Below are positions 1 to 64,000 of a stretch of DNA of 64,000 nt, one piece after another. The translations under genes and the position numbers were made by a program. The notes below the pieces were generated by a model, which did not search any database, had not been told where the DNA came from, and saw only the letters and a list, made by a program, of their open reading frames with translations. Within the stretch, counting starts at the first letter, position 1. Every line of letters starts with the position of its first letter. Origin of the DNA: Candidatus Acidiferrales bacterium (GTDB lineage: Bacteria; Acidobacteriota; Terriglobia; Acidiferrales; UBA7541); NCBI GenBank assembly GCA_035934015.1, contig DASYYH010000026.1, forward strand, positions 1-64,000. The letters are read 5' to 3'.

Positions 1-1
1 T

Positions 2-2602
2 ATCGCCGCCGGTATGGCGCCCGGCGAAGCCCGCCGCCGCGCTCTTGCGCAATTCGGCGGCCTCGAATCGCGCAAAGAAGAAACCCGCGACGCCCGCGGC
101 ACGCATTTCATCGAAACGCTGCTTCAAGACATTCGCTTCGCGTTTCGCATCCTCCGCAAAACGCCGCTCATCACTGGCATCGCCATTCTGTCCCTCGCGT
201 TGGGCATTGGCGCGAACACTGCTATCTTCAGCCTCATCGACGCCGTCATGCTCCGCATGTTGCCGGTGCAGAATCCCGAGCAACTGGCAGAGATTCTGTT
301 CCGCTCGCCGACCACTTCAAGGCCCAGGCCGAACGTTACAAATCCCATCTGGGAGCAAGTGCGCGATCATCAGGACGCATTTGCCAGTGTGTTTGCCTGG
401 AGGTCCACAGACTTCGATCTTGCCGACGGAGGCCAGGAAAACACGATCCCCGGCGTTTACGCGAGTGGCGGCTACTTCACAACGCTGGGCGTGCGACCCG
501 CAGCGGGCCGCTTGCTGACTGCTTCCGACGACACACGCGGCTGCAGTGGCGTTGCCGTCTTGGGTTACGGTTTTTGGCAGGCGCATTACGTCGGCGCACA
601 GTCCGCGGTCGGCTCTTCGATTCGCCTCAACGGCCACTACTTCCCAATTATCGGCGTAGCCCAGCGCGGCTTTTCCGGCATTGACATCGGCACTTCCTTC
701 GATGTCGCCATTCCGATTTGCGCGGAGGCGATTCTTGACGGAAAGGATTCGTCCTTGGATTTACGCGCCGACTGGTGGCTGGCGATGATGGGCCGCCTCA
801 AGCCCGGCACGAACGTTGAGCAGGCCGACGCTCGCATGAAGGTTCTATCGCAGCCTCTCTTCGGCGCCGTTGTCCCTCAGGACTGGCCCTCGAAGTATCA
901 GGACATGTTCCGGAAATATACCTTTGCCGTTCTGCCAGCGGCAACAGGTGCGGGAGGTCCGTTTGGGTTGCGGGCTTACTATAGGCAGCCGCTGGAAATC
1001 CTCATGTTTGTCGTGGGCCTCGTTTTGCTCATTGCCTGCGCGAATATCGCCAGCCTTCTGCTTGCCCGTTCTGCCGCGCGGCAAAAAGAAATCGCCGTGC
1101 GACTGTCTCTCGGTGCTTCGCGCGGGCGTTTGGTCCGTCAAGTACTCACGGAGAGCGTCGTTCTCTCGGGCGCCGGAGCGCTCCTCGGCATTTTGTTTGC
1201 GCGCTGGGGTAGTGCGCTCTTGGTGCGTTTTGTTTCCACGCAGCAGAATCAGGTATTTTTGGATCTGAAACTGGACGGCCGCGTATTGGCATTCACGATT
1301 GGCATTGCCGTGCTGTGCGGCCTGCTTTTCGGCATTCTTCCTGCGCTGCGCTCAACGCGCGTCTCCGCCATGTCTGCAATGAAAGAGGGACAGTCGCAAG
1401 GCGCAAGCGGCCGCTCTCAGTCCGTTGCGGCACGCTGGATTGTCGCCATGCAGATCGCGCTCTCGCTCGTTCTGCTGATTGGTACCGGCCTCTTCATCCG
1501 CACATTCGCGAATCTCATGACTCTCGATGCAGGCTTCGACCGCAACAACGTCTTGATGGTCGAAACAAATATTCACAACGCGCAGATTCCTGAACCTGCG
1601 CGCGCCCCGCTCTACGGCCAGATGCTCGCCAAATTGCAAGCCGTTCCGGGTGTGGTCTCGGCCAGCCAGTGCTGGGTGACGCCTCTTTCCGGCAGGCAAT
1701 GGGACAATTCTTTGACGATTCCGGGTGGTTCACTTCCAGCGGGTGCTGACTCGGATGTCTTACTGAATTGGGTAACGCCCGACTTCTTCGCCACGATGCG
1801 CACGCCAATCCTCGAAGGCCGCGCCTTCGACGCGCGCGATACAGCGGCTTCTACACCGGTTGTCATCGTCAATCAGCTCTTGGCCCGCACATACTTCCCC
1901 GGGCAAAATCCCATCGGCAAGCACCTGCTGGCCAATAACAAAGGCATGCTCAGCACACAGCCGATGGAAATCATCGGCGTGACGCAAAACGCGAAATATA
2001 ATTCCTTGCGCGAAGATTTCCAGCCAGAAGCCTATTTCCCTTTAGCGCAGATCGGCGCCGTCGGCGAAGGAACTACATTTGAAATTCGTACCGCGATGAC
2101 GCCCGGCGTGCTGATTCCCGCCGTGCGCGACGCCATGGCCAGTGTCAATAAATCTGCGTCGCTGCAGTTCACCACATTGCGACAAGAAGCCGACGATTCC
2201 GTGCTGCAGGAACACTTAATGGCCGTTCTTTCTGGCTTCTTCGGTGGCCTCGCGCTCCTGCTCACCGCCATCGGCCTCTACGGCGTTATGGCCTATGTGG
2301 TCACGCAGCGCACGCACGAGATCGGCATTCGCATGGCCCTCGGTGCGCAACAAACTTCCATCCTCCGCCTCGTCATGCGCGACGCAGCGATTGTCCTTGT
2401 CGCCGGTATCGTTGCAGGGGTGCTCGGCTCCATCTGGATCACGCGCCTCGCACGCCAGCTTCTCTTCGGTCTCACGCCCAACGATCCATCAACGCTGGCA
2501 TTGGCCATCATGGCGCTCGTCGCCGTCGCCCTCGTCGCAACGTACATTCCCGCCCGTCGCGCGATGAAAGTCGATCCCATGGTCGCGCTGCGTTACGAAT
2601 GA
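2..2602 (+). CDS. ADOP-family ABC transporter permease (5' end cut by window)
   Basis: Inner-membrane permease of the MacB/FtsX type. The reading frame is open from base 2 (I-A-A-G before the first ATG at 14), so the gene starts upstream of the window. The first residues (GEARRRALAQFGG) match the N-terminal extension typical of acidobacterial duplicated orphan permeases. Two tandem MacB-core plus FtsX units follow: a membrane helix near residue 50 (LALGIGANTAIFS), three helices around residues 330-450, then a second set from about 480 with C-terminal helices ending in the usual YIPARRAMKVDPMVALRYE tail. ADOP genes usually stand alone without a dedicated ATPase, and none is seen here. Substrate unknown. 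Followed 64 bp later by a glycosyltransferase on the same strand. Confidence 0.9.
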   Translation: MAAGMAPGEARRRALAQFGGLESRKEETRDARGTHFIETLLQDIRFAFRILRKTPLITGIAILSLALGIGANTAIFSLIDAVMLRMLPVQNPEQLAEILFRSPTTSRPRPNVTNPIWEQVRDHQDAFASVFAWRSTDFDLADGGQENTIPGVYASGGYFTTLGVRPAAGRLLTASDDTRGCSGVAVLGYGFWQAHYVGAQSAVGSSIRLNGHYFPIIGVAQRGFSGIDIGTSFDVAIPICAEAILDGKDSSLDLRADWWLAMMGRLKPGTNVEQADARMKVLSQPLFGAVVPQDWPSKYQDMFRKYTFAVLPAATGAGGPFGLRAYYRQPLEILMFVVGLVLLIACANIASLLLARSAARQKEIAVRLSLGASRGRLVRQVLTESVVLSGAGALLGILFARWGSALLVRFVSTQQNQVFLDLKLDGRVLAFTIGIAVLCGLLFGILPALRSTRVSAMSAMKEGQSQGASGRSQSVAARWIVAMQIALSLVLLIGTGLFIRTFANLMTLDAGFDRNNVLMVETNIHNAQIPEPARAPLYGQMLAKLQAVPGVVSASQCWVTPLSGRQWDNSLTIPGGSLPAGADSDVLLNWVTPDFFATMRTPILEGRAFDARDTAASTPVVIVNQLLARTYFPGQNPIGKHLLANNKGMLSTQPMEIIGVTQNAKYNSLREDFQPEAYFPLAQIGAVGEGTTFEIRTAMTPGVLIPAVRDAMASVNKSASLQFTTLRQEADDSVLQEHLMAVLSGFFGGLALLLTAIGLYGVMAYVVTQRTHEIGIRMALGAQQTSILRLVMRDAAIVLVAGIVAGVLGSIWITRLARQLLFGLTPNDPSTLALAIMALVAVALVATYIPARRAMKVDPMVALRYE

Positions 2603-2666
2603 CGTTTGTGTCGCAGGCTGTCTGCCTCACTAAAAACTTACAAATCTGGGTTAAACTCTCCCTCCG

Positions 2667-4241
2667 ATGAACACCGACGTCACTTCTCAACCCGCAAACG
2701 TAAACGCCTCCGAGCCGCTCCCGCGCCTCGCCACGAGCGTGCTCATCATTCTCTGCGCCGCAAAATTTCTGCTCCACGCCTTCACGAGTCTCTATCGCTA
2801 CGGCTACTTCCGCGACGAACTCTACTTGCTCGATTGCGGCCGCCATCTTTATTGGGGTTATGTCGATATGGCTCCGCTCTCCGCCGTCTACGCGAAAATC
2901 GCGCTTCTTCTTGGCGGCTCGCTTCCTGCGCTGCGCATCCTTCCTGTGTTCGCCGGCACCGCGCTCATCGCGCTCACGATTCTCATCGCGCGCCAGCTTG
3001 GCGGCGATCGCTTCGCGCAGGCTCTCGCGGGCCTGTGCGTTCTGCTCGTTCCCGTGAATCTGGTCATGAACGACATGCTTTCCATGAACGCTTTCGAGCC
3101 GCTCTTCTGGATGGCCTGTGTCTACATTCTCATCCGTATCATCCGCACGGGGGATTCGAAGCTCTGGCTCTGGTTCGGCTTGCTCGCTGGCCTCGGGCTC
3201 GAGAACAAGCATTCCACTCTCTTTTTCGGTTTCGCCGTCTTTCTCGCCGTTGCGTTCACGCGCTTGCGCCGCGAATTCGCCAAGCCTTGGATCTGGCTCG
3301 GCGGCGCCATCGCTTTGCTCATCTTCATGCCCAATCTCATCTGGCAGATTCATCGCAATTTCCCGACGCTCCAGGACCTCGAAAATGTCCGCCGCACCGG
3401 CAAAAACGTAGTCTTGAGCCCGCTTGCTTTCATCGGCCAGCAAATTCTGATGGAGCAGCCGATCTTCGCCGTTTTCTGGATCACAGGGCTCGTTTCCCTC
3501 GTCGCAGGCAGCAACAAAAGATTCCGCCTCCTCGGCTTCACGTTCATCATCTTCTTCGCGACGCTCCTCATCCTCCACGGCAAGGATTATTACGTCGCTC
3601 CCATCTATCCCATGATGTACGCCGCGGGCGCGGTCGCCGTGGAAAGCTGGCTCGCCCATCGCCGCTGGGCCGCCGCGCGCCTGTGGCCAAAAGCCGCCAT
3701 CGCGACTGCCGTTATCGTTCTCGGCGGCCTGCTCGTTCCGCTCTTCACGCCCATACTTCCGCCATCGCGCTATCTGGCCTATGCCGACGCTCTACACTTG
3801 CATCTCACGAAAACAGAAGTCCACCAATCCGGGTCGCTGCCGCAATTCTTCGGAGATCAATTTGGCTGGCGCAGCCTCGTTCGTCAGATCGCTGATGTTT
3901 ACAACTCCTTGCCGCCCGATGAGCGCGCCACGACAGGCATCTTCACCGGAAATTACGGCGAAGCCGGAGCCGTGAATCTTTTCGGCCCGGCCTATCGGCT
4001 CCCGCGCGCCTATTCGCGCCATCAGAATTATTGGTATTGGGGTCCGCCGCCGGTGGCTTATACAAACCTCATCGTCGTTCAGTGGGGTCTTCAGGACGTG
4101 CAGGATAATTGCACTTCATGGCAGGCTTTCGATCATCATTCGGAATTCGGCATGGATGAGGAGAACACTCCGATTTATCTCTGCCGCGGAGCCAAGTTCG
4201 ACATTCAGAAAATCTGGTGGCATTCCCATCACTGGAACTGA
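2667..4241 (+). CDS. PMT-type (GT39/GT83-like) membrane glycosyltransferase
   Basis: A 524-aa polytopic membrane protein of the dolichyl-phosphate-mannose mannosyltransferase superfamily, expected to move a sugar from a lipid-linked donor to a protein or envelope glycan on the periplasmic side. Seen: an early acidic motif in the first periplasmic loop (YFRDELYLLDCGRHLYWGY, residues about 47-65), then roughly nine hydrophobic segments up to residue 370, then a soluble C-terminal domain. The RDELY motif matches the conserved acidic pair of the family. The ATG at 2667 has no convincing Shine-Dalgarno. Acceptor and donor cannot be told from sequence. Confidence 0.8.
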   Translation: MNTDVTSQPANVNASEPLPRLATSVLIILCAAKFLLHAFTSLYRYGYFRDELYLLDCGRHLYWGYVDMAPLSAVYAKIALLLGGSLPALRILPVFAGTALIALTILIARQLGGDRFAQALAGLCVLLVPVNLVMNDMLSMNAFEPLFWMACVYILIRIIRTGDSKLWLWFGLLAGLGLENKHSTLFFGFAVFLAVAFTRLRREFAKPWIWLGGAIALLIFMPNLIWQIHRNFPTLQDLENVRRTGKNVVLSPLAFIGQQILMEQPIFAVFWITGLVSLVAGSNKRFRLLGFTFIIFFATLLILHGKDYYVAPIYPMMYAAGAVAVESWLAHRRWAAARLWPKAAIATAVIVLGGLLVPLFTPILPPSRYLAYADALHLHLTKTEVHQSGSLPQFFGDQFGWRSLVRQIADVYNSLPPDERATTGIFTGNYGEAGAVNLFGPAYRLPRAYSRHQNYWYWGPPPVAYTNLIVVQWGLQDVQDNCTSWQAFDHHSEFGMDEENTPIYLCRGAKFDIQKIWWHSHHWN

Positions 4242-4278
4242 CGCGAATAAATTAGTGGGGACTGTTCCTCGCGAACTC

Positions 4279-5310
4279 CTAATTTCCCGCCGTCGCTGTC
4301 GCATCCGCGGCCGCCTTGGGTGCGAAATATCCGGGCCGTGCGCGCACGCTCAATTTGCCCATGCCCTTGACGGGAGCGACGGCAATTTTCACCGTGCGGA
4401 ACGTGCCGTCTTTCGACGTATTCGAGGGGTAGTAGCCGATCATGTATTGGTCGCGAATATCCTCGGCGATCCGTTTGCAGATCGCATCCACTTCATCAGT
4501 GGTCTTTGGAAAATACGCCTCGCCGCCGGAGGCCTCCGTCAGTGCGAGCAACGCCTTCTTTCCTTGGCGGATTTCCGACCGTTCATCTTCGCCTTTTGCG
4601 AAAAGCCCCACAGCGTAGATCATCACATTCGACTGTTGCAGTTTCTCAACCGTATACGCCAGGCTGTGCGTGCTGTCGTTGTCCTCGCCGTCGGTAATCA
4701 CCAGCAGCACTTTCTTCTCGCGCGTCCCTTTCTTCAGATGATTCATGGATCCCAGAATTGCGTCGTATAGCGCTGTCCCGCCTCGCGAGTCGATGCGGTC
4801 CAGCGCAGCGTTCAGCACGTTGGGGTCATTCGTAAAGTCCGTATCCATGTCCAGGTAAAATTCGTCGTTGAAATTCACGACAAACATCTCATCCTGTGGA
4901 TTGCTCGTGTGCACGAACGTCAGCGCCGCCGCATTGACGCGCGCGCGCTTCGGCCTCATGCTCGCGCTGTTGTCAATCACCAGCCCCGCCGTTATGGGCA
5001 TATCCGCATGTGTGAACAGGTCGATTTTCTGCGGCGCTCCATTTTCTAGAACGTGGAAATCCTGCTCGCTCAGCCCGTTCACGAAGTTTCCTTGTTTGTC
5101 CAGAACGGACACCGGCAGGCGCACCATGTCCACCGTACGCTTCAGTGTGTAAGGTTTATTTTGTGGCGCTCCCGGCGGCGGGGGAAGCTGAATCGTCGAG
5201 CCGTTTTGCGCCGAGACCGTTCGCGCGCCGGCAAACAATCCCGCAATCAGAATGAAAATGGAGAGAACGAAAACTGGACGGCCGATGGTTCGCTTATGGT
5301 CCTGGCGCAA
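4279..5310 (-). CDS. Secreted VWFA-domain protein (acidobacterial type)
   Basis: About 343 aa. The open frame runs to 5481, but I place the start at the TTG at 5310: it gives a clean signal peptide (MRQDHKRTIGRPVFVLSIF, then an Ala-rich cleavage site at SAQ) and overlaps the upstream gene by only 17 nt. A von Willebrand A domain follows with an intact MIDAS metal site (DNSAS) and the later TDGEDN loop; the C-terminal IGYYPSN and RPGYFAP motifs are typical of the acidobacterial VWFA-related family. Likely secreted or periplasmic, mediating metal-dependent protein contacts. Paralogous to the gene just upstream and probably co-transcribed with it. Exact role unknown. Confidence 0.85.
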   Translation of the reverse strand: MRQDHKRTIGRPVFVLSIFILIAGLFAGARTVSAQNGSTIQLPPPPGAPQNKPYTLKRTVDMVRLPVSVLDKQGNFVNGLSEQDFHVLENGAPQKIDLFTHADMPITAGLVIDNSASMRPKRARVNAAALTFVHTSNPQDEMFVVNFNDEFYLDMDTDFTNDPNVLNAALDRIDSRGGTALYDAILGSMNHLKKGTREKKVLLVITDGEDNDSTHSLAYTVEKLQQSNVMIYAVGLFAKGEDERSEIRQGKKALLALTEASGGEAYFPKTTDEVDAICKRIAEDIRDQYMIGYYPSNTSKDGTFRTVKIAVAPVKGMGKLSVRARPGYFAPKAAADATATAGN

Positions 5311-6280
5311 AATACCCGTAGCGCGAGTAAACCGTGAGCGGCGGCAGTCCCCTGGGTGGGTGCAGCTTGACTCGGATTTTCCGCCATTTCCCGTCGTCTT
5401 TTGCATTGCTCGGACGGTATCCCAACACATACTGATTACGCAGCTCCATGCTGATTTTCGTGGCGATGTCGCCCAGGTCATCCAGGTTCCTCACGATGAA
5501 CGACCGGCCGCCCGTCATCGCCGCCAGGTCGCTCAGCATCTCTGGCCCCTGGCAAAGTTCCGGCTGAGCCGTTTCGCTGCACGGATCGAATCCGTATACG
5601 CCAATCGCGTAAATCTGTACGTCCGATTCACGCAAAAACCGCTTTACGTCCGACTCGTCGTACCTGCTGTGATTATCGCCTCCATCCGATATGATGAGCA
5701 AAGCCTTTCTCGTGTTGTGTGCTCCTTTCATCTCGCTCATCCCCAGATACACGGCGTCCAGCAGCGCCGTCATTCCTTTCGGCGCGCTGAAAAGCAGGCG
5801 ATTCTGCAATTCCTCGATGCTGCTCGTGAAAATGGTCGCCAATTCCGCGCGATCCGCGAAATCCACCAGGAAAAATTCGTCCGCCGGATTCGCTGTCTTG
5901 AAAAATTGCACCGCGGCCATGCGCGACTTCGAGATTTTCTCCGCCATGCTCCCGCTGACGTCGAAAATCACGCCGATCGAAATCGGCACATCGTCCTCTT
6001 CGAACCGCATGATCTCTTGTTCGCGCCCGTCCTCGTACACTTGGAAATTATCTTGCGACAGGCCGGTCACCAGCCGCCCATACGGATCCGTCACCGTGAC
6101 ATTCACAGTCACCAGCCGGACGTCTTTCCGGATTTCGGGAATGTGCTGCTTAACTGGCGGCGGAGGTTTGTAGATCAGAGGGCCGGCCTGCTGCGCGTGG
6201 GCTTGGCCGCACAGGATCATCAGCGCCGCAACAACCCCCGCGGCGCAACCCCCTCGGAACAACTTGGCTGCGTTCGGCAT
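5294..6280 (-). CDS. Secreted VWFA-domain protein (acidobacterial type)
   Basis: A 328-aa protein with a signal peptide (cleavage near GQAHAQ, residue 30) and one VWFA domain. The MIDAS motif DVSGS is intact and the second loop reads ISDGGDN. The N-terminal part carries the proline-rich KPPPPVKQH linker and the VTVTDPYGR strand typical of the acidobacterial VWFA-related family. The C-terminus (YRPSNA, YSRYGYFAPG) repeats the layout of the downstream paralogue, so the pair probably arose by tandem duplication. Its 3' end overlaps the start of that paralogue, indicating an operon. Role inferred only as envelope protein-protein interaction. Confidence 0.87.
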   Translation of the reverse strand: MPNAAKLFRGGCAAGVVAALMILCGQAHAQQAGPLIYKPPPPVKQHIPEIRKDVRLVTVNVTVTDPYGRLVTGLSQDNFQVYEDGREQEIMRFEEDDVPISIGVIFDVSGSMAEKISKSRMAAVQFFKTANPADEFFLVDFADRAELATIFTSSIEELQNRLLFSAPKGMTALLDAVYLGMSEMKGAHNTRKALLIISDGGDNHSRYDESDVKRFLRESDVQIYAIGVYGFDPCSETAQPELCQGPEMLSDLAAMTGGRSFIVRNLDDLGDIATKISMELRNQYVLGYRPSNAKDDGKWRKIRVKLHPPRGLPPLTVYSRYGYFAPGP

Positions 6281-6647
6281 CCGTCCTCAATCGCAACAGC
6301 AGCCGGATTTATTGCTGTGATTCTACCACCAGTCCACTGCAAATCAAGCTCAACTCGTGCCAATTTTCGCTGGTAGCCACGAACTTTTCGGACGCCATAT
6401 CTCGATATTTATCAATGCTCGGGCAGCTTTCGTCCCAGTTTGTTGCAAATTGATACGATCTTCGTCACGAGACTCGCTTTTCCTGCGGCTAATTTCTCCT
6501 CATTTCTCGCAAAATCTTGCACACAGACGTAACTCGTTTATATTTGAATTCCGCTCGCCTCCGAAAGCTGCTGACCCCCGCCAATTTCTCGCATCGCTCT
6601 GACGAATCGCCGCGCTTCGTGCTAGCATTTCGCCGGAGAGATTCCGC
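6281..6647. other. Divergent intergenic region, nothing recognised
   Basis: A 367-bp gap between the divergent VWFA operon and kdsB. It must hold promoters for both directions. I see no ORF with family-like sequence, no strong hairpin and no convincing -35/-10 pair. Confidence 0.6.
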
Positions 6648-7421
6648 ATGCCCGAAAATTCCAATCCGTCTGTCCTCGCCGTCATTCCCGCGCGCTATGC
6701 TTCGACGCGTTTTCCCGGCAAGCCGCTCGCGCCCATCGCCGGCCGCCCCATGATTCAGCACGTCGTCGAACGCGCGCGCCAGAGCAGCCTCGTTTCGCGC
6801 GTCCTCGTCGCCACCGACGATCAGCGCATCAAATCCGCGGTCGAAGCCTTCGGCGGCGAAGCCATCCTGACGCGCGCCGAGCATCGCACCGGCACCGAAC
6901 GCATCGCCGAAGTCGCCGTGCACATCCCCGCCGATATTTACGTCAATGTTCAGGGCGATCTCCCGCTAATTCCTCCGGAAGTCGTCGACGCTGCCGTCGG
7001 CGCCATTCTCTCCGCCGAAGATTCTGGCGCCGAATCGCAAGTCGCCACGCTCTGCGTTCCCATCACCACGCCCGAAGAAATCATGAATCCCAATATCGTC
7101 AAGGTCGTCTGCGATTTCGACGGCCACGCGCTTTATTTTTCCCGCGCGCCCATTCCCTGGGTCCGCGACGCCTCGACGCCCGTCGCCGCGCGCCATTTCA
7201 AGCACATCGGCCTTTACGTTTTTCGCCGCGACGCGCTTCTCGAATTCCCCGCGCTCCCTCCCGGCGAACTCGAACGGCTCGAGCAGCTTGAACAACTGCG
7301 CTGGATGGAAAATGGCTACCGCATCCGCGTCGCCGAATGCGCCTACGAAGGCGTCGAAGTCGACGTTCCCTCCGACGTCCCTCGCGTCGAAGCCTTCCTC
7401 CGCTCCCGCGCCGCGTCCTGA
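6648..7421 (+). CDS. kdsB: 3-deoxy-manno-octulosonate cytidylyltransferase
   Basis: A 257-aa enzyme that activates KDO as CMP-KDO for the inner core of lipopolysaccharide; cytosolic. Seen: the N-terminal nucleotide-binding signature VIPARYASTRFPGKPLAPI, the metal-binding NVQGDLPLI region near residue 102, the HIGLYVFRRDALLEF motif and the LEQLEQLRWMENG motif near the C-terminus, all family hallmarks and at normal length. A GGAGAG Shine-Dalgarno lies 9 nt before the ATG. With lpxB at 57-58 kb it shows that the organism makes LPS. It stands alone, followed by repeat-rich non-coding DNA. Confidence 0.96.
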   Translation: MPENSNPSVLAVIPARYASTRFPGKPLAPIAGRPMIQHVVERARQSSLVSRVLVATDDQRIKSAVEAFGGEAILTRAEHRTGTERIAEVAVHIPADIYVNVQGDLPLIPPEVVDAAVGAILSAEDSGAESQVATLCVPITTPEEIMNPNIVKVVCDFDGHALYFSRAPIPWVRDASTPVAARHFKHIGLYVFRRDALLEFPALPPGELERLEQLEQLRWMENGYRIRVAECAYEGVEVDVPSDVPRVEAFLRSRAAS

Positions 7422-7555
7422 CTTTCGGGATGCGTCCTGAGCTTGCCCGCTGCGGCGGGCGCAGCCGAAGGACGGTTCGCTTCGCGGATTCCGGTCGTCG
7501 TGCGACCGGAATCTGCATGCCGCAGGCAGGCTCTTAGCCTGTGTGTTTGTAGTTC

Positions 7556-7579
7556 GTAGGGGCGCTGCTTGCTGCGCCC
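7556..7579 (+). repeat. GTAGG-hairpin repeat, copy 1
   Basis: GTAGG followed by inverted arms GGGCGC/GCGCCC around TGCTTGCT, then GTTGTCATTCCGAAC. The same 42-bp block (7553-7594) recurs at 7721 and 8078. Confidence 0.85.
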
Positions 7580-7703
7580 GTTGTCATTCCGAACCGGCCG
7601 CATTTCGGCCGTGTGAGGAACCTGCTTCTTTTCAGGTCGGCCACACGCCCTGCCGTCTCTTGGTACGGGATAACGGCGAAGCTTGCCTGCCGGGGCAGGG
7701 GCA

Positions 7704-7762
7704 TGCTTTTCGTTCTTGTCTTCGTAGGGGCGCTGCTTGCTGCGCCCGTTGTCATTCCGAAC
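7704..7762 (+). repeat. GTAGG-hairpin repeat, copy 2 (59-bp unit)
   Basis: Near-identical to 8061-8119. It carries TGCTTTTCGTTCTTGTC upstream of the hairpin (7724-7747) and TCATTCCGAAC after it. Confidence 0.85.
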
Positions 7763-8060
7763 TCGCTCGCGCCCGCGTGGCTCAGGTTTTGCTTTTGATT
7801 TTTCGGGTGCCCCATGCTCGCTTTTTGAGCGTGGGGCTTTTGCGGCCCATCGAGCACTCCCCGCATTCATTGTCATTCCGACCTTGCCCGCCGCGGTGGG
7901 CGAGTCCCGAGCGCTTTTTGCGACGGGCGACGAGGAACCTGCTTCTCGCCTTGCGCTACCCAGATTCGAGCCGCACGGTTCGCCCGCCGTTATCTTCCTT
8001 GTGCGCGGCACTTCCTGCTTGCCCTGAGTCGCTTTTGCGAAGGGAGCGAAGCGAAGGCCC

Positions 8061-8119
8061 TGCTTTTCGTTCTTGTCTTCGTAGGGGCGCTGCTTGCTGC
8101 GCCCGTTGTCATCCCGAAC
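8061..8119 (+). repeat. GTAGG-hairpin repeat, copy 3 (59-bp unit)
   Basis: Hairpin at 8081-8104. It runs directly into the ~100-bp element starting at 8105, showing that the units are modular. Confidence 0.85.
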
Positions 8120-8204
8120 CCAGCCCGCACGCACGAGGCAGCAGTTCAGCACAAAAGAAACGTGCGGGATGGCGGTGAGGGACCGGCTTTTCGTTTTGTC
8201 TTCG
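8105..8204 (+). repeat. ~100-bp mosaic repeat, copy 1
   Basis: Starts GTTGTCATCCCGAACCCAG, contains inverted arms CCCGCACG (8123-8130) and CGTGCGGG (8161-8168), and ends TTTTGTCTTCG. Copies lie at 10623-10722 (same strand) and 14881-14974 (opposite strand). Confidence 0.85.
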
Positions 8205-8629
8205 TAGGCGTGAGGCTTGTTTACCCTGACGGAGGAAGGGCCTGCCGCGGCGGGCGAAGTCGATGGGCGCACGCCGTGCGCGCGCAAACCGAAGTCACCC
8301 CGTTCCTTTTGCGCTTCTTCATCCGCGCAAGGTATTCGCATCCCGCGGTGGCCCATCCTTTGCGTTCTGCGCGCATACGACCGCGCGCAGCAAAGGGTGG
8401 GGGCTTTTGCTGTCAGCCAAATGTCTGCTGACTTCTCGCGCCCCTTCTTTTTCGGCGCCTCACCCGCCGAAGGTATTCGCTTCGCTCAGCCGTGCGGCTC
8501 CTGGGCCAAGGGCAATCCCGGCGTACTTTGAGTGATGAAAAAAAACGTGCCGCTGCCAAACTGCCGCAAAACGGTTCTTGCGAGTCCGTTTTATTTCTAT
8601 ATGTGTTATTAAATGTCAGATATATTAGC

Positions 8630-8658
8630 TTGACATGGATATATCCTTACGATACCGT
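8630..8658 (+). promoter_or_regulatory. Possible sigma-70-type promoter for the 601-aa gene
   Basis: TTGACA at 8630-8635 is a perfect -35 box in a locally AT-rich stretch. The -10 box at the best spacing (17 nt, TACCGT) is weak, so this is a tentative call. Confidence 0.35.
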
Positions 8659-8733
8659 GCCCGCATTCATTGCCCCGATCCCGTGCAGTCGCCCAATGTG
8701 CCGGCCAAAAACATCCGAATGGAGTAAATCCTG

Positions 8734-10539
8734 ATGAATTCTCGCTTCCGAATCCGCCCTCGGAAATCCTGGATGAGTGCTGGAAATCTGCCGAAATGGC
8801 TGGCTCTAGCATTTCTAGTCCTCGCGTCTCTTTCGACTGCCTGCGCTCACGACAAAGGGGAACGAAAAACTCCGAACGAGCCGGCGAAGCCAACCCGGGG
8901 AGCTGTAGATCCGGCGCCCCCTGGCGGAACCTCGACTTGCCCAAGCGAAATTGTAGATGTGAGTTTGAGTAAGCCCAAACTGGGTCCGATAACCGAGGAT
9001 ATGACTACAGTGACTGCAACCGCAACCCTGCCCGCAGGCAAAACCGGCAGGATTCAAATCTGTAGTAACGGGGCGCTTGTCGCAAGTTCTTCCACCCCTG
9101 ATTCGATGGGGTCATTCAGTGTACCGCTGACAGCGAAGTTCAAAGCCAAGGACAAGGTTCAGGCGCAACTAGTTGTATTCGAGAATGCTGAAGGAACAAC
9201 AGTCTTCAGTCCCGCCAGTGACGACGTGACCGTCACGGGCGGAAGCTGCGCAAAAGCGGGAAGTTCGAACTCGGCAACGGCACCGACTTTAACAATCAAA
9301 AGCGTTAATAGTGACGACGCGCTTGCGACTTACTCCGGAACGGTGGACAAAGCAGTGAAAGGCTCAGTCCGCGTCTGCGTCAACGATATTCCCCTGACAA
9401 CTCAAACGCCCATTCGAAATGGCAAATTTGATAGCGGCACAACCTCGATTACGGTCGCAAAAGGTGACAAGGTCACGGCACAGACGGTTTCCTCGAGTAA
9501 TCCGCCGGTGTACGGCTCTGTCAGTAACGTGGTTACGGTTGGCGCCAGCCCAAAGCCGCCATCCGCCACTATCATCATGATTGCTGGTTACGAACAGGCG
9601 GCCTACAGCTCTCAAGGCCTAAATGGCAATGCATTCGTGGATTTGTTTTATCAAAGCCCGTCTTGGCATGGGTGGTACGGCTGGGGTAATGTACGCTTAC
9701 TCGGTGCTCCACAACCTTCAACCCAGGGAATCGCGGGCTCCTTCGCAAACCCCCAGGGACAAATCGCGACGCAGAGTTATTCAACGGTCGGGCAGGCAAT
9801 GGATTTCATGATCGGCCCGGAATATAGGCTGGGCAAGCCGGGTTCGCATTGGGCTGCCATTCTCGAATTCGGCGCGACTACGCCTCTTTCCTCCCAAAGC
9901 ACGCCGCTCACATTCGTTGTCCCTCCCGCTGGCACGATCGAATGCTCCACGCTCGTGAGTCGCTTCTCTCCTCAGAACGGCTACAATCCAGGCTTAATGG
10001 CCTCCACCACTTCGGGAACTTGTCTCCAGGGCGGCTACACAGACATCGCCTTTGCAAATCAGGACCGCTCCAATTTCCTGGTGAAATATGCAGGAGGACT
10101 TCGGTCAACCCTCAAAATGCCTTGCCAAACCGGCTCCGCCCAAAATCCCTGCTCCGATTCCTATGCGTTGCTGGACATGACGCTCGGTCAGGATGAGACC
10201 GTATCGGGGGGTTCGCCTCGTGGCGTTGTATTCAAGCTGGATGGAGAACTTCCCCTGCCGGTCTTCAGCTCTTCTTGGTTGTACCTCTTTGGGTCTGTGT
10301 ACATGCGAGTTCTCGACGATGTCCAGCTTTCTCCCTTGGTCTTGCAAGTGCCTACTACGCCCGTGACCGTCCCATCCCCTTCCGTCTTCATTCTTCCCTT
10401 GCGCCAACCTAATCGCGACTATTTCCGCATCGGAATTGGCCTCAATCTCAGCCAGGTCTTCTGCAAAATGAGTGCCTCCGCCTGTCCCAATTCCAACTCC
10501 GGCGCTGGCACGAGCTCAACCGCTGGTTCGACTCCTTGA
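8734..10539 (+). CDS. Large secreted or lipoprotein-like protein of unknown function
   Basis: A 601-aa protein that I do not recognise. GGAG lies 9 nt before the ATG. The N-terminus has a basic region and a hydrophobic stretch ending LASLSTAC, which resembles a lipoprotein cleavage site although position -3 is Ser rather than Leu. Residues about 70-170 and 180-275 look like two related beta-rich, Ig-like repeats (each with IxSVxxxxxxxxxYSG or GRIQICSNG / GSVRVCVND strands). The C-terminal half (from about 285) has alternating aromatic strands (WHGWYGWGNVRLLG, MIGPEYRLGKPGSHW) and ends with ...YFRIGIGLNLSQVF, suggesting an outer-membrane beta-barrel. It sits alone between repeat-filled regions. 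Likely a surface protein; function unknown. Confidence 0.75.
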   Translation: MNSRFRIRPRKSWMSAGNLPKWLALAFLVLASLSTACAHDKGERKTPNEPAKPTRGAVDPAPPGGTSTCPSEIVDVSLSKPKLGPITEDMTTVTATATLPAGKTGRIQICSNGALVASSSTPDSMGSFSVPLTAKFKAKDKVQAQLVVFENAEGTTVFSPASDDVTVTGGSCAKAGSSNSATAPTLTIKSVNSDDALATYSGTVDKAVKGSVRVCVNDIPLTTQTPIRNGKFDSGTTSITVAKGDKVTAQTVSSSNPPVYGSVSNVVTVGASPKPPSATIIMIAGYEQAAYSSQGLNGNAFVDLFYQSPSWHGWYGWGNVRLLGAPQPSTQGIAGSFANPQGQIATQSYSTVGQAMDFMIGPEYRLGKPGSHWAAILEFGATTPLSSQSTPLTFVVPPAGTIECSTLVSRFSPQNGYNPGLMASTTSGTCLQGGYTDIAFANQDRSNFLVKYAGGLRSTLKMPCQTGSAQNPCSDSYALLDMTLGQDETVSGGSPRGVVFKLDGELPLPVFSSSWLYLFGSVYMRVLDDVQLSPLVLQVPTTPVTVPSPSVFILPLRQPNRDYFRIGIGLNLSQVFCKMSASACPNSNSGAGTSSTAGSTP

Positions 10540-10622
10540 TAGCTTTCCGCCCGGTGTATATTTATCCGCGTGTGGCCCGTCCTGCATGCCCTGCCTGCCC
10601 TGACGGAGGAAGGGCCCCACCC

Positions 10623-10722
10623 GCTGTCATCCCGAACCCAGCCCGCACGGATGGGGCAGCAGTTCAGCAGAAGAGAAACGTGCGGGATGGCGGTGAGGGA
10701 CCTGCTTTTCGTTTTGTCTTCG
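10623..10722 (+). repeat. ~100-bp mosaic repeat, copy 2
   Basis: Closely similar to 8105-8204 over its full length, including the CCCGCACG and CGTGCGGG arms. Confidence 0.85.
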
Positions 10723-10779
10723 TCGGGCCGCTGCTTACCACGCCCGCGCCTGCCCGCCCGGTCGCGGACCGCGTGCTAA

Positions 10780-10862
10780 GGCCTTCGTAGGGGAGGGTCT
10801 TCAGACCCTCCCTGCATCTCATTACCGCGGCCCGCCCGCCATTAACTTCCTCTTGCGCGCCT
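10780..10862 (+). repeat. Inverted-repeat arm, left (pairs with 13766-13847)
   Basis: From GGCCTTCGTAGG through the hairpin to CTTCCTCTTGCGCG, this matches the reverse complement of 13766-13847 at roughly 90 percent by eye. Related CACTG-type sequence continues outward on both sides. The two arms enclose tdk, the BamE-like gene and the 266-aa gene. Confidence 0.75.
10787..10812 (+). repeat. GTAGG-hairpin repeat, 10-bp-arm variant
   Basis: GTAG followed by GGGAGGGTCT-TC-AGACCCTCCC, a perfect 10-bp inverted repeat with a TC centre. It is the centre of the inverted repeat shared with 13797-13847. Confidence 0.85.
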
Positions 10863-10969
10863 CGTCCGCGAGTTGTAAAAGGTAATCGCCCTCGCACTTT
10901 CCACTGACCACTGACCACTGGCCACTTCTTCTCCCATTTGTGTTAGCCTAATCGCAGAAGGAGGCAAGC

Positions 10970-11656
10970 GTGGACATCGTCAAGGGCAACATGGGCTGGA
11001 TCGAAGTCATCGTCGGCCCCATGTTTTCCGGCAAAAGCGAAGAGCTCATCCGCCGCCTCCGCCGCGCCGAAATCGCCCGCCAGCGCGTGCAAATCTTCAA
11101 GCCCGTCATCGACAAGCGCTACTCCTCCAACGGCATCGTCTCGCATTCCGGCCTGGAAATTCCTTCCGACCTCGTCTCCACCGGCGCCGATATTCTTGCG
11201 AAAGTCGAGGCGCGCACCGAAGTCATCGGCATCGACGAAGCGCAATTCCTCGGCGAATCGCTTCTCGAAAGCTGCACGCGCCTCGCCGATCTCGGCAAGC
11301 GGGTCATCGTCGCCGGCCTCGACACGGATTTCATGGGACGCCCCTTCGAGCCTATGCCCCGGCTGCTCGTCGCCGCCGAGGAAATCACAAAATTGCTCGC
11401 GATTTGCGCGCGCTGCGGAAATCCCGCGGTGAATACGCAGCGCCTGGTTGCGTCCGAAGAATTGATCGTCGTCGGCGCCGGCGGAATGTACGAAGCGCGC
11501 TGCCGCCGCTGCTTCGAGCCGCAGCTCGCCGTCGAAAAAATCGAAGCGGAAAAATCCGCGCCGCGAAAAATCCCCGCGGAAGCCGCTGCGCAAAGCGCCC
11601 CGGAAAATTCCGAAAACAAAGATTCGCGCGCCAAATCGCGCGCCGCCGCGCCATAA
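10970..11656 (+). CDS. tdk: Thymidine kinase
   Basis: A type II thymidine kinase (228 aa) that phosphorylates thymidine to dTMP in nucleoside salvage. The GTG start at 10970 is fixed by a perfect AAGGAGG (10958-10964) 5 nt upstream. Seen: Walker [12 protein letters not shown] (residues 16-26), the DEAQF motif near 85, and the zinc-binding lasso with CARC and CRRC cysteine pairs near 146 and 180. After the kinase fold, an extra 35-residue Lys/Glu/Ala-rich tail extends beyond the usual length and is probably disordered. Isolated gene with repeats upstream. Confidence 0.96.
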
Positions 11657-11916
11657 ATCGCGCAGCGAACAAAAAGCGAAAAAATCGTCAAAAACACGAA
11701 AATTCAATGGCCTGCTTCATCAGGCCAATTCGCAGCCGAAAAAGCGCCTCGAAAAAGACAATTTGGCTGGATTGGCCTGTACTAGGACGTGATGGTCGCC
11801 GCCGCGCGCGGCGCGGATTTCGCGCGTCCCAATTTCCGGCAGAAAGAATCGGGGGTTGCGCGACGCAAAAGGGCGTATCCGGCAGAGGCTTCCTGCATTA
11901 CAATTAAGGTGCCTCC

Positions 11917-12783
11917 ATGTTTCGCCTGACTACTTTCGCCGCGGCGGCCTTGCTGCTCACGTCATACGACACTCCGCACGTGTACCCGTTGCACTCTGAT
12001 CCATCGTCGCCGCTGAATTTGAATCTGCCGATTGAATCTTCGCCGACAGATATTTTCCTCACGCTCGCGGGAGAGTCCTGGCAAAAAGTAAATGATCCGC
12101 AGGTGAAATCGCGCTATGCAATCATTCGTTATGTGGAAGGAGAGTACGCGCGCGTGGTGCAGCCGCTGCCGGCGCAGAAAAACGGATTTCGCTACAAGGT
12201 CGGCGCGCCGATTGATGCGAAACAATTGCACTACGCGCTGATGCGCGGCTCGGCGGCGAATCGCGGCGATCAAGTGCAAATCACGAACATTCAATTTCGC
12301 GACAAAGAAATTGTGATCGACATCAACGGCGGAACAAAATCAAAATTCAACTGGCGCCAGCACGTGTCGATCGACGCGGGACCGGTCCCGTCGACGACGA
12401 TCTATCCTGACAATCCGTCGTTTCAGAAGCTGGGCGCGGTGTTGGTTCTGGATTTCGGCAAGAAAGTTCCTGAGTTAACTCCCGATGAATTGAAAAACGA
12501 TCTTGCGCCATTTTTGAATTTTGCGGGCGAACATTCCTCGGCGGTGAACTGGGTGGACACGCTGCCGAAAGTCTACCAGGATGCGATCAAGGATCATGTC
12601 GCGATCACGGGGATGAATCACGACATGGTGACTGCGGCGATGGGACGTCCGGACCAGAAAGTACGCGAGCCGGATGACAAAGGGAAGGAAACCGAAGATT
12701 GGATTTACGGCCACCCGCCGGCAAAAGTGACTTTTGTTACGTTTTCTGGCGATAAAGTCATTCGCGTGAGGTCGTACAACTAG
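11917..12783 (+). CDS. Exported protein with BamE/SmpA-like C-terminal domain
   Basis: 288 aa. A short N-terminal hydrophobic segment (FRLTTFAAAALLLTSY) suggests export. The last 60 residues (ITGMNHDMVTAAMGRP ... EDWIYG ... VTFVTFSGDKVIRV) have the layout of the SmpA/OmlA/BamE fold: a GMxxxxVxxAxGxP helix, a WxYG strand and an F..dkVi strand. In the known family this domain is a small outer-membrane lipoprotein of the BAM complex; here it is the end of a longer protein and there is no lipobox Cys, so the function is unproven. The segment 11657-11916 before it shows nothing recognisable. Confidence 0.7.
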   Translation: MFRLTTFAAAALLLTSYDTPHVYPLHSDPSSPLNLNLPIESSPTDIFLTLAGESWQKVNDPQVKSRYAIIRYVEGEYARVVQPLPAQKNGFRYKVGAPIDAKQLHYALMRGSAANRGDQVQITNIQFRDKEIVIDINGGTKSKFNWRQHVSIDAGPVPSTTIYPDNPSFQKLGAVLVLDFGKKVPELTPDELKNDLAPFLNFAGEHSSAVNWVDTLPKVYQDAIKDHVAITGMNHDMVTAAMGRPDQKVREPDDKGKETEDWIYGHPPAKVTFVTFSGDKVIRVRSYN

Positions 12784-12834
12784 AGCGCGTTTGAGAAACG
12801 GGCGTGGAGCGGTCGGCGCGCGCCACCCGCCACC

Positions 12835-13635
12835 TTAATGGCTAATTGCAGTCGCATTGTGCTGTCTCAGCCATCCGTCTTGATCTTCCTTCAAGTGATT
12901 TGGCCCGAAAAAGAAAACATCGAAATTCTTGGCCTTATAACGACTAAGAATTTCAGCTTTTTGGGGAATCGATAGATCATCCCCAACGTAGAGCATAACC
13001 CTTCCAGAGAACTCCAAATCTTCATATTTTGTCTGTTGATCCGGTAACCCTTCTTCAATGCGCAGATGTTTTGAAACATCATCCATCGCCCTCTGAACGA
13101 AATCTACGAGCGCCAAAGAAGCTCTGTAATCGTAATAGTGCTGAGGTATCGCTTCTGTTGAGGGAATGTAAAAACCTACGAATTTATAGTTCTCTAGATA
13201 ATTTGCATAGACTTGACTTTCAATCGGGATCTTCGGGCCGTCCTTTGGGGCAAATTCAATATCGTTGAAAGTATACCTGTCTAGTGATGGGAAATCCTGC
13301 CTAAACGTTTCTTCAAGTGTGGTCGGCGGTCTGTCGGCAGAATTTGGGGGAGACGGTAAAGGTTTTTCTTCCGATTCGCGTTGGGCCTTTGATTTCCAGC
13401 GCCATCCTGCCCCTCCCAGCGCCACGACTATTAACACTACGGCTACAATCACTCGCAGCCGATATAGGTCATGACGTCCGTGTGTGTGTCCGGAAAACAA
13501 TAACCACGCGCCCACAAGCGTACAAATGAGTGCTGCACCGAAAGCGAGACGCTGCCCAACTAGGTGTTCCATCAGATAAGGCACGCCAACGCCTGCCAGC
13601 AAGAATCCGTAGCCAAACTTTGCACCCTTAGACAT
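12835..13635 (-). CDS. Membrane-anchored protein of unknown function
   Basis: 266 aa. Three hydrophobic segments occupy the first 80 residues (GYGFLLAGVGVPYLM, LAFGAALICTLVGAWLLF, VIVAVVLIVVALGGAGW); a proline/serine linker follows and then a soluble domain of about 160 residues with many aromatic and acidic residues (NYKFVGFYIPST, HYYDYRASLALVDFVQRAM). I do not recognise the domain. Base use is visibly less GC-rich than in the neighbours, and the gene sits alone in the repeat-bounded segment, so acquisition by transfer is possible. It is the only minus-strand gene between 6.3 and 15.1 kb. Confidence 0.65.
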   Translation of the reverse strand: MSKGAKFGYGFLLAGVGVPYLMEHLVGQRLAFGAALICTLVGAWLLFSGHTHGRHDLYRLRVIVAVVLIVVALGGAGWRWKSKAQRESEEKPLPSPPNSADRPPTTLEETFRQDFPSLDRYTFNDIEFAPKDGPKIPIESQVYANYLENYKFVGFYIPSTEAIPQHYYDYRASLALVDFVQRAMDDVSKHLRIEEGLPDQQTKYEDLEFSGRVMLYVGDDLSIPQKAEILSRYKAKNFDVFFFGPNHLKEDQDGWLRQHNATAISH

Positions 13636-13765
13636 GTAAGCGGATTATGTACCCTGTCTTGCTTGAAGTATATAATCCTGGAAAAACGCCCAAGGTGGGG
13701 AGAGGCAGTGGTCAGTGTTCAGTGGCCAGTGGATACCTTGCGCGGATTATTTTGCAAAGCGAAGT

Positions 13766-13847
13766 GCCGCGCAAGAGGAAGTTGACGGCGGACGCGGCCG
13801 CAGTAATGCGATGCAGGGAGGGTCCGAAGACTCTCCCCTACGAGGCC
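13766..13847 (-). repeat. Inverted-repeat arm, right (pairs with 10780-10862)
   Basis: Reverse complement of the left arm at about 90 percent by eye. It contains a hairpin at 13816-13841 with one mismatch and one possible G-U pair in its arms. A CAGTGGTCAGTG-type stretch at 13700-13735 continues the match outward. Confidence 0.75.
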
Positions 13848-13927
13848 TTGGCAGGCGACGCGCGAGCGGGCGAGGCTCCGAGTGAGAACGAAGAACGGGA
13901 ACTGAACGCGACTCGGGGAGTCGCGAC

Positions 13928-13951
13928 GGGCGCAGCAAGCAGCGCCCCTAC
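13928..13951 (-). repeat. GTAGG-hairpin repeat, minus-strand copy
   Basis: Reverse complement of the 7556-7579 unit; arms GGGCGC/GCGCCC are kept. Confidence 0.8.
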
Positions 13952-14066
13952 GACCGGCAAGAACACACAGGCTGAGAGCCCGCCTGCGGCGGGCAAACGG
14001 CGGGCAGGCCTCACGCCGTTCACGAAAGGCGTGTGAACGGGTTCGGAATGACAACAAAAGAGAGAC

Positions 14067-14090
14067 GGGCGCGGCAAGCAGCGCCTCTAC
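14067..14090 (-). repeat. GTAGG-hairpin repeat, degenerate minus-strand copy
   Basis: Same unit with small changes (GTAGAGGCGC, GCGCCC). Confidence 0.7.
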
Positions 14091-14590
14091 AAAGGCAGAG
14101 GCTGAGCGCGTTGAGACACGCGCAAGAAGAAGTTAGTGCGCGCGAAAGCCCAACGGTCAAATAGCGACCGCGAAGCACACGCAAGATCCCCGCCCTTTGC
14201 TGCGTGCGGACGCATGCGCGCAGAGCGCAAAGGATGGGCCACCCACGGGGTGCGAGTGGCCGAGCTGAGGCAAAAGCAGATTCCCGCCACGGCGGGCAAG
14301 CTCGGAATGACAGCGTAGAGGGGCAGCACGCGCGCGAGGCGGAGAGGATGGCCAGCCACGAGTCGACGCCGCCGAATTGTAATGGGAGCGGCATAGCGGC
14401 GTCGAGTTTCGGTCACACGACGACCGGAATCCGCGAGGCGGACCGCTGCACTCCAAACAAACAAAAGCAGGTCCTTCGGTTCGGTCCCTTCGCGAAGGCG
14501 ACTCAGGGCAGGCAGGGCAAGCGAGTGGCAAGTGTCGTGCGTCGGGGCGGTGGTTGGGCGCGAGACGGAGGCGAGACGGGAGTCTCGCCC

Positions 14591-14616
14591 GGTCGGATCT
14601 GAAGATCCGACCCTAC
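14591..14616 (-). repeat. GTAGG-hairpin repeat, covarying-arm variant
   Basis: On the minus strand GTAGG is followed by GGTCGGATCT-TC-AGATCCGACC, a perfect 10-bp inverted repeat. The arm sequence differs from the other copies but pairing is kept. Confidence 0.8.
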
Positions 14617-14880
14617 AGGAAAGACAAATGCGCGGAATTGCCGGCGAGGGTTGCATAATATCCGTAAGCGTCGTCCGTCTTGTATCGTGCGCCGCCCACA
14701 ATCCGGAAAATTCAGACTGACACAGAACCCACCCTTTGCTGCGCGCGGTGAAGCGCGCGCAAGGCACTCCCTTCCTTTGTCAGGGCATGCAGGGCAAGCA
14801 GGATGGGCCACCCGCGTCCTGGAGACCAGATGCTGGAGGCTAGAGGCTGGAGCGAAGAAGCAGCGGCGATGCTACGCCCC

Positions 14881-14974
14881 AAAAGACAAAAGCAGGTCCC
14901 TCACCGCCATCCCGCACGCTTCTTTTGCGCTGAACTGCTGCCCTGTGCGTGCGGGCTGGGTTCGGGATGACAAC
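14881..14974 (-). repeat. ~100-bp mosaic repeat, copy 3 (inverted)
   Basis: Reverse complement of 8105-8204, slightly shorter at one end. Confidence 0.85.
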
Positions 14975-15187
14975 GGGCGGGGCCCTTCGTCAGGGTAAAC
15001 AAGCAGCGCCCTACGAAGAGAGAGGCTGACCGAGAAGTGGCGGCGAGATGCCACGCTGCAAAAGACAAAAGCAGGTCCTTCGCTTTGCTCAGGATGACAC
15101 AAGAGCGAAAAAACAGCGGCGTGCGCGGGCAGGAGCTTGGTAGAGACTGATAGAAGCGTGATTTTAACGCGGCCTATGTTGTAAAGC

Positions 15188-15535
15188 TCAGCGTTCGACG
15201 AAGTATTTGAGGCGGGCGAGAGAGCGATCCCACTGGGCGGAGACGAGTTCGAGATATTTTTTGAGGTCTTCGACAGGCTCGGGATGGAATTCGAAGAGGC
15301 TCTCGCGACCGGAGCGGATACTGCGAACCACGCCGGCAGATTCGAGGACGCGAAGATGCTTGGTGATGGCCTGGCGCGTCAGGCGCGAGCCCGCGGTGAG
15401 TTGCGAGATGGAACGCGGGCGACCGCCGGAGAGCTTGGCGACAATGACGAGGCGCGTCGCGTCGCCAAGCGCGGCGAAGGTGAGCGCATGAGCGCGGCGT
15501 GCGGCGAACGCGCGGCTAGGCTTTCTTCGTGACAT
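15188..15535 (-). CDS. ArsR-family winged-helix repressor
   Basis: A 115-aa HTH regulator. Residues 15-95 form the winged helix: LTFAALGDATRLVIVAKL, the recognition helix region SRLTRQAITKHLRVLESAGVV, and the wing SGRESLFEF. No ArsR metal-binding cysteines are seen, as is normal for the subgroup paired with SRPBCC proteins. Its start lies within the 3' end of the SRPBCC gene (20-nt overlap), so the two are co-translated. It probably represses its own operon through the palindrome at 15999-16018. Confidence 0.9.
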   Translation of the reverse strand: MSRRKPSRAFAARRAHALTFAALGDATRLVIVAKLSGGRPRSISQLTAGSRLTRQAITKHLRVLESAGVVRSIRSGRESLFEFHPEPVEDLKKYLELVSAQWDRSLARLKYFVER

Positions 15536-15995
15536 AGGCCTCGAGGTTCTTCATCTGCTCGGTCCAGCCGCCTTCATTGCGGCGGAAAGCGTCGAGACGG
15601 CGATCGGCGGGAAGATTGTCAAAGCCGGACTCGATGATCGTAAGCAAAGTGCCTGTGGGAGTTTTCTCGAGACGAAATTCCACGAGCGTGGTGGGTTCGC
15701 CGGAATAATCCTGCGTCCCGGTCTTGTCGAAAGATTTCGGATGAGGCCAGGTGAAGGAAAAAAGGCGCTCGCGCTCCATTTTCTGGATGACGGCTTCCCA
15801 TTGGATGTGTTCGTAGCCGGGATACGTGATGTGGCCGCGAGAGACCTGACCGGGGACGAAGGGGCCGTCGATTTTGACGCGGAACCATTCGCCGAATTCG
15901 CGGTGGTCGGTGAGAGCGCGCCAGACGCGGGAGATGGGCGCTTTGAGTTCCATGCGCTTGACGATACGGTCGGTGACGCTCTGTGAGTCGGGCAT
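15516..15995 (-). CDS. SRPBCC / AHSA1-like domain protein
   Basis: 159 aa, START/Bet v1-like fold that forms a hydrophobic ligand pocket. Typical AHSA1-like signatures are VWRALTDHREFGEWF near residue 25 and the C-terminal GGWTEQMKNLEAYV. The frame extends to a TTG at 16004, but the ATG at 15995 has GGAGG 9 nt upstream (16005-16009), so I start there. First gene of a two-gene operon with the ArsR-family repressor. SRPBCC/ArsR pairs are widespread; the ligand is usually unknown, as here. Confidence 0.88.
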   Translation of the reverse strand: MPDSQSVTDRIVKRMELKAPISRVWRALTDHREFGEWFRVKIDGPFVPGQVSRGHITYPGYEHIQWEAVIQKMERERLFSFTWPHPKSFDKTGTQDYSGEPTTLVEFRLEKTPTGTLLTIIESGFDNLPADRRLDAFRRNEGGWTEQMKNLEAYVTKKA

Positions 15996-15998
15996 AAT

Positions 15999-16018
15999 GT
16001 GCAACCTCCGGGTTGCAC
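15999..16018 (-). promoter_or_regulatory. Palindromic operator overlapping the ribosome binding site
   Basis: GTGCAACC-TCCG-GGTTGCAC: perfect 8-bp arms with a 4-nt centre. It covers the Shine-Dalgarno of the SRPBCC gene, so a repressor bound here or an RNA hairpin could both block expression. Likely target of the adjacent ArsR-family protein (inference). Confidence 0.7.
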
Positions 16019-16040
16019 GTTAGCGCAGGCAAAGAAAAAA

Positions 16041-16058
16041 TGCAACCTTTTTGTTGCG
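16041..16058 (-). promoter_or_regulatory. Second, imperfect operator half-site pair
   Basis: TGCAAC-CTTTTT-GTTGCG repeats the TGCAACC / GTTGC half-sites of the main palindrome about 40 bp upstream, near where the promoter should be. Confidence 0.45.
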
Positions 16059-16085
16059 CATCGCGCGCGGCAGGCGGTATGCGAA

Positions 16086-16101
16086 TGTGACCATGGTCAC
16101 A
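16086..16101. promoter_or_regulatory. CRP/FNR-type palindrome
   Basis: TGTGA-CCATGG-TCACA, an exact match to the CRP-family consensus TGTGA-N6-TCACA, with perfect symmetry. It is followed 5 bp later by TTGACA (16107-16112). It lies between the divergent SRPBCC/ArsR operon and the cluster starting at 16277. Confidence 0.65.
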
Positions 16102-16276
16102 CACAGTTGACACCATTTTGTGAATGATGCGGGCGCGGCGCGAAAAACTAGTGGGTTCACCCGGCGGGGAAGGTGTATAAGACGCGGCAATGGAGGCCGG
16201 CGGAGAAAACTCCGCAGACGTTAGGTTCCCTTAGCAAGAAAGATCCAGATGGTTAGAGCGTCGCGAGGAGGATCGA

Positions 16277-16591
16277 ATGAGTGCGCCATTGATCGGAATG
16301 TCGTTTGCGGCATTCGTTGTGGTGACAATTATCAGCGGAATTGCCGGAGCGATTGTGCACTGGGGATTCCGCTATCGGTTGTTTCAGGGAATCGAAGGGT
16401 GCCTGGGACAGTGGATGGTGGCGTGGGTGGGAGCGTGGTTGGGACCGGCGGTGCTGGGACATTGGTTTGATGCGGCGGTGGTGAGCGGCATCTATATTGT
16501 TCCGGCGTTCATCGGTGCGTTTGCGGGCGCGTTCGCAGGAACAATCAACGCGAAGATTCTGGTGGGAGTGACGTCGCAAAGAGGAGCCTAG
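16277..16591 (+). CDS. Small membrane protein of unknown function
   Basis: 104 aa with three hydrophobic segments (FAAFVVVTIISGIAGAIVHW, WMVAWVGAWLGPAVLG, IYIVPAFIGAFAGAFAGTI). AGGAGG lies 6 nt before the ATG, so translation is well supported. The Gly/Ala-rich helices resemble the transglycosylase-associated / GlsB-like small membrane proteins only loosely; I do not assign it. Confidence 0.65.
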   Translation: MSAPLIGMSFAAFVVVTIISGIAGAIVHWGFRYRLFQGIEGCLGQWMVAWVGAWLGPAVLGHWFDAAVVSGIYIVPAFIGAFAGAFAGTINAKILVGVTSQRGA

Positions 16592-16701
16592 TGGCGCGAT
16601 TTGTTTTGAAAGCGCACGCGGAGGCTTAAGCGCGGACTGCAAATGGCGGTGATTTGGCCCGCTTGCGCTGAAGCATGGATGGACGAGTCCGGGAGAATGA
16701 G

Positions 16702-17391
16702 ATGAGCGCGGGACGCGATGCGGGCGCACCAGCTGAGGATTTGCTGCCGGCGGCCTTGCGAACGAAGAGGGAGGCAGGGCCGCGGTATCGAATTGTGAGC
16801 TGGGCATGCGCGCGCGACGGAGTCAAGGAAGCCGTTTCAACGCGAGTGCGGTTCGAGACCGGCGCCGAAGCGGTGTGGGAGGAGTTGATGTTTTATGAGG
16901 AAGTGCCGGGGCGCGCGCCGCTGCTGCTGCGGACACTGTTGGCGGAGCCGGTGCGGACCGAAGGCGAGAAAGGGCGCGCGGGAGCGACGGTGCGGTGCGT
17001 GTATAGCGGCGGGGCGAAGCTGACGAAGCGTGTCAAGAGCGTGGAAGCGCCGCGGTCGTTGCGGTTCGAGGTGATTGAACAGCGATTGGGGATCGAGGAT
17101 TGCATTCGGACGCTGGGAGGATCGTACGAGATTAAGAGCTGCGGCGAGGGGAGTGAAGTTGTGCTAACGACGAATTATGAAGCGTATTTGCGACCGCGGG
17201 CGTTGTGGCGCCGCGTGGAAGCCGCGCTAGTGAGCCAACTGCATCGGCATATTCTGCGTGGGATTTCTGCGGCGATTCTGGGGAGAAGCAGAGTTGGACG
17301 CAAGGAGGCGCGGAGACCGCACGCGGCCGAAAGTGATATTGCGGCGGGAGGATTTGCGTGCACGATTTCGCAATCGCGTTCCCGCCATTAA
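16702..17391 (+). CDS. SRPBCC-like protein (polyketide cyclase/START fold)
   Basis: About 229 aa. The frame opens at 16675, but the ATG at 16702 has GGGAG 6 nt upstream. Residues about 45-185 read as an SRPBCC domain: VSTRVRFETGAEAVWEELMF at the start, then beta strands (GATVRCVYSGGAKLTKRV), SLRFEVIEQ, GGSYEIKS, VVLTTNYEAYL, and a long C-terminal helix (RVEAALVSQLHRHILRGI). The C-terminal 35 residues are basic and probably disordered. Its end overlaps the DoxX-like gene by 34 nt. Likely lipid or hydrophobic ligand binding (inference from fold). Confidence 0.72.
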   Translation: MSAGRDAGAPAEDLLPAALRTKREAGPRYRIVSWACARDGVKEAVSTRVRFETGAEAVWEELMFYEEVPGRAPLLLRTLLAEPVRTEGEKGRAGATVRCVYSGGAKLTKRVKSVEAPRSLRFEVIEQRLGIEDCIRTLGGSYEIKSCGEGSEVVLTTNYEAYLRPRALWRRVEAALVSQLHRHILRGISAAILGRSRVGRKEARRPHAAESDIAAGGFACTISQSRSRH

Positions 17392-17753
17392 TTGTGATTC
17401 GAACCAGCGTCGCGGCAGTGTGGGTGTACGAGGGGCTATGGTGCAAGATTCTGGGGCGCGTGAAAACGCAGCTAGAGGTAGTGACGGCGGTGCCGCGGCT
17501 GGGGCCACGATTTGGAGGCGCGTTCCTGAAAATGCTTGGCGCCGTGGAGGTGACGCTGGCCGCATGGGTGATGGCTGGAACCGAGCCGAGATTGTGCGCG
17601 ATTATGCAGACGGCTTTGCTGGTGTTGATGAATGCGAACGGATTGCTATGGGCACGCCGGATTATTCGCGAGCCGGCGGGAATGATCGTGAAGAACATTG
17701 CGTTTTTGGTGCTGGTGTGGGTGTGCGGGGCGATCCCCGGAAGCAAGCTGTGA
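17358..17753 (+). CDS. DoxX-like small membrane protein
   Basis: 131 aa with four hydrophobic helices. Features of the DoxX-like family seen: an early WVYEGLWCKIL segment, the GAVEVTLAAWV helix and the C-terminal NGLLWARRIIREPAGM motif. GTG start with GGAGG 7 nt upstream. It overlaps genes on both sides (34 nt upstream, 4 nt downstream), so this is a tightly coupled three-gene unit with the SRPBCC and DUF3419 proteins. Confidence 0.78.
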   Translation: MHDFAIAFPPLIVIRTSVAAVWVYEGLWCKILGRVKTQLEVVTAVPRLGPRFGGAFLKMLGAVEVTLAAWVMAGTEPRLCAIMQTALLVLMNANGLLWARRIIREPAGMIVKNIAFLVLVWVCGAIPGSKL

Positions 17754-18643
17754 AATCGGAAACTGCGTGGCGGGCGGGGCGGCTCGGGTGGAGAAATGGT
17801 TCGCAGCGGCTGCTTTTTGGGCGGATGTATGAGGATGCGGAGATCGAACGCGCGGCGTTTCGGGGAAAAGGCCGCGTTTTTTGCATCGCTTCGGCGGGCG
17901 ACACGGCGCAGCGGCTAGCGGATGAGCATGAAGTCGTAGCCTGCGACATCAATCCCGTGCAACTTGCGTATGCGGAGCGGCGCGCGAGTGGCGGTCCAGC
18001 GGAAATCGGCGACGCCGAGCGCGCGATGAGATTCGCGCGCCGGTTGATGCCGCTGGCGGGCTGGCGCGAGGAAGCCCTGCGCGAGTTTCTAGAGATGTCG
18101 GACGTCGCGGCGCAGAGGACTTTTTGGCGCGAGCATTTCGATACATGGCGATTTCGTGTGGGGTTTGATTTGCTGATGTCCGCGCCAGCCTTGCACGTGA
18201 TGTATGCGCAAAATTTTCTTTCTTTCCTGCCCGCAAAATTCGGCGAAGTGATGCGGAAGCGGCTGGAACGGGGATTTGCGCGGCATCCGAACGCTGCGAA
18301 TCCCTACGCGCGAGCGCTGCTGCTCTGCGAATCGAGCGAGAGAATTTCGCCGAAGAACGCGAACATTCGATTCGTTGCGGGGGATGCGGCATCGTGGCTG
18401 GAATCGTGTCCAGAGGGATATTTTGATGCATTTACACTCTCGAACATTCTGGACGGAGCAGAGCCGGAATATCGCGCGCGATTAGCGCGGGCCGTACAGC
18501 GCGCGGCAGCGAATGATGCCGTCGTAGTTTTGAGAAGCTTCGGTGAGCCATCGCAGAGCGTCGAGAACAACCAGGCTGAATGCGATCGCGCGATGCTGTG
18601 GGGAGTGGTGGAACGGCGCGGCGCACGGACGTTTTTTGCATGA
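17750..18643 (+). CDS. DUF3419 / BtaA-like aminocarboxypropyl transferase
   Basis: About 297 aa. The frame is open from 17258, but the upstream part only shadows the preceding genes; the GTG at 17750 overlaps the DoxX-like stop (GTGA), with GGAAG upstream. Seen: an AdoMet-binding start VFCIASAGDTAQRL, DINPVQLAYAERR near residue 67, and LSNILDGA near 235, as in DUF3419 proteins. In BtaA this family moves the 3-amino-3-carboxypropyl group of AdoMet to diacylglycerol, the first step of betaine-lipid synthesis. No BtaB methyltransferase is nearby, so the product may differ. Membrane-lipid function is inference. Confidence 0.8.
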   Translation: MKSETAWRAGRLGWRNGSQRLLFGRMYEDAEIERAAFRGKGRVFCIASAGDTAQRLADEHEVVACDINPVQLAYAERRASGGPAEIGDAERAMRFARRLMPLAGWREEALREFLEMSDVAAQRTFWREHFDTWRFRVGFDLLMSAPALHVMYAQNFLSFLPAKFGEVMRKRLERGFARHPNAANPYARALLLCESSERISPKNANIRFVAGDAASWLESCPEGYFDAFTLSNILDGAEPEYRARLARAVQRAAANDAVVVLRSFGEPSQSVENNQAECDRAMLWGVVERRGARTFFA

Positions 18644-18648
18644 AGAGA

Positions 18649-18664
18649 TGTGACTGGGGTCACA
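18649..18664. promoter_or_regulatory. CRP/FNR-type palindrome upstream of gap
   Basis: TGTGA-CTGGGG-TCACA: exact consensus half-sites, centred about 58 bp before the -35 box of the gap promoter. The second such site in 2.6 kb. Confidence 0.65.
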
Positions 18665-18710
18665 TGCAACCCATCCTGCGTGGTGAATCATAATGCATGT
18701 GCATGGTGCG

Positions 18711-18739
18711 TTGACATTTTGTGCGAGGAGACCTAGCAT
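18711..18739 (+). promoter_or_regulatory. Sigma-70-type promoter of gap-pgk-tpiA
   Basis: TTGACA (18711-18716), 17-nt spacer, TAGCAT (18734-18739). Correct spacing and only two mismatches in the -10 box; the gap start is 72 bp further on. Confidence 0.7.
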
Positions 18740-18811
18740 CGCTCGGACACGGCGCCTGTGGATGCACAGTTTGGAGTCTGATTCGGCATATTTTCGCGTT
18801 CGGAGGGAAGA

Positions 18812-19816
18812 ATGGCAGTAAAAGTGGCGATCAACGGATTCGGGCGCATTGGGCGAAATATATTTCGCGCGGGGATCGGCGATCCGGCCGTTGAGTTTGT
18901 GGCGGTGAACGACCTGACCGACGCGAAAACGCTTGGGCATCTTCTGAAATACGACTCGATTCTTGGGAATTTGCCGAACCGCGTTACGGCGACGGAAGAC
19001 TCGATACAAGTGGATGGGCGAAGCGTCCGCGTTTTTCGCGTGAAAGAATTGGACAAGGTGGACTGGCCATCGACGGGCGCGGAAATCGTGGTGGAGTCAG
19101 CGGGCGTGTTCAACAAAGGGCCGGAGGCGCGGAAGCACATTCGCGGGCCGGTGAAAAAAGTGCTGATTACAGCGCCGGCGACGGACCCGGATTGTACGCT
19201 GGTGCTGGGCGTGAATGACAAGACGTACGATCCGGCGAAGCATCATGTGATTTCCAATGCGTCGTGCACGACAAATTGCCTGGCGCCGGTGGCCAAAGTG
19301 CTGCACGAGACGTTTGGAATTGCCGTGGGAACGATGACGACGATCCATTCGTACACAAACGACCAGCGGCTGCTCGATTTGCCGCACAAGGATTTGCGGC
19401 GGGCGAGGGCGGCGGCGCTGTCTATGATTCCGACGTCGACGGGAGCGGCCAAGGCGCTGCATCTGGTGATTCCGGAGCTGAAGGGAAAGCTCGATGGATA
19501 TGCGATGCGCGTGCCGACGCCGAATGTGAGCGTGGTGGACCTGTCGGTGATGCTGGAAAAGACGGCGACGCCGGAAAGCATCAACGCGGCGTTTCGCGCG
19601 GCGGCGGAAGGACGGCTCAAGGGAATTCTGGAGTACACGGAAGAGGACCTGGTGTCGATCGATTTTCGCGGGAATCCACATTCGGCGATTGTGGACGCGA
19701 GCTATACGCGCGTGGTGGGAACGAATTGCGCGAAGGTGCTGGCGTGGTACGACAATGAATGGGGTTATTCATCGCGATGCCTGGATTTGATCAAGATGAT
19801 GGCGGCACGGCTGTAA
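18812..19816 (+). CDS. gap: Glyceraldehyde-3-phosphate dehydrogenase
   Basis: 334 aa, type I. Oxidises glyceraldehyde 3-phosphate with phosphate and NAD(P) to 1,3-bisphosphoglycerate in glycolysis. Seen: Rossmann start [16 protein letters not shown], the active-site [17 protein letters not shown] with catalytic Cys near residue 153, and the [16 protein letters not shown]-terminal signature. GGAGGG precedes the ATG. First gene of gap-pgk-tpiA, with a strong promoter match and a CRP-type palindrome upstream. Confidence 0.98.
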
Positions 19817-19859
19817 ACTGGCAGGTCTGCTGAACTTCCGCGATGGTTGCCCAACAAAC

Positions 19860-21056
19860 ATGCACAAACTCTCGATACGCGACCTGGAATTGAAAGGAAA
19901 GCGCGTGTTCGTGCGCGCGGATTTCAATGTGCCGCTGGCAGATGGGAAGGTCGCAGACGACACACGCATCCGCGCGACGCTGCCGACGCTGCGGCTGGCG
20001 ATGGAACGCGGGGCGCGAGTTGTGGTGGCTTCGCACTTGGGACGACCGAAGGGAAAACCAGAAGAAAAATACAGCCTGGCGCCGGTGGCGGCGCGGCTGA
20101 AGGAACTGCTGGGCAAGCCCGTCGTTTTTGCGTCGGATTGCGTGGGGGAAGGGCCGATGTCGCGGAGCCGCGCGCTGAAGGACGGCGATGTGATGCTGCT
20201 CGAAAATGTGCGGTTCCACGCGGAAGAAGAGAAAAACGATGAGAAGTTTTCGAAGCAGCTCGCGGAGTTGTGCGACGGGATTTTCGTGTGCGACGCGTTC
20301 GGGTCGGCGCACCGCGCGCACGCGTCCGTGGTGGGCATCACGCATTTCGTGCAGAAAGCGGCGGCGGGGCTGCTGATGGAACAGGAGTTGAAATATCTCG
20401 GACAGGCGATGAGCAATCCGGAGCGGCCGTTTGTGGCGATACTGGGTGGCGCGAAAGTCTCGGACAAAATCGAAGTGATTGAGAATTTGATGAAGATCGC
20501 CAACACGATGCTGATCGGCGGTGCGATGGCGTATACATTCTTTCGCGCGAAGGGATATACGACGGGGAAATCGCTGGTCGAAGAAGATAAGGTGGAACTG
20601 GCGCTGACGCTGCTGGGCGAAGCACGCGAGCGGCATTGCGCGATTGTGCTGCCCGTTGACCACGTGCTGGCGCGCGGACTGGAAGAAGGCGCGCAGACGC
20701 AGATCACTGGAGTCGAAGGCACGCCGGCGGACTGGATGGGGCTGGACATCGGGCCGAAGACGATTGATTTGTTTTGCAGAGAAATTGCGGGGGCGAAGAC
20801 GATTGTGTGGAATGGGCCGGTGGGAATGTTCGAGAAGCCGGCGTTTGCGCGAGGGACGCTGGCGATTGCGCAGGCTGTGGCGGACGCGACAATGAAAGGC
20901 GCGACATCGATTGTCGGCGGCGGGGACAGCGTGGCGGCGGTGGAACAGGCAGGAGTGGCGGGGAAAATTTCGCACATTTCGACAGGCGGCGGAGCTTCGC
21001 TGGAGTTTCTGGCGGGACGAAAGTTGCCCGGCGTTGAAGCGCTGACGAATTGTTGA
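19860..21056 (+). CDS. pgk: Phosphoglycerate kinase
   Basis: 398 aa. Transfers phosphate from 1,3-bisphosphoglycerate to ADP. Seen: [13 protein letters not shown] near the start, the RATLPTLR and SHLGRPKGK substrate loops, LLENVRFH, the [11 protein letters not shown] motif, and the nucleotide-binding [10 protein letters not shown] near residue 356. Normal length. 43 nt after gap; its stop lies 11 nt before the preferred tpiA start. No clear Shine-Dalgarno, so it may depend on coupling. Confidence 0.98.
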
Positions 21057-21067
21057 CAGAGGATTTG

Positions 21068-21817
21068 GTGCGGCGACCAGTCATCGCAGGGAATTGGAAA
21101 ATGCACAAGACGCTCGCAGAGACGCGGGCGTTTTTCGAGGCGTTCAAGCCGCTGGTTGCGGGAACGAAGCACTGCGACATCATTCTTGCACCGGCGTTCA
21201 CGGCGGTTGCGACTGCGGTGGAGGAGGCGAAGGGGAGTGCGATTGGAATCGCGGCGCAGGATGCGTACTGGGAACGCGAAGGGGCGTTCACGGGCGAAGT
21301 GTCGATGGGAATGCTGGTTGAAGCCGGTTGCCGCGCAGTGATTTTAGGGCATTCCGAGCGCAGGCAATACTTCGGTGAGACGGATGCGACGGTGAATCGC
21401 AAGACCAAGGCGGCAGTTGCGGCGGGATTGCAGCCGATTGTTTGCGTAGGAGAGAGACTGGAAGAGCGAGAAACAAGGAAGACGGAAGAGGTGCTGGAGC
21501 GCCAATTTGCGGGCGGAATGGCAACGTTGACCGATGCGGAGTTCTCGCGTATTCTGATTGCTTACGAGCCGGTTTGGGCGATTGGCACGGGCAAGACGGC
21601 GACGCCAGAGATGGCCGAGGAAGCGCATCGCTTTATTCGGCGTCTCGTTGCGAAGAAATTCGGCGCGGATAAGGCAGCAGCGTGCAGGATTCTTTACGGC
21701 GGCAGCGTGAAACCGGAAAATATCCGTGGCCTGATGGCGCAGGACGATATTGATGGCGCGCTGGTCGGCGGAGCGAGCCTTGAGCCACGGGCATTTTCAA
21801 ATATTGTGAACTATTAG
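21068..21817 (+). CDS. tpiA: Triosephosphate isomerase
   Basis: About 249 aa; interconverts DHAP and glyceraldehyde 3-phosphate. The frame is open from a TTG at 21050 inside pgk, but the GTG at 21068 has AGAGGA 4 nt upstream and gives the standard N-terminus MRRPVIAGNWKMHKT. Catalytic residues visible: Lys in NWKMHK, His in ILGHSERR (near 95) and Glu in AYEPVWAIGTGKTA (near 167); phosphate-binding GGSVKPEN and GALVGGASL loops. Last enzyme of the operon; secG follows 53 bp later, a common bacterial arrangement. Confidence 0.97.
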   Translation: MRRPVIAGNWKMHKTLAETRAFFEAFKPLVAGTKHCDIILAPAFTAVATAVEEAKGSAIGIAAQDAYWEREGAFTGEVSMGMLVEAGCRAVILGHSERRQYFGETDATVNRKTKAAVAAGLQPIVCVGERLEERETRKTEEVLERQFAGGMATLTDAEFSRILIAYEPVWAIGTGKTATPEMAEEAHRFIRRLVAKKFGADKAAACRILYGGSVKPENIRGLMAQDDIDGALVGGASLEPRAFSNIVNY

Positions 21818-21870
21818 AAGTTTGCCTCAGAGGATTTGGAGGCTAAGCCTAATCGGAGTGGGAGTAGAGG

Positions 21871-22281
21871 ATGCCAAACGCAGGAAAATGGGGACTTGCA
21901 TTGCTGGCAGCGGTGCTGCTGGTTTGGCTTGGATGGCACTATAGCTTCGTGCTGGTCACACTGCACGTAGCTGTGTGCCTGCTGTTGATATTCGTAATCA
22001 TGCTGCAAAGCGGAAACGCGGCGGATTTGGCGGGAGCGTTCGGCGGAGCAGGGAGCCAGACGGCATTTGGTCCGCGCGGAGCGGCGACCTTTTTGACGAA
22101 AGCGACGACGTGGTGCGCGATTGTGTTCATGATGAGTTCGCTGGCGCTTTCCCTGAAGAGAGCACCGACGACGGAGCAGGGGAGTTCCATCCTGGAACAA
22201 ACCATGCCGACGGCGCCGAGCAAACCAGCGTCTGCGCCGGTGCAGACTCCCAATCAGCAAAATCCTGCGCCGCATAAGTAA
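21871..22281 (+). CDS. secG: Preprotein translocase subunit SecG
   Basis: 136 aa. Two membrane helices (residues 5-22 and 24-48, then 75-95) around the conserved cytoplasmic loop: IFVIMLQSGNAADLAGAFGG and SQTAFGPRGAATFLTKAT are family signatures. SecG supports SecYEG export. A C-terminal Pro/Ala/Gln-rich tail of about 35 residues makes it longer than the ~110 aa of E. coli. Located after tpiA, as in many bacteria. Confidence 0.95.
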   Translation: MPNAGKWGLALLAAVLLVWLGWHYSFVLVTLHVAVCLLLIFVIMLQSGNAADLAGAFGGAGSQTAFGPRGAATFLTKATTWCAIVFMMSSLALSLKRAPTTEQGSSILEQTMPTAPSKPASAPVQTPNQQNPAPHK

Positions 22282-22317
22282 GGCGTGAATCATTGGAATC
22301 CCGGATGTTGGGAATGT

Positions 22318-22404
22318 GCGGTCGTGGCGGAACTGGCAGACGCATCAGCTTGAGGGGCTGACGGTAGCAATACCGTGGTGGTTCGAATCCACTCGACCGC
22401 ACCA
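22318..22404 (+). tRNA. tRNA-Leu (anticodon GAG)
   Basis: 87 nt with encoded CCA (22402-22404). Acceptor stem GCGGTCG/CGACCGC, anticodon stem TCAGC/GCTGA around loop TTGAGGG (anticodon GAG, reads CUC/CUU), a long variable arm CGGTAGCAATACCG as expected for leucine, and T-arm GTGG-TTCGAAT-CCAC. Confidence 0.97.
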
Positions 22405-22596
22405 AATCTTGCCGACCTATAGAATCGCTTCAAAAAAAAGAAATCGAATGCGGAATCCTGCTTGAATTCCTTTGCGCGTGACGTATATGATGTGGCGTTT
22501 GAAATTTGAGGGGTACGGCACGCAGGTTTGGGTCGGATGTGAAGAGCGGCCATCGGGAGGTGCGACTGAGGCCGCAATTTTTTCGGAGCGGAGGAA

Positions 22597-23430
22597 ATGG
22601 GTTCGAGAAAATCGAATGCAGGATCAGCAGCTCCCGCGGTTTTATTGGCCATTGTTATTCTACTTCTCGTTGGATCGACTCTCTATTTCCACATAGCAAA
22701 GACATGGTGGTTTCCTCCGGCGATCACGCCGGTTGGCCATGAAATCGACCAGCAATTTTTCCTGACGCTGGTGGTTACGGGAATCGTGTTCGTGCTGGCG
22801 CAACTGGCGCTGGCATGGATGGTATTCAAGTACCGCGATCACGGACAAAAGGCGCATTTCACGCGCGGAAACCACGCGCTGGAAGTGATCTGGACGACGG
22901 CGACGCTGGTGATTTTCGTCGGTCTGGGCGCGCTGGCCACGCATGCATGGGGGCAAGTGCACTTTTCGGGCATCGAACCGAACGCGGTGCAAGTGGAAGT
23001 TACGGGAGTGCAGTTTACGTGGACGTTCCGCTATCCGGGGCCGGACGGGAAATTTGGGAAGATCGTTCCGGCGGATATCGATGCGTCGGTGGAGAATCCG
23101 CTGGGATTGGATCCGAATGATCCCGCCGGGAAAGACGACATCGTCGTTTCGGACTTGTACGTCCCAGTCGATCGGGAGATCGAATTGATGATTCGGTCGC
23201 AGGACGTGATTCACAGCTTTTTCGTCCGCGAACTGCGTATCAAGCAGGATTCGGTTCCCGGGCTCATCATACCGATTCATTTCCGGGTGGAGAAAACAGG
23301 AGATTACGAAATCACGTGCAATCAGTTGTGCGGGCTGGGGCATTATCACATGCACGCGATCATGCACGTGCTGTCGGAGGCGGATTTCGATCAGTGGGAG
23401 AGGAAGCAGGAGGCACAGAACGCGCAATGA
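22597..23430 (+). CDS. coxB: Cytochrome c oxidase subunit II
   Basis: 277 aa. Takes electrons from cytochrome c through the CuA centre. Two N-terminal membrane helices (residues 12-32 and 52-75, plus a hydrophobic stretch near 95-115), then the periplasmic cupredoxin domain. CuA ligands visible: His in DVIHSFFVREL near 208 and the CNQLCGLGHYHM motif near 244. GGAGG before the ATG. First gene of coxB-coxA-two subunit III-coxD. No cytochrome c domain is fused. Confidence 0.96.
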   Translation: MGSRKSNAGSAAPAVLLAIVILLLVGSTLYFHIAKTWWFPPAITPVGHEIDQQFFLTLVVTGIVFVLAQLALAWMVFKYRDHGQKAHFTRGNHALEVIWTTATLVIFVGLGALATHAWGQVHFSGIEPNAVQVEVTGVQFTWTFRYPGPDGKFGKIVPADIDASVENPLGLDPNDPAGKDDIVVSDLYVPVDREIELMIRSQDVIHSFFVRELRIKQDSVPGLIIPIHFRVEKTGDYEITCNQLCGLGHYHMHAIMHVLSEADFDQWERKQEAQNAQ

Positions 23431-23482
23431 AAATCATATTCAGGACTCTTAGTTCGAGGAGCCAGCTCCGCGGAGGAGATCA

Positions 23483-25234
23483 ATGAGCGCGCACGCAGGC
23501 CCAGTGCATCACGCGGAAGCGCCCAAGGGATTTATCCGGCATTACATCTTCAGCGTCGACCACAAAATTATTGGGACGCAATACATCCTGCTGGGGCTTT
23601 CGGCGGTGACGATTGGAATGGTTCTGTCGCTGATCATGCGCATCCATCTGGTCTGGCCAAATGCGCACCTGTGGGGATTCGCGAATGGGATCGTTTCGCC
23701 GGAGGACTATCTGCGCGTGGTTACGATGCACGGAACACTGATGGTGTTTTTCGTGCTGACAACCGTGCCGCAGAGCGGATTCGGCAATTACTTTCTGCCG
23801 ATTCAAATCGGCGCGCCAGACATGGCGTTTCCACGAATCAACATGCTGTCGTTCTGGTTCACGTTCCTGGCCATGATTGTGCTGCTGGCTTCGGCATTCG
23901 TGCCCGGCGGCGCGTCGATCAGCGGATGGACCTCTTATGCGCCATTAAGCGCGGTAGGCGAAGTCGCAGGGCCAGGATTAGGAATGGGGCAGACGCTGTG
24001 GGTGGTGAGCATCGCGCTGTTTTGCGCCGCTTCGCTGATGTCGGCGCTGAATTTCCTAGGGACGACGATTGATTTGCGAACCAAGGGTCTTTCGCTGATG
24101 CGCATGCCGCTGACCGTGTGGGGATGGTTCATCACGGCGTGCCTGGCGCTGCTGGCGTTCGGCGTATTGCTGGCGGCGTGCATCCTGCTGCTGCTCGACC
24201 GGCTGGCTTCGACGAGCTTTTTCATTCCGGCAAATCTCGATGTGAGCGGCGTGCTGCTGCATCACGGAGGCGGGTCACCGCTGCTATGGCAGCACCTGTT
24301 CTGGTTCTTCGGACACCCGGAGGTTTACATCGCAATCCTGCCGGGCATGGGAATCATCTCGCATGTACTTTCGACGTTTTCGCGCAAACCGGTGTTCGGT
24401 TACAAGGCGATGGTCTATTCACTGAGCGCGATTGGCTTCCTGAGCTTTACGGTCTGGGGCCATCATATGTTCATCAGCGGAATGAATCCTTACTCCGCTC
24501 TCGCGTTTTCGATTATCACGCTGGTAATCGGGGTGCCGTCGGCCATCAAGACATTCAATTGGCTCGGGACGCTGTGGGGCGGGCGAATTCAATTCACTGC
24601 GGCGATGCTATTCGCGATCGGATTTGTGTCACTGTTTGTGACCGGCGGACTGTCAGGGATTTTCCTGGCGCAGCCGGCGCTGGATTTGTATCTGCATGAC
24701 ACGTACTACGTCATCGGACACTTCCACCTGATTATGGGCGTGGCGGCGATCTTCGCGATGTTCGCAGCGACGTATTACTGGTTCCCAAAGATGTTTGGGC
24801 GGCACATGAATGAGACGATCGGGAAGATCCATTTCTGGTGCACGTTCCTGGGCGTCTACTGCATCTTCATGCCGATGCATTATCTGGGATACGCGGGCGA
24901 TCCGCGACGGTATGCGAGCATCGAATCCGTGAATTATCTGCTTCCGCTGCATCCGGTGCACTATTTCATCAGCATCGCGGCGTTTTTCACGGCGAGCGCA
25001 CAACTGCTCTTCTATTGGAATTTCTTCTGGAGCATCAAGCACGGAAAGCCGGCGGAGCGGAATCCGTGGCATGGGACGACGCTCGAATGGTCGGTGAGCA
25101 CGCCCGTGCCGCACGACAATTTCGCAGGGCATTATCCGACGATCTATCGCGGACCATACGAATACAGCGTGCCGGGGATGAGGGACGATTACGTTCCGCA
25201 AGACCTGGCTCCGGAACTCGTGGCCAAGGCCTGA
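23483..25234 (+). CDS. coxA: Cytochrome c oxidase subunit I
   Basis: 583 aa, the catalytic haem-copper subunit. Twelve or more hydrophobic helices. Seen: TMHGTLMVFF (haem a His), HPEVYIAILPGMG (CuB His and the cross-linked Tyr, an A-type feature), VWGHHMF (two CuB His), and YYVIGHFHLIMG (haem a3 and haem a His). Strong GGAGGAG before the ATG. With the A-type motif and CuA in subunit II this is a proton-pumping aa3-type oxidase. Confidence 0.97.
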   Translation: MSAHAGPVHHAEAPKGFIRHYIFSVDHKIIGTQYILLGLSAVTIGMVLSLIMRIHLVWPNAHLWGFANGIVSPEDYLRVVTMHGTLMVFFVLTTVPQSGFGNYFLPIQIGAPDMAFPRINMLSFWFTFLAMIVLLASAFVPGGASISGWTSYAPLSAVGEVAGPGLGMGQTLWVVSIALFCAASLMSALNFLGTTIDLRTKGLSLMRMPLTVWGWFITACLALLAFGVLLAACILLLLDRLASTSFFIPANLDVSGVLLHHGGGSPLLWQHLFWFFGHPEVYIAILPGMGIISHVLSTFSRKPVFGYKAMVYSLSAIGFLSFTVWGHHMFISGMNPYSALAFSIITLVIGVPSAIKTFNWLGTLWGGRIQFTAAMLFAIGFVSLFVTGGLSGIFLAQPALDLYLHDTYYVIGHFHLIMGVAAIFAMFAATYYWFPKMFGRHMNETIGKIHFWCTFLGVYCIFMPMHYLGYAGDPRRYASIESVNYLLPLHPVHYFISIAAFFTASAQLLFYWNFFWSIKHGKPAERNPWHGTTLEWSVSTPVPHDNFAGHYPTIYRGPYEYSVPGMRDDYVPQDLAPELVAKA

Positions 25235-25254
25235 CAGAGATTTGAGGCGAATGA

Positions 25255-25911
25255 ATGCCGCATAGCACAACAACCGACGAGCTAGAGATCATCATCTCCG
25301 GCGGCGGACCGAAAAAGCCCGGAGGAGGCGGTCCGGGCGACGGCGGCGATGGATCTTCTGGAGGAGGGGGATCGGCGCTGCCTCAGCGCGTCTACGTGAC
25401 GGGAATTACGATTGGGATGGGCGCGATTCTAATGTTTTTCATGGCGCTCGTCAGCGCGTTCATTGTTCGCAAGGGGATGGGGAACGATTGGCGCGCGTTT
25501 GCGATTCCCCGGGTTTTGTGGCTGAACACAGCGATTCTGCTGGCCAGCAGCGGAACGATGATTTATGCGCGGCGACTTTTCAAACGCGGGGACAGCGCAG
25601 GATTCCGGCACTGGTGGGCGATGACGACGATGCTGGGGCTGCTGTTTCTGGCAGGGCAATTGATTGCGTGGCGGCAGATGGTGGCTTCGGGATTCTATCT
25701 GGCGACGAATCCAAGCAGCAGTTTTTTTTACGTACTGACAGCAGCGCACGGAGCGCATTTGCTCGGCGGAATTTTCGCACTAGGCTATGTCGGCTGGCTT
25801 CGACTGCGGAAGCTGACGCTTGAAACAGCGACCGAAGTGGCGGCGCTTTATTGGCACTTCATGGATGGGCTGTGGATTTTTCTCTTCTTACTTTTACTGT
25901 TGGGACGGTGA
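25255..25911 (+). CDS. Cytochrome c oxidase subunit III, first copy, with Gly-rich N-terminus
   Basis: 218 aa, five membrane helices, belonging to the CoxC/CyoC-type subunit III family. The first 45 residues are an unusual Gly/Pro-rich stretch (GGGPKKPGGGGPGDGGDG) before helix 1. Family features: the LLFLAGQLIAWRQM helix, AAHGAHLLGG, and ALYWHFMDGLWIFLF at the end. 20 bp after coxA and 3 bp before another subunit III gene. Which of the two is the main structural subunit cannot be decided here. Confidence 0.88.
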   Translation: MPHSTTTDELEIIISGGGPKKPGGGGPGDGGDGSSGGGGSALPQRVYVTGITIGMGAILMFFMALVSAFIVRKGMGNDWRAFAIPRVLWLNTAILLASSGTMIYARRLFKRGDSAGFRHWWAMTTMLGLLFLAGQLIAWRQMVASGFYLATNPSSSFFYVLTAAHGAHLLGGIFALGYVGWLRLRKLTLETATEVAALYWHFMDGLWIFLFLLLLLGR

Positions 25912-25914
25912 AAC

Positions 25915-26568
25915 TTGTCTGAACTCGAGATGGATACACTGACAGGAACGGCGTGGGATGGTGGCGCGGCGCCGTTTGCCACGAACACGAAAAAGCTGGG
26001 AATGTGGCTGTTCCTGCTTTCCGACTCGCTGACGTTTTCGACGGCAATTCTGGCTTACGCATACCTGAGATTATCGAGCGCGAATTGGCCGCGGCCATTT
26101 GAGTTTTCACCAGCGGTCGTGAACGCGACGTTTCTGACGTTCATTCTTCTCTCCAGCAGCTTGACGATGGTGATGGCCGTGGCGGCGGCGCACCGTGACG
26201 AAATTCGCAAAGCCGTGATTTATGTTCTTCTGACGGCGGTCGGCGGAATTGCATTCGTCGTGCTGCACTTGATGGAGTGGTTCCGATTGTTCGCTGAGGG
26301 CGTGACGCCGTGGTCGAATCACTTTGTGGTGGACGGGCAGCCGGGCGATCCGCTGTTTGGTGGGACGTTTTTCGGGTTGACAGGGCTGCACATGCTGCAC
26401 GTGTCCATCGGCGTGATTTATCTGTGCATTATCGCGTACGGATTCGGACGGCGAAAATTCAACGCGGATCATGTGGAAGTGAGCGGTCTTTACTGGCACT
26501 TCGTCGATTTGGTTTGGATGTTCATATTTCCGATGGTGTATTTGATGTCCGTCAGTCTGAAAGGCTAA
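25915..26568 (+). CDS. Cytochrome c oxidase subunit III, second copy
   Basis: 217 aa with five hydrophobic helices and the family motifs LGMWLFLLSDSLTFS, GLHMLHVSIGVIYL and SGLYWHFVDLVWMFIFP. TTG start at 25915, three bases after the upstream stop; an ATG at 25930 is the alternative. Similar in length and layout to the gene before it but clearly diverged, so an old duplication or two specialised subunits. Confidence 0.88.
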   Translation: MSELEMDTLTGTAWDGGAAPFATNTKKLGMWLFLLSDSLTFSTAILAYAYLRLSSANWPRPFEFSPAVVNATFLTFILLSSSLTMVMAVAAAHRDEIRKAVIYVLLTAVGGIAFVVLHLMEWFRLFAEGVTPWSNHFVVDGQPGDPLFGGTFFGLTGLHMLHVSIGVIYLCIIAYGFGRRKFNADHVEVSGLYWHFVDLVWMFIFPMVYLMSVSLKG

Positions 26569-26583
26569 GGAGCAAAACGCACG

Positions 26584-26916
26584 ATGAGCGCGCATGGGAC
26601 AACGGTTGAAGCAACACACCAACCCGGATCGAAGAAACTGTTCATGTGGGTATGGTTCTGGCTATTGATTCTGACGGGGGTTGAAACTTTCCTGGCGTAT
26701 TTGCAACTGCAACCCCGCCTCATGCTGACGCTGCTGATCGGGCTTTCGCTGATCAAAGCGGCGCTGATTGTAGCGTACTTCATGCACTTGCGATTCGAGA
26801 AGATTGGGCTATTCCTGATCATCGTTCCCTCGCTGGTTTTTTGCCTGACGATGATTTTGATCTTTGTGTTTCCGGATAGCCTGCGGATTGCGCAACTGAG
26901 CGGATTGGGGCACTAA
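26584..26916 (+). CDS. Cytochrome c oxidase subunit IV (bacterial type)
   Basis: 110 aa with three helices (FMWVWFWLLILTGVETFLAY, LLIGLSLIKAALIVAYFMHL, LIIVPSLVFCLTMILIFVF). The LSLIKAALIVAYFMHLRFE motif is diagnostic of the small fourth subunit. AAGGAG precedes the ATG. Last canonical oxidase gene of the operon. Confidence 0.9.
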   Translation: MSAHGTTVEATHQPGSKKLFMWVWFWLLILTGVETFLAYLQLQPRLMLTLLIGLSLIKAALIVAYFMHLRFEKIGLFLIIVPSLVFCLTMILIFVFPDSLRIAQLSGLGH

Positions 26917-26970
26917 GCGTCGCGCTTCCAAGAACAGGCACGGCGGATGTAGGATGACAAAGGCGAATCT

Positions 26971-27285
26971 ATGAATTGGCGAAAGATGGCTGGGAAACTG
27001 ATCGCGGCGGGCGCGGCGGTGGCGGGTATTTTGCTCGGCGCGACTTCGACTTTCGCGCAGGGCTGCGCGCTCTGCTATAACGACGCGGCGGCGTCCGGCC
27101 CGCAGGCCGAGGCCGCGCTGCGACACGGGATTTTGATCCTGCTGATTCCTCCGATGGTAATTTTCGCTTTTTTTTACGGGATGCTTTACCGGCGGCGAAA
27201 CGTGCATTTTGGGTCTGAAGCAAAGGTTTCGGAGGCGTCTTTTGAACGGCATAACGCCGGTGAAATCGTCCTTCCGCTGAGCTGA
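26971..27285 (+). CDS. Small exported protein with CxxC, oxidase-linked
   Basis: 104 aa. Signal-like N-terminus (AGAAVAGILLGATSTFAQ), then CALCYNDAAASGPQAEAALRHGI and one membrane helix (ILILLIPPMVIFAFFYGML). The CALC cysteine pair just after the cleavage site would face the periplasm. It lies 54 bp after the subunit IV gene on the same strand, so a role in oxidase assembly or redox chemistry is plausible but unproven. Confidence 0.7.
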   Translation: MNWRKMAGKLIAAGAAVAGILLGATSTFAQGCALCYNDAAASGPQAEAALRHGILILLIPPMVIFAFFYGMLYRRRNVHFGSEAKVSEASFERHNAGEIVLPLS

Positions 27286-27423
27286 GTTATTTCCGAAAAG
27301 AATGGGATTGTACGTCAGAGCAGCACGGGTGTACCTATGCGGGCGGAATTTTTGCGGGCTTTCGAGCGGAAAACGAAGCTGCGCGAGAGCGACCGGCGGC
27401 CGCCCTCGCGCAACGGAGGCGAA

Positions 27424-28008
27424 CTATGAGCCCTGCTTCCGGTGAAGATCCGTGCAAATGGTCACAGCGTTGTTCGGATCGATGGCGGTAGAATCAAAAT
27501 CAATGTGCTTGATCCTGCCGTCCTTGCCGACGACGAACGTGGTGCGGCGAGCGAATTCGACTTTGTCGCCGGCCATGTCGTAGGAGTGAACAATGCCGTA
27601 CGCCGCGAGCGCTTTGCGATTCATGTCGCTTAAGAGCGGAAATGTGACGCCGATTTCCTTCGCGAAGGCGCCATTGGCTGGCGGGCTATCGATGCTGATG
27701 CCGAAAACCACCGAATCGCTTGCTTCAATCTTGGCCAAATCAGACTGATAGGCCTCAAGTTCCTGTTTTCAACCGCCGGTGAACGCGAGAACGTAAAAGG
27801 CGAGGATGACATTCTTCTTGCCCCGAAAACTGCTGAGCGAAACTGTGGAATGCTGGTCGCTCGGCAGCGTGAAATCGGGAGCAAGGTCGCCGACTTTCAG
27901 ATTCGTTGTCGTGATGGTGGCTTGGTCCTGAGCTTGCGCGGGCGGTCCAAACGCGAGCGCGGAAAGCGCCAGGAGCAGAGGCAGGGCCATCGTAACGATA
28001 CGTTTCAT
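27424..28008 (-). CDS. Selenocysteine-containing peroxiredoxin (in-frame TGA = Sec80)
   Basis: 194 aa if the TGA at 27769-27771 is read as selenocysteine; otherwise split in two. The ATG at 28008 has AGGAG 7 nt upstream and gives a signal peptide ([20 protein letters not shown], cleavage near AQAQ), so the product is exported. AhpC/TSA motifs: [14 protein letters not shown], then [18 protein letters not shown], where U replaces the peroxidatic Cys; then [34 protein letters not shown], all in one frame. A bSECIS-like stem-loop follows at 27730-27759. Expected to reduce peroxides with a selenolate. A sequencing error (TGC to TGA) is the alternative but does not explain the stem-loop. Confidence 0.88.
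27730..27759 (-). promoter_or_regulatory. Bacterial SECIS-like stem-loop in the peroxiredoxin mRNA
   Basis: In the mRNA: CUU-GA-GGCC-U-AUCA-GUC-UGAU-UU-GGCC-AAG. Three nested helices end in an apical loop with GU; the loop G is the 24th nucleotide after the UGA, within the 16-37 nt range known for bacterial SECIS, and unpaired U residues lie below the apical stem. Confidence 0.75.
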
Positions 28009-28090
28009 GCGCCGTCTCCTTGAATTTAAGATCCCTTGCGAACGGAAGGTATCATACCAGAAGGCAGCATAGATAATCTCGCGAATGAAA

Positions 28091-29170
28091 TCACTCGTCT
28101 TCGGACTGGAGGAAATTGAACGGGTCGCCGATGCTCTTGCGGATTTCGGCCCAATATTCGTCCGGCTTGGACAGGAAAGCTTCGACGACGCGCGGATCAA
28201 ATTGCGTGCCGGAGAACTTGACGATTTCCGCGCGAGCGGCGCACAAGGGCAGAGCCTTTCGATACGGACGATCGGACGTCATGGCATCGAGAGTGTCCGC
28301 GACCGCGAAAATTCTTGCTCCCAAGGGAATTTCGTCGCCCTTTAGGCCGCGCGGATAGCCGGTGCCGTCATAAAACTCCTGATGGGCCAAGACGATCTGC
28401 GCAGGATCTTTCAAGAAGGGAATCCTCTTGAGCACTGTGTACCCGATTTCGCAGTGCCGCTTCATGATCTGACGCTCTTCTTCGGACAGAGGGCCGGGCT
28501 TGCGAAGCACCTGGTCGGGAATGCCCATTTTGCCAATGTCGTGGAGAAAAGCGCCGCGTGCGATTTGGCGCAGTTCGTTGCGGTCGACTTTCATGATCCT
28601 GGCGATCAGAATTGTAATGGCGGTAACGCGCTGACAATGGCCTTCGGTTTCCGCGTCCTTGGCGTCAAGAGCGCCGCCGAGCGCTTCGAGAGTGTAGTCG
28701 TACGATTGCTCGAGGTCGCGGAGAGTCAAGGAAAGCTGCTGGGTGCGTTCGGCGACTAGCTGTTCGAGGTTATGTTGGTAGGAGCGGTTTTCGAGAACCA
28801 GGCGGCGGTGTTCGAGAGCGCGATTAACGCTGTGATAGAGCTGATCCTTTTCGAAGGGCTTTAGAATGTAGTCATAAGCGCCGGCGCGGATCGCCTCCAG
28901 AGCGATGGAAATATCGTGCATGGCTGTGACCATGATGACCGGAACGTCGACATCCTGGGTGCGAACCTGGCGCAGGAGACGCATGCCGTCCATTTGCGGC
29001 ATAACGATATCGCTGAGCACCAGGTCATGGGAGTCTTTGTTGATTTTCTGGATTGCCTGAAAGCCATCGGAGACAGTCGTGCAGTGATACCCCTGAGCCT
29101 CAAGTAGCGTCGAGACAACTTCACGAATCGCTTCTTCGTCGTCGCAAACGAGAATTTTTTCCCCGGCCAA
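28091..29170 (-). CDS. Response regulator with HD-GYP domain
   Basis: About 359 aa. The frame opens at 29353, but the TTG at 29170 has GGGGAG 7 nt upstream and gives the normal receiver start ([19 protein letters not shown]); an ATG at 29194 is the alternative. Receiver domain, residues 1-120, with the phospho-acceptor Asp in [13 protein letters not shown] and TAMHD and KPF motifs. A coiled linker follows, then the HD-GYP phosphodiesterase: [44 protein letters not shown]. Predicted to hydrolyse cyclic-di-GMP when phosphorylated. No histidine kinase nearby. Confidence 0.92.
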
Positions 29171-29306
29171 GGCGCATCTCCCCGACTCGAGCATTATAGC
29201 GGCGAAAAGAGGCGCAGCAGGCGCGATTCTCTTGTGATTGAGCGTAGAAGTTACGTTGGAATAAATGGCGCGGGGACTTGAAAAATTATCGGCCGAAAGT
29301 CCTTTT

Positions 29307-29864
29307 TCAATTGCTGGGATTCGGGCCGAGGCGAGAAGGCATAATTCCGGCAATCTGAGACATGCGAGTTTCCAGTTCGCCCGAAAGACCTGAGATGAGA
29401 TTGGTTATCCGGACAAGCTGTTTCGGAGTGACGCTATCAAACGCAATGCGAATGGCGAGCATGCGATACATGACGCGAAACTGAAGGCCAAGACGCAACC
29501 ACTCCCATTGATGAGCCTTGTTTAGTTCCGGCGAAAGAGCTGAGGCCAGGCGAGCAAGGCGTTCGAGGCGCGTAAAATCCTCGGCCAGACTATTGAGATA
29601 CTGGCGCAGAATCTTGCGTCGCTGCCTGCGCCACGGCGTCTCGATGGACTTTGGAGAGTGGCGAGACATGAACTCCCGGTCTTCGTTGCATAGGATCTGA
29701 CTGATTTGTGGGAAGTGACGGGAATGCAGCGGCAATAGCTTCTCGATCTCAAGCGCTTCGACTGTGGCGGTCGATGAGGCAACGCGCGGAGGAAAGAGAA
29801 GCCAGACGAGAAAAATGAGAACGGCAAGAGAGAGCAAAATGGCGGTGAGCAGCGTCATTTCCAC
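29307..29864 (-). CDS. Membrane-anchored protein of unknown function
   Basis: 185 aa. One N-terminal helix (LLTAILLSLAVLIFLVWLLF), then a basic, mostly alpha-helical cytoplasmic domain (RRQRRKILRQYLNSLAEDFTRL). Not recognised. Starts within the last bases of the upstream 260-aa membrane protein (10-nt overlap), so the two probably form an operon. Confidence 0.65.
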   Translation of the reverse strand: MEMTLLTAILLSLAVLIFLVWLLFPPRVASSTATVEALEIEKLLPLHSRHFPQISQILCNEDREFMSRHSPKSIETPWRRQRRKILRQYLNSLAEDFTRLERLARLASALSPELNKAHQWEWLRLGLQFRVMYRMLAIRIAFDSVTPKQLVRITNLISGLSGELETRMSQIAGIMPSRLGPNPSN

Positions 29865-30637
29865 AAGCCCAGTAACGCAGAATTAAGCTGCCTAAGTCTG
29901 GCAGACATTTGGGGAGCAATCGTCTCATATTTGTCCGGTTTCATGAGCGCCGGCGAAGGGCTTACTTCGGGGAGGGGCCTAAGCAGGGCCACGCACCAAA
30001 GAAGAGTAGCGATGTTGAAAGAAACGAGACGCAAATCCTGCCAGAGTGTGAAGCGGTGCCAGGAAATCGGAGTTCTCAGGAACGTATCGTTGGCGACCTG
30101 AACAGCAGAATAAAAACCGAAACCGAACATCAGCCACGTAAGGTAATGATCGACCTTGACGCCATAATACCGGCAGAAAATGAGGCCGGAAATCAAAATG
30201 CTGAGAATCATTAATTCCAATCCGCGCTCAGCGGTAAAAACCTTGGCGACGATAACGTGCTGCAGATGACTTCTTGTGGAAGCAGCCGCGGCAATTGTGA
30301 GAGCGACGCCCAAGCCTGTTAGAAACAGACGACAAAACTTCCAAATGCCTCTATAAGGAGACAAAATCGCGCGGCAAATATCATAGACAGCCACGGCACG
30401 GGCGATGATCAAAGTCGCTTGGATGATCCAGTAAACGTTGGCGGAGGTCGCTGAATTAATTCCAGTCAAGCGATACGTCAGCCACATGACAGCTTCGTTG
30501 GCAAGCAACAAGCCGAGATAGAGGGTGAGAAATGGGAGGCGGCGAAAAAGGCCGCGACGGAGCGCCAAGACAAAAAGGACTGCTTCGACCGCGACGCCTG
30601 CGGCCCAGTGAATCGATGCGGAAAGTGAAAGACCCAT
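29855..30637 (-). CDS. Polytopic membrane protein of unknown function
   Basis: 260 aa with about seven hydrophobic helices (for example LPFLTLYLGLLLANEAVMWL, FLTGLGVALTIAAAA, LELMILSILISGLIFC). No charged active-site motif that I recognise; the seven-helix layout with a short soluble tail resembles several acidobacterial hypothetical membrane proteins. Overlaps the next gene by 10 nt. Confidence 0.65.
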   Translation of the reverse strand: MGLSLSASIHWAAGVAVEAVLFVLALRRGLFRRLPFLTLYLGLLLANEAVMWLTYRLTGINSATSANVYWIIQATLIIARAVAVYDICRAILSPYRGIWKFCRLFLTGLGVALTIAAAASTRSHLQHVIVAKVFTAERGLELMILSILISGLIFCRYYGVKVDHYLTWLMFGFGFYSAVQVANDTFLRTPISWHRFTLWQDLRLVSFNIATLLWCVALLRPLPEVSPSPALMKPDKYETIAPQMSARLRQLNSALLGLWK

Positions 30638-30712
30638 GCGCGCCAGGACGGCAATATACCATTTCGATATCGGTAACGTCTACCAAAAGGCATCCGAGCG
30701 CGCATGCTCAGC

Positions 30713-30895
30713 TTAAAGGCCGACACAGAGGGATTGACCCGGCAGACCCGTTGGGGGCACTGGTGCGCTACCATCAGCCCAAGTAACGGGATGTATCACT
30801 GTGCGAGATGACTGCAAGTTGACGGCGGAAACTATGGGGACTACCATCACCAGAAGTAACGCACAGACAAAAAGCACATCAGCGATCCGTTTCAT
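30713..30895 (-). CDS. Small secreted peptide with ADGSAPVPP motif
   Basis: 60 aa. GGAGG lies 8 nt before the ATG. A signal peptide (MKRIADVLFVCALLLVMVV, cleavage near VSA) leaves a mature peptide of about 37 residues with a TWADGSAPVPPTGLPG core, Pro/Gly-rich and without cysteines until near the end. No relative that I can name. Real translation is supported by the Shine-Dalgarno and the signal peptide; function unknown. Confidence 0.55.
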   Translation of the reverse strand: MKRIADVLFVCALLLVMVVPIVSAVNLQSSRTVIHPVTWADGSAPVPPTGLPGQSLCVGL

Positions 30896-30897
30896 GA

Positions 30898-31428
30898 TTG
30901 ACCACCTCCGGGCATGAGTTTCAGAGAGATGGGGTCAGGGGTCACAAACAGAAGCAGAAATGTTCTGAACACGGAACAGGGGCAGGAGAGCTAACACTGG
31001 ACGAATTTCGACAAAACCGGCGAGTTATCGAAGACTTCGCGGCAACGACGCTTGCGGCGATTCCAGGAGACTTCGGGCGTCTTCTGCACGTGGCAACGCT
31101 GCGCGATTTGGCGACAGGGCGATACCGGCACGAAGGTTTGGAGAAAATCTATTCCGAGGGGTCGGTTAACCAAGCCCTCGGTGTGTGCCACGAAGAACTG
31201 TTCGAGAAAAATCTCGAGACTTCGCTGGAACGACAGTCAGGCGAGCTTCGGAATTGCCTGGAAGGGTTTGGAGAACCGGTGAAAGAAATCGCCGCGCGCT
31301 GGCAGGAGCACGAGTTCTACCGCTTGCTGATTCCGTCGGGCGTCCCGGGCTATTTGAGAGATCTGTTTTGTTCCAACCAGAGCGCGTTGCTTGCGCTGAT
31401 CGCGAATGGCGAGGCTAAGGAGAAATAA
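30898..31428 (+). CDS. Conserved-looking protein of unknown function
   Basis: Up to 176 aa. The first 33 residues from the TTG at 30898 look non-coding; the likely true start is the CTG at 30997 (GCAGGAGAG just upstream), giving MDEFRQNRRVIEDFAATTL. The rest is helical and coherent (DFGRLLHVATLRDLATGRYRHEGL, ACHEELFEKNL-type helices, EHEFYRLLIPSGVPGYLRDLF). Its 3' end overlaps the converging regulator gene by 14 nt. Not recognised. Confidence 0.6.
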   Translation: MTTSGHEFQRDGVRGHKQKQKCSEHGTGAGELTLDEFRQNRRVIEDFAATTLAAIPGDFGRLLHVATLRDLATGRYRHEGLEKIYSEGSVNQALGVCHEELFEKNLETSLERQSGELRNCLEGFGEPVKEIAARWQEHEFYRLLIPSGVPGYLRDLFCSNQSALLALIANGEAKEK

Positions 31429-32158
31429 GGCGCATCGAAACGGCCACAACCTGGCCGACAACTTCAGCGTCATCCGGGAAGCGATAGTTTTGCGGCGCGC
31501 ATGAAGACAGAGGATGCGGTTGCAGGACCAGGCGATTCCCTTCGAGAAGACACCAGCAACATCGGTAACCATCGCGAATATCCACAAGGTAGATAGGCCT
31601 TTCTGCTTCGTTACGCCAAATCCCTGCGGAGACTTTTTGACGATTCGGGTCGATGAGAACGAGGGCGCCGGGGCGGAGAAGCGGTTCCATCCAATGATCA
31701 TCCTGTCCGACATAACCATAATTGTAACCGTTGGGATTTGCCAGGGCTGCAGCCTCGAAATGCCCCCAGTCCTCAACCATGCGCGTCAGATAGGTTGTGC
31801 GGCGCGGATCAAAAGCCGGATCAAAACGAATCGGCAATCGAACGATGCGAGGCGAAGCAGCTAGATGAGTGCGCGGTGCGAGAGATGAATGTTGACTGCC
31901 GAAGGTATCGCTCAGCGGGACGCCGTACCACTTGCAAACCTCGTCCGGATCAAGGTGATAAATTGCACAGAGGCTGTAGAGTTTGTGAAGGCTTGGGATC
32001 GTCCCGGCATTTTCGAAGTCGGCCAAGCGGCTGATGTGCAAAATGAACTCGGGACGACCGTGTCGGTTTGCAAGTTCATAGCTTGCGTGCTCAACGTCTC
32101 GATACGTCAAGCCGAGCCGCTCCCTCACTTGACGCAGGCACGTTCCAGGAAACATCAC
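31415..32158 (-). CDS. XRE-type HTH regulator with LexA/S24-like C-terminal domain
   Basis: 247 aa. Residues 5-75 resemble an XRE helix-turn-helix (LRQVRERLGLTYRDVEHASYEL, ISRLADFENAGTIPSLHKLYSL). Residues about 150-245 look like the S24/LexA beta fold: DDHWMEPLLRPGALVLIDPNRQ, a strand pattern and VVGQVVAVSM at the end. The Ser-Lys autocleavage dyad cannot be placed with confidence, so this may be a sensor without protease activity. Likely a transcriptional regulator; targets unknown. Confidence 0.75.
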   Translation of the reverse strand: MMFPGTCLRQVRERLGLTYRDVEHASYELANRHGRPEFILHISRLADFENAGTIPSLHKLYSLCAIYHLDPDEVCKWYGVPLSDTFGSQHSSLAPRTHLAASPRIVRLPIRFDPAFDPRRTTYLTRMVEDWGHFEAAALANPNGYNYGYVGQDDHWMEPLLRPGALVLIDPNRQKVSAGIWRNEAERPIYLVDIRDGYRCCWCLLEGNRLVLQPHPLSSCAPQNYRFPDDAEVVGQVVAVSMRLISP

Positions 32159-32370
32159 CGCGCAACTCCGGGAATTGTTCGATTGAGCGGGCGATTATAG
32201 CAGAGAGATAAAGGTGTTCAGAAATCGGAACAAAACAATTTCCGTCCATGGAAGGGCCGTCTGTTCGGGCAGCGCGGCTCGTTTTCATATTGCACGCCGG
32301 CATATGAAATAGGACCGAGGCAGAGGAAACGATTCAGACTCGAGAAACATCCAATCGGGGACGAGGCGCC

Positions 32371-33744
32371 ATGGACATTCGAAAGTACGCGAGTCTTTTT
32401 ACCGTTGTATTCATCGCGGCGAATATGGCTTGGGCGCAGGACAAAATAGCGACGCTACGGCGGCCTGCGAATTCCGATGCTCGGTCGAATACGGATTTCT
32501 TTGCGGCCGCGGACGAAGTGCTGCAGGTGATGAGCAAAATCCTCGCATTGCCGGTCAAGACGCCAGTCAAGGAGAGCATTCGCACCAAGGCGGAAATCCG
32601 CGAGTATCTCGTCGCCCAGGACAAGAAGGACGAATCAGCAAAAAAACATTACGCCGACCAGCGCACTCTCGAAGCCTTTGGCTTAATCCCCAAAGGTTTC
32701 CCGCTGGATGCCTTCTTGCTGAGCCTGCTTACGGATCAGGTCGCCGGCCTGTACGATCCGGACAAGAAGGAATTCTATATCGCGGACTGGATCGATCCCG
32801 TAGAGCAAAAGCCAGTGATGGCGCATGAGCTGACGCATGCGCTGGACGATGAGTACTTTCATTTGAAAAAGTGGCAGAAAGGCGCGGAGGCCAATGATGA
32901 TGCGTCGCTGGCCCGCGAGGCGGTCATCGAGGGTTCCGCAGTCGCTTCGATGATGGATTATTCGCTGAGCGATCTGCACACCAGCGTGCGGCAGATTCCG
33001 GACATCGCTCCGTTCATTGAATCGGGCCTTGCGGCAGATATGGACACGGATCCGAATCTAGCGAAAGCGCCGCCATTCATTCGCGACGAATTGCTTTTTC
33101 CCTACTTGCAAGGAGCCGAGTTCAGCCAGGCGGTGCTGAAATCCACATCAGGATGGGCGGATTTCAAAAAAGTGTTTGAGAATCCGCCGGTCTCCACGCA
33201 ACAGATTTTGCATCCGAAGCTCTATTTTGATGAGATAAAGCCCAGGAAAATCACATTGCCGCGTTTGAAGCGGGATCTGCCAGACGGATACGAGAAGCTG
33301 GATGAGAATGTCGTTGGAGAGTTTGCTCTTGGTGAAATTTTGAAGCAGTTCATCGGGCCGGGCGACGCCGATGAATTCGCGCCCATGTGGGATGGCGATC
33401 GCTATGCGGTGTTCGAAAACAAAGACACGAAACAGACGATTCTCGTTGTCTTGCTGGCAATCGACAATGCGAAAGACACGGGCGCTTTTTTCGGTGCGTA
33501 TCGCGACGCGCTAGAGAAGAAACACGGAATTCAAAAACCGGACAATGCAGGACCGGAATTTATGGCGGCGGGCGATGTGTATCTTCGGTGTGTGAAAGAT
33601 GAATGCTTGAGCGTCGAAGGAGCGGAGCGATCTGTTGATGATCGAATCGTCCGGGAGCTTAGCTGGCCGGCGGAGAACGCTCAGAGAAATACAACAAATC
33701 GGCGGAGCGGAGGGGGTTCATCGCTGGCGGGCGGAAGGCGCTGA
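32371..33744 (+). CDS. Secreted zinc metallopeptidase-like protein (HELTH)
   Basis: 457 aa with a signal peptide (ASLFTVVFIAANMAWAQ). The zinc motif HELTH is at residues 152-156 (PVMAHELTHALDDEYF) and a candidate third ligand Glu lies in EAVIEGSA (E187), the spacing of a gluzincin-type peptidase. FYIADW and GLYDPDKKEFY precede it. The C-terminal half (FADEFAPMWDGDRYAVFEN and similar) is not recognised. Likely exported protease; substrate unknown. Its 3' end overlaps the converging exonuclease gene by 27 nt. Confidence 0.75.
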   Translation: MDIRKYASLFTVVFIAANMAWAQDKIATLRRPANSDARSNTDFFAAADEVLQVMSKILALPVKTPVKESIRTKAEIREYLVAQDKKDESAKKHYADQRTLEAFGLIPKGFPLDAFLLSLLTDQVAGLYDPDKKEFYIADWIDPVEQKPVMAHELTHALDDEYFHLKKWQKGAEANDDASLAREAVIEGSAVASMMDYSLSDLHTSVRQIPDIAPFIESGLAADMDTDPNLAKAPPFIRDELLFPYLQGAEFSQAVLKSTSGWADFKKVFENPPVSTQQILHPKLYFDEIKPRKITLPRLKRDLPDGYEKLDENVVGEFALGEILKQFIGPGDADEFAPMWDGDRYAVFENKDTKQTILVVLLAIDNAKDTGAFFGAYRDALEKKHGIQKPDNAGPEFMAAGDVYLRCVKDECLSVEGAERSVDDRIVRELSWPAENAQRNTTNRRSGGGSSLAGGRR

Positions 33745-35016
33745 GAGCGCTGCGTCGATTCTTGGCTGAAGGCACTTACGAGCGAGCCGGTCGAGGCGGT
33801 GCTGGACGCGAGCGCGGAGTTTGCGGCATCGTACGGTGGCAGCACCGCTCTGCTTTGCGGGACTTGAGAGCTGGGCCAGAGCATCGCGCATGATTTCGGC
33901 GGCTCGAAGAGGGTCGTGGGCGCGGTGTTCAAAGTGAATCGCCAACTCAATGCAGGCTTCTGTTTTTTCCACGATGCCGACATTTTTCCTAAGGCGTAAT
34001 TCCTCCCACAGTCGCATAGCAGCAGGATAGTCGCGATCGAGCTTCGCCAAGCGCGCGAGCTGTCCTCGCGCTAAAGTCTCAAGTTCCGGGGGCAAACCGG
34101 CATCGAGAGTGCGGTCGTAAAGCTGACGCGCGCGTGCGCGATGGCCGCGGCGGTTGAGGATGCGAGAGACACCGTAAAGTTCAAACGCGTCCGACTCTTC
34201 CGATTCCGGCGAAGCCAGCAGAGAGAATGCTTTTCGCGTGAGCGCGGCAAGGCCGCGAAGGTCCATCTGATTATGACGGATCACAGGGACGAGCGGCGCT
34301 GCGGCGCCGGTACGCAAGAAATCGAAGTAAATCTGCGGAATCAATTCCGAAAATACATCTCCTTCGCGGCGCCAGCCCAGGACATGCTCCTCGAGCTGCG
34401 AGAGCCGCGCATTGCCGACGCGCAGGCGCCAAAGCTGGCGCGCAGGATGAAGGAGGTCAATATGCGCGAGAGGAAGATGCGGCGGTATGGAGCGCGTCAT
34501 GCGGAAGCGAGTCTCGAGCAAAGGCCAGTCGAAGGATTTGCCGTTGAAAGTCACAAGAATCGGACGCTCGCGCATGCGCGTGCGAAGTTCGAAGAGAACC
34601 GAATGCTCTTCGCTGTGGTCGCGCATGAAAAATTGCTCGACTTCGAGACCGGCGGCGTCCCACCAGGCGATACCGACCAGGAATGCGTAAGTGCCCGAGC
34701 CTCCGGATAGGCCGGTGGTTTCCGTATCGAGGAACAACCAGCGCTGAGGGTCGAGAGCCTCGGAAGGAGCAGCTGGCGAGAGCAAACGAAGTGATTCCAA
34801 GTCCGGGTCCATTGAGGACGGATCGGAATACCAGCGACGGATGGAAAGATGCTCGCCGAAGCGATTGCGCTGCGGCGTCGCGCCGAGAAGCTCAGCGAGA
34901 GAATCGCATCGTTCAACTGTTTGAACAGAGAGTTCGGCTGTCGACGCAGACGCAGGACGATTTGCCGGCCGGAGAGCCTTTAGACTTGCGAATTTGTCTT
35001 TGGGCGCAGTGGCCAT
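33718..35016 (-). CDS. MrfB/YprB-like RNase H-fold exonuclease
   Basis: 432 aa. The DEDD exonuclease core lies at residues about 90-265: LFLDTETTGLSGGSGTYAFL (motif I), LVTFNGKSFDWPLLETRF (motif II), and a late HNQMDLRGLAALT (motif III). C-terminal helical, TPR-like region. In Bacillus, YprB (MrfB) works with the helicase YprA (MrfA) in repair of mitomycin-type adducts. Here the helicase gene ends 12 nt upstream, so the pair is conserved. Function in this organism is inferred. Confidence 0.85.
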   Translation of the reverse strand: MATAPKDKFASLKALRPANRPASASTAELSVQTVERCDSLAELLGATPQRNRFGEHLSIRRWYSDPSSMDPDLESLRLLSPAAPSEALDPQRWLFLDTETTGLSGGSGTYAFLVGIAWWDAAGLEVEQFFMRDHSEEHSVLFELRTRMRERPILVTFNGKSFDWPLLETRFRMTRSIPPHLPLAHIDLLHPARQLWRLRVGNARLSQLEEHVLGWRREGDVFSELIPQIYFDFLRTGAAAPLVPVIRHNQMDLRGLAALTRKAFSLLASPESEESDAFELYGVSRILNRRGHRARARQLYDRTLDAGLPPELETLARGQLARLAKLDRDYPAAMRLWEELRLRKNVGIVEKTEACIELAIHFEHRAHDPLRAAEIMRDALAQLSSPAKQSGAATVRCRKLRARVQHRLDRLARKCLQPRIDAALSAPSARQR

Positions 35017-35028
35017 TTTGACCGGAGC

Positions 35029-37422
35029 TTAACCGTCCAAGCGGCGAAGAATTTCGAGTGCCGCTTCTTTTGCGCGTTCGTGACGCTCGCCAAGCGGGCC
35101 GACACACGACGGGCAGCCCTTCTCGCAAGGGCACGCGGATATAAGTTCATGCGTGCGATGGAGCAGAAGGCTCGAAATGCGATAAAGCGGCCCGCTGAAG
35201 CCGATGCCACCGGGATAAGCGTCGTAAAGATAAAGATTGGGCTCGAAAAATTCCTTGGTCTCCACGGGATCCACGGCCGCTTCGGGGACGTGCTCCCATT
35301 CGGTTTCGACTCCGGGATTTGGCGGACGCTCACCGATGGCGGTGCCAAGATCGCGCCGGTCGCACATCAGGAGCAGAGTGGCGACCGATTCGAGAGCATG
35401 GAGCAAGCCGAACATGCCGCCCTGGCGGTCGGAAACGGAGAAGGGAAGCGAGGCGACGAGCTCGTGATGAAGGGTGAGCCAAAATGCAGTCGTGTGCATT
35501 TCGTTTTCGGGCAATTCGAGTTTTCCGGCGCCGACATTTTCGTTGGTGAAGAATTTGACTTTCTTGAAGCCGACAACTTGTGAGCGAACGAGAACGTCAC
35601 CATGTGCGCGCTCAGATGAGCCAGCGGATGAGTGCGAGCCAGCGATTTCGAGGACGCGAACCTGCGTGTAGCGAATGGCGTCAGTGAAGTAGTCAACATT
35701 GACGCGCTTGACGTAGGCTTTGCGTTCGGCGAAGTCGAGGCGCTCGACATGAAATTGCTGGCCTTCGTGGATATAGATGGCCTTGGGATGCACGGTCGTC
35801 AGAGCGCTCGCAAAATCGACTTCGCCAATCACTTCGGGCCCAGTGGATTCATCGCGCTCGTCGCCGGTGATATCGATAATCACGAAATTGTCGGAAGTGA
35901 CAGAACGCAGGCTGACAGCGTCGGCGGGATACGCTTCCTGAGTCCAGTGAAAGTTGCCGCCGCTCTTGTGAAGAAATCCAGCCTCGGCGAGGCGGTCGCA
36001 GAGCGCGGGCAGATCCACGTCGCCGAAACGTTCTGCGGGATCGAGAGGCAATTCGAAGGCGGCGCACTTCAAGTGATTGACGAGGATTTCCAGATTGTCG
36101 GGCTGAACGTAAGCATGCTCAGGCGAACGCCCGAAGAAATACTCGGGATGCTGGACGATGAATTGATCGAGCGGCGAGGACGAAGCGACCATCACGGCGC
36201 ATGACGTGCCGCTGCGGCGGCCAGCACGGCCAGCACGCTGCCACGTGGAAGCGATGGAACCGGGATAGCCAGCGAGGACCGTAGCGTCGAGCGAGCCGAT
36301 GTCGATGCCGAATTCGAGTGCGTTCGTGGAGACGACGCCACGAATTTTGCCGTCGCGGAGACCGCGTTCGATGTCGCGGCGTTCGCCGGGCAAATACCCA
36401 CCGCGATAGCCGCGAATCGGTTCCGAATGGCCGGGCGAGGCAGGAAAAGCCTGGCGGAGATACGTGAGCATGACTTCCGTGTGCAGGCGGCTATTAGCGA
36501 AAACAATGGTCTGAAGATTGCGGGCCAGCAATTCCTTGGCGACGCGCGTGGCTTCGTTCAGATAGCTGCGGCGGATGCCAAGATTACGATTGATGACAGG
36601 CGGATTATAGAAGACGAATACTTTCTCGGCGGAGGGCGCGCCATTCTCGTCCACGACTTCGACGCGATCCTCGATGAGGCGAGAAGCCAATTCTCCGGGA
36701 TTTGCGATTGTGGCGGAGCAACAGATGAAAGTGGGATTGGAGCCGTAGAATCGCGCGACGCGGCGGAGGCGGCGAAGAACATTGGCGAGATGGCTGCCAA
36801 AAACGCCGCGATAGGTGTGGAGTTCGTCGAGGACGATATAGCGAAGATTTTCAAAGAGGCGCATCCACTTGGTGTGATGTGGGAGGATTCCTGTGTGCAG
36901 CATGTCGGGATTGGTGAGAACAATGTGGCCCCGCTCGCGAATGGCTTTGCGAGCGTCGCCGGGCGTGTCGCCGTCATAAGTGAATACGCCGAAGCGATCA
37001 TTGAGGCGCGTTGCTAGATCGTGCAATTCGGCGAGCTGGTCTTGAGCAAGAGCTTTTGTGGGAAAGAGGTAGAGCGCGCGGGTGTCGGAGCTTTCAAGGA
37101 TGGCGTTGAGCACAGGCAGGTTGTAACAGAGTGTTTTGCCGGAGGCGGTCGGCGTAACGACGACCATATTTTCCCCGCCGTGGACGCGTTCGATGGCTGA
37201 GGCTTGATGCGTGTAAAGCTGCTCAACGCCCTTGGCACGATAAACGGCAGCCAAGTCTGGGGCAACCCACGAAGGCATTGGAGCAAGCTGAGCTTCGCGC
37301 GCAGGGATGCGCTGAACGACAGTCAGGACCTCCCCGGTGCGGTCGCGCGCCGCAATCTCGCGTAGGGCCTCATGGATGACGTCGAGGGAGGCGCGGGTAC
37401 GGACTGCCAGCGATTGTGCCAA
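35029..37422 (-). CDS. MrfA/YprA-like DEAD/DEAH helicase with DUF1998
   Basis: About 797 aa. The frame is open to 37866, but the TTG at 37422 has AGGAG 7 nt upstream and begins a sensible N-terminus (MAQSLAVRTRASLDV). Superfamily 2 motifs: Q-motif region LYTHQASAIERV, Walker A TPTASGKTLCYN, DELHTYRG (DExH), SATIANPGEL, then STNALEFGIDIG and QRAGRAGR. The C-terminal zinc-binding region ends CPCEKGCPSC (four Cys), as in MrfA. Operon with the MrfB-like exonuclease. Confidence 0.92.
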   Translation of the reverse strand: MAQSLAVRTRASLDVIHEALREIAARDRTGEVLTVVQRIPAREAQLAPMPSWVAPDLAAVYRAKGVEQLYTHQASAIERVHGGENMVVVTPTASGKTLCYNLPVLNAILESSDTRALYLFPTKALAQDQLAELHDLATRLNDRFGVFTYDGDTPGDARKAIRERGHIVLTNPDMLHTGILPHHTKWMRLFENLRYIVLDELHTYRGVFGSHLANVLRRLRRVARFYGSNPTFICCSATIANPGELASRLIEDRVEVVDENGAPSAEKVFVFYNPPVINRNLGIRRSYLNEATRVAKELLARNLQTIVFANSRLHTEVMLTYLRQAFPASPGHSEPIRGYRGGYLPGERRDIERGLRDGKIRGVVSTNALEFGIDIGSLDATVLAGYPGSIASTWQRAGRAGRRSGTSCAVMVASSSPLDQFIVQHPEYFFGRSPEHAYVQPDNLEILVNHLKCAAFELPLDPAERFGDVDLPALCDRLAEAGFLHKSGGNFHWTQEAYPADAVSLRSVTSDNFVIIDITGDERDESTGPEVIGEVDFASALTTVHPKAIYIHEGQQFHVERLDFAERKAYVKRVNVDYFTDAIRYTQVRVLEIAGSHSSAGSSERAHGDVLVRSQVVGFKKVKFFTNENVGAGKLELPENEMHTTAFWLTLHHELVASLPFSVSDRQGGMFGLLHALESVATLLLMCDRRDLGTAIGERPPNPGVETEWEHVPEAAVDPVETKEFFEPNLYLYDAYPGGIGFSGPLYRISSLLLHRTHELISACPCEKGCPSCVGPLGERHERAKEAALEILRRLDG

Positions 37423-37524
37423 TCTCTTTCTCCTTCGCCTTTTGTTCGCTAAGGCTAACACTGAGGAGCAAGCGGCGCAATTGGAATTTTGGATTTCGGT
37501 CTGAGATACATACGAAATGGACCC

Positions 37525-37553
37525 TTTTGCCGACGGAGAGGAACGCGTACAAT
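37525..37553 (+). promoter_or_regulatory. Possible promoter of the fluoride-responsive unit
   Basis: TACAAT (37548-37553) is a good -10 box about 20 bp before the aptamer; the -35 (TTTTGC at 37525) is weak. Confidence 0.4.
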
Positions 37554-37573
37554 GGCGTTGTAATCCTAAATGA

Positions 37574-37620
37574 ACGGCGATGGAGTTCGCCGTAACCGTC
37601 CGAAAGGGCTGATGACTCCT
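37574..37620 (+). ncRNA. Fluoride riboswitch aptamer (crcB motif)
   Basis: Conserved segments in order: GGCGATGGAGTTCGCC, AACCG, then GGGCTGATGACTCCT. This is the crcB-motif fluoride aptamer, lying just upstream of crcB. Fluoride binding should stop the terminator hairpin that follows from forming. Confidence 0.96.
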
Positions 37621-37649
37621 GGCTGCCACGAGGCGACCAGGAGTTTTTT
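37616..37649 (+). terminator. Intrinsic terminator of the fluoride riboswitch
   Basis: CTCCTGG (37616-37622) pairs with CCAGGAG (37637-37643) and is followed by TTTTTT. Its 5' arm includes the last bases of the aptamer (CTCCT), so the two structures exclude each other: an ON switch. Confidence 0.92.
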
Positions 37650-37682
37650 GTTGAGCGCCAGTGGCGCAGAATCGGAGCAAAA

Positions 37683-38054
37683 GTGCGGATCTTGTTGCTG
37701 GCAGGGTTTGGAATCGCGGGGACGCTGGCGCGCTACGGTTTGGAGGGCTTGATCCAGGAGCGAACAGGATCCGGCTTTCCTTTTGGGACGCTGTGCGTGA
37801 ATCTTTCGGGATGTTTCTTGTTGGGCCTTGTGGGGAAGTTTGCGTTAAACCACGTCTCGATTTCACCAGACTGGCGCATCGGAATCACGGTCGGATTCTT
37901 TGGGGCTTTCACGACGTTTTCGACGTTCGGCTGGGAAAGCGTCCGCCTGCTTGAAGATGGAGAATGGACAAGAGCGCTGCTTTACATCTTGGCAAGCGTG
38001 CTTGTGGGATTGGTGTTCATGCTCGCAGGAATGCGGCTTGGCGATGCGCTATAG
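37683..38054 (+). CDS. crcB: Fluoride exporter CrcB/Fluc
   Basis: 123 aa with four helices, the dual-topology fluoride channel. Seen: GIAGTLARYGLEG, FGTLCVNLSGCFLLG (with the conserved Asn), and the GAFTTFSTFGWE signature containing the channel Phe/Thr residues. GTG start with GGAG about 6 nt upstream. Controlled by the riboswitch immediately upstream and followed 9 bp later by a DUF190 gene. Confidence 0.96.
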   Translation: MRILLLAGFGIAGTLARYGLEGLIQERTGSGFPFGTLCVNLSGCFLLGLVGKFALNHVSISPDWRIGITVGFFGAFTTFSTFGWESVRLLEDGEWTRALLYILASVLVGLVFMLAGMRLGDAL

Positions 38055-38063
38055 GAGACTGCC

Positions 38064-38411
38064 ATGACACACGAAAAGTTCGAAGGCGAACGCACATTGA
38101 TGCGGATTCACATCGGGGAATCGGACCACTGGCATGGGAAACCTCTCTATCAAGCGATTGTCGAAATGCTGAGGCGAGAAAAGTTTTCCGGCGTGACAGT
38201 GCTGCGGGGAGTCGGCGGCTATGGAAGTTCAAGCGTGTACCACACTGACAAGATCTTGAGGCTCTCGCAGGACTTGCCGATGGTTATCGAAATCGTGGAA
38301 TACACGGAACGCATCGAACAGATTCTGCCCCAACTCGACGAAATGGTTGAGGGCGGCCTGATCACGCTTGAAAAGGTGCGCGTGATCCTCTACCGAAGCG
38401 CCAAGCATTAG
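38064..38411 (+). CDS. DUF190 protein
   Basis: 115 aa, ferredoxin-like PII-type fold expected. Signature GESDHWHGKPLYQAIVEML, then GVTVLRGVGGYGSSSVYHT, VIEIVEY and LITLEKVRVILY, all typical of DUF190. DUF190 genes are often found beside crcB; here the gap is 9 bp, so it should share the fluoride control. Biochemical role not established. Confidence 0.9.
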   Translation: MTHEKFEGERTLMRIHIGESDHWHGKPLYQAIVEMLRREKFSGVTVLRGVGGYGSSSVYHTDKILRLSQDLPMVIEIVEYTERIEQILPQLDEMVEGGLITLEKVRVILYRSAKH

Positions 38412-38444
38412 AGCCGAGTTAGGGAAAGACGGCGGGCTCGGAAT

Positions 38445-38867
38445 ATGAGTGAGAAACTAAAGCTCAGCGAAAACCACAAGCGAGTTGTATCTGTATTGCT
38501 ACGCGGCATTGAAGCAACGTGCGATGAGGTCGAAGCTACGCTCGACGAAACGACGGGCGTGATGCGGATGGTGAGCGACGATCTTTCGACGGAACAAGGC
38601 AAAACGCTGCGGCGAATGAGCGAGGCGGTGCGCTCGGAAATTCGGCGGATCACCTCGGAGATCGAATTGGACCTGGCGACGAATTCGCGGAGGCGGAGGA
38701 TTCGCGCGCTGGTGTCGAGCGCTATCATCAATTTGGAGGAGTCAGATCCAAAAAAGTTGCGCGGCTATGGATTTCTGGCGGAAGAAGCGGTAAAGCATCT
38801 TGAGAATGAGTTCGCGAAGCTGCTCACGATGCTGGATGAAATGGCGGAAGTCGTTGAGCGAACATAG
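38445..38867 (+). CDS. Helical cytoplasmic protein of unknown function
   Basis: 140 aa, almost entirely alpha-helical and charged (EATCDEVEATLDE, TLRRMSEAVRSEIRRITSEIE, LENEFAKLLTMLDEM), with coiled-coil-like heptads. No membrane segment or catalytic motif. Not recognised. 33 bp after DUF190 on the same strand, so possibly transcribed with the fluoride unit. Confidence 0.6.
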   Translation: MSEKLKLSENHKRVVSVLLRGIEATCDEVEATLDETTGVMRMVSDDLSTEQGKTLRRMSEAVRSEIRRITSEIELDLATNSRRRRIRALVSSAIINLEESDPKKLRGYGFLAEEAVKHLENEFAKLLTMLDEMAEVVERT

Positions 38868-38928
38868 GCCGGGCGACTGGAAGCGAATCACAGTGGCTCG
38901 AAACAGCATGACGCTATAGAATGGCGGT

Positions 38929-39291
38929 ATGGCGCAAGCTCTTCTGGTTTTCGACTTTAGGAAGAACGAAGAAGCGGCACAGCAGGCGCGGCACCGCATT
39001 GACGGATGGAAACAGGGATTTCGACTCGGTAACAAGCTGCAATTCAAATTCGAAAGAACATCCTCTGATTCCGCGAAGGATGCAAGGACCAAAGTCAATG
39101 AATCCAGCGCCGATACACGTGTGCGCCTATTCGTGCGCCTCGACTTTTCGAATCACGAAAAGCATTTGTTCCAAACGTGGATCAAACGGATTCCGAGCGA
39201 AGAGCCCTTTAAATCTGCCGAGTCCGAAATCGTTAGGGCGAATGAGGACGGCTTCGAGAAGACGAACAACTTATACGAATCTTTGGCATAG
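38929..39291 (+). CDS. Small charged protein of unknown function
   Basis: 120 aa, rich in Lys, Arg, Glu and Phe, without membrane segments. Contains MAQALLVFDFRKNEEAAQQA and RVRLFVRLDFSNHEKH. Not recognised. Codon pattern and length look real, but no strong Shine-Dalgarno is seen. Confidence 0.5.
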   Translation: MAQALLVFDFRKNEEAAQQARHRIDGWKQGFRLGNKLQFKFERTSSDSAKDARTKVNESSADTRVRLFVRLDFSNHEKHLFQTWIKRIPSEEPFKSAESEIVRANEDGFEKTNNLYESLA

Positions 39292-39357
39292 GCTGGACGG
39301 AAATTCGCTCTGCTATAATTGTCGTGCCACCCACCAGTACGATGCGAAAGGAAACTG

Positions 39358-41514
39358 ATGGCCCTGCAGACAAAGACAAGAACAGCAAAATTTGACGCCG
39401 CCAAGTATCACGGACTCGACCGCGATGCCTTGATTCGCTTGTACCGTACAATGTTTTTGTCACGGCGGCTCGATGACCGCGAGATTCAGCTCAAACGCCA
39501 GAACAAGATCTATTTTCAGATCAGCGGCGCGGGGCACGAAGCAGCTACGGCTGCCGCCGGACTCGTTCTTAAACCGGGCTACGACTGGTTCTATCTCTAC
39601 TACCGCGACCGTGCGCTCTGCCTGATGCTAGGAGTGACGGCATACGAAATGCTGCTCGAAGGAGTAGGTGCGAAAGACGATCCGGCGTCGGGTGGGCGGC
39701 AGATGCCATCGCACTGGGGCCACCAAGCGCACAACATCGTTTCCAGGTCTTCTCCTACGGGGACGCAATGGTTACAAGCAGTTGGAGCGGCGGAAGCATC
39801 CCTTTATTACGACCAGTTTCCAAAATCGCTGAAACAGGCGGAGGCTGCGCCGCTCGGAAATGCGGTGCGCCATTATCGCGACGAAGTTGTTTGTGTTTCC
39901 GGCGGCGAAGGTGCGACGAGCGAAGGAGAATTTTGGGAGGCGATTAATACAGCGTGCCTTCGAAAGTTGCCCGTCATTTTCCTAGTAGAAAACAATGGCT
40001 ACGCGATTTCGGTGCCTTCGGAAGTGCAGCATCCGGGAGGAAGCGTATCGCGGCTGCTGTCGAATCATCCGAATTTACACATTGAAGATTACGATGGCAC
40101 GGACCCACTGGAAAGCTATGCCGCGGCACAGCGCGCGGCAACGCATTGTCGCGAGCGGCGCGGGCCGGCGCTGCTCCACGCTCACGTGACGCGCCCTTAT
40201 TCGCATTCCTTATCTGACGACGAAAAACTCTACAAGACGGCGGAAGAGCGGGAGATGGAGGCGCATCGCGATCCGATACCGAAATTCGGTTTGTTTCTGG
40301 TGCGCGAAGGAGTTTTGGACGAGCAAGACCTGGAGGCGCTGGAAGCGGGTGTGGAGAAAGAAATTCTCGAGGCCACGGATCGCGCTCTTGCGGCAGAGAT
40401 TCCGTCGGCGGATTCGATTTACGATTTCGTGTACTCGCCAGATATAGATCCCAAGAGCGAAGCCTTTGCGACAAAGCCGGCGAATGCTGGTTCGGCGTTG
40501 ACGATGGTGGAGATGGTATCGGCGACGCTAATGGATGAGATGGGGCGCGATGAACGTATCGTTGTTTTCGGCGAAGATGTGGCCGATTGCAGCCATGAAG
40601 AAAACCTAAATAAGGTCAAGGGCAAAGGCGGAGTATTCAAAGCGACGGCTGGACTTCAGCGCAAATACGGCGGAGAGCGTGTCTTCAATTCGCCGCTCGC
40701 GGAAGCGAACATTGTTGGACGCGCTATCGGAATGTCCACGCGCGGAATGAAGCCTGTGGTGGAAATTCAGTTTTTTGACTACATCTGGCCTGCAATGATG
40801 CAAATTCGCAACGAGCTGGCGACGACAAGGTGGCGTTCGGGGGGGAATTTCAAATCGCCAGCGGTGATACGCGTGGCGATTGGTGGATATTTAACCGGCG
40901 GAGCGATCTATCACAGCCAATCCGGGGAAGTGATGTTCACGCATCAGCCCGGCCTGCGGGTTGTGATGCCTTCGACGGCGCTGGACCTCTGCGGACTGCT
41001 GCGGACCTCGATCCGATGCGATGATCCGGTGATGTTTCTCGAACATAAGCATCTCTATCGGCAACCATACAATCGCGAGCCGTATCCGGGCGCGGATTTC
41101 ACGATTCCATTTGGCAAAGCGCGCATGGTTCGCGAAGGCAAGGACGTGAGCATCATCACTTACGGAGCAGTGGTTCATCGCGCTGAAGTGGCCGCCGCGG
41201 AGCTGGCTCGGCAGGGCACGGATGTCGAGATCATCGACCTGCGGACGTTGAGCCCTTACGATTGGGAAGCAATCGCCCGGTCGGTGCGGAAGACAAATCG
41301 AGTGATCGTTGCCTACGAAGATACGCTTTCATGGGGTTACGGAGCGGAAATCGCAGCGCGCATTGCCGACGAGTTATTCGAGGAGCTGGATGCACCAGTT
41401 CGCCGCGTGGCAGCGACAGACACATTCTGTGCCTATCAGCCGAAGCTCGAAGATAAGATTTTGCCGCAGACGGAGGATATCGTTAGGGCAGTGCGTGAGC
41501 TGATAGCGTTCTGA
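39358..41514 (+). CDS. 2-oxoacid dehydrogenase E1, fused alpha and beta subunits
   Basis: 718 aa. Start at the ATG at 39358 with AAGGA about 5 nt upstream; the frame extends slightly further but without support. The N-terminal half is E1-alpha: [27 protein letters not shown], and the thiamine-diphosphate motif [14 protein letters not shown]...ENN near residues 184-220. The C-terminal half (from about 380) is E1-beta: [39 protein letters not shown]. Resembles branched-chain 2-oxoacid or pyruvate dehydrogenase E1; the substrate is not resolved, and no E2 or E3 gene is in the window. Confidence 0.9.
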
Positions 41515-41599
41515 TTCTGCGGCGCTCGCATGAAACCTTTTTAGCAGCCAAGTCGTATCTGAATTACAGAGGCTGAGGAAGGAACATGTGGAGGCGACG

Positions 41600-41947
41600 A
41601 TGATTTGTCCTAAATGTCAGAGAGAAATCGCGGATTACTCAAGCTATTGCTATTACTGCGGCACGCGGCAGGCCCGCGCGGCAGAGGTTGGTGCGCCGCC
41701 GCGGCGGCTGCACCGTTCCGCTATCGATTCCAAAGTCGCAGGAGTGTGTGGCGGATTGGGCGAATATTTCGACACGGATTCGACGATTGTACGGCTCGTT
41801 TGGGCGCTCGTCACCATATTCACGGGAATCGTGCCGGGGTTGCTCGTGTATCTGGCCGCGTGGTTAATTATGCCGTTGGGGCCCGTGTTCGTTCAATCTG
41901 GCGCTCCTGCGCCGTCTCCCGACGCATCGCAGACACCCCGTGCCTAG
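41600..41947 (+). CDS. PspC-domain protein with zinc ribbon
   Basis: 115 aa. ATG at 41600 with GGAGG 5 nt upstream. N-terminal zinc-ribbon cysteines (CPKC ... CYYCG, residues 3-20), then a PspC domain (KVAGVCGGLGEYFDTDSTIVRLVW) ending in two membrane helices (IFTGIVPGLLVYLAAWLIMP). PspC proteins act in envelope stress sensing; the ribbon fusion is a common bacterial variant. Confidence 0.88.
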   Translation: MICPKCQREIADYSSYCYYCGTRQARAAEVGAPPRRLHRSAIDSKVAGVCGGLGEYFDTDSTIVRLVWALVTIFTGIVPGLLVYLAAWLIMPLGPVFVQSGAPAPSPDASQTPRA

Positions 41948-41988
41948 GCTGGGACGCGTCGCTGCGCTTTGTTGCATAGGGCCCGCCC

Positions 41989-42396
41989 CTAGGCCTTATC
42001 CTTAAAAATTGCCCGATCCAGAGAAATTGCACCTGCTCCCACGGCTACGAGAGCGAATGCACCGACCGCGCAGGCCAGCGGGAATTGATAGTTGCCCACC
42101 GCCATGATGCCGCCCTGCGGCAGATGCACCTTGAGGATGGCAATGGCCATTTCGCCAGCAATCAGGAGAGCGGCGATTCGCGTGAATAGACCCGCAATCA
42201 AGAGAATCCCACCGAATAGCTCCACTATTCCCGATATGTAAGCGAAGTAGGAAGGAAAGCCCATGTGTGGGAAGGCTTGCAATGTCTCATGGGTATGCGT
42301 GATGAGTTTGGGCCAGCCATGGTAGATGAAAATAACCCCGAGCCCGACGCGAAGGATTAGAAGCGCAAGCGGCTTTAATCTTTCGAGATTATGCAT
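41989..42396 (-). CDS. DoxX-family membrane protein
   Basis: 135 aa with four helices. ATG at 42396 with AGGAGG 6 nt upstream. Family motifs LLILRVGLGVIFIYHGWPKL, SGIVELFGGILLIAGLFTR and AILKVHL. The type is often linked to quinone or thiol redox at the membrane; role here unknown. Converges with the PspC gene. Confidence 0.88.
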   Translation of the reverse strand: MHNLERLKPLALLILRVGLGVIFIYHGWPKLITHTHETLQAFPHMGFPSYFAYISGIVELFGGILLIAGLFTRIAALLIAGEMAIAILKVHLPQGGIMAVGNYQFPLACAVGAFALVAVGAGAISLDRAIFKDKA

Positions 42397-42527
42397 CGTC
42401 ACCCTCCTAGCTGGAGGCTATACCTCATTTGTGCAGTCACTCCCCCAAGCGGTGGCATTTTAGCAGAAACCTGGCCAGTTCCAAGGCGCAGCCGGTTCGG
42501 CAGTCTGCAGCATCTTATACATTGATG

Positions 42528-42542
42528 TACAATCAAGCTTTG
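42528..42542 (+). promoter_or_regulatory. -10 box suggesting a leaderless pfkA transcript
   Basis: TACAAT at 42528-42533 ends 8 bp before the GTG start, which has no Shine-Dalgarno. Transcription would start at or very near the start codon. Confidence 0.4.
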
Positions 42543-43651
42543 TGGTTCATGAGGCAGATGAATTGTCCTCCGCCCAGCGGATTATTGGGGTCTGCAATGG
42601 TGGCGGCGACGCGCCAGGATTGAATGCCGTCATCCGTGCGGTTGCGTGCACGGCCATCCGCGGCTATAACTGGCGCTTGATTGGCATTACAAACGGCTTC
42701 AATGGGCTGATTTGGCCGGAACAGTCCTTCGACCTGACCCTCGATAAGATCCGAGGCATTCTGCCGCGCGGCGGGACTATCCTAGGCACAACAAATCGTG
42801 GGAATCCCTTCGCTTTTCCCACCGAGACCGACGGCGTCACACTCACCTCGGATTTTTCCGCGCGTTGCATGGGAAATATGTCCAAAATGGGTATCGAGGC
42901 GATGATTGTCATCGGCGGTGACGGGACGCTGCACATTGCTCATGAATTTGAGAAACTCGGGATGAAAGTGGTGGGGGTCCCCAAGACGATTGACAATGAT
43001 ATCCGCGCCACGGAGGTCACGTTTGGTTTTGATACGGCGTTGCACGTTGCAACCGACGCGATCGATCGCCTGCACACGACTGCGGAAAGTCATCATCGGG
43101 TGATGGTGGTTGAAGTCATGGGACGCCAGACGGGTTGGATAGCTCTACACTCGGGAATTGCCGGAGGCGCCGACGCGATTCTGATTCCAGAGATACCATT
43201 TACAATCGAGACCGTATGCGAAGCGATTCGGCGCAGAGAAGAAGCAGGCCGGTCATTTTGCATTGTGGTAGTTGCGGAAGGCGCCATACTTCCTGAGCGC
43301 GATGCGTTCGGGAAGCCGTTTCCAAAATCGGCGGCAGGACAGGTTGGTAACGCAATCGGATATGCCATACGAGAATATCTTCATAGGGAGGTGCGTGTGA
43401 CCGTGTTGGGGCACGTTCAACGCGGCGGCTCGCCGAGTCCTTTTGATCGCATTCTGGCCTCGCGGTTTGGCGTGCATGCAGTGGACTTGGTTGCGCGAGG
43501 CGAATTCGGACGGATGGTTTGTTTACAAGCGGGGAAAATCCGCTCCGTGCTGCTGGAAGAAGCTATTGGTGCGCTGAAAATCGTCGACCCTGATAGCGAT
43601 GTGATTCGCACGGCTCGTGGTATCGGAATAACATTTGGAGACCGGCCCTGA
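42542..43651 (+). CDS. pfkA: 6-phosphofructokinase
   Basis: 369 aa. Phosphorylates fructose 6-phosphate in glycolysis. Motifs: GVCNGGGDAPGLNAVIRAV at the start, GGDGT at 125-129, PKTIDND at 147-153, MGRQTGWIALHSGIAGGAD, and QRGGSPSPFDRILASRFG. Gly in GGDGT is the residue found in ATP-using enzymes (PPi enzymes have Asp), while Lys in PKTIDND is the residue typical of the PPi clade; this mixed pair occurs in ATP-dependent group III members. The GTG start lacks a Shine-Dalgarno. Overlaps the next gene by 1 nt. Confidence 0.95.
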   Translation: MVHEADELSSAQRIIGVCNGGGDAPGLNAVIRAVACTAIRGYNWRLIGITNGFNGLIWPEQSFDLTLDKIRGILPRGGTILGTTNRGNPFAFPTETDGVTLTSDFSARCMGNMSKMGIEAMIVIGGDGTLHIAHEFEKLGMKVVGVPKTIDNDIRATEVTFGFDTALHVATDAIDRLHTTAESHHRVMVVEVMGRQTGWIALHSGIAGGADAILIPEIPFTIETVCEAIRRREEAGRSFCIVVVAEGAILPERDAFGKPFPKSAAGQVGNAIGYAIREYLHREVRVTVLGHVQRGGSPSPFDRILASRFGVHAVDLVARGEFGRMVCLQAGKIRSVLLEEAIGALKIVDPDSDVIRTARGIGITFGDRP

Positions 43652-44634
43652 TGAGAAGAATTTTTGTGGTCGCGTTGGTTGTAGGATCGCTCATTGCGGT
43701 GAGCATTCGTGTGTACCGGATGCATCGGCCGCTGCCTATGGCCGAAGCCTATGCCGGGTCGCAGGGCGTAACGGTCTGGAATAGCACCGCGGAAGTCCGA
43801 ACACCGATTACGACGCTGGCCTACGGGCAGCCGGTACAAATCGCCCAGCGCAATGGGAACATGGAGCTGATTGAGACAACGACGAAGATTCGGGGTTGGG
43901 TTTCGGCAGATTCTTTGCTGGATGCATCGGTGTGGCACGAAGAATCTCAGCTGAGTGAAATGACGAAAGTGATGCCCATTCAAGCCCGCGGTTTCACTCG
44001 CGTGCCAAGCAATTTACACACACGCGCCGGCCGTCACGAACCGGTAATTGCCGAAGCGCTCGCTCAGACTCCCGTATTGCTCTTGGAGAGGAAGGTTGTG
44101 CCGCATGACGGCGCAAAGTCCGCTGAGAGCGGCGCGGGGCAGAACGAGAATGCAGAGGATTGGTGGCTGGTTCGCGCACAACTGAGAAATGTGGGCGAGG
44201 TTTCCGGTTGGGTGCTTGGGCGATTTGTGGATCCTGATTTGCCGAGCCCGCTCGCGGGCTATCAAAGCTCCGAGAGCATGAAAATCGTCTCCTGGTATGA
44301 AATCAACAAGGTGGCGAATTCCTCAGGTGGAGTGAAGTCGGAATTTCTCGTGACGGGATCACGCGATGGAGACGGGCGTCCGTGTGACTTCACGTTGTTG
44401 CGCGTCTATACGTGGAGCGATTCGCGACAACGCTATGAGACCGCATTTGTCGAGGGAGGGATCTGCGGGAATTTGCCCGTGCAGGTTACGCCAGCGCGAA
44501 TCTCTGGCGGTGACGCGTATTTTCGTTTTCAAAATAGAAGCGCAGATGGTGTGCAAATGCTCCAATACAGAATGCGGTCGACGACCGTGCGGCGCATTGA
44601 TCGCACCGGCACGACCCAGGAATCAAGACGCTGA
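43651..44634 (+). CDS. Membrane-anchored protein with bacterial SH3-like domains
   Basis: 327 aa. N-terminal anchor or signal (IFVVALVVGSLIAVSI), then two SH3b-like repeats (residues about 37-90, VTVWNSTAEVRTPITTLAYG...GWVSADSLL, and about 115-185, TRVPSNLHTRAGRHEPVIAEAL...GWVLGRFV), then a beta-rich domain of unknown type. Likely periplasmic, binding wall or protein ligands. Start codon overlaps the pfkA stop (TGATG). Confidence 0.75.
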   Translation: MRRIFVVALVVGSLIAVSIRVYRMHRPLPMAEAYAGSQGVTVWNSTAEVRTPITTLAYGQPVQIAQRNGNMELIETTTKIRGWVSADSLLDASVWHEESQLSEMTKVMPIQARGFTRVPSNLHTRAGRHEPVIAEALAQTPVLLLERKVVPHDGAKSAESGAGQNENAEDWWLVRAQLRNVGEVSGWVLGRFVDPDLPSPLAGYQSSESMKIVSWYEINKVANSSGGVKSEFLVTGSRDGDGRPCDFTLLRVYTWSDSRQRYETAFVEGGICGNLPVQVTPARISGGDAYFRFQNRSADGVQMLQYRMRSTTVRRIDRTGTTQESRR

Positions 44635-44642
44635 AAGGAGTT

Positions 44643-45644
44643 TTGGAAATCCGGCGAAGAACGCTTGGCAGGAGCGTGTCGATCCATGACGTATCCATCC
44701 GCATTCTCGCGGCTGCTCTATTAATTTCTGTTGTCTGTTCGACTGTTTCCTGTTCGCATCCACAGACTGCGGCCCAGAGTCCTCCGCCCCCAATCTTTCA
44801 ATATCTTGGACAATGGGGCACACCGGGCACTGAGCCAGGCCAGTTCCAAAATCCACGGACATTCAGCGTCGACGCAGTGGGAAATGTTTACGTCGCGGAT
44901 GATGGCAACCCTGCTCAAATTGAGAAATTCGACGCTATGGGCCACCCATTGCTGACATTCGGTGTTACGGGAGTGCAGAACGATTGGGACATTGCCGTCG
45001 ACTCAGGGCAAGCGATCTTTCTCGTAGACGTTTCCCACGCGCAGATTCACATTTACACACCCGAAGGAGAAATCTTCCACACGCTATTTTTTCGTTATCG
45101 ACCCGAGTTCAACGATCCGACGAGCATTGCGATCGAATCGGGCGGCGATTTCTATCTTGCAGATTCTGAAACGGGACGGGTCGCTCTTCTGAATCCGCGC
45201 GGCCGCACTCTCGAAGCTTGGCGTAAACCGGCGGATATGCCCGCCAAGACGTGGACACCATCTCGAATTCGCCTCGGCATGGACGGCGATTTGTATGTTG
45301 CCGATCCGACGGGCCAAAAGATCGACAAGCTATCTGGCAATGGCCATTACGTGGCTTCCTGGGATTTTCCTTTTAGTGACTCGAAGGGCACACGCGACAC
45401 GCCCCGTGCATGCGGACTTGCTGTGTTTCAGAATCTGGTAGCGGCATCGGATCTCACCAAACGATTGCTGAGCGTTTGGACATTGGACGGCCAGCAAGAA
45501 TTGAGCGTGGATTTTTCGCGACATCCGGAATGGGGACAAAATGCCGCACCGGCAGACATCGCATTTACCCCCAAAGGCGAGCTCCTGGTTCTTGACCAGC
45601 CGGACATGCGCGTGTTGCGATTTAAGATGAACATTTCCGAATGA
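44643..45644 (+). CDS. Exported six-bladed beta-propeller (NHL-like) protein
   Basis: 333 aa. Signal-like N-terminus with hydrophobic ILAAALLISVVCSTVSC, compatible with a lipoprotein (the lipobox is not perfect). TTG at 44643 follows AAAGGAG very closely; the GTG at 44676 is an alternative. NHL-type blades are visible: PGQFQNPRTFSVDAVGNVYV, NDPTSIAIESGGDFYLAD, WTPSRIRLGMDGDLYVAD and a last AFTPKGELLVLD. Probably a periplasmic binding or scaffold protein. The following gene begins 35 bp later. Confidence 0.8.
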   Translation: MEIRRRTLGRSVSIHDVSIRILAAALLISVVCSTVSCSHPQTAAQSPPPPIFQYLGQWGTPGTEPGQFQNPRTFSVDAVGNVYVADDGNPAQIEKFDAMGHPLLTFGVTGVQNDWDIAVDSGQAIFLVDVSHAQIHIYTPEGEIFHTLFFRYRPEFNDPTSIAIESGGDFYLADSETGRVALLNPRGRTLEAWRKPADMPAKTWTPSRIRLGMDGDLYVADPTGQKIDKLSGNGHYVASWDFPFSDSKGTRDTPRACGLAVFQNLVAASDLTKRLLSVWTLDGQQELSVDFSRHPEWGQNAAPADIAFTPKGELLVLDQPDMRVLRFKMNISE

Positions 45645-45679
45645 CCGATGCATTTGAACGCGGCTAGTTCCGCAGAGGT

Positions 45680-46678
45680 GTGACCGTGCCCTTGCTCTTG
45701 ACTGAAACGGATGTTCGATCGTTGCTGACGATGTCGATTGCGCTGGAGGCGGTCGAAACAGCGTTCCGAAGGCTGGCGGATGCTACCGCGCAAGTTCATC
45801 CGCGACGACGACTGCACTTGGAAGGATTCTCATATCTCCACTACATGGCCGCCGCGGACGGAGCGGGTGGGTATGAAGGCCTGAAAATCTATACGAGTTC
45901 GCGCGATGGGCTGCGATTTCTCATTCCCCTTTTCCGTGCGAAGACCGGTGAGCTACTGGCGTTTATCGAAGCAGACTTTCTTGGCCAGATGCGCACCGGC
46001 GCGGCGAGCGGAGTAGCAACGAAATACCTTGCGCACGAGGATTCCCGTACGGTTGGCATCATCGGCACCGGGCTGCAAGCACGAACACAACTCGAAGCGG
46101 TGACCACGGTGCGCGGAGCGGAACGAATCCTTGTGTTTGGACGCGATCCAGGCAGGCGCGAGCGATTTGCAGGCGAAATGACGGCCAAGCTCGGAGTGAG
46201 GGTGGAAGCAGCGGCAACCGCAGAAGCTGTTGTTCGTGAAGCTGGCATCTTGATCACGTCGACGACATCTTCCACTCCAGTCGTTGAAGGCCGGTGGCTC
46301 CAACCGGGGGCGCACATCAACGCCATCGGTGCGAACTTCCCGCAAAAGCGCGAGCTGGACGCATCCGCTATTGACCGCGCGAATGTGATTTTCGTAGACT
46401 CGCGCGAGCAGGCCGAGATGGAAGCTGGCGATTTGATCCAGTCGTTTGCAGGAACACCGAGCCACTGGGAAACTGTGAAAGAGCTATCCGATTTAGTTGC
46501 GGGACGAACGACGGGACGCGCATCGCGGGAACAAATCACGCTATTCAAGTCGAGCGGAATTGCGATTGAAGATGTCGTGACCGCCGGGAAAGTCTACGAG
46601 CTAGCGTTGAAGAGAGGGGTGGGGCGGGAAGTGCCGTTCTGGCGAGACGAGGGGGCGCGGGAGCGGACGGCTTCTTAA
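45680..46678 (+). CDS. Ornithine cyclodeaminase / mu-crystallin family protein
   Basis: 332 aa. NAD(P)-binding core GIIGTGLQARTQLEAV near residue 128, upstream substrate motif GAASGVATKYLA, and DSREQAEMEAGDL near 250. Members catalyse cyclising deamination or imine/amino-acid redox; the precise substrate cannot be told. GTG start. The 3' end overlaps the converging anti-sigma gene by 4 nt. Confidence 0.9.
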   Translation: MTVPLLLTETDVRSLLTMSIALEAVETAFRRLADATAQVHPRRRLHLEGFSYLHYMAAADGAGGYEGLKIYTSSRDGLRFLIPLFRAKTGELLAFIEADFLGQMRTGAASGVATKYLAHEDSRTVGIIGTGLQARTQLEAVTTVRGAERILVFGRDPGRRERFAGEMTAKLGVRVEAAATAEAVVREAGILITSTTSSTPVVEGRWLQPGAHINAIGANFPQKRELDASAIDRANVIFVDSREQAEMEAGDLIQSFAGTPSHWETVKELSDLVAGRTTGRASREQITLFKSSGIAIEDVVTAGKVYELALKRGVGREVPFWRDEGARERTAS

Positions 46679-46914
46679 TTTTTGGGGCGGTGCAAGCGCT
46701 TCAAGAGTGCGTCGTGCAGACGCGTGCGAACATCCTCGGAAAGTGGCAGCGGCTCAGAATTGCAGAAAATCTGGATCGTTTTCTTGGTTGTGTCAACCAG
46801 CAGGTGGCAATCCTCGCAGTGCTCGAGATGGACCTCAAGCGATTGTTTTAGATTCTGGTCGAGCGCGTCATCCAAATAGTTGGAAAGTTCACGTACTACA
46901 TTTTTACAGTTCAT
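46675..46914 (-). CDS. Zinc-binding anti-sigma factor
   Basis: 79 aa. ZAS motif H-x3-C-x2-C visible as HLEHCEDC near residue 29. Short cytoplasmic form without a membrane helix, as in redox- or metal-sensing anti-sigma factors. Start overlaps the sigma stop (ATGA), so it is co-translated with its sigma factor. Confidence 0.88.
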   Translation of the reverse strand: MNCKNVVRELSNYLDDALDQNLKQSLEVHLEHCEDCHLLVDTTKKTIQIFCNSEPLPLSEDVRTRLHDALLKRLHRPKN

Positions 46915-47558
46915 TGGGGCACACCTCGTTGAAAATAACGATTCAGTTTCTCGCGCAGCTTCAGGCGAGACCTGAGCAGGCGCGACTTAACTGCTGGGAT
47001 GGAAATGCCCAAAACTTCCGCAGTTTCCTCGGTGGAAAGTTCGTCAATATCGCGCAATTGGAAAACGGTCCGGAAAGGAGGGTCGAGTTCGCCGATCACG
47101 CGGGCGAGAATCTCTGCCAGCTCTCGCTGGGTATACCGCTCCTCGGGTGAAGGTCCCCAATCCTCGATCTCGCGCGGCATTACGCTGTCTTCGGTTTTAA
47201 CTTCCTCGTCGAGTGAGATGTCCTTATTGTGGCGCTTGCGCAGCTTCATCAACGCCTGGTTCACCGCAATACGCACGAGCCAGGTGTAAAAACGCGAGTT
47301 GCCCTGGAATTCGGCGAGGTGCTCAAATGCCTTCAGAAACGCTTCTTGTGTGACATCCTGTGCGTCTTCCGTGTTTTGGGTGATGTGCTGGGCGAGGCGA
47401 AAAATCTTGCGCTCATAGCGCGTCACCAGCGATTCAAACGCGTTTACATCGCCGGCTCTCGCTGCGGCGACAAGAACAGATTCGTTATCGGCCAGACTGG
47501 CTTGGGGATCAGTGGACTTAGCCCGCGCGGGTTCCACGCTTTTTCCGTTTGGCATCAT
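46911..47558 (-). CDS. ECF RNA polymerase sigma factor
   Basis: About 215 aa, sigma-70 regions 2 and 4 only. Region 2: FESLVTRYERKIFRLAQHI, DAQDVTQEAFLKAFEHL and FYTWLVRIAVNQAL. Region 4: PPFRTVFQLRDIDELSTEE and a recognition helix GISIPAVKSRLLRSRLKLRE. Start chosen at the ATG at 47558 (a TTG at 47576 and a second ATG at 47555 are possible; no Shine-Dalgarno for any). Paired with the anti-sigma gene. Confidence 0.92.
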   Translation of the reverse strand: MMPNGKSVEPARAKSTDPQASLADNESVLVAAARAGDVNAFESLVTRYERKIFRLAQHITQNTEDAQDVTQEAFLKAFEHLAEFQGNSRFYTWLVRIAVNQALMKLRKRHNKDISLDEEVKTEDSVMPREIEDWGPSPEERYTQRELAEILARVIGELDPPFRTVFQLRDIDELSTEETAEVLGISIPAVKSRLLRSRLKLREKLNRYFQRGVPQ

Positions 47559-47775
47559 ATATGGGTACGGGACCAATAAAGCCTAGCACAAACGCACGCT
47601 GTGCTATCCTCCAGAGCCGCCTTTCATTTGACGTTTGTAAGGCTGGCAGGATGCAAACTTCTTAGCTGCAGAGCCTGATTTCTCGCAGAAAATGACCTGC
47701 ACTGGGCTGCTTGACGTTCGTTTTGCTGACGGATAAAGTCAACGAGACTGGTATTTTGAAGAGAAAGAATAGGGA

Positions 47776-48585
47776 ATGACAAGGGAACAGGATAGAGACA
47801 CGAAGCAGCTTGTGAAGTATTGCGTCGATGGTGGCCTCGCCATCGTCGAGCTGGACGACCCCCCGGCGAACACCTACAGCTACGAAATGATGTGCCAGTT
47901 CGACGCGGTGATTCTACGGGCGCGCATGGACGAAAACGTTCATGTTTTACTGCTGCGCGGAGCAGGGGAAAAGTTTTTTTCCGCTGGGGCAAGTATTCCT
48001 ATGCTCGCGAAGGCTGATCCACAATTCAAATATTATTTTTGCTTGCATGCGAATGAAACGCTGTGCCGATTGGAACAAACGCCAAAAATCGTGATCGCCG
48101 CGCTTAACGGTCATACAGTCGGTGGCGGGCTCGAGATTGCATTGGCATGCGATATTCGTATCGGGAAGAAAGAAGGAGGCAAGATTGGCTTGCCCGAGGT
48201 CAATTTGGGCGTCCTTCCCGGCACGGGCGGAACACAGCGACTCGCTCGGGTTGTTGGCCGGGCTCGCGCCTTTGAAATGATGGCCACGGGCCGCACGTTC
48301 AGTTTCGAGGAGGCATTGGAAATTGGGCTTGTTCATCATGTGTACGAACGCGAGAAATTCTGGGACGCCGTGATGACGTACGCACGGCAGTTCTGCCCTC
48401 CGAATAAAGCATCGAACGCGGTGGGACGGATCAAACGTGCTGTGGTGACCGGAGCTGAGGTTGGTTTTGGTGAAGCGCTGGCCCTTGAGCGCGAATTGCA
48501 GCAGCTTCTTTTTACGAGTGTGGACGCAAAAGAAGGAATTGATGCGTATGTCGAGAAGCGGCAGCCCAAATTCAAAGGGAAGTAA
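47776..48585 (+). CDS. Enoyl-CoA hydratase / isomerase
   Basis: 269 aa crotonase. Both catalytic glutamates are visible, in GGGLEIALACDI and in LPEVNLGVLPGTGGTQRL, with the oxyanion-hole segment FFSAGASIPMLAKA. AGGGA before the ATG. Expected to hydrate 2-enoyl-CoA in fatty or aromatic acid degradation. First gene of the acyl-CoA cluster, 86 bp before the DNA glycosylase gene. Confidence 0.92.
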   Translation: MTREQDRDTKQLVKYCVDGGLAIVELDDPPANTYSYEMMCQFDAVILRARMDENVHVLLLRGAGEKFFSAGASIPMLAKADPQFKYYFCLHANETLCRLEQTPKIVIAALNGHTVGGGLEIALACDIRIGKKEGGKIGLPEVNLGVLPGTGGTQRLARVVGRARAFEMMATGRTFSFEEALEIGLVHHVYEREKFWDAVMTYARQFCPPNKASNAVGRIKRAVVTGAEVGFGEALALERELQQLLFTSVDAKEGIDAYVEKRQPKFKGK

Positions 48586-48671
48586 CGCGGCGCGAGCAAG
48601 CATTACGGGTAAAATGAGGGGTGCGCATGAAATGGGGGAATCAAGCTTGACGACAGAGATTGCTGGAAACG

Positions 48672-49181
48672 ATGCGAACGCTGCCTGATCATCTTCGCCG
48701 CGGAATGAGACTGGTAATTGTGGGATGTAACCCAGGAGAACGCTCGGCTCGCGTAGGACATTACTATGCCGGCCGGGGGAATGAGTTCTGGCCGCTCTTG
48801 TATGATTCCGGCGTCATTCCGGAACCTCTCACCTACAACGATGACCGGCGCGTGGTTGAGTTCGGGATCGGCCTGACGGATCTTGTCAAGCGGCCATCTA
48901 AGGGAATTGAAGATATTGCGCGCGAGGAGTTCTCCGAAGGCCGCGTTCTGTTAGCGCAGAAGCTCGAGGAGTTTCGGCCGCAGCTTGTTGCTTTCAATGG
49001 GAAATTAGTTTACGAAAAATTTGCGGGGCGGCGCTGTTTCCTCGGACTGCAGAAGGAAAAGCTTTACGGAGCCACCGTTTTCGTTCTGCCTTCGACCAGT
49101 GCGAAGAATGCAAAAGGCCGCAGCGTGAAGATGCGTCATTTTAAGCAGCTTGCCAAAGTGCTGAATCGGATTCGGACCTGA
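48672..49181 (+). CDS. Mug/TDG-type mismatch uracil-DNA glycosylase
   Basis: 169 aa. The active-site motif reads VGCNPGERSARVGHYYAGRGNEFWPLL split across residues about 18-46 (family form GINPG...GHHFA...FW), keeping the catalytic Asn. A second motif LPSTSAKNAKG near the end matches the (M/L)PSSSA loop that holds the flipped base. Excises uracil or thymine from G mismatches. ATG at 48672; a TTG at 48660 is possible. Unrelated in function to its acyl-CoA neighbours. Confidence 0.88.
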   Translation: MRTLPDHLRRGMRLVIVGCNPGERSARVGHYYAGRGNEFWPLLYDSGVIPEPLTYNDDRRVVEFGIGLTDLVKRPSKGIEDIAREEFSEGRVLLAQKLEEFRPQLVAFNGKLVYEKFAGRRCFLGLQKEKLYGATVFVLPSTSAKNAKGRSVKMRHFKQLAKVLNRIRT

Positions 49182-49252
49182 CAAAGAATGCGAATGCAAG
49201 AACCATTGCGCACGAGCCAGCTGACGGCGCCGGAAAGAATAGTGGAATAGCG

Positions 49253-50047
49253 TTGCCATCCATGGGAGAAACAAATGTCGCCGCGCGGAAATATACGGCC
49301 GGCGAATTAATGGTTGTAGCCGCAGCGAGAGAAATCGCCAACAAGGAATTGGTGTTCGTTGGCATGCGGCTTCCGCTGCTCTCTTTTCTGATTGCGAAGC
49401 TCACGCATGCGCCGCAGGCGGTTGGCCTCTATGAGAACGGCGTAATTCGCGAGACTCCCTCGCCGGAGATGCTCTACACAATGGGTGATCCGCCGAACCT
49501 TCGAGGAGCTACACTTTGCGGACAGATGATCGACGTGATGTCGTTTCTGCAGCAGGGGCGCGTCAATGTCGGCTTTCTCGGGGCGGCAGAAGTCGACCGG
49601 TTCGGCAATCTGAATTCGACATGGGGACGACGGGCCGGTGTGGCTGTGCGCTTGCCGGGTTCCGGTGGTGCGTGCGATATCGCGTGCCTTTCGCAACGCA
49701 CCGTGGTGTTGCTCGCGCACGAAAGGCACCGGCTTGCGGAGCGCGTGAGCTATGTGACTTCGCCGGGATTTGGCACCGGTGATCGCTGGCGGCGCGAACA
49801 TGGCTTGCCGCACAAGTCGGGCCCCTCGGCAATCATCACGACGCGAGGGGTACTGCGTTTTGGTCCAGACGGCGAAGCGTATCTCGCCTCTGTTCATCCC
49901 GGTGTGCCTGTTGAAGAAGTCCTGGCAAGTACTTCATGGACATTGCGAGTGGCGGAGCACCTGGACGAAACGGCCCCGCCTTCCGCTGCGGAGCTTCGCG
50001 CGATGCGCGATCTCGATCCAAAAGGATTCTGGACTGGCCGGCAATGA
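49253..50047 (+). CDS. CoA-transferase, beta-type subunit
   Basis: 264 aa, family I CoA-transferase (glutaconate CoA-transferase B-like). Segments YTAGELMVVAAAREIANKE, the GVIRETPSPEM region, and LGAAEVDRFGNLNSTWG are typical of the subunit. TTG at 49253 or ATG at 49262. The alpha-type partner is not adjacent but at 50819, with a crotonase gene between them, an arrangement suggesting that all three act on one pathway. Confidence 0.87.
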   Translation: MPSMGETNVAARKYTAGELMVVAAAREIANKELVFVGMRLPLLSFLIAKLTHAPQAVGLYENGVIRETPSPEMLYTMGDPPNLRGATLCGQMIDVMSFLQQGRVNVGFLGAAEVDRFGNLNSTWGRRAGVAVRLPGSGGACDIACLSQRTVVLLAHERHRLAERVSYVTSPGFGTGDRWRREHGLPHKSGPSAIITTRGVLRFGPDGEAYLASVHPGVPVEEVLASTSWTLRVAEHLDETAPPSAAELRAMRDLDPKGFWTGRQ

Positions 50048-50811
50048 TCGCATACAAGAACATTCAAATACACAACGGTGATCGCCTCGCGCGCATTGTT
50101 CTGAACCGTCCTCCGCTTAACGTAATGAATATCGCGATGATGCGTGAAATCGGCTGGGCGATCGATGAGCTTGCGTCGCAGATTGATTTCCTGGCCTTTG
50201 AAGGATCAGGAGTCAAGGCATTTTCGGCAGGTGCAGATGCCAGCGATCACAAAACTGAGCGAGTCGCGGAAATGTTGCAGACATTTCACGCGATATTCCG
50301 CAAGCTTTGGAAAAGCCCAGTCGTGACCATCGCCGCAGTGCACGGGCATTGTCTGGGAGGCGGTTTCGAGCTGGCGACGTTTTGCGATTTCTTGATTGCC
50401 GAGGAATCCGCAAGATTTGGCCAACCGGAGATTAAGCTGGGATGTTTTCCGCCTGTGGCAACAGTTACTTTGCCTCAGATTGCCGGCATGCGTGTCGCGA
50501 CCGACTTAATATTGAGCGGTCGGACGATTTCGGCAAGCGAAGCTCAGCAGCTTGGGCTCGTTTCGCGGGTTGTCCCAGAGGGTGCGTTGGATGGCGCGGT
50601 GAGAACGCTTGTAAATGACTTACGCGCATTGAGTCCGCGAGTACTGGGTATGGCGCGGCGTGCGCTCTGGGATGCAGCAGGATTCGATTTTGATCGCAGG
50701 CTGAAGGCCGTTGAGGATTTTTATTTGGGAGAGCTGATGAAGACCGAAGACGCGCAGGAGGGAATCCGAGCGTTTCTCGAAAAACGCGATCCCGCTTGGC
50801 ACGGACGGTAA
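50044..50811 (+). CDS. Enoyl-CoA hydratase, dienoyl-CoA hydratase-like
   Basis: 255 aa crotonase. ATG at 50044 overlaps the upstream stop (ATGA). Catalytic Glu residues in GGGFELATFCDF and GQPEIKLGCFPPVA are present; the CFPPVATVTLP loop replaces the usual PGxGGTQRL and, with LNRPPLNVMNIAMM, resembles cyclohexa-1,5-dienecarbonyl-CoA hydratases. That would fit an aromatic-ring degradation route, but no ring-reducing enzyme is in the window, so the substrate is an inference. Confidence 0.85.
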   Translation: MIAYKNIQIHNGDRLARIVLNRPPLNVMNIAMMREIGWAIDELASQIDFLAFEGSGVKAFSAGADASDHKTERVAEMLQTFHAIFRKLWKSPVVTIAAVHGHCLGGGFELATFCDFLIAEESARFGQPEIKLGCFPPVATVTLPQIAGMRVATDLILSGRTISASEAQQLGLVSRVVPEGALDGAVRTLVNDLRALSPRVLGMARRALWDAAGFDFDRRLKAVEDFYLGELMKTEDAQEGIRAFLEKRDPAWHGR

Positions 50812-50818
50812 GTTCAGA

Positions 50819-51742
50819 ATGGGTGCAGAGTCAAAAGTCGTCAGCATGAGAGAAGCCATTGGGCGCCATGTACCTTCAGGCTCGATGGTGTTAATGGGCG
50901 CGCAGCTTGAGCCTATGATTCCGTTTTCGGCGGGGCACGAACTGATTCGCCAGGGCCGGCGCGATTTGACGCTCGTGGGGCCGATTTCCGACATTCTGTT
51001 TGACCAGTTGATAGGCGCGGGCTGTGTTGAGCGAGTGATGGCTGCGTGGGTTGGCAATGTGTCTGAAGGGACCGGCTATTGCTTCCGGCGTGCGGTCGAA
51101 GCGCAAATTCCGAGGCGGATTGATGTAGTCGATTATTCGAATTTCACACTGGCGCTCGCTCTTCATGCAGGCGCCTTGGGCATACCGTTTATGCCTACGT
51201 ATTCGACGCTCGGGAGCGATCTCCTTAAGAAGAATGGCAACCTGCGTGAATTCTCCTCGCCCGTCAGCGAGGAAAAACTCATTGCGGTGCGAGCGCTTCG
51301 CCCCGACGTTGCGATCATTCAAGTCCAGAAAGCGGATCCACAAGGGAATGCGCATATCTGGGGCAGCCTCGGCGTGGCCATCGACGGCGCGCGAGCGGCG
51401 AGGAGCGTGATGGTGGTTGCGGAAGAGATTGTCGCGCCGGAGGTGATTGCGTCCGACCCCAATCGTACACTCATTCCCGGCTTTCTCGTTTCTGCCGTGG
51501 TGCATGAGCCGGGCGGCGCGCATCCTTCGCCTGTGCAGGGTCACTATGGTCGCGATCACAGATTCTTCGCCGAGTATCATGACGAGACGCGTGAATTGGC
51601 TGAATTCGAGCGCTGGCTTGAGAAATGGGTATTGAGCGCGCCGGATCGCCGGGCATACCTTGATAAGCTCGGCGCGGCACGGACTTTTTCGCTTGCGGTG
51701 CGAGAGCATGCGTCCTCGGTGCCCGCTGACTTTGGCGTTTGA
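50819..51742 (+). CDS. CoA-transferase, alpha-type subunit
   Basis: 307 aa. Glutaconate CoA-transferase A-like: GSMVLMGAQLEPMIPFSAGHELI, RRDLTLVGPISDILFDQLIG, and ADPQGNAHIWG. Partner of the beta-type subunit at 49253. 7 bp after the crotonase gene, so the same operon. The donor/acceptor acid is unknown. Confidence 0.87.
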   Translation: MGAESKVVSMREAIGRHVPSGSMVLMGAQLEPMIPFSAGHELIRQGRRDLTLVGPISDILFDQLIGAGCVERVMAAWVGNVSEGTGYCFRRAVEAQIPRRIDVVDYSNFTLALALHAGALGIPFMPTYSTLGSDLLKKNGNLREFSSPVSEEKLIAVRALRPDVAIIQVQKADPQGNAHIWGSLGVAIDGARAARSVMVVAEEIVAPEVIASDPNRTLIPGFLVSAVVHEPGGAHPSPVQGHYGRDHRFFAEYHDETRELAEFERWLEKWVLSAPDRRAYLDKLGAARTFSLAVREHASSVPADFGV

Positions 51743-51773
51743 TTTTGATCTTGCTTTTGAATGAAGGATGACC

Positions 51774-52112
51774 ATGCCAGAAGATTTGTTTGCAAATATC
51801 GAAGTCGGCCCCCACGAGGTGAGGCAATCACTGGATCGCGGCGAAAAGGTTTTGTTCGTCGACGTGCGCGAGCCCTGGGAGCATCAGCTTTGCCACATCG
51901 AGGGATCGCAGCTAATCCCCCTAGGGCAGATCGCCGCCAATCTCCACGCCTTCGAGAATGCCCAAAATGTCGTAGTCTTTTGTCACAGTGGGCGGCGAAG
52001 TCTCGATGCAGCTGCGTGGCTGCGTTCACAGGGAGTTTCGAGCGCACGTTCCATGGCAGGCGGAATCGACCGGTGGTCTCGCGAAATCGACTCCAGCGTG
52101 CCGCGCTACTGA
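51774..52112 (+). CDS. Rhodanese-like sulfurtransferase
   Basis: 112 aa single-domain rhodanese. ATG at 51774 with GAAGG 6 nt upstream. Structure motif VLFVDVREPWEHQLCHIEGS and active-site loop FCHSGRRS with the catalytic Cys near residue 70. Transfers sulfane sulfur. The next gene, a Sec-containing ArsC/Spx-fold protein, starts 13 bp later, so the two redox proteins are transcribed together. Confidence 0.93.
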   Translation: MPEDLFANIEVGPHEVRQSLDRGEKVLFVDVREPWEHQLCHIEGSQLIPLGQIAANLHAFENAQNVVVFCHSGRRSLDAAAWLRSQGVSSARSMAGGIDRWSREIDSSVPRY

Positions 52113-52125
52113 AAGGTTTCAAATC

Positions 52126-52479
52126 GTGACAAAAGGAAAGATCAAATTCCTACAGAAGCCAACTTGAACCTCTTGCCGAAAAGCAAGAGGTCTCTTGCTC
52201 GAACACGGCGCTGATTTGGAAACGCGCGATCTTGGCAGAGAGCGGTTGAGTGCCGCTGAATTGGAAAGTTTGATCGGAGATCGCGATTATCGCCAATTTT
52301 TGAACTCGCGCAACGAACTCTATCGCGCGAAAAACATGAAAGAAAACCCTCCGTCGCGAGCGGAAGCGCTGAAAATGATGGCTGCCGAGCCAAATTTGAT
52401 TCGCCGCCCCGTGGTGATTGCCGGGAAGAGAATTGTATTGGGTTACGATGAGGAAGGGTTAAAGAAGCTCGTCGAGTGA
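52126..52479 (+). CDS. Selenocysteine-containing ArsC/Spx-fold protein (in-frame TGA = Sec14)
   Basis: 117 aa if the TGA at 52165-52167 is read as Sec; a standard translation leaves only the part from 52195. GTG at 52126 with AAAGG 9 nt upstream. The N-terminus becomes MTKGKIKFLQKPT-U-TSCRKARG: a UxxC (Sec14, Cys17) in place of the CxxC of ArsC/Spx/YffB-type glutaredoxin-fold proteins. The rest fits the family: LLLEHGADLETRDLG, FLNSRNELYR, PPSRAEALKMM, PNLIRRPVVIAGKRIVLG (cis-Pro loop and C-terminal strands). A bSECIS-like hairpin is at 52182-52199. Likely thiol/selenol reductase; substrate unknown. Frameshift or error is the alternative. Confidence 0.88.
52182..52199 (+). promoter_or_regulatory. 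Bacterial SECIS-like hairpin in the ArsC/Spx-fold mRNA
   Basis: AGCAAGA-GGUC-UCUUGCU: 7 perfect pairs with a GGUC loop, like the GGU-containing apical loop of the E. coli fdhF SECIS. The first loop base is nucleotide 22 after the UGA. An alternative hairpin (52169-52176 with 52183-52190) uses the same 5' arm. Confidence 0.78.
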
Positions 52480-52544
52480 GAAGTTGGAAACAACGCTGTA
52501 AGCCCCGTTGTGTCAATTGGCCTTGGTTTGCAAGGAGGGATAGC

Positions 52545-53414
52545 TTGGCATTGGAATCAGGCGGCCCGATCATCGATATCCACATCCATATTCAGCCACT
52601 ACACATGTTCAAACCTCACGCTCTGGCATTAATCCAAAAAGGACGCAAGGATTACGCGGAGGTTGAGAAATACACGTCAGATTCGAAGGCCTTTCTCAAG
52701 TTCCTGGACGAGATGGGAATTGAGAGAGCTGGCTTGATTAACTACGTCAGCCCTGAAGTTATTGGTTTTCCGCCGGAAGTGAACGATTGGATTGCCGATT
52801 ATTGCTCTACGGATCCGAAGCGACTGCTCGCATTCGGGTCCGTGCACCCGAAACATGTTCCCGATGCCGGCGCTGAAGTGGACCGCCTGGCAAAGATTGG
52901 CATCCGGGGCCTCAAGGTGCACCCTTCGCATCAGGAGTTTGCCCCGAATGCATATCGTGATGGATTCGGGCCGCTCGCGGCGATGTATGAGCGGGCTCAG
53001 GCAAACGGGATACCAGTGATGATTCACACGGGTACTTCTATTTTTCCCGGAGCGCGGAATCCATATGCTCAGCCGATCTTGGCCGACGACGTGTCCATCG
53101 ACTTTCCGAAACTTGTGGTTATCCTGGCGCACGGTGGCCGTCCACTGTGGATGAACGAAGCGTTCTTTCTTGTTCGCCGTCATCCGAATATGTACATGGA
53201 CATTTCCGGCATTCCGCCACAGCGACTCATGGAGTATTTTCCTCGAATCGAAGAAATTGCCGATAAAGTACTTTGGGGCACGGATTGGCCGGGGCCGGGA
53301 GTTCCCGCGATTCGAGGCAACATAGAACAATTTCGCAGGCTGCCGATTTCGGAAGCTGCGCAGCGCAAGATTCTCCATGACAATGCCGCGCGGCTGTTCC
53401 CCGTGGGTCCTTGA
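52545..53414 (+). CDS. Amidohydrolase-family (ACMSD-like) metal enzyme
   Basis: 289 aa TIM-barrel amidohydrolase. The frame opens at 52476, but the TTG at 52545 has a perfect AAGGAGG 6 nt upstream. Metal ligands visible: DIHIHIQ (HxH, residues 11-13), HPSHQEF, HTGTS near 158, and GTDWPGPG near 243. Members act as decarboxylases or hydrolases. The neighbours suggest degradation of a carboxylic acid feeding CoA-ester chemistry. Confidence 0.88.
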   Translation: MALESGGPIIDIHIHIQPLHMFKPHALALIQKGRKDYAEVEKYTSDSKAFLKFLDEMGIERAGLINYVSPEVIGFPPEVNDWIADYCSTDPKRLLAFGSVHPKHVPDAGAEVDRLAKIGIRGLKVHPSHQEFAPNAYRDGFGPLAAMYERAQANGIPVMIHTGTSIFPGARNPYAQPILADDVSIDFPKLVVILAHGGRPLWMNEAFFLVRRHPNMYMDISGIPPQRLMEYFPRIEEIADKVLWGTDWPGPGVPAIRGNIEQFRRLPISEAAQRKILHDNAARLFPVGP

Positions 53415-53475
53415 TATATTGTTTGTTGCAAGTCCCGGCAGGTCTGGATCGCTTCATTTTTCACAGGGAGAAATC

Positions 53476-54351
53476 ATGGAAATTAAAACCGTGCTAGTGA
53501 TCGGTGCCGGAACTATGGGCCGCGGGATCGCCTATTGCTCTGCGCTTGCGGGTTATCAAACGATTCTGGAGGATGTTTCGCAGCCAATGGTGGAGCAGGG
53601 GCTTGATTATATTCGTCGTGCTTTTGACGAAGGGGTTGCTCGCGGGAAAGCGACTGAAGAGCAAAAACAACAGGCCATGGCGCACATCACAACGTCGAAT
53701 GTGGTTCAGGATGCTTGCCGCCAGGCCGACTTCATTATTGAAGCGGTTCCTGAAGAAATGGAAACAAAGCTGGAGATTTTTACAATCCTCGACAAATTCG
53801 CGAAGCCGGGCGCGATATTCGCAAGTAACACATCGTCTCTCTCTATTACGGAAATGGCTGCGATCACATTTCGCCCCGAAAACTGCATCGGCATGCATTT
53901 CTTCAACCCCGTCCAGAAAATGAAGCTGCTCGAGATTGTCCGTGGGCTGGAAACTTCGGAGGCGACTGTCGCGGCATGCGCCGAGGCGGGAAGGAACATG
54001 GGCAAGGACGTAGTAGTCGTGCGCGAATCGCCTGGGTTCGTGACCAGCCGCATCAATGCCATGATTGGCAATGAGGCGTTTTTCATGTTGCAGGAAGGCG
54101 TTGCCAGCGCTGTTGATATCGACAAAGCGTTGAAGCTGGGGCTGAATCACCCGATGGGACCGTTTGAGCTTGTTGATCTCGTTGGTCTCGATGTGCGGCT
54201 GAGTATTTTGCAGCACTTGCATCGCACGCTGGGCGAAAAATATCGTCCGTGTCCGCTGCTTGAACAATATGTGAAGGCGGGCCGCTTAGGTCGCAAGTCC
54301 GGGCGCGGTGTATACGATTACAAAGAAGCAGGGGCCAAGCCGAAATCCTAA
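53476..54351 (+). CDS. 3-hydroxyacyl-CoA (3-hydroxybutyryl-CoA) dehydrogenase
   Basis: 291 aa. ATG at 53476 with AGGGAG 5 nt upstream. NAD-binding VLVIGAGTMGRGIAYCSAL; catalytic region ASNTSSLSITEMA and GMHFFNPVQKMKLLEIV (His-Glu dyad); C-terminal GLNHPMGPFELVDLVGLDV. Oxidises 3-hydroxyacyl-CoA, the step after the crotonases of the cluster. Confidence 0.94.
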   Translation: MEIKTVLVIGAGTMGRGIAYCSALAGYQTILEDVSQPMVEQGLDYIRRAFDEGVARGKATEEQKQQAMAHITTSNVVQDACRQADFIIEAVPEEMETKLEIFTILDKFAKPGAIFASNTSSLSITEMAAITFRPENCIGMHFFNPVQKMKLLEIVRGLETSEATVAACAEAGRNMGKDVVVVRESPGFVTSRINAMIGNEAFFMLQEGVASAVDIDKALKLGLNHPMGPFELVDLVGLDVRLSILQHLHRTLGEKYRPCPLLEQYVKAGRLGRKSGRGVYDYKEAGAKPKS

Positions 54352-54399
54352 ATTACGATTCCGTCGTGTGCTGCGTCCTGTATGTCGAAGGTTCTCACG

Positions 54400-54939
54400 A
54401 TGGCGAGTATCGAAAAGGCGATTTCTTTTCTGCAGGGCGATCTGACAGATATGGACGTCGACGCGATCGTCAATGCTGCAAACAACGATTTGCAATTGGG
54501 CGGAGGAGTGGCTGGCGCGATTCGGCGCAAGGGTGGCGAGGAGATTCAACGGGAGTGTGATGAGATTGGCTCAATTGCCGTTGGAGGCGCGGCGATTACC
54601 ACAGGTGGTCGTCTCAAAGCACGATATGTGATTCATGCGGCAAGCATGGCACTCGGCGGCCGAACGACAGCGAATGCGCTACGCAGTTCGGTAGGAGAAT
54701 CTTTGAAGCTTGCCGCACAGCACAGATTGACCAGCATTGCCTTTCCAGCCGTCGGAACCGGCATCGCTGCTTTCCCGATGCACGAATGCGCGGAGATTAT
54801 GCTGGAGGCGGCGACGCGGCACCTCGAAGGGACCACTGCCCTCGAAAAGATCTATTTCGTTCTCTTCGATGAACGAGCACTGAAAACGTTCGAGCAAGTT
54901 TGGAAAGATAAAGGCCCAGAGTCGCGCGCTGATTCTTAG
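54400..54939 (+). CDS. Macrodomain protein (ADP-ribose binding/hydrolysing)
   Basis: 179 aa. ATG at 54400 with GAAGG 8 nt upstream (an ATG at 54382 lacks one). Macro signatures: GDLTDMDVDAIVNAANN, LGGGVAGAIRRKGG and FPAVGTGIAAFPMHECAEIM. Similar to O-acetyl-ADP-ribose deacetylases. Not obviously linked to the acyl-CoA genes; possibly reverses ADP-ribosylation. Confidence 0.92.
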   Translation: MASIEKAISFLQGDLTDMDVDAIVNAANNDLQLGGGVAGAIRRKGGEEIQRECDEIGSIAVGGAAITTGGRLKARYVIHAASMALGGRTTANALRSSVGESLKLAAQHRLTSIAFPAVGTGIAAFPMHECAEIMLEAATRHLEGTTALEKIYFVLFDERALKTFEQVWKDKGPESRADS

Positions 54940-54967
54940 AAATCTGGCCGGTTTTCTATACCGTACA

Positions 54968-57043
54968 TTACGACTTTGCTTGTTTTGAAGGCACAGGAGC
55001 GGCCGGCTGTGAATCAGGACTCGTGTACGGCGACTTCATGTATTTCTCAGCTTCCTTCTGGGCTCCGCCTGTGTCGTCCTTCAGCTCTTCCGCTTTTTCG
55101 TATTCGTTGATGGCTCTTTCCCGCGAGCCGGTCAAATCAAAAATCTTGCCGAGGTAGATGTGGCTCCATACCTCAACCCAGCGATAGCTCGGAGCCAAGT
55201 CGCCATCGAGTGCGCTGCGGAATGAGTCCGCTGCGGACGAATAATTCTTCTGATAGAAAAATGCTTCGCCAATGCGGAAGTCGGCCAGCGAATTATTCGA
55301 CTGAATGCTGAGAGCTTGCTGATACTGCTGGATCGCCTCGGCAAATTTACCCTGCTCTGCGAGACCTTCTCCCTTTGCAATGAGCGCGCGAATTTGCAGC
55401 TTTGGATCCGTCTTCAGAATATCGTCATCGGGATCAATGGATATGCCATCGGGTTTGGGCTGGCCATATGTGTCGATCGTGAATTCGGTCGACGTGCCGA
55501 TCACCTGGACCGTTTTCGTTACAGGATTGCCTTCGGCGTCGACGCGAATTTCCACGGGCATGTTAAAGGTTTCGATCGGTTGCATCACTTTCCCGACCAC
55601 TTTGAATCCCTTGGGAGTGCGATAAACGATGTAGTCCAGCTTGAATTCAGGGATGCCGGTCGAGGCGAGCCACTGTGAGAAGAACGCCACGAAATTCAAT
55701 CGGCGTTGGCCTTGCACGGGCGCCGGCAGCCTCGACTGCGCCAGCTTTTCAAAATCGTCGATGCTGGCATTCTTTCCTTCGTGTTGGACATAGAAATCGT
55801 GGATTAACGCGGCGAAAGACGCATCTCCCATGGACGACCGCAACATGTGAAATACCATCGCGCCTTTTTGCACTACTGTCGATTCATACTGGGGCGAGTA
55901 GCGCTGCAACTGTCCCGCCTGAGCAATCGGAGAGGCGTTTGGGTACATCACAGAGCCGATCGCAAAAGAGGTTAGTTCCTTGCGAAAATCGGATTCGCCC
56001 GCCGAGTGCTCGATATACATCGCAGCAATATATTGCGCCAAACCATCGGTGACCCAGACGTCGGATGGCGACGCAGGAAGAACCTGATTCCCCCACCATT
56101 GCTCCGCAGCGACGTGTGCGAGCGCAGACTGATCAAGGCTGTTGTTCCACTCGTGCGCGCTCAGCAGCAGCAAACCCGGAGCCGAGTAATCGTCGAGCGT
56201 GCCGTCCGGCAACTGCGCCAGGGTCACGTTCGGCGACGACAAAGGACCAAATTCGCTCGAATAGTAAAGCAGTATGGCCGCCAGCGCGTCGCCCATGTGT
56301 CCGGCAGTTGAACTCGCGGAAGGCGGAGCGAAAACGGAAATTGACAATCCCTGCGCGTGAACTGGGGAGAGCTGTAAATTACCAGCGACAAACGTTCCAA
56401 CCGGTCCGGGGGCGTTGCACGTAAATGTGTACTGAGCTCGTCCAGGCTCGCCTGCTGTTTCCGGCGGCAACTCCGTTGGTATGGAAGATGCGCCTGTGCC
56501 GGTAACCGCAAAAGTGTCAGGCGCTATGATCTGAAACGTCGCCGTGTAACGATTAGAAGGATAATCGGTAAGCGGAAACCAGCGAGCGGGAAGCAGTAAG
56601 TAGGCAGAATTCTTATCGATCCACGCGAAGCGAACGTCTTTTGTGGGGCTGTCTTCGTCGTTGGCAAAGGCGCCCGAATATTCGAAGTCAATCGTGACAT
56701 GCATCCCAGCCTGGGCGCTGGAGGGAAGAGATACCACGACATCCAGCGGGTTGAACGAATCGCGATGAAAGTCGAGTTTTCGACCGTCGCCCACCAACGT
56801 GACGGAATCAATATGAAGATCCGGGTGCAGCTCGAAAAGAATTGTGCTCGAATCTACTTTCGCTACCAGTTCAACCTTTGCGTCTGCCGTTAAGCTCTCC
56901 TGATCCGGATGAAGAGTCGCTTTAACGTCATAGTGAACGGCATCGAAATCAAATTCCGGGAGTTGTTGCTGCGCCAGTGCTGTATCAGCAATGAAACAGA
57001 AGGGCAGAGCGAACAACGCGAGACAAAGCCCGAATTTGACCAT
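54968..57043 (-). CDS. M1-aminopeptidase-like protein with degenerate active site and C-terminal TPR
   Basis: About 691 aa. ATG at 57043 with GAGG 7 nt upstream and a clean signal peptide (MVKFGLCLALFALPF, cleavage near TALAQ). M1-like N-terminal beta domain, then the metallopeptidase region. The zinc motif HExxH-x18-E reads HVAAE (residues 310-314) and Asp333: the first His stays, but the catalytic Glu, second His and third ligand are replaced while the spacing is exact. C-terminal TPR-like repeats (residues about 560-670, GKFAEAIQQYQQALSIQ). Probably exported and catalytically inactive or altered; perhaps a binding protein. Confidence 0.8.
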   Translation of the reverse strand: MVKFGLCLALFALPFCFIADTALAQQQLPEFDFDAVHYDVKATLHPDQESLTADAKVELVAKVDSSTILFELHPDLHIDSVTLVGDGRKLDFHRDSFNPLDVVVSLPSSAQAGMHVTIDFEYSGAFANDEDSPTKDVRFAWIDKNSAYLLLPARWFPLTDYPSNRYTATFQIIAPDTFAVTGTGASSIPTELPPETAGEPGRAQYTFTCNAPGPVGTFVAGNLQLSPVHAQGLSISVFAPPSASSTAGHMGDALAAILLYYSSEFGPLSSPNVTLAQLPDGTLDDYSAPGLLLLSAHEWNNSLDQSALAHVAAEQWWGNQVLPASPSDVWVTDGLAQYIAAMYIEHSAGESDFRKELTSFAIGSVMYPNASPIAQAGQLQRYSPQYESTVVQKGAMVFHMLRSSMGDASFAALIHDFYVQHEGKNASIDDFEKLAQSRLPAPVQGQRRLNFVAFFSQWLASTGIPEFKLDYIVYRTPKGFKVVGKVMQPIETFNMPVEIRVDAEGNPVTKTVQVIGTSTEFTIDTYGQPKPDGISIDPDDDILKTDPKLQIRALIAKGEGLAEQGKFAEAIQQYQQALSIQSNNSLADFRIGEAFFYQKNYSSAADSFRSALDGDLAPSYRWVEVWSHIYLGKIFDLTGSRERAINEYEKAEELKDDTGGAQKEAEKYMKSPYTSPDSQPAAPVPSKQAKS

Positions 57044-57133
57044 GCTAAGACCTCGAATGACAGTACGATTTGCCATAATTGTCCGTTCGTTAGAGTGCGT
57101 AAGAGCGCTTTCTAGTTGCCCGTACCTATAAGG

Positions 57134-58258
57134 TTACAGCATTCCAGCGATGATTTCAGCAGCGCGCTCGATGGCGCCTCCTTTTCCCAATTTTGCCCGG
57201 ACTTCGGCCAAACCACGCTTCTGGTCCTCGCGCGCCCGCGGCGCGTCCAGCAAACGCCGGACCTCATTTTCGAGAGCTTCCGCTGTGAATTGATCCTGGA
57301 TCAGTTCTGCTGCAATCTGCCGGCCAGAAATTACGTTGACCATGGCGAAAAATGAGCTCGTGACCATGTGACGCGCGATTGCCGCAGTCAACGCGGATAC
57401 GCGGTAAACAACCACCATAGGGCAATCGAGCAGCGCCGCTTCCACCGTCGCAGTGCCGCTGGAGACTATGGCACAGTCAGCAGCTGCAAGCGCCTCATAA
57501 GTAGCGCCTTTCACGGGTATCAGAGGTACATCAGGGCGCTCATAGGGCCGAATGACTTGCTCATCCAGCCCGGGAGCAAGAGCTAGGACAAACTCCAACG
57601 GATAGTTCTTTCGAAGTCTCGCGCATGCCTCCGTGATGGTCGGCAAACTTCGCCGAATTTCACTCGGCCTGCTTCCGGGCAGCACGGCAAGGATTGGCTT
57701 GGTTCCATCAATGCCATATCGTTCGACGAATTGCGCGCGTGTCATCGTGGCATGCACGGAATCGACCAGAGGATGGCCGACGAAATCAACCTGAACTCCA
57801 GCCTTGCGATACAATTCTACTTCGAAGGAGAAAATCACGAGCACGCGCTCGAATCGTCGTTGAATCCAGCGCATACGCCCGGGCCTCCACGCCCAAATCT
57901 GCGGACTAATGAAGTAGACATTACGGATGCCATGCTTTTTCAAACGGCGTGCAAGGCCAAAATTAAATCCCGGAGAATCGACGGTAACCGCGAGAGCAGG
58001 CTCGCGGCGCACAGCTTCGCGTTCCAATTTTCGCCATGCGCGCCAGACCGCAGGAAGACGGCGAAGCACTTCCGTGATTCCGACAACAGCGATGTCCGAG
58101 GCGTCCGCAAGCAGTTCGACCCCCGCTGCGCGCATTTTCGGGCCGCCCATGCCGAAAAGATGAACGTCAGTTTGTTTTTGGATCGCCCGCGCAAGACGCG
58201 CGGCATACATGTCACCCGACGCCTCGCCTGCAGAAATGAGAATCTCTCGCGGCTTCAT
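57134..58258 (-). CDS. lpxB: Lipid-A-disaccharide synthase
   Basis: 374 aa GT19 enzyme that joins UDP-2,3-diacylglucosamine and lipid X in lipid A synthesis. Motifs: ILISAGEASGDMYAARL at the start, VDSPGFNFGLA, ISPQIWAWRPGR, VGHPLVDS, AVLPGSRPSEIRR and SSGTATVEAALLDCPMVVVYR. Located downstream of an ABC exporter pair, which may move lipid A or another lipid. Confidence 0.96.
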   Translation of the reverse strand: MKPREILISAGEASGDMYAARLARAIQKQTDVHLFGMGGPKMRAAGVELLADASDIAVVGITEVLRRLPAVWRAWRKLEREAVRREPALAVTVDSPGFNFGLARRLKKHGIRNVYFISPQIWAWRPGRMRWIQRRFERVLVIFSFEVELYRKAGVQVDFVGHPLVDSVHATMTRAQFVERYGIDGTKPILAVLPGSRPSEIRRSLPTITEACARLRKNYPLEFVLALAPGLDEQVIRPYERPDVPLIPVKGATYEALAAADCAIVSSGTATVEAALLDCPMVVVYRVSALTAAIARHMVTSSFFAMVNVISGRQIAAELIQDQFTAEALENEVRRLLDAPRAREDQKRGLAEVRAKLGKGGAIERAAEIIAGML

Positions 58259-58342
58259 TCTGGTGTCTCACTCCAAGCCGGGTATGCATCCGAGAAGGTG
58301 GGAGTGGCAGAACCGCTCGCACAGGGGCTCTGCACGCAAAGT

Positions 58343-60214
58343 TCAGTCATTTGCGGGGAGTGGAGAACCAGCAGGTTCGCCAAATACCGGCATACGCAGT
58401 TCCTGGTCTTTATATTGGAGCTGATACAGGCGGTAATAAATTCCGCGCCGCGCAAGAAGCTCTTGGTGTGTGCCCTCTTCGCGCAAGCGGCCCTTGTGGA
58501 ATACGAGGATGCGATCGGCATGCTGGATGGTACTCAGCCGGTGGGCAATGACAAGCGCGGTTCGTCCCGAGAGCAGTTGATCGAGGGCTTCACGAATCAG
58601 TAGCTCCGTTCGTGTGTCGACGCTTGACGTTGCTTCATCAAGAATGAGGAATCGCGGATTGTGCGCAAGTGCGCGTGCAAAGCTGATGAGCTGACGTTGG
58701 CCGACCGAGAGCGTGGTGCCACGTTCGGAAACCTCGGTTGCTGCTCCGTGAGGAAGAGAATCGATGAAACTGCCCAAACCAACTTCTCGCAGCGCCCAAT
58801 TGACCGTCTCGCGGCTGATGGACTCTGTGCCCAGACGCACGTTTGTTTCTATCGTGCCGCTGAAAAGAAACGGATCTTGAAGCACAATGCCAAACAGCCG
58901 TCGAAGATTCTGAAGGTCAAGGTTCCGGATGTTCACGCCGTCCAGCAGAATTTCTCCGCGCTGAATATCGTAGAAACGCAACAAAAGTTGAATGACTGTC
59001 GTCTTGCCCGCTCCGGTATGGCCAACGATGGCTACACTCTGGCCCGGGGCAACGCGGAAAGAAACATCCCGCAGAACCCAGTCCTCTTCTTTCGGATTTT
59101 CGCCGCCATGGTATGCAAACCACACATTGCGGAATTCGATTTCTCCTTGGGGTGTCTCCAACGGAATAGCATTCGCCGCCGACTGGACGGTGAGCGGTTC
59201 ATCAATGAGTTTGAAAATACGCTCGGAAGCGGCCATCGCCGACTGCAAAATATTGAATTTTTCGCTTAAGTCCTGAATCGGCATAAAGAACCGCTGGGAA
59301 TACATATAAAATTCCGTCACGACCCCAATGCCGAGGCCACCGGCAAGGACGCGCAAGCCGCCAAACCAGAAGATCAGGGCATAGGCCGTCGAAGAAAGGA
59401 ATTCAATCGCTGGATAGAAAAGAGCATAGGCCATAATGGCTTCCTTGAAAGCCATGTTATACGCGCGATTCAGCTCCGTGAACTGCTGGCGAGCTTTGCG
59501 CTCGCGATTGAAAAGCTGAATAACGGACATTCCGCCGATATGCTCTTGCAGGAAGGAGTTGATTCGAGCGATCGCCGTGCGAATCCGCCGGTTTGCATCC
59601 CGGACGCTGTTGCGGAACAGCCAGGTTACACCGAACATCAGCGGCAACACGGCAAGCGCCGCAAGCGCCAGCCTCCAATTCAATTTTAGCATCCACACAA
59701 CCGCGGCGATCAGGAAGCAAGTATCATTGACCATCGCCACGACACCGGCGGCGAACAAGTCATTGAGCGCATCGACGTCCGTCGTGACGCGAGTGACCAG
59801 ACGCCCCACCGGCGTGCGATCGAAGAAGCTCATCGGCAGGCGCTGCATGTGGCCAAAAATCTGCTTGCGCAGGTCATACATTGTTTGCTGGCCAACGGAC
59901 TGCATGATGCGCACTTGTCCGTACTGAAACGTGAAGCTCAAAATCAACGTAGCCATGAAGGCGAGCGATATCCAAAGGATGCCATGGAACGCAACGTCCA
60001 CCGATATCTTGTGGTTCATCGCCGGCGTGATATATCGGTCTATCACTTCGGCAAAGAGACGCGGGCCAACCAGTTGCAAGGGCGTCACCACGAAGGTGAT
60101 CGCGATGGCGAGGAACACGCGCCACTTGTACGGATTCAGATACTGCAAGAGCCGCCGCGTCAACTGCGCGTCGTAAATGCGTCCCAGTTTCTCTTCTTCG
60201 TGGTGCGTGCTCAT
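58343..60214 (-). CDS. ABC exporter half-transporter, canonical Walker B
   Basis: 623 aa: six-helix exporter domain, then ATPase. Walker A GHTGAGKTTVI, signature LSVGQRQLISFARAL (third Gly replaced by Val), Walker B FLILDEATSSVD with the catalytic Glu. Together with the partner's LDDA Walker B and normal LSGGQ, this is the asymmetry of heterodimeric exporters such as BmrCD/TM287-288. Overlaps the partner stop by 4 nt. Substrate: drug or lipid; unknown. Confidence 0.93.
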   Translation of the reverse strand: MSTHHEEEKLGRIYDAQLTRRLLQYLNPYKWRVFLAIAITFVVTPLQLVGPRLFAEVIDRYITPAMNHKISVDVAFHGILWISLAFMATLILSFTFQYGQVRIMQSVGQQTMYDLRKQIFGHMQRLPMSFFDRTPVGRLVTRVTTDVDALNDLFAAGVVAMVNDTCFLIAAVVWMLKLNWRLALAALAVLPLMFGVTWLFRNSVRDANRRIRTAIARINSFLQEHIGGMSVIQLFNRERKARQQFTELNRAYNMAFKEAIMAYALFYPAIEFLSSTAYALIFWFGGLRVLAGGLGIGVVTEFYMYSQRFFMPIQDLSEKFNILQSAMAASERIFKLIDEPLTVQSAANAIPLETPQGEIEFRNVWFAYHGGENPKEEDWVLRDVSFRVAPGQSVAIVGHTGAGKTTVIQLLLRFYDIQRGEILLDGVNIRNLDLQNLRRLFGIVLQDPFLFSGTIETNVRLGTESISRETVNWALREVGLGSFIDSLPHGAATEVSERGTTLSVGQRQLISFARALAHNPRFLILDEATSSVDTRTELLIREALDQLLSGRTALVIAHRLSTIQHADRILVFHKGRLREEGTHQELLARRGIYYRLYQLQYKDQELRMPVFGEPAGSPLPAND

Positions 60215-62172
60215 TCTCTGGCCAGCTCTTCCTCGAGTAATTGCTTTTGGTAAAGCTCCGCGTAGTACCCGCCGAGACCGATCAGTTTTTCATGTGTGCC
60301 CTGTTCAATGATTCGGCCGTCGCGCAGGACAACGATTTGATCCGCGTCTCGCACGGTCGAACACCGGTGCGAAATCAAGATGGTTGTGCGCTTCTTGAGC
60401 ACGTCCTCCAGGCCTTGCAGGATCTTTTCTTCCGTATCCGTATCTACGCTGGAAAATGCGTCATCGAGGATCAGGATTCGCGGGCTGCGGATCAGCGCTC
60501 GTGCCAGCGTTGCGCGCTGCTTCTGACCTCCGGAGAGAGTGATTCCTCGTTCGCCAACGATTGTTTCGTAGCGGGTTGGGAAATCGGATATGTCTCCCGA
60601 GATGCTGGCAATTTGAGCGGCGTCTTCCACTTCATTCAACGTTGCGTTTTCAACTCCAAACGCGATGTTTTCGCGGATTGTCTCGCTAAACAGAAATGCA
60701 TCTTGAGGAACAAAACCAATAGCTCTTCGCAGCGTGGCGAGCGGCCACTCGCGGATCGATTTGCCATCGATGAAAAGGGTATCTCGGGGAGTTTCCCACA
60801 AACGCGCGATAAGAGCTGCCAATGTCGTCTTTCCGCTGCCGGTCGGGCCGACAATCGCAATGGTTGCGCCCGCCGGGATGCGCAGGTTGATATTGTGAAG
60901 CACTGGCTCGTTTGGCTGCTCGGCTTTCGCGTTCGCCAAAGGCTTGGAACCATTTCCACCTCGTGGTGTGGGGTACACGAAAGTCAAATTTCGAAATTCG
61001 ATTTCGCCATTGATCTCTTCCTGTTTTTCCCCGCGCATTTGCGCATCGTCAATGCTGGGCGCTGCATCCAGAATATAGTTGAGCCGTCTCATCGAAGCTG
61101 CACCACGCTGAAAGATATTCGTTACGAAGCCGAGGGCAATCATGGGAAATACGAGAAGACCCACGAAGGTGTAAAAAGCGGTCAGCGCCCCGAGGGAGAT
61201 CCGATCTAGCACCACCATCCGGCTGCCCTGCCATAGCACGAAAAGGATCGAAAATCCAATAATCATCTGCAGCGCGGGAAAGAACATGCTCCACGCGCGA
61301 ATCATCCGGATATTCTCTCCGACGTACTGACGGTTCGCCTCATCGAATGAGCGTATTTCCGAGTCTTCTTGTCCGTACGCGCGCACGACACGAATTCCCG
61401 TCAGATTTTCCTGCGCTTTTGCCGAGAGAGTTGCCAGCATCGCTTGAATTTTTGTCTGCAACTCGTGAATTATGGTTCCGAAGTAGCGAACCACGACAAA
61501 AACAAAGGGCACGGGCGTAAGCACTTCCAGGGTCAACAATGGCGATATTTTCAGCATCACCGCAATGGCGACGACCATGCCTACGATCGTATTCGCGCTA
61601 TACATGACACCGGGTCCAAGCACCATGCGCACAGCGGTCAAGTCATTCGTGCAGCGAGACATCAGCTCCCCTGTGCGATTTCGCACGTAAAATTCGGGCT
61701 CCATCCGCATCAATTGCGACAATAGGTTATTGCGCAGATCGAATTCGATGTCGCGTGAGATGCCGATCAAAATCCAGCGTGAGGTATATGAAAAAACTCC
61801 CTTTACGATCACCGCGCCCACCAGCAACAAGCACAGGATGAGAACCGTGTGACCGCTGCCCGGCCTATAGAAGCGAAGAATCGGCTTCAGAGCCACATGC
61901 CAGAACGTAGTTCCTGCCATAGGTCCGGCATGAGAGATCATCGTCAGATTCGGCATCGGTTCCGAAGCGCCCCTGAGGCAGTCTGTGATGATGCCGATAA
62001 TCAAAGGTGGTAACGCGCCGACAAGCCCCATCAACAATAAGGTGAAGAGTCCAAAAATAGTCGCGCCTTTGTATGGGCGAAAATATGGTACTAGCCGGAC
62101 AAGCTCCCTCCACGCCTTCGGTTTCTTTTGTGCAGGCTTCACGGCACTCACGGTTTGTGCGGCTGTGCTCAA
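60211..62172 (-). CDS. ABC exporter half-transporter, degenerate Walker B (Asp)
   Basis: 653 aa: exporter membrane domain with six helices, a linker, then ATPase. Walker A GPTGSGKTTL, signature LSGGQKQRATLARAL, Walker B ILILDDAFSSVD, where Asp replaces the catalytic Glu. Such a subunit pairs with a half carrying the Glu. TTG start at 62172, right after the upstream lipoprotein stop; no strong Shine-Dalgarno. Partner gene follows with 4-nt overlap. Confidence 0.92.
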   Translation of the reverse strand: MSTAAQTVSAVKPAQKKPKAWRELVRLVPYFRPYKGATIFGLFTLLLMGLVGALPPLIIGIITDCLRGASEPMPNLTMISHAGPMAGTTFWHVALKPILRFYRPGSGHTVLILCLLLVGAVIVKGVFSYTSRWILIGISRDIEFDLRNNLLSQLMRMEPEFYVRNRTGELMSRCTNDLTAVRMVLGPGVMYSANTIVGMVVAIAVMLKISPLLTLEVLTPVPFVFVVVRYFGTIIHELQTKIQAMLATLSAKAQENLTGIRVVRAYGQEDSEIRSFDEANRQYVGENIRMIRAWSMFFPALQMIIGFSILFVLWQGSRMVVLDRISLGALTAFYTFVGLLVFPMIALGFVTNIFQRGAASMRRLNYILDAAPSIDDAQMRGEKQEEINGEIEFRNLTFVYPTPRGGNGSKPLANAKAEQPNEPVLHNINLRIPAGATIAIVGPTGSGKTTLAALIARLWETPRDTLFIDGKSIREWPLATLRRAIGFVPQDAFLFSETIRENIAFGVENATLNEVEDAAQIASISGDISDFPTRYETIVGERGITLSGGQKQRATLARALIRSPRILILDDAFSSVDTDTEEKILQGLEDVLKKRTTILISHRCSTVRDADQIVVLRDGRIIEQGTHEKLIGLGGYYAELYQKQLLEEELARE

Positions 62173-62182
62173 TTTTGCTCGC

Positions 62183-62773
62183 TCATTTTTGGGGCATGTC
62201 GTCGAGTGGTTCCAGCGTAGGGACTTCCATTAGAAACTTGTCGAAATTGCGATCCAACATCTGATAACGCTTCTCTGTTGGGTTCCATTGGACGCCAAAG
62301 GTCTGGATGTAGCCACCCTCGGGCTTCTGTACAGGGGTAAAGTATAGGGTCAAACCCTTCTGCGGATCTTGCTCATATTGCAGCCGCCAGGCGGGAACGG
62401 ATGCAAGAGGCTGGCCACCGAGGTAACCCTTCGGATTTTTCATATGCTCGTCACAAAGAAATTCTTCGTTCCATCCGTCGCTTGCCTTCTCGATGACCAC
62501 GGCTCGCGTAATCACGGTCCCCGGAGGCATGTTTTCCGGTTTGATCTTCAGGAGACTCACGACCAATGCTTCTCGCTTGCCATTCCTCGCCAAATCTCCG
62601 TATGCAAGCACTTGCGCTTCTGGGCCGAAGAGTTTCTGCGCCGCCTGATCCACTTCTGGCGGGTACGCCGGAGCCGCCGGTTGTGCGGCCTGCCGAGACG
62701 TTGGATGCGAATCCCCGCCACAGGATGCGAGCAGCACTCCGCACAGGACAGCCACCAAGGAACCGCGTCGCAT
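62183..62773 (-). CDS. Lipoprotein of unknown function
   Basis: 196 aa. AAGGAGG 4 nt before the ATG. Lipobox LLASC with Cys18 (VAVLCGVLLASCGGD), then a Pro/Ala linker and a domain of about 150 residues (LARNGKREALVVSLLKI, GWNEEFLCDEHMKN). Not recognised. 10 bp before the exporter pair; probably co-transcribed with it. Confidence 0.75.
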   Translation of the reverse strand: MRRGSLVAVLCGVLLASCGGDSHPTSRQAAQPAAPAYPPEVDQAAQKLFGPEAQVLAYGDLARNGKREALVVSLLKIKPENMPPGTVITRAVVIEKASDGWNEEFLCDEHMKNPKGYLGGQPLASVPAWRLQYEQDPQKGLTLYFTPVQKPEGGYIQTFGVQWNPTEKRYQMLDRNFDKFLMEVPTLEPLDDMPQK

Positions 62774-62793
62774 TGGCCTCCTTCAGGATTTCC

Positions 62794-63390
62794 TTAAAGA
62801 GACTGAAACGCCAGCGTGATTTCGACGACGCGGTGAGTCACTGCGTCGCAGGACACTTCCATTGATTGCGGCACGTCTTGCCCAGTCCAATCGAACGAGT
62901 AAAACAGTAATTCTAGCTTGCGTGTACCTCTTACGGAAGGGCCGCGTGATTCAGGGTTGCCATAGAGTTCCTCGATGCGTTGGCAAGAATCCCCAAGCTC
63001 AAGCCCGCGTCCAGTTTTTAGATTCGCAAATATTCTGCCGTTCGCTTGGCCTTGGCAGTCAGCTCCTGAGCGGGATCCAAGCGTCGAAGCCGTTACTGTC
63101 TGCACGATGCGATCATTTCCGACTTCGACACTCAGGATTTTGTCAACGCAGCCTGTTGACCAGAGAAGCCCTGTAGGACTCGCACTCGGAGTTCCCAACT
63201 CTGATATTTGCATTGCTGACGAACCTTTTGATGACCCCGGCCGCAAACCAGCCAAAGTCAACTCATTATGGCGCTTCGGCTTCACGTCCGATGAAGTCTG
63301 GACTCTCTCAGTGGCGACTGCTTCGACCGCTGCAATCAGTAGAGCCGCGATGCTAGCGAGCCGCCAAAATCTCTTCCATACGGGCTTCAA
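62794..63390 (-). CDS. Exported protein of unknown function
   Basis: About 198 aa. The frame is open to 63522, but the TTG at 63390 has GAAGGGGAAG about 6 nt upstream and gives a signal peptide (MKPVWKRFWRLASIAALLIA). The mature part has regular beta strands (RIVQTVTASTLGSR, MEVSCDAVTHRVVEITLAF) and two internal Cys. Not recognised. Overlaps the upstream gene by 38 nt. Confidence 0.6.
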   Translation of the reverse strand: MKPVWKRFWRLASIAALLIAAVEAVATERVQTSSDVKPKRHNELTLAGLRPGSSKGSSAMQISELGTPSASPTGLLWSTGCVDKILSVEVGNDRIVQTVTASTLGSRSGADCQGQANGRIFANLKTGRGLELGDSCQRIEELYGNPESRGPSVRGTRKLELLFYSFDWTGQDVPQSMEVSCDAVTHRVVEITLAFQSL

Positions 63391-64000
63391 AATTTTCTTC
63401 CCCTTCGGACCACAGCCGATTGCGCTCCACGGGTATAGTCGCCTCAATACGTTGCATCCAATCGAAAAGCTTCCGAATGTTTTCGCGGGTCCGTTCTTGA
63501 TATACGCGCCGGTTTTCCGCAAACGACATCACCGTGACGAAGTTTGCCTCGTCAGGGTGTGCCGCAGCAGCTCGCTGCCTTTCATCGAACCCGAGCAGAC
63601 CGGCATGGCCGGTGAAAAAGTGCTCGAACCCCGCGTCAATCAGGAAATGGCCGCTCTCTCGCCAAACACCACCATCGAAATCCTCACCATTGCAGAAAAT
63701 CGCCAACGGCTGTGGCTGCAACTCCCAGCGATCATGCGCCAAGTCGTAGGTCCACAGGTCCCAGGAAGCTTTGGTTTCGTAGCCGCAATCGCCGTGCACG
63801 TGCTCGCGAGCCACATCGGTCACTGCAGTTGCATCAAAATTGCCTGACCTGAGGTCGAGTTCGACAATTGGAGTCTCGCTTGTATCCACCGCTCGGATGA
63901 CGAGTTCTGTAAAGCTCTGTCTCCCAGTTGAGAAGGGAACCGTCTCCAAAAATGCCTTCCACCGTTCGACGAGCGTCTCCTCTGAGAAACCTCTTATCCA
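63353..64000 (-). CDS. Protein of unknown function (5' end beyond window)
   Basis: The frame remains open through 64000 (reading W-I-R-G-F-S-E-E-T-L upstream of the TTG at 63949), so the real start is outside the window. At least 215 aa, acidic and without membrane segments: VIRAVDTSETPIVELDLRSG, DVAREHVHGDCGYE, ASWDLWTYDLAHDRWEL. Not recognised. Its 3' end overlaps the next gene by 38 nt. Confidence 0.6.
   Translation of the reverse strand, partial: WIRGFSEETLVERWKAFLETVPFSTGRQSFTELVIRAVDTSETPIVELDLRSGNFDATAVTDVAREHVHGDCGYETKASWDLWTYDLAHDRWELQPQPLAIFCNGEDFDGGVWRESGHFLIDAGFEHFFTGHAGLLGFDERQRAAAAHPDEANFVTVMSFAENRRVYQERTRENIRKLFDWMQRIEATIPVERNRLWSEGEENFEARMEEILAAR

Follow-up and report, generated by a model that had tools for sequence, protein, structure and literature searches.

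One of the closest described counterparts of the protein analyzed here comes from the 2008 Global Ocean Sampling (GOS) survey, in which a UxxC group termed "Arsenate reductase 2" was assigned to cd03032; the accessible part of that report gives 42 sequences with selenocysteine (Sec) and 238 with Cys, and it describes the UxxC motif as common to many known Sec thiol oxidoreductases (PMC2398784). The domain model cd03032 is ArsC_Spx (PMC8755942). A 2026 review includes two ArsC-related selenoprotein forms, the UxxC form NF041106 and the UxxS form of TIGR00014 (PMC13188914). In addition, YffB-type proteins are thought to be thiol reductases, and the Brucella YffB has a single Cys (PMC3169414). 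For selenoproteins of the Acidobacteriota, a partial literature search yielded a selenoprotein-prediction study that contained neither ArsC, arsenate nor Spx.

The window, a stretch of 64,000 nucleotides, comes from a soil acidobacteriote of Candidatus Acidiferrales and contains a gene of this kind, whose codon 14 is TGA (Table 1). The first-pass annotation had proposed that reading this TGA as Sec would restore a missing N terminus and a UxxC motif, and the read-through product, which begins VTKGKIKFLQKPTUTSCRKARGLLLEHGADLETRDLGRERLS... and has a mass of ~13 kDa, indeed had the complete ArsC/Spx fold, including the motif UTSC. Its prediction that a standard annotation would miss the functional N terminus also proved correct, in that the listing made without recoding gave a single 94-amino-acid open reading frame (ORF) starting from the TTG at 52195, too short at its N terminus to include strand 1 or the UxxC motif. 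Codon 14 almost certainly encodes selenocysteine, making the product a selenoprotein, an assignment for which the codon itself, its SECIS element, the genome's Sec machinery, the fold of the protein, and its UxxC pair all speak.

Table 1. Features of the selenoprotein locus and its surroundings (positions within the window)
Feature	Position	Strand	Remarks
Uracil-DNA-glycosylase family	48660..49181	+	With the macro-domain gene, among the steadiest neighbors in relatives
CoA-transferase family subunit (B-like)	49253..50047	+	
Enoyl-CoA hydratase family	50047..50811	+	Nearest model cyclohexadienecarbonyl-CoA hydratase, under cut-off
CoA-transferase family subunit (A-like)	50819..51742	+	
Single-domain rhodanese	51768..52112	+	Active-site loop CHSGRRS; 13 bp upstream of the selenoprotein gene
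Possible ribosome-binding site GAAAGG	52111..52116	+	9 nt 5' of the GTG; putative, from the sequence
Selenoprotein gene	52126..52479	+	GTG start, 117 aa, TGA stop at 52477-52479; ArsC/Spx fold; motif K-P-T-U-T-S-C
In-frame UGA, Sec14 codon	52165..52167	+	TGA or Cys in homologues; putative attacking nucleophile
Competing 9-bp hairpin ACCTCTTGC/GCAAGAGGT	52168..52191	+	Starts directly after the UGA; not conserved
TGC, Cys17, resolving cysteine of UxxC	52174..52176	+	Invariant across the alignment
Bacterial SECIS hairpin	52182..52199	+	7-bp stem, GGUC apical loop, UGA-loop spacing 21 nt
Amidohydrolase_2 family protein	52476..53414	+	True start probably near 52546
3-Hydroxyacyl-CoA dehydrogenase	53377..54351	+	
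Macro-domain protein	54382..54939	+	Downstream in most relatives

The homologous codon was TGA in 49 and Cys in 31 (26 TGC and 5 TGT) of the 80 named loci, and no other codon was found; likewise, the related-locus set (n = 55) had 35 TGA and 20 Cys codons at the exact position of codon 14. The first-pass annotation had singled out a different residue among homologues as the outcome that would count against selenocysteine, and the homologues had solely TGA or Cys. The TGA could instead be a chance in-frame stop, or mark a decayed gene, with the 94-amino-acid ORF as the true product. That ORF does exist, and decayed copies are known among relatives, one of which combines the TGA with an in-frame TAG in a genome in which SelB was not detected; however, Cys is exchanged for TGA alone across dozens of genomes, the hairpin and the N-terminal sequence are conserved, and the full Sec machinery is present. 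Given this conservation, a chance stop or a decayed gene can be excluded with near certainty.

The SECIS hairpin consists of AGCAAGA (52182-52188), the loop GGTC (52189-52192), and TCTTGCT (52193-52199). The first-pass annotation had placed a 7-bp GGUC hairpin 22 nt downstream of the UGA, which agrees with the 21 nucleotides that lie between them, the first loop base being the 22nd. Judged by the published bacterial SECIS (bSECIS) criteria (PMC13188914), the hairpin passes on all counts, with a 4-nt loop, G as the first loop base, 7 bp, 21 nt, and an energy of -8.1 kcal/mol for the hairpin alone with the UGA-proximal, ribosome-covered bases omitted. No Rfam match was obtained at the hairpin. 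In free RNA, the SECIS hairpin was not the minimum-energy fold, a competing 9-bp hairpin being slightly more stable; the SECIS hairpin formed once the UGA-proximal bases were omitted, as inside a ribosome with the UGA in the A site. Across the compared sequences, a complete competing hairpin occurred just in the window and in one relative (L180), and it was therefore treated as incidental, as a structure that the decoding ribosome would open. Free-RNA folding of the 61 nt 3' of the UGA gave z = -1.5 and a different hairpin, and single-sequence folding was therefore set aside as evidence in favor of conservation.

Conservation of the hairpin followed the Sec codon. In the related-locus set (n = 55), the stem had 6 to 8 bp in 34 of the 35 TGA copies and 5 bp or fewer in all 20 Cys copies. 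The main group had four distinct sequences with a compensatory change from a G-C to an A-U pair, and a similar change was found in 5 of the 11 sequences of a second group in which the hairpin was shifted by one base. Furthermore, Gly-Leu-Leu in the stem was encoded by GGT-CTC/CTT-TTG in every one of the 35 copies with these residues, as compared with an expectation of ~1.4% for GGT-CTY-TTG from the codon use of the window, where GGT accounts for 15% of Gly and TTG for 22% of Leu codons.

The Sec machinery, whose absence had been named beforehand as an argument against the reading, was found in full in the host genome: a tRNA-Sec with anticodon TCA, SelA (566.9 bits), SelB (381.8 bits), and SelD (L128, 1315-2547), another selenoprotein, in which the motif AAGUAAK contains an in-frame TGA. 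Across the phylum-wide sample of 396 genomes, in 130 of which relatives were detected, SelB was present in 61 of 62 TGA-form genomes versus 30 of 67 Cys-form genomes (Fisher p ~1.6e-12); since the genomes are related and the counts are non-independent, this p-value serves as a guide only. The sole TGA-form genome without a detected SelB (G277) was the one harboring the decayed copy (L071, around 6400-5990, minus strand), in which the Sec TGA is kept and the further in-frame TAG forms a second stop. In another genome (G128), the copy L053 partly retained the SECIS hairpin sequence, with the preceding residues replaced, possibly through an assembly error or decay of the gene.

The gene was present in 54 of the 101 nearest genomes, and the nearest named records were metagenome-assembled genomes of Candidatus Acidiferrales and other Terriglobia (Acidobacteriota). 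Plasmid records contained distant relatives only, each with <60% identity. A tree of 76 relatives required about four Sec/Cys changes, and three were required when the SECIS-coding residues were masked (58 rows). The trees contained two well-supported Cys groups inside the order: in one (g214), the majority of genomes had no detectable full-length SelB, and in the other (g213), SelB was retained in the majority of genomes. Two TGA copies, L198 and L201, were located inside or beside a Cys clade. The L201 hairpin was built differently, with a 7-bp stem (GCTCGAC-AGTTC-GTTGAGC), and the same scan gave just 4 bp for L198; these copies may have an altered SECIS or may have returned from Cys to Sec. 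A reversion from Cys to Sec is not claimed, because a topology uniting the 13 Cys rows could not be rejected (p-AU 0.37).

Several other groups of ArsC-fold selenoproteins were observed across the phylum, some of them with a GGUC loop at a different distance from the UGA. A second UxxC group with the motif ICxxTUxTCRKAVALL (L077, L078, L080, L085-L087, L091-L093, L097, and L098) mostly had the hairpin GCAAGGC-GGUC-GCCUUGC, with the loop 17 nt after the UGA, versus 21 nt in the group described here. A TGA-containing ArsC-like group with the motif RNGUTSC (L090, L095, L096, and L101) had long hairpins 3' of the UGA and may correspond to NF041106. In addition, at one locus (L094), TGA occupied the catalytic position of an ArsC-type UxxS protein (HNPGUSKSR).

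For profile searches, the product was used with Cys substituted for Sec. It matched the Pfam ArsC family (PF03960) with 65.5 bits (cut-off, 24) and glutaredoxin more weakly. The AlphaFold model was confident (pLDDT 93), and structures of Spx, ArsC, and YffB matched it about equally well (Foldseek E values as low as 1.5e-9; Z, 15 to 17). The alignment showed K11, U/C14, C17, A20, R94, P95, and G106 to be invariant. On the basis of the fold and the invariant U/C14-C17 pair, the protein is probably a UxxC thiol/selenol oxidoreductase.

Two other functions were weighed. The first is that of an Spx-like regulator, which would bind RNA polymerase and alter transcription when its UxxC pair, serving as a redox switch, formed a selenenylsulfide on oxidation. 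The best solved-structure matches were to Spx, the nearest NCBIfam model was that of the Spx/MgsR RNA polymerase-binding proteins (TIGR01617), and R62 and R94 stand at the positions of Spx residues R60 and R92; moreover, redox switching is also conceivable for a UxxC pair. However, the TIGR01617 score of 69.7 bits, obtained with Cys for Sec, was just under the cut-off of 75.05, the Spx orthologue models scored far under their cut-offs, and among the activation residues of Bacillus subtilis Spx only R60 is kept, G52 and K62 being changed to Asp54 (in an alignment gapped near G52) and Glu64, alongside the replacement of R47 by Gly51. In B. subtilis Spx, K62E lowers activation and G52R is an activation-defective mutant (PMC2801614). 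A role as an Spx-like regulator is therefore unlikely. The second is arsenate reduction, with Sec in place of the catalytic cysteine of ArsC. This function would accord with the 65.5-bit Pfam match and with the UxxS arsenate reductase selenoproteins that appear in the accessible part of the GOS report (PMC2398784) and, in this phylum, at L094, but the product failed the ArsC equivalog model TIGR00014, with 41.5 bits against a cut-off of 106.05, and no ArsR- or ArsB-like gene was seen among the annotated neighbors. Arsenate reduction needs the triad Arg60/Arg94/Arg107 (PMC3169414), which an alignment with ArsC-type rows showed to be reduced to the Arg94 equivalent, with Asn60 and Tyr107 in the other positions, and we consider this function highly improbable. 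Since the arsenate reductase arginines are missing and key Spx residues are changed, it is probable from these comparisons that neither name fits, and the pipeline names nearest to the protein ("Spx/MgsR RNA polymerase-binding regulator" and "arsenate reductase") are probably wrong.

As a thiol/selenol oxidoreductase, the protein would work as follows. SelB, positioned on the GGUC hairpin and carrying Sec-tRNA-Sec, would insert selenocysteine at the UGA. Located where helix 1 begins, Sec14 would attack an oxidized sulfur substrate, such as a disulfide, a persulfide, or a mixed disulfide with a small thiol, and Cys17 would resolve the adduct, giving a selenenylsulfide that thioredoxin, glutaredoxin, or a small thiol may re-reduce. 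Arg94 and Pro95, the latter at the usual cis-Pro position of the fold, may shape the substrate pocket. The rhodanese and CoA genes nearby allow a guess that the substrate is sulfane sulfur or a CoA-thiol. Taken as a whole, the explanation of the gene as encoding a selenoprotein of the ArsC/Spx branch that receives Sec through SelB and the GGUC hairpin and acts as a thiol/selenol oxidoreductase is a likely one.

The frequent form of the locus in the order runs from the uracil-DNA-glycosylase gene through CoA-transferase B, enoyl-CoA hydratase, CoA-transferase A, and the rhodanese to the Sec/Cys-Spx gene, and continues, in some cases through a 4-hydroxybenzoyl-CoA reductase trio, with the amidohydrolase, 3-hydroxyacyl-CoA dehydrogenase, and macro-domain genes. 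In genus g214, several genomes have the gene directly between the glycosylase and macro-domain genes, without the acyl-CoA genes. The first-pass annotation had described an operon with a rhodanese across a 13-bp gap, had remarked on the acyl-CoA cluster, and had taken this setting as a hint at a redox role. The gap is as described (the rhodanese ends at 52112, and the GTG is at 52126), and the rhodanese is directly upstream here, but its conservation is confined to part of the order, where it was found upstream in 18 of 28 TGA and 8 of 20 Cys loci (26 of 48 in all), always with the active-site Cys kept. No upstream rhodanese was present in any examined locus outside the order or in 9 TGA loci with enough sequence, and it is not Sec-specific, as it also lies upstream of Cys forms. 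The hint at a redox role found weak support, but the acyl-CoA genes varied among relatives, and for this reason the idea that a conserved operon proves the function was dropped. The neighborhood as a whole weakly suggests a link between the gene and sulfur or CoA-thiol chemistry.

This link could take the form of a partnership in which the rhodanese and the selenoprotein move or remove sulfane sulfur (or selenium) in support of aromatic/acyl-CoA breakdown; the rhodanese would carry a persulfide that the selenoprotein reduces, for example, in the sulfuration of the molybdenum enzyme 4-hydroxybenzoyl-CoA reductase. The rhodanese with its intact active site in 26 of the 48 order-level loci is consistent with a partnership, as are the 4-hydroxybenzoyl-CoA reductase genes directly 3' of the gene in relatives, whose alpha subunit scored 1018.6 bits (cut-off, 994.55). 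Against it stand the 9 TGA loci and the loci outside the order that have no upstream rhodanese, the rhodanese genes beside Cys forms, and the reductase genes themselves, which are not beside the gene in the window or in rhodanese loci such as L163. We regard a partnership as doubtful and its narrower version, a dedicated sulfur (or selenium) relay of rhodanese and Sec-Spx for aromatic/acyl-CoA catabolism that would, for instance, handle the sulfur of 4-hydroxybenzoyl-CoA reductase, as very unlikely.

Two observations concern the surroundings. In relatives, the operon (L162, 2132-8675) includes 4-hydroxybenzoyl-CoA reductase, whose alpha subunit scored above the curated cut-off, and in some of them also a short BoxB-like protein, which suggests an aromatic-CoA pathway. 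Elsewhere in the window, a fluoride riboswitch at 37567-37628 lies upstream of a CrcB-like ORF (37683-38054).

In uncultured soil Acidobacteriota, the gene is one of a large and conserved selenoprotein group, the active site of which is lost under standard translation. Because Sec and Cys have been exchanged repeatedly within one order and the SECIS accompanies the UGA only, the group provides a good natural test of why selenium is retained in or lost from one enzyme.

Compared with known systems, the window protein shares with the Spx/MgsR regulators (TIGR01617) the fold, the position of the CxxC, and an RRP motif but differs in having Sec for Cys10, changes at K62, G52, and R47, and a score under the cut-off. 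With ArsC (TIGR00014), including its UxxS selenoprotein form, it shares the fold and the position of the nucleophile, whereas its motif is UxxC rather than UxxS and two of the three arsenate-binding arginines are missing. The YffB/ArsC-family reductases (NF008107) have the same fold, and one triad Arg is kept, but the protein scored 37.8 bits (cut-off, 121) and has UxxC in contrast to the single Cys of Brucella YffB. The NCBIfam family NF041106 (ArsC family (seleno)protein, ArsC_rel_Se_1) resembles it as an ArsC-related UxxC selenoprotein, and the score of 33.8 bits (cut-off, 85) places the window protein in a different subfamily. Finally, going by the accessible part of the survey report, the GOS "Arsenate reductase 2" group consists of marine reads presented with no operon context; it is alike in its UxxC motif and its Sec/Cys pairs and, as judged from the nearest models and structures (Spx), probably in its domain group. 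UxxC selenoproteins of the ArsC_Spx kind were already on record in 2008, and the window protein is probably a further member of this kind.
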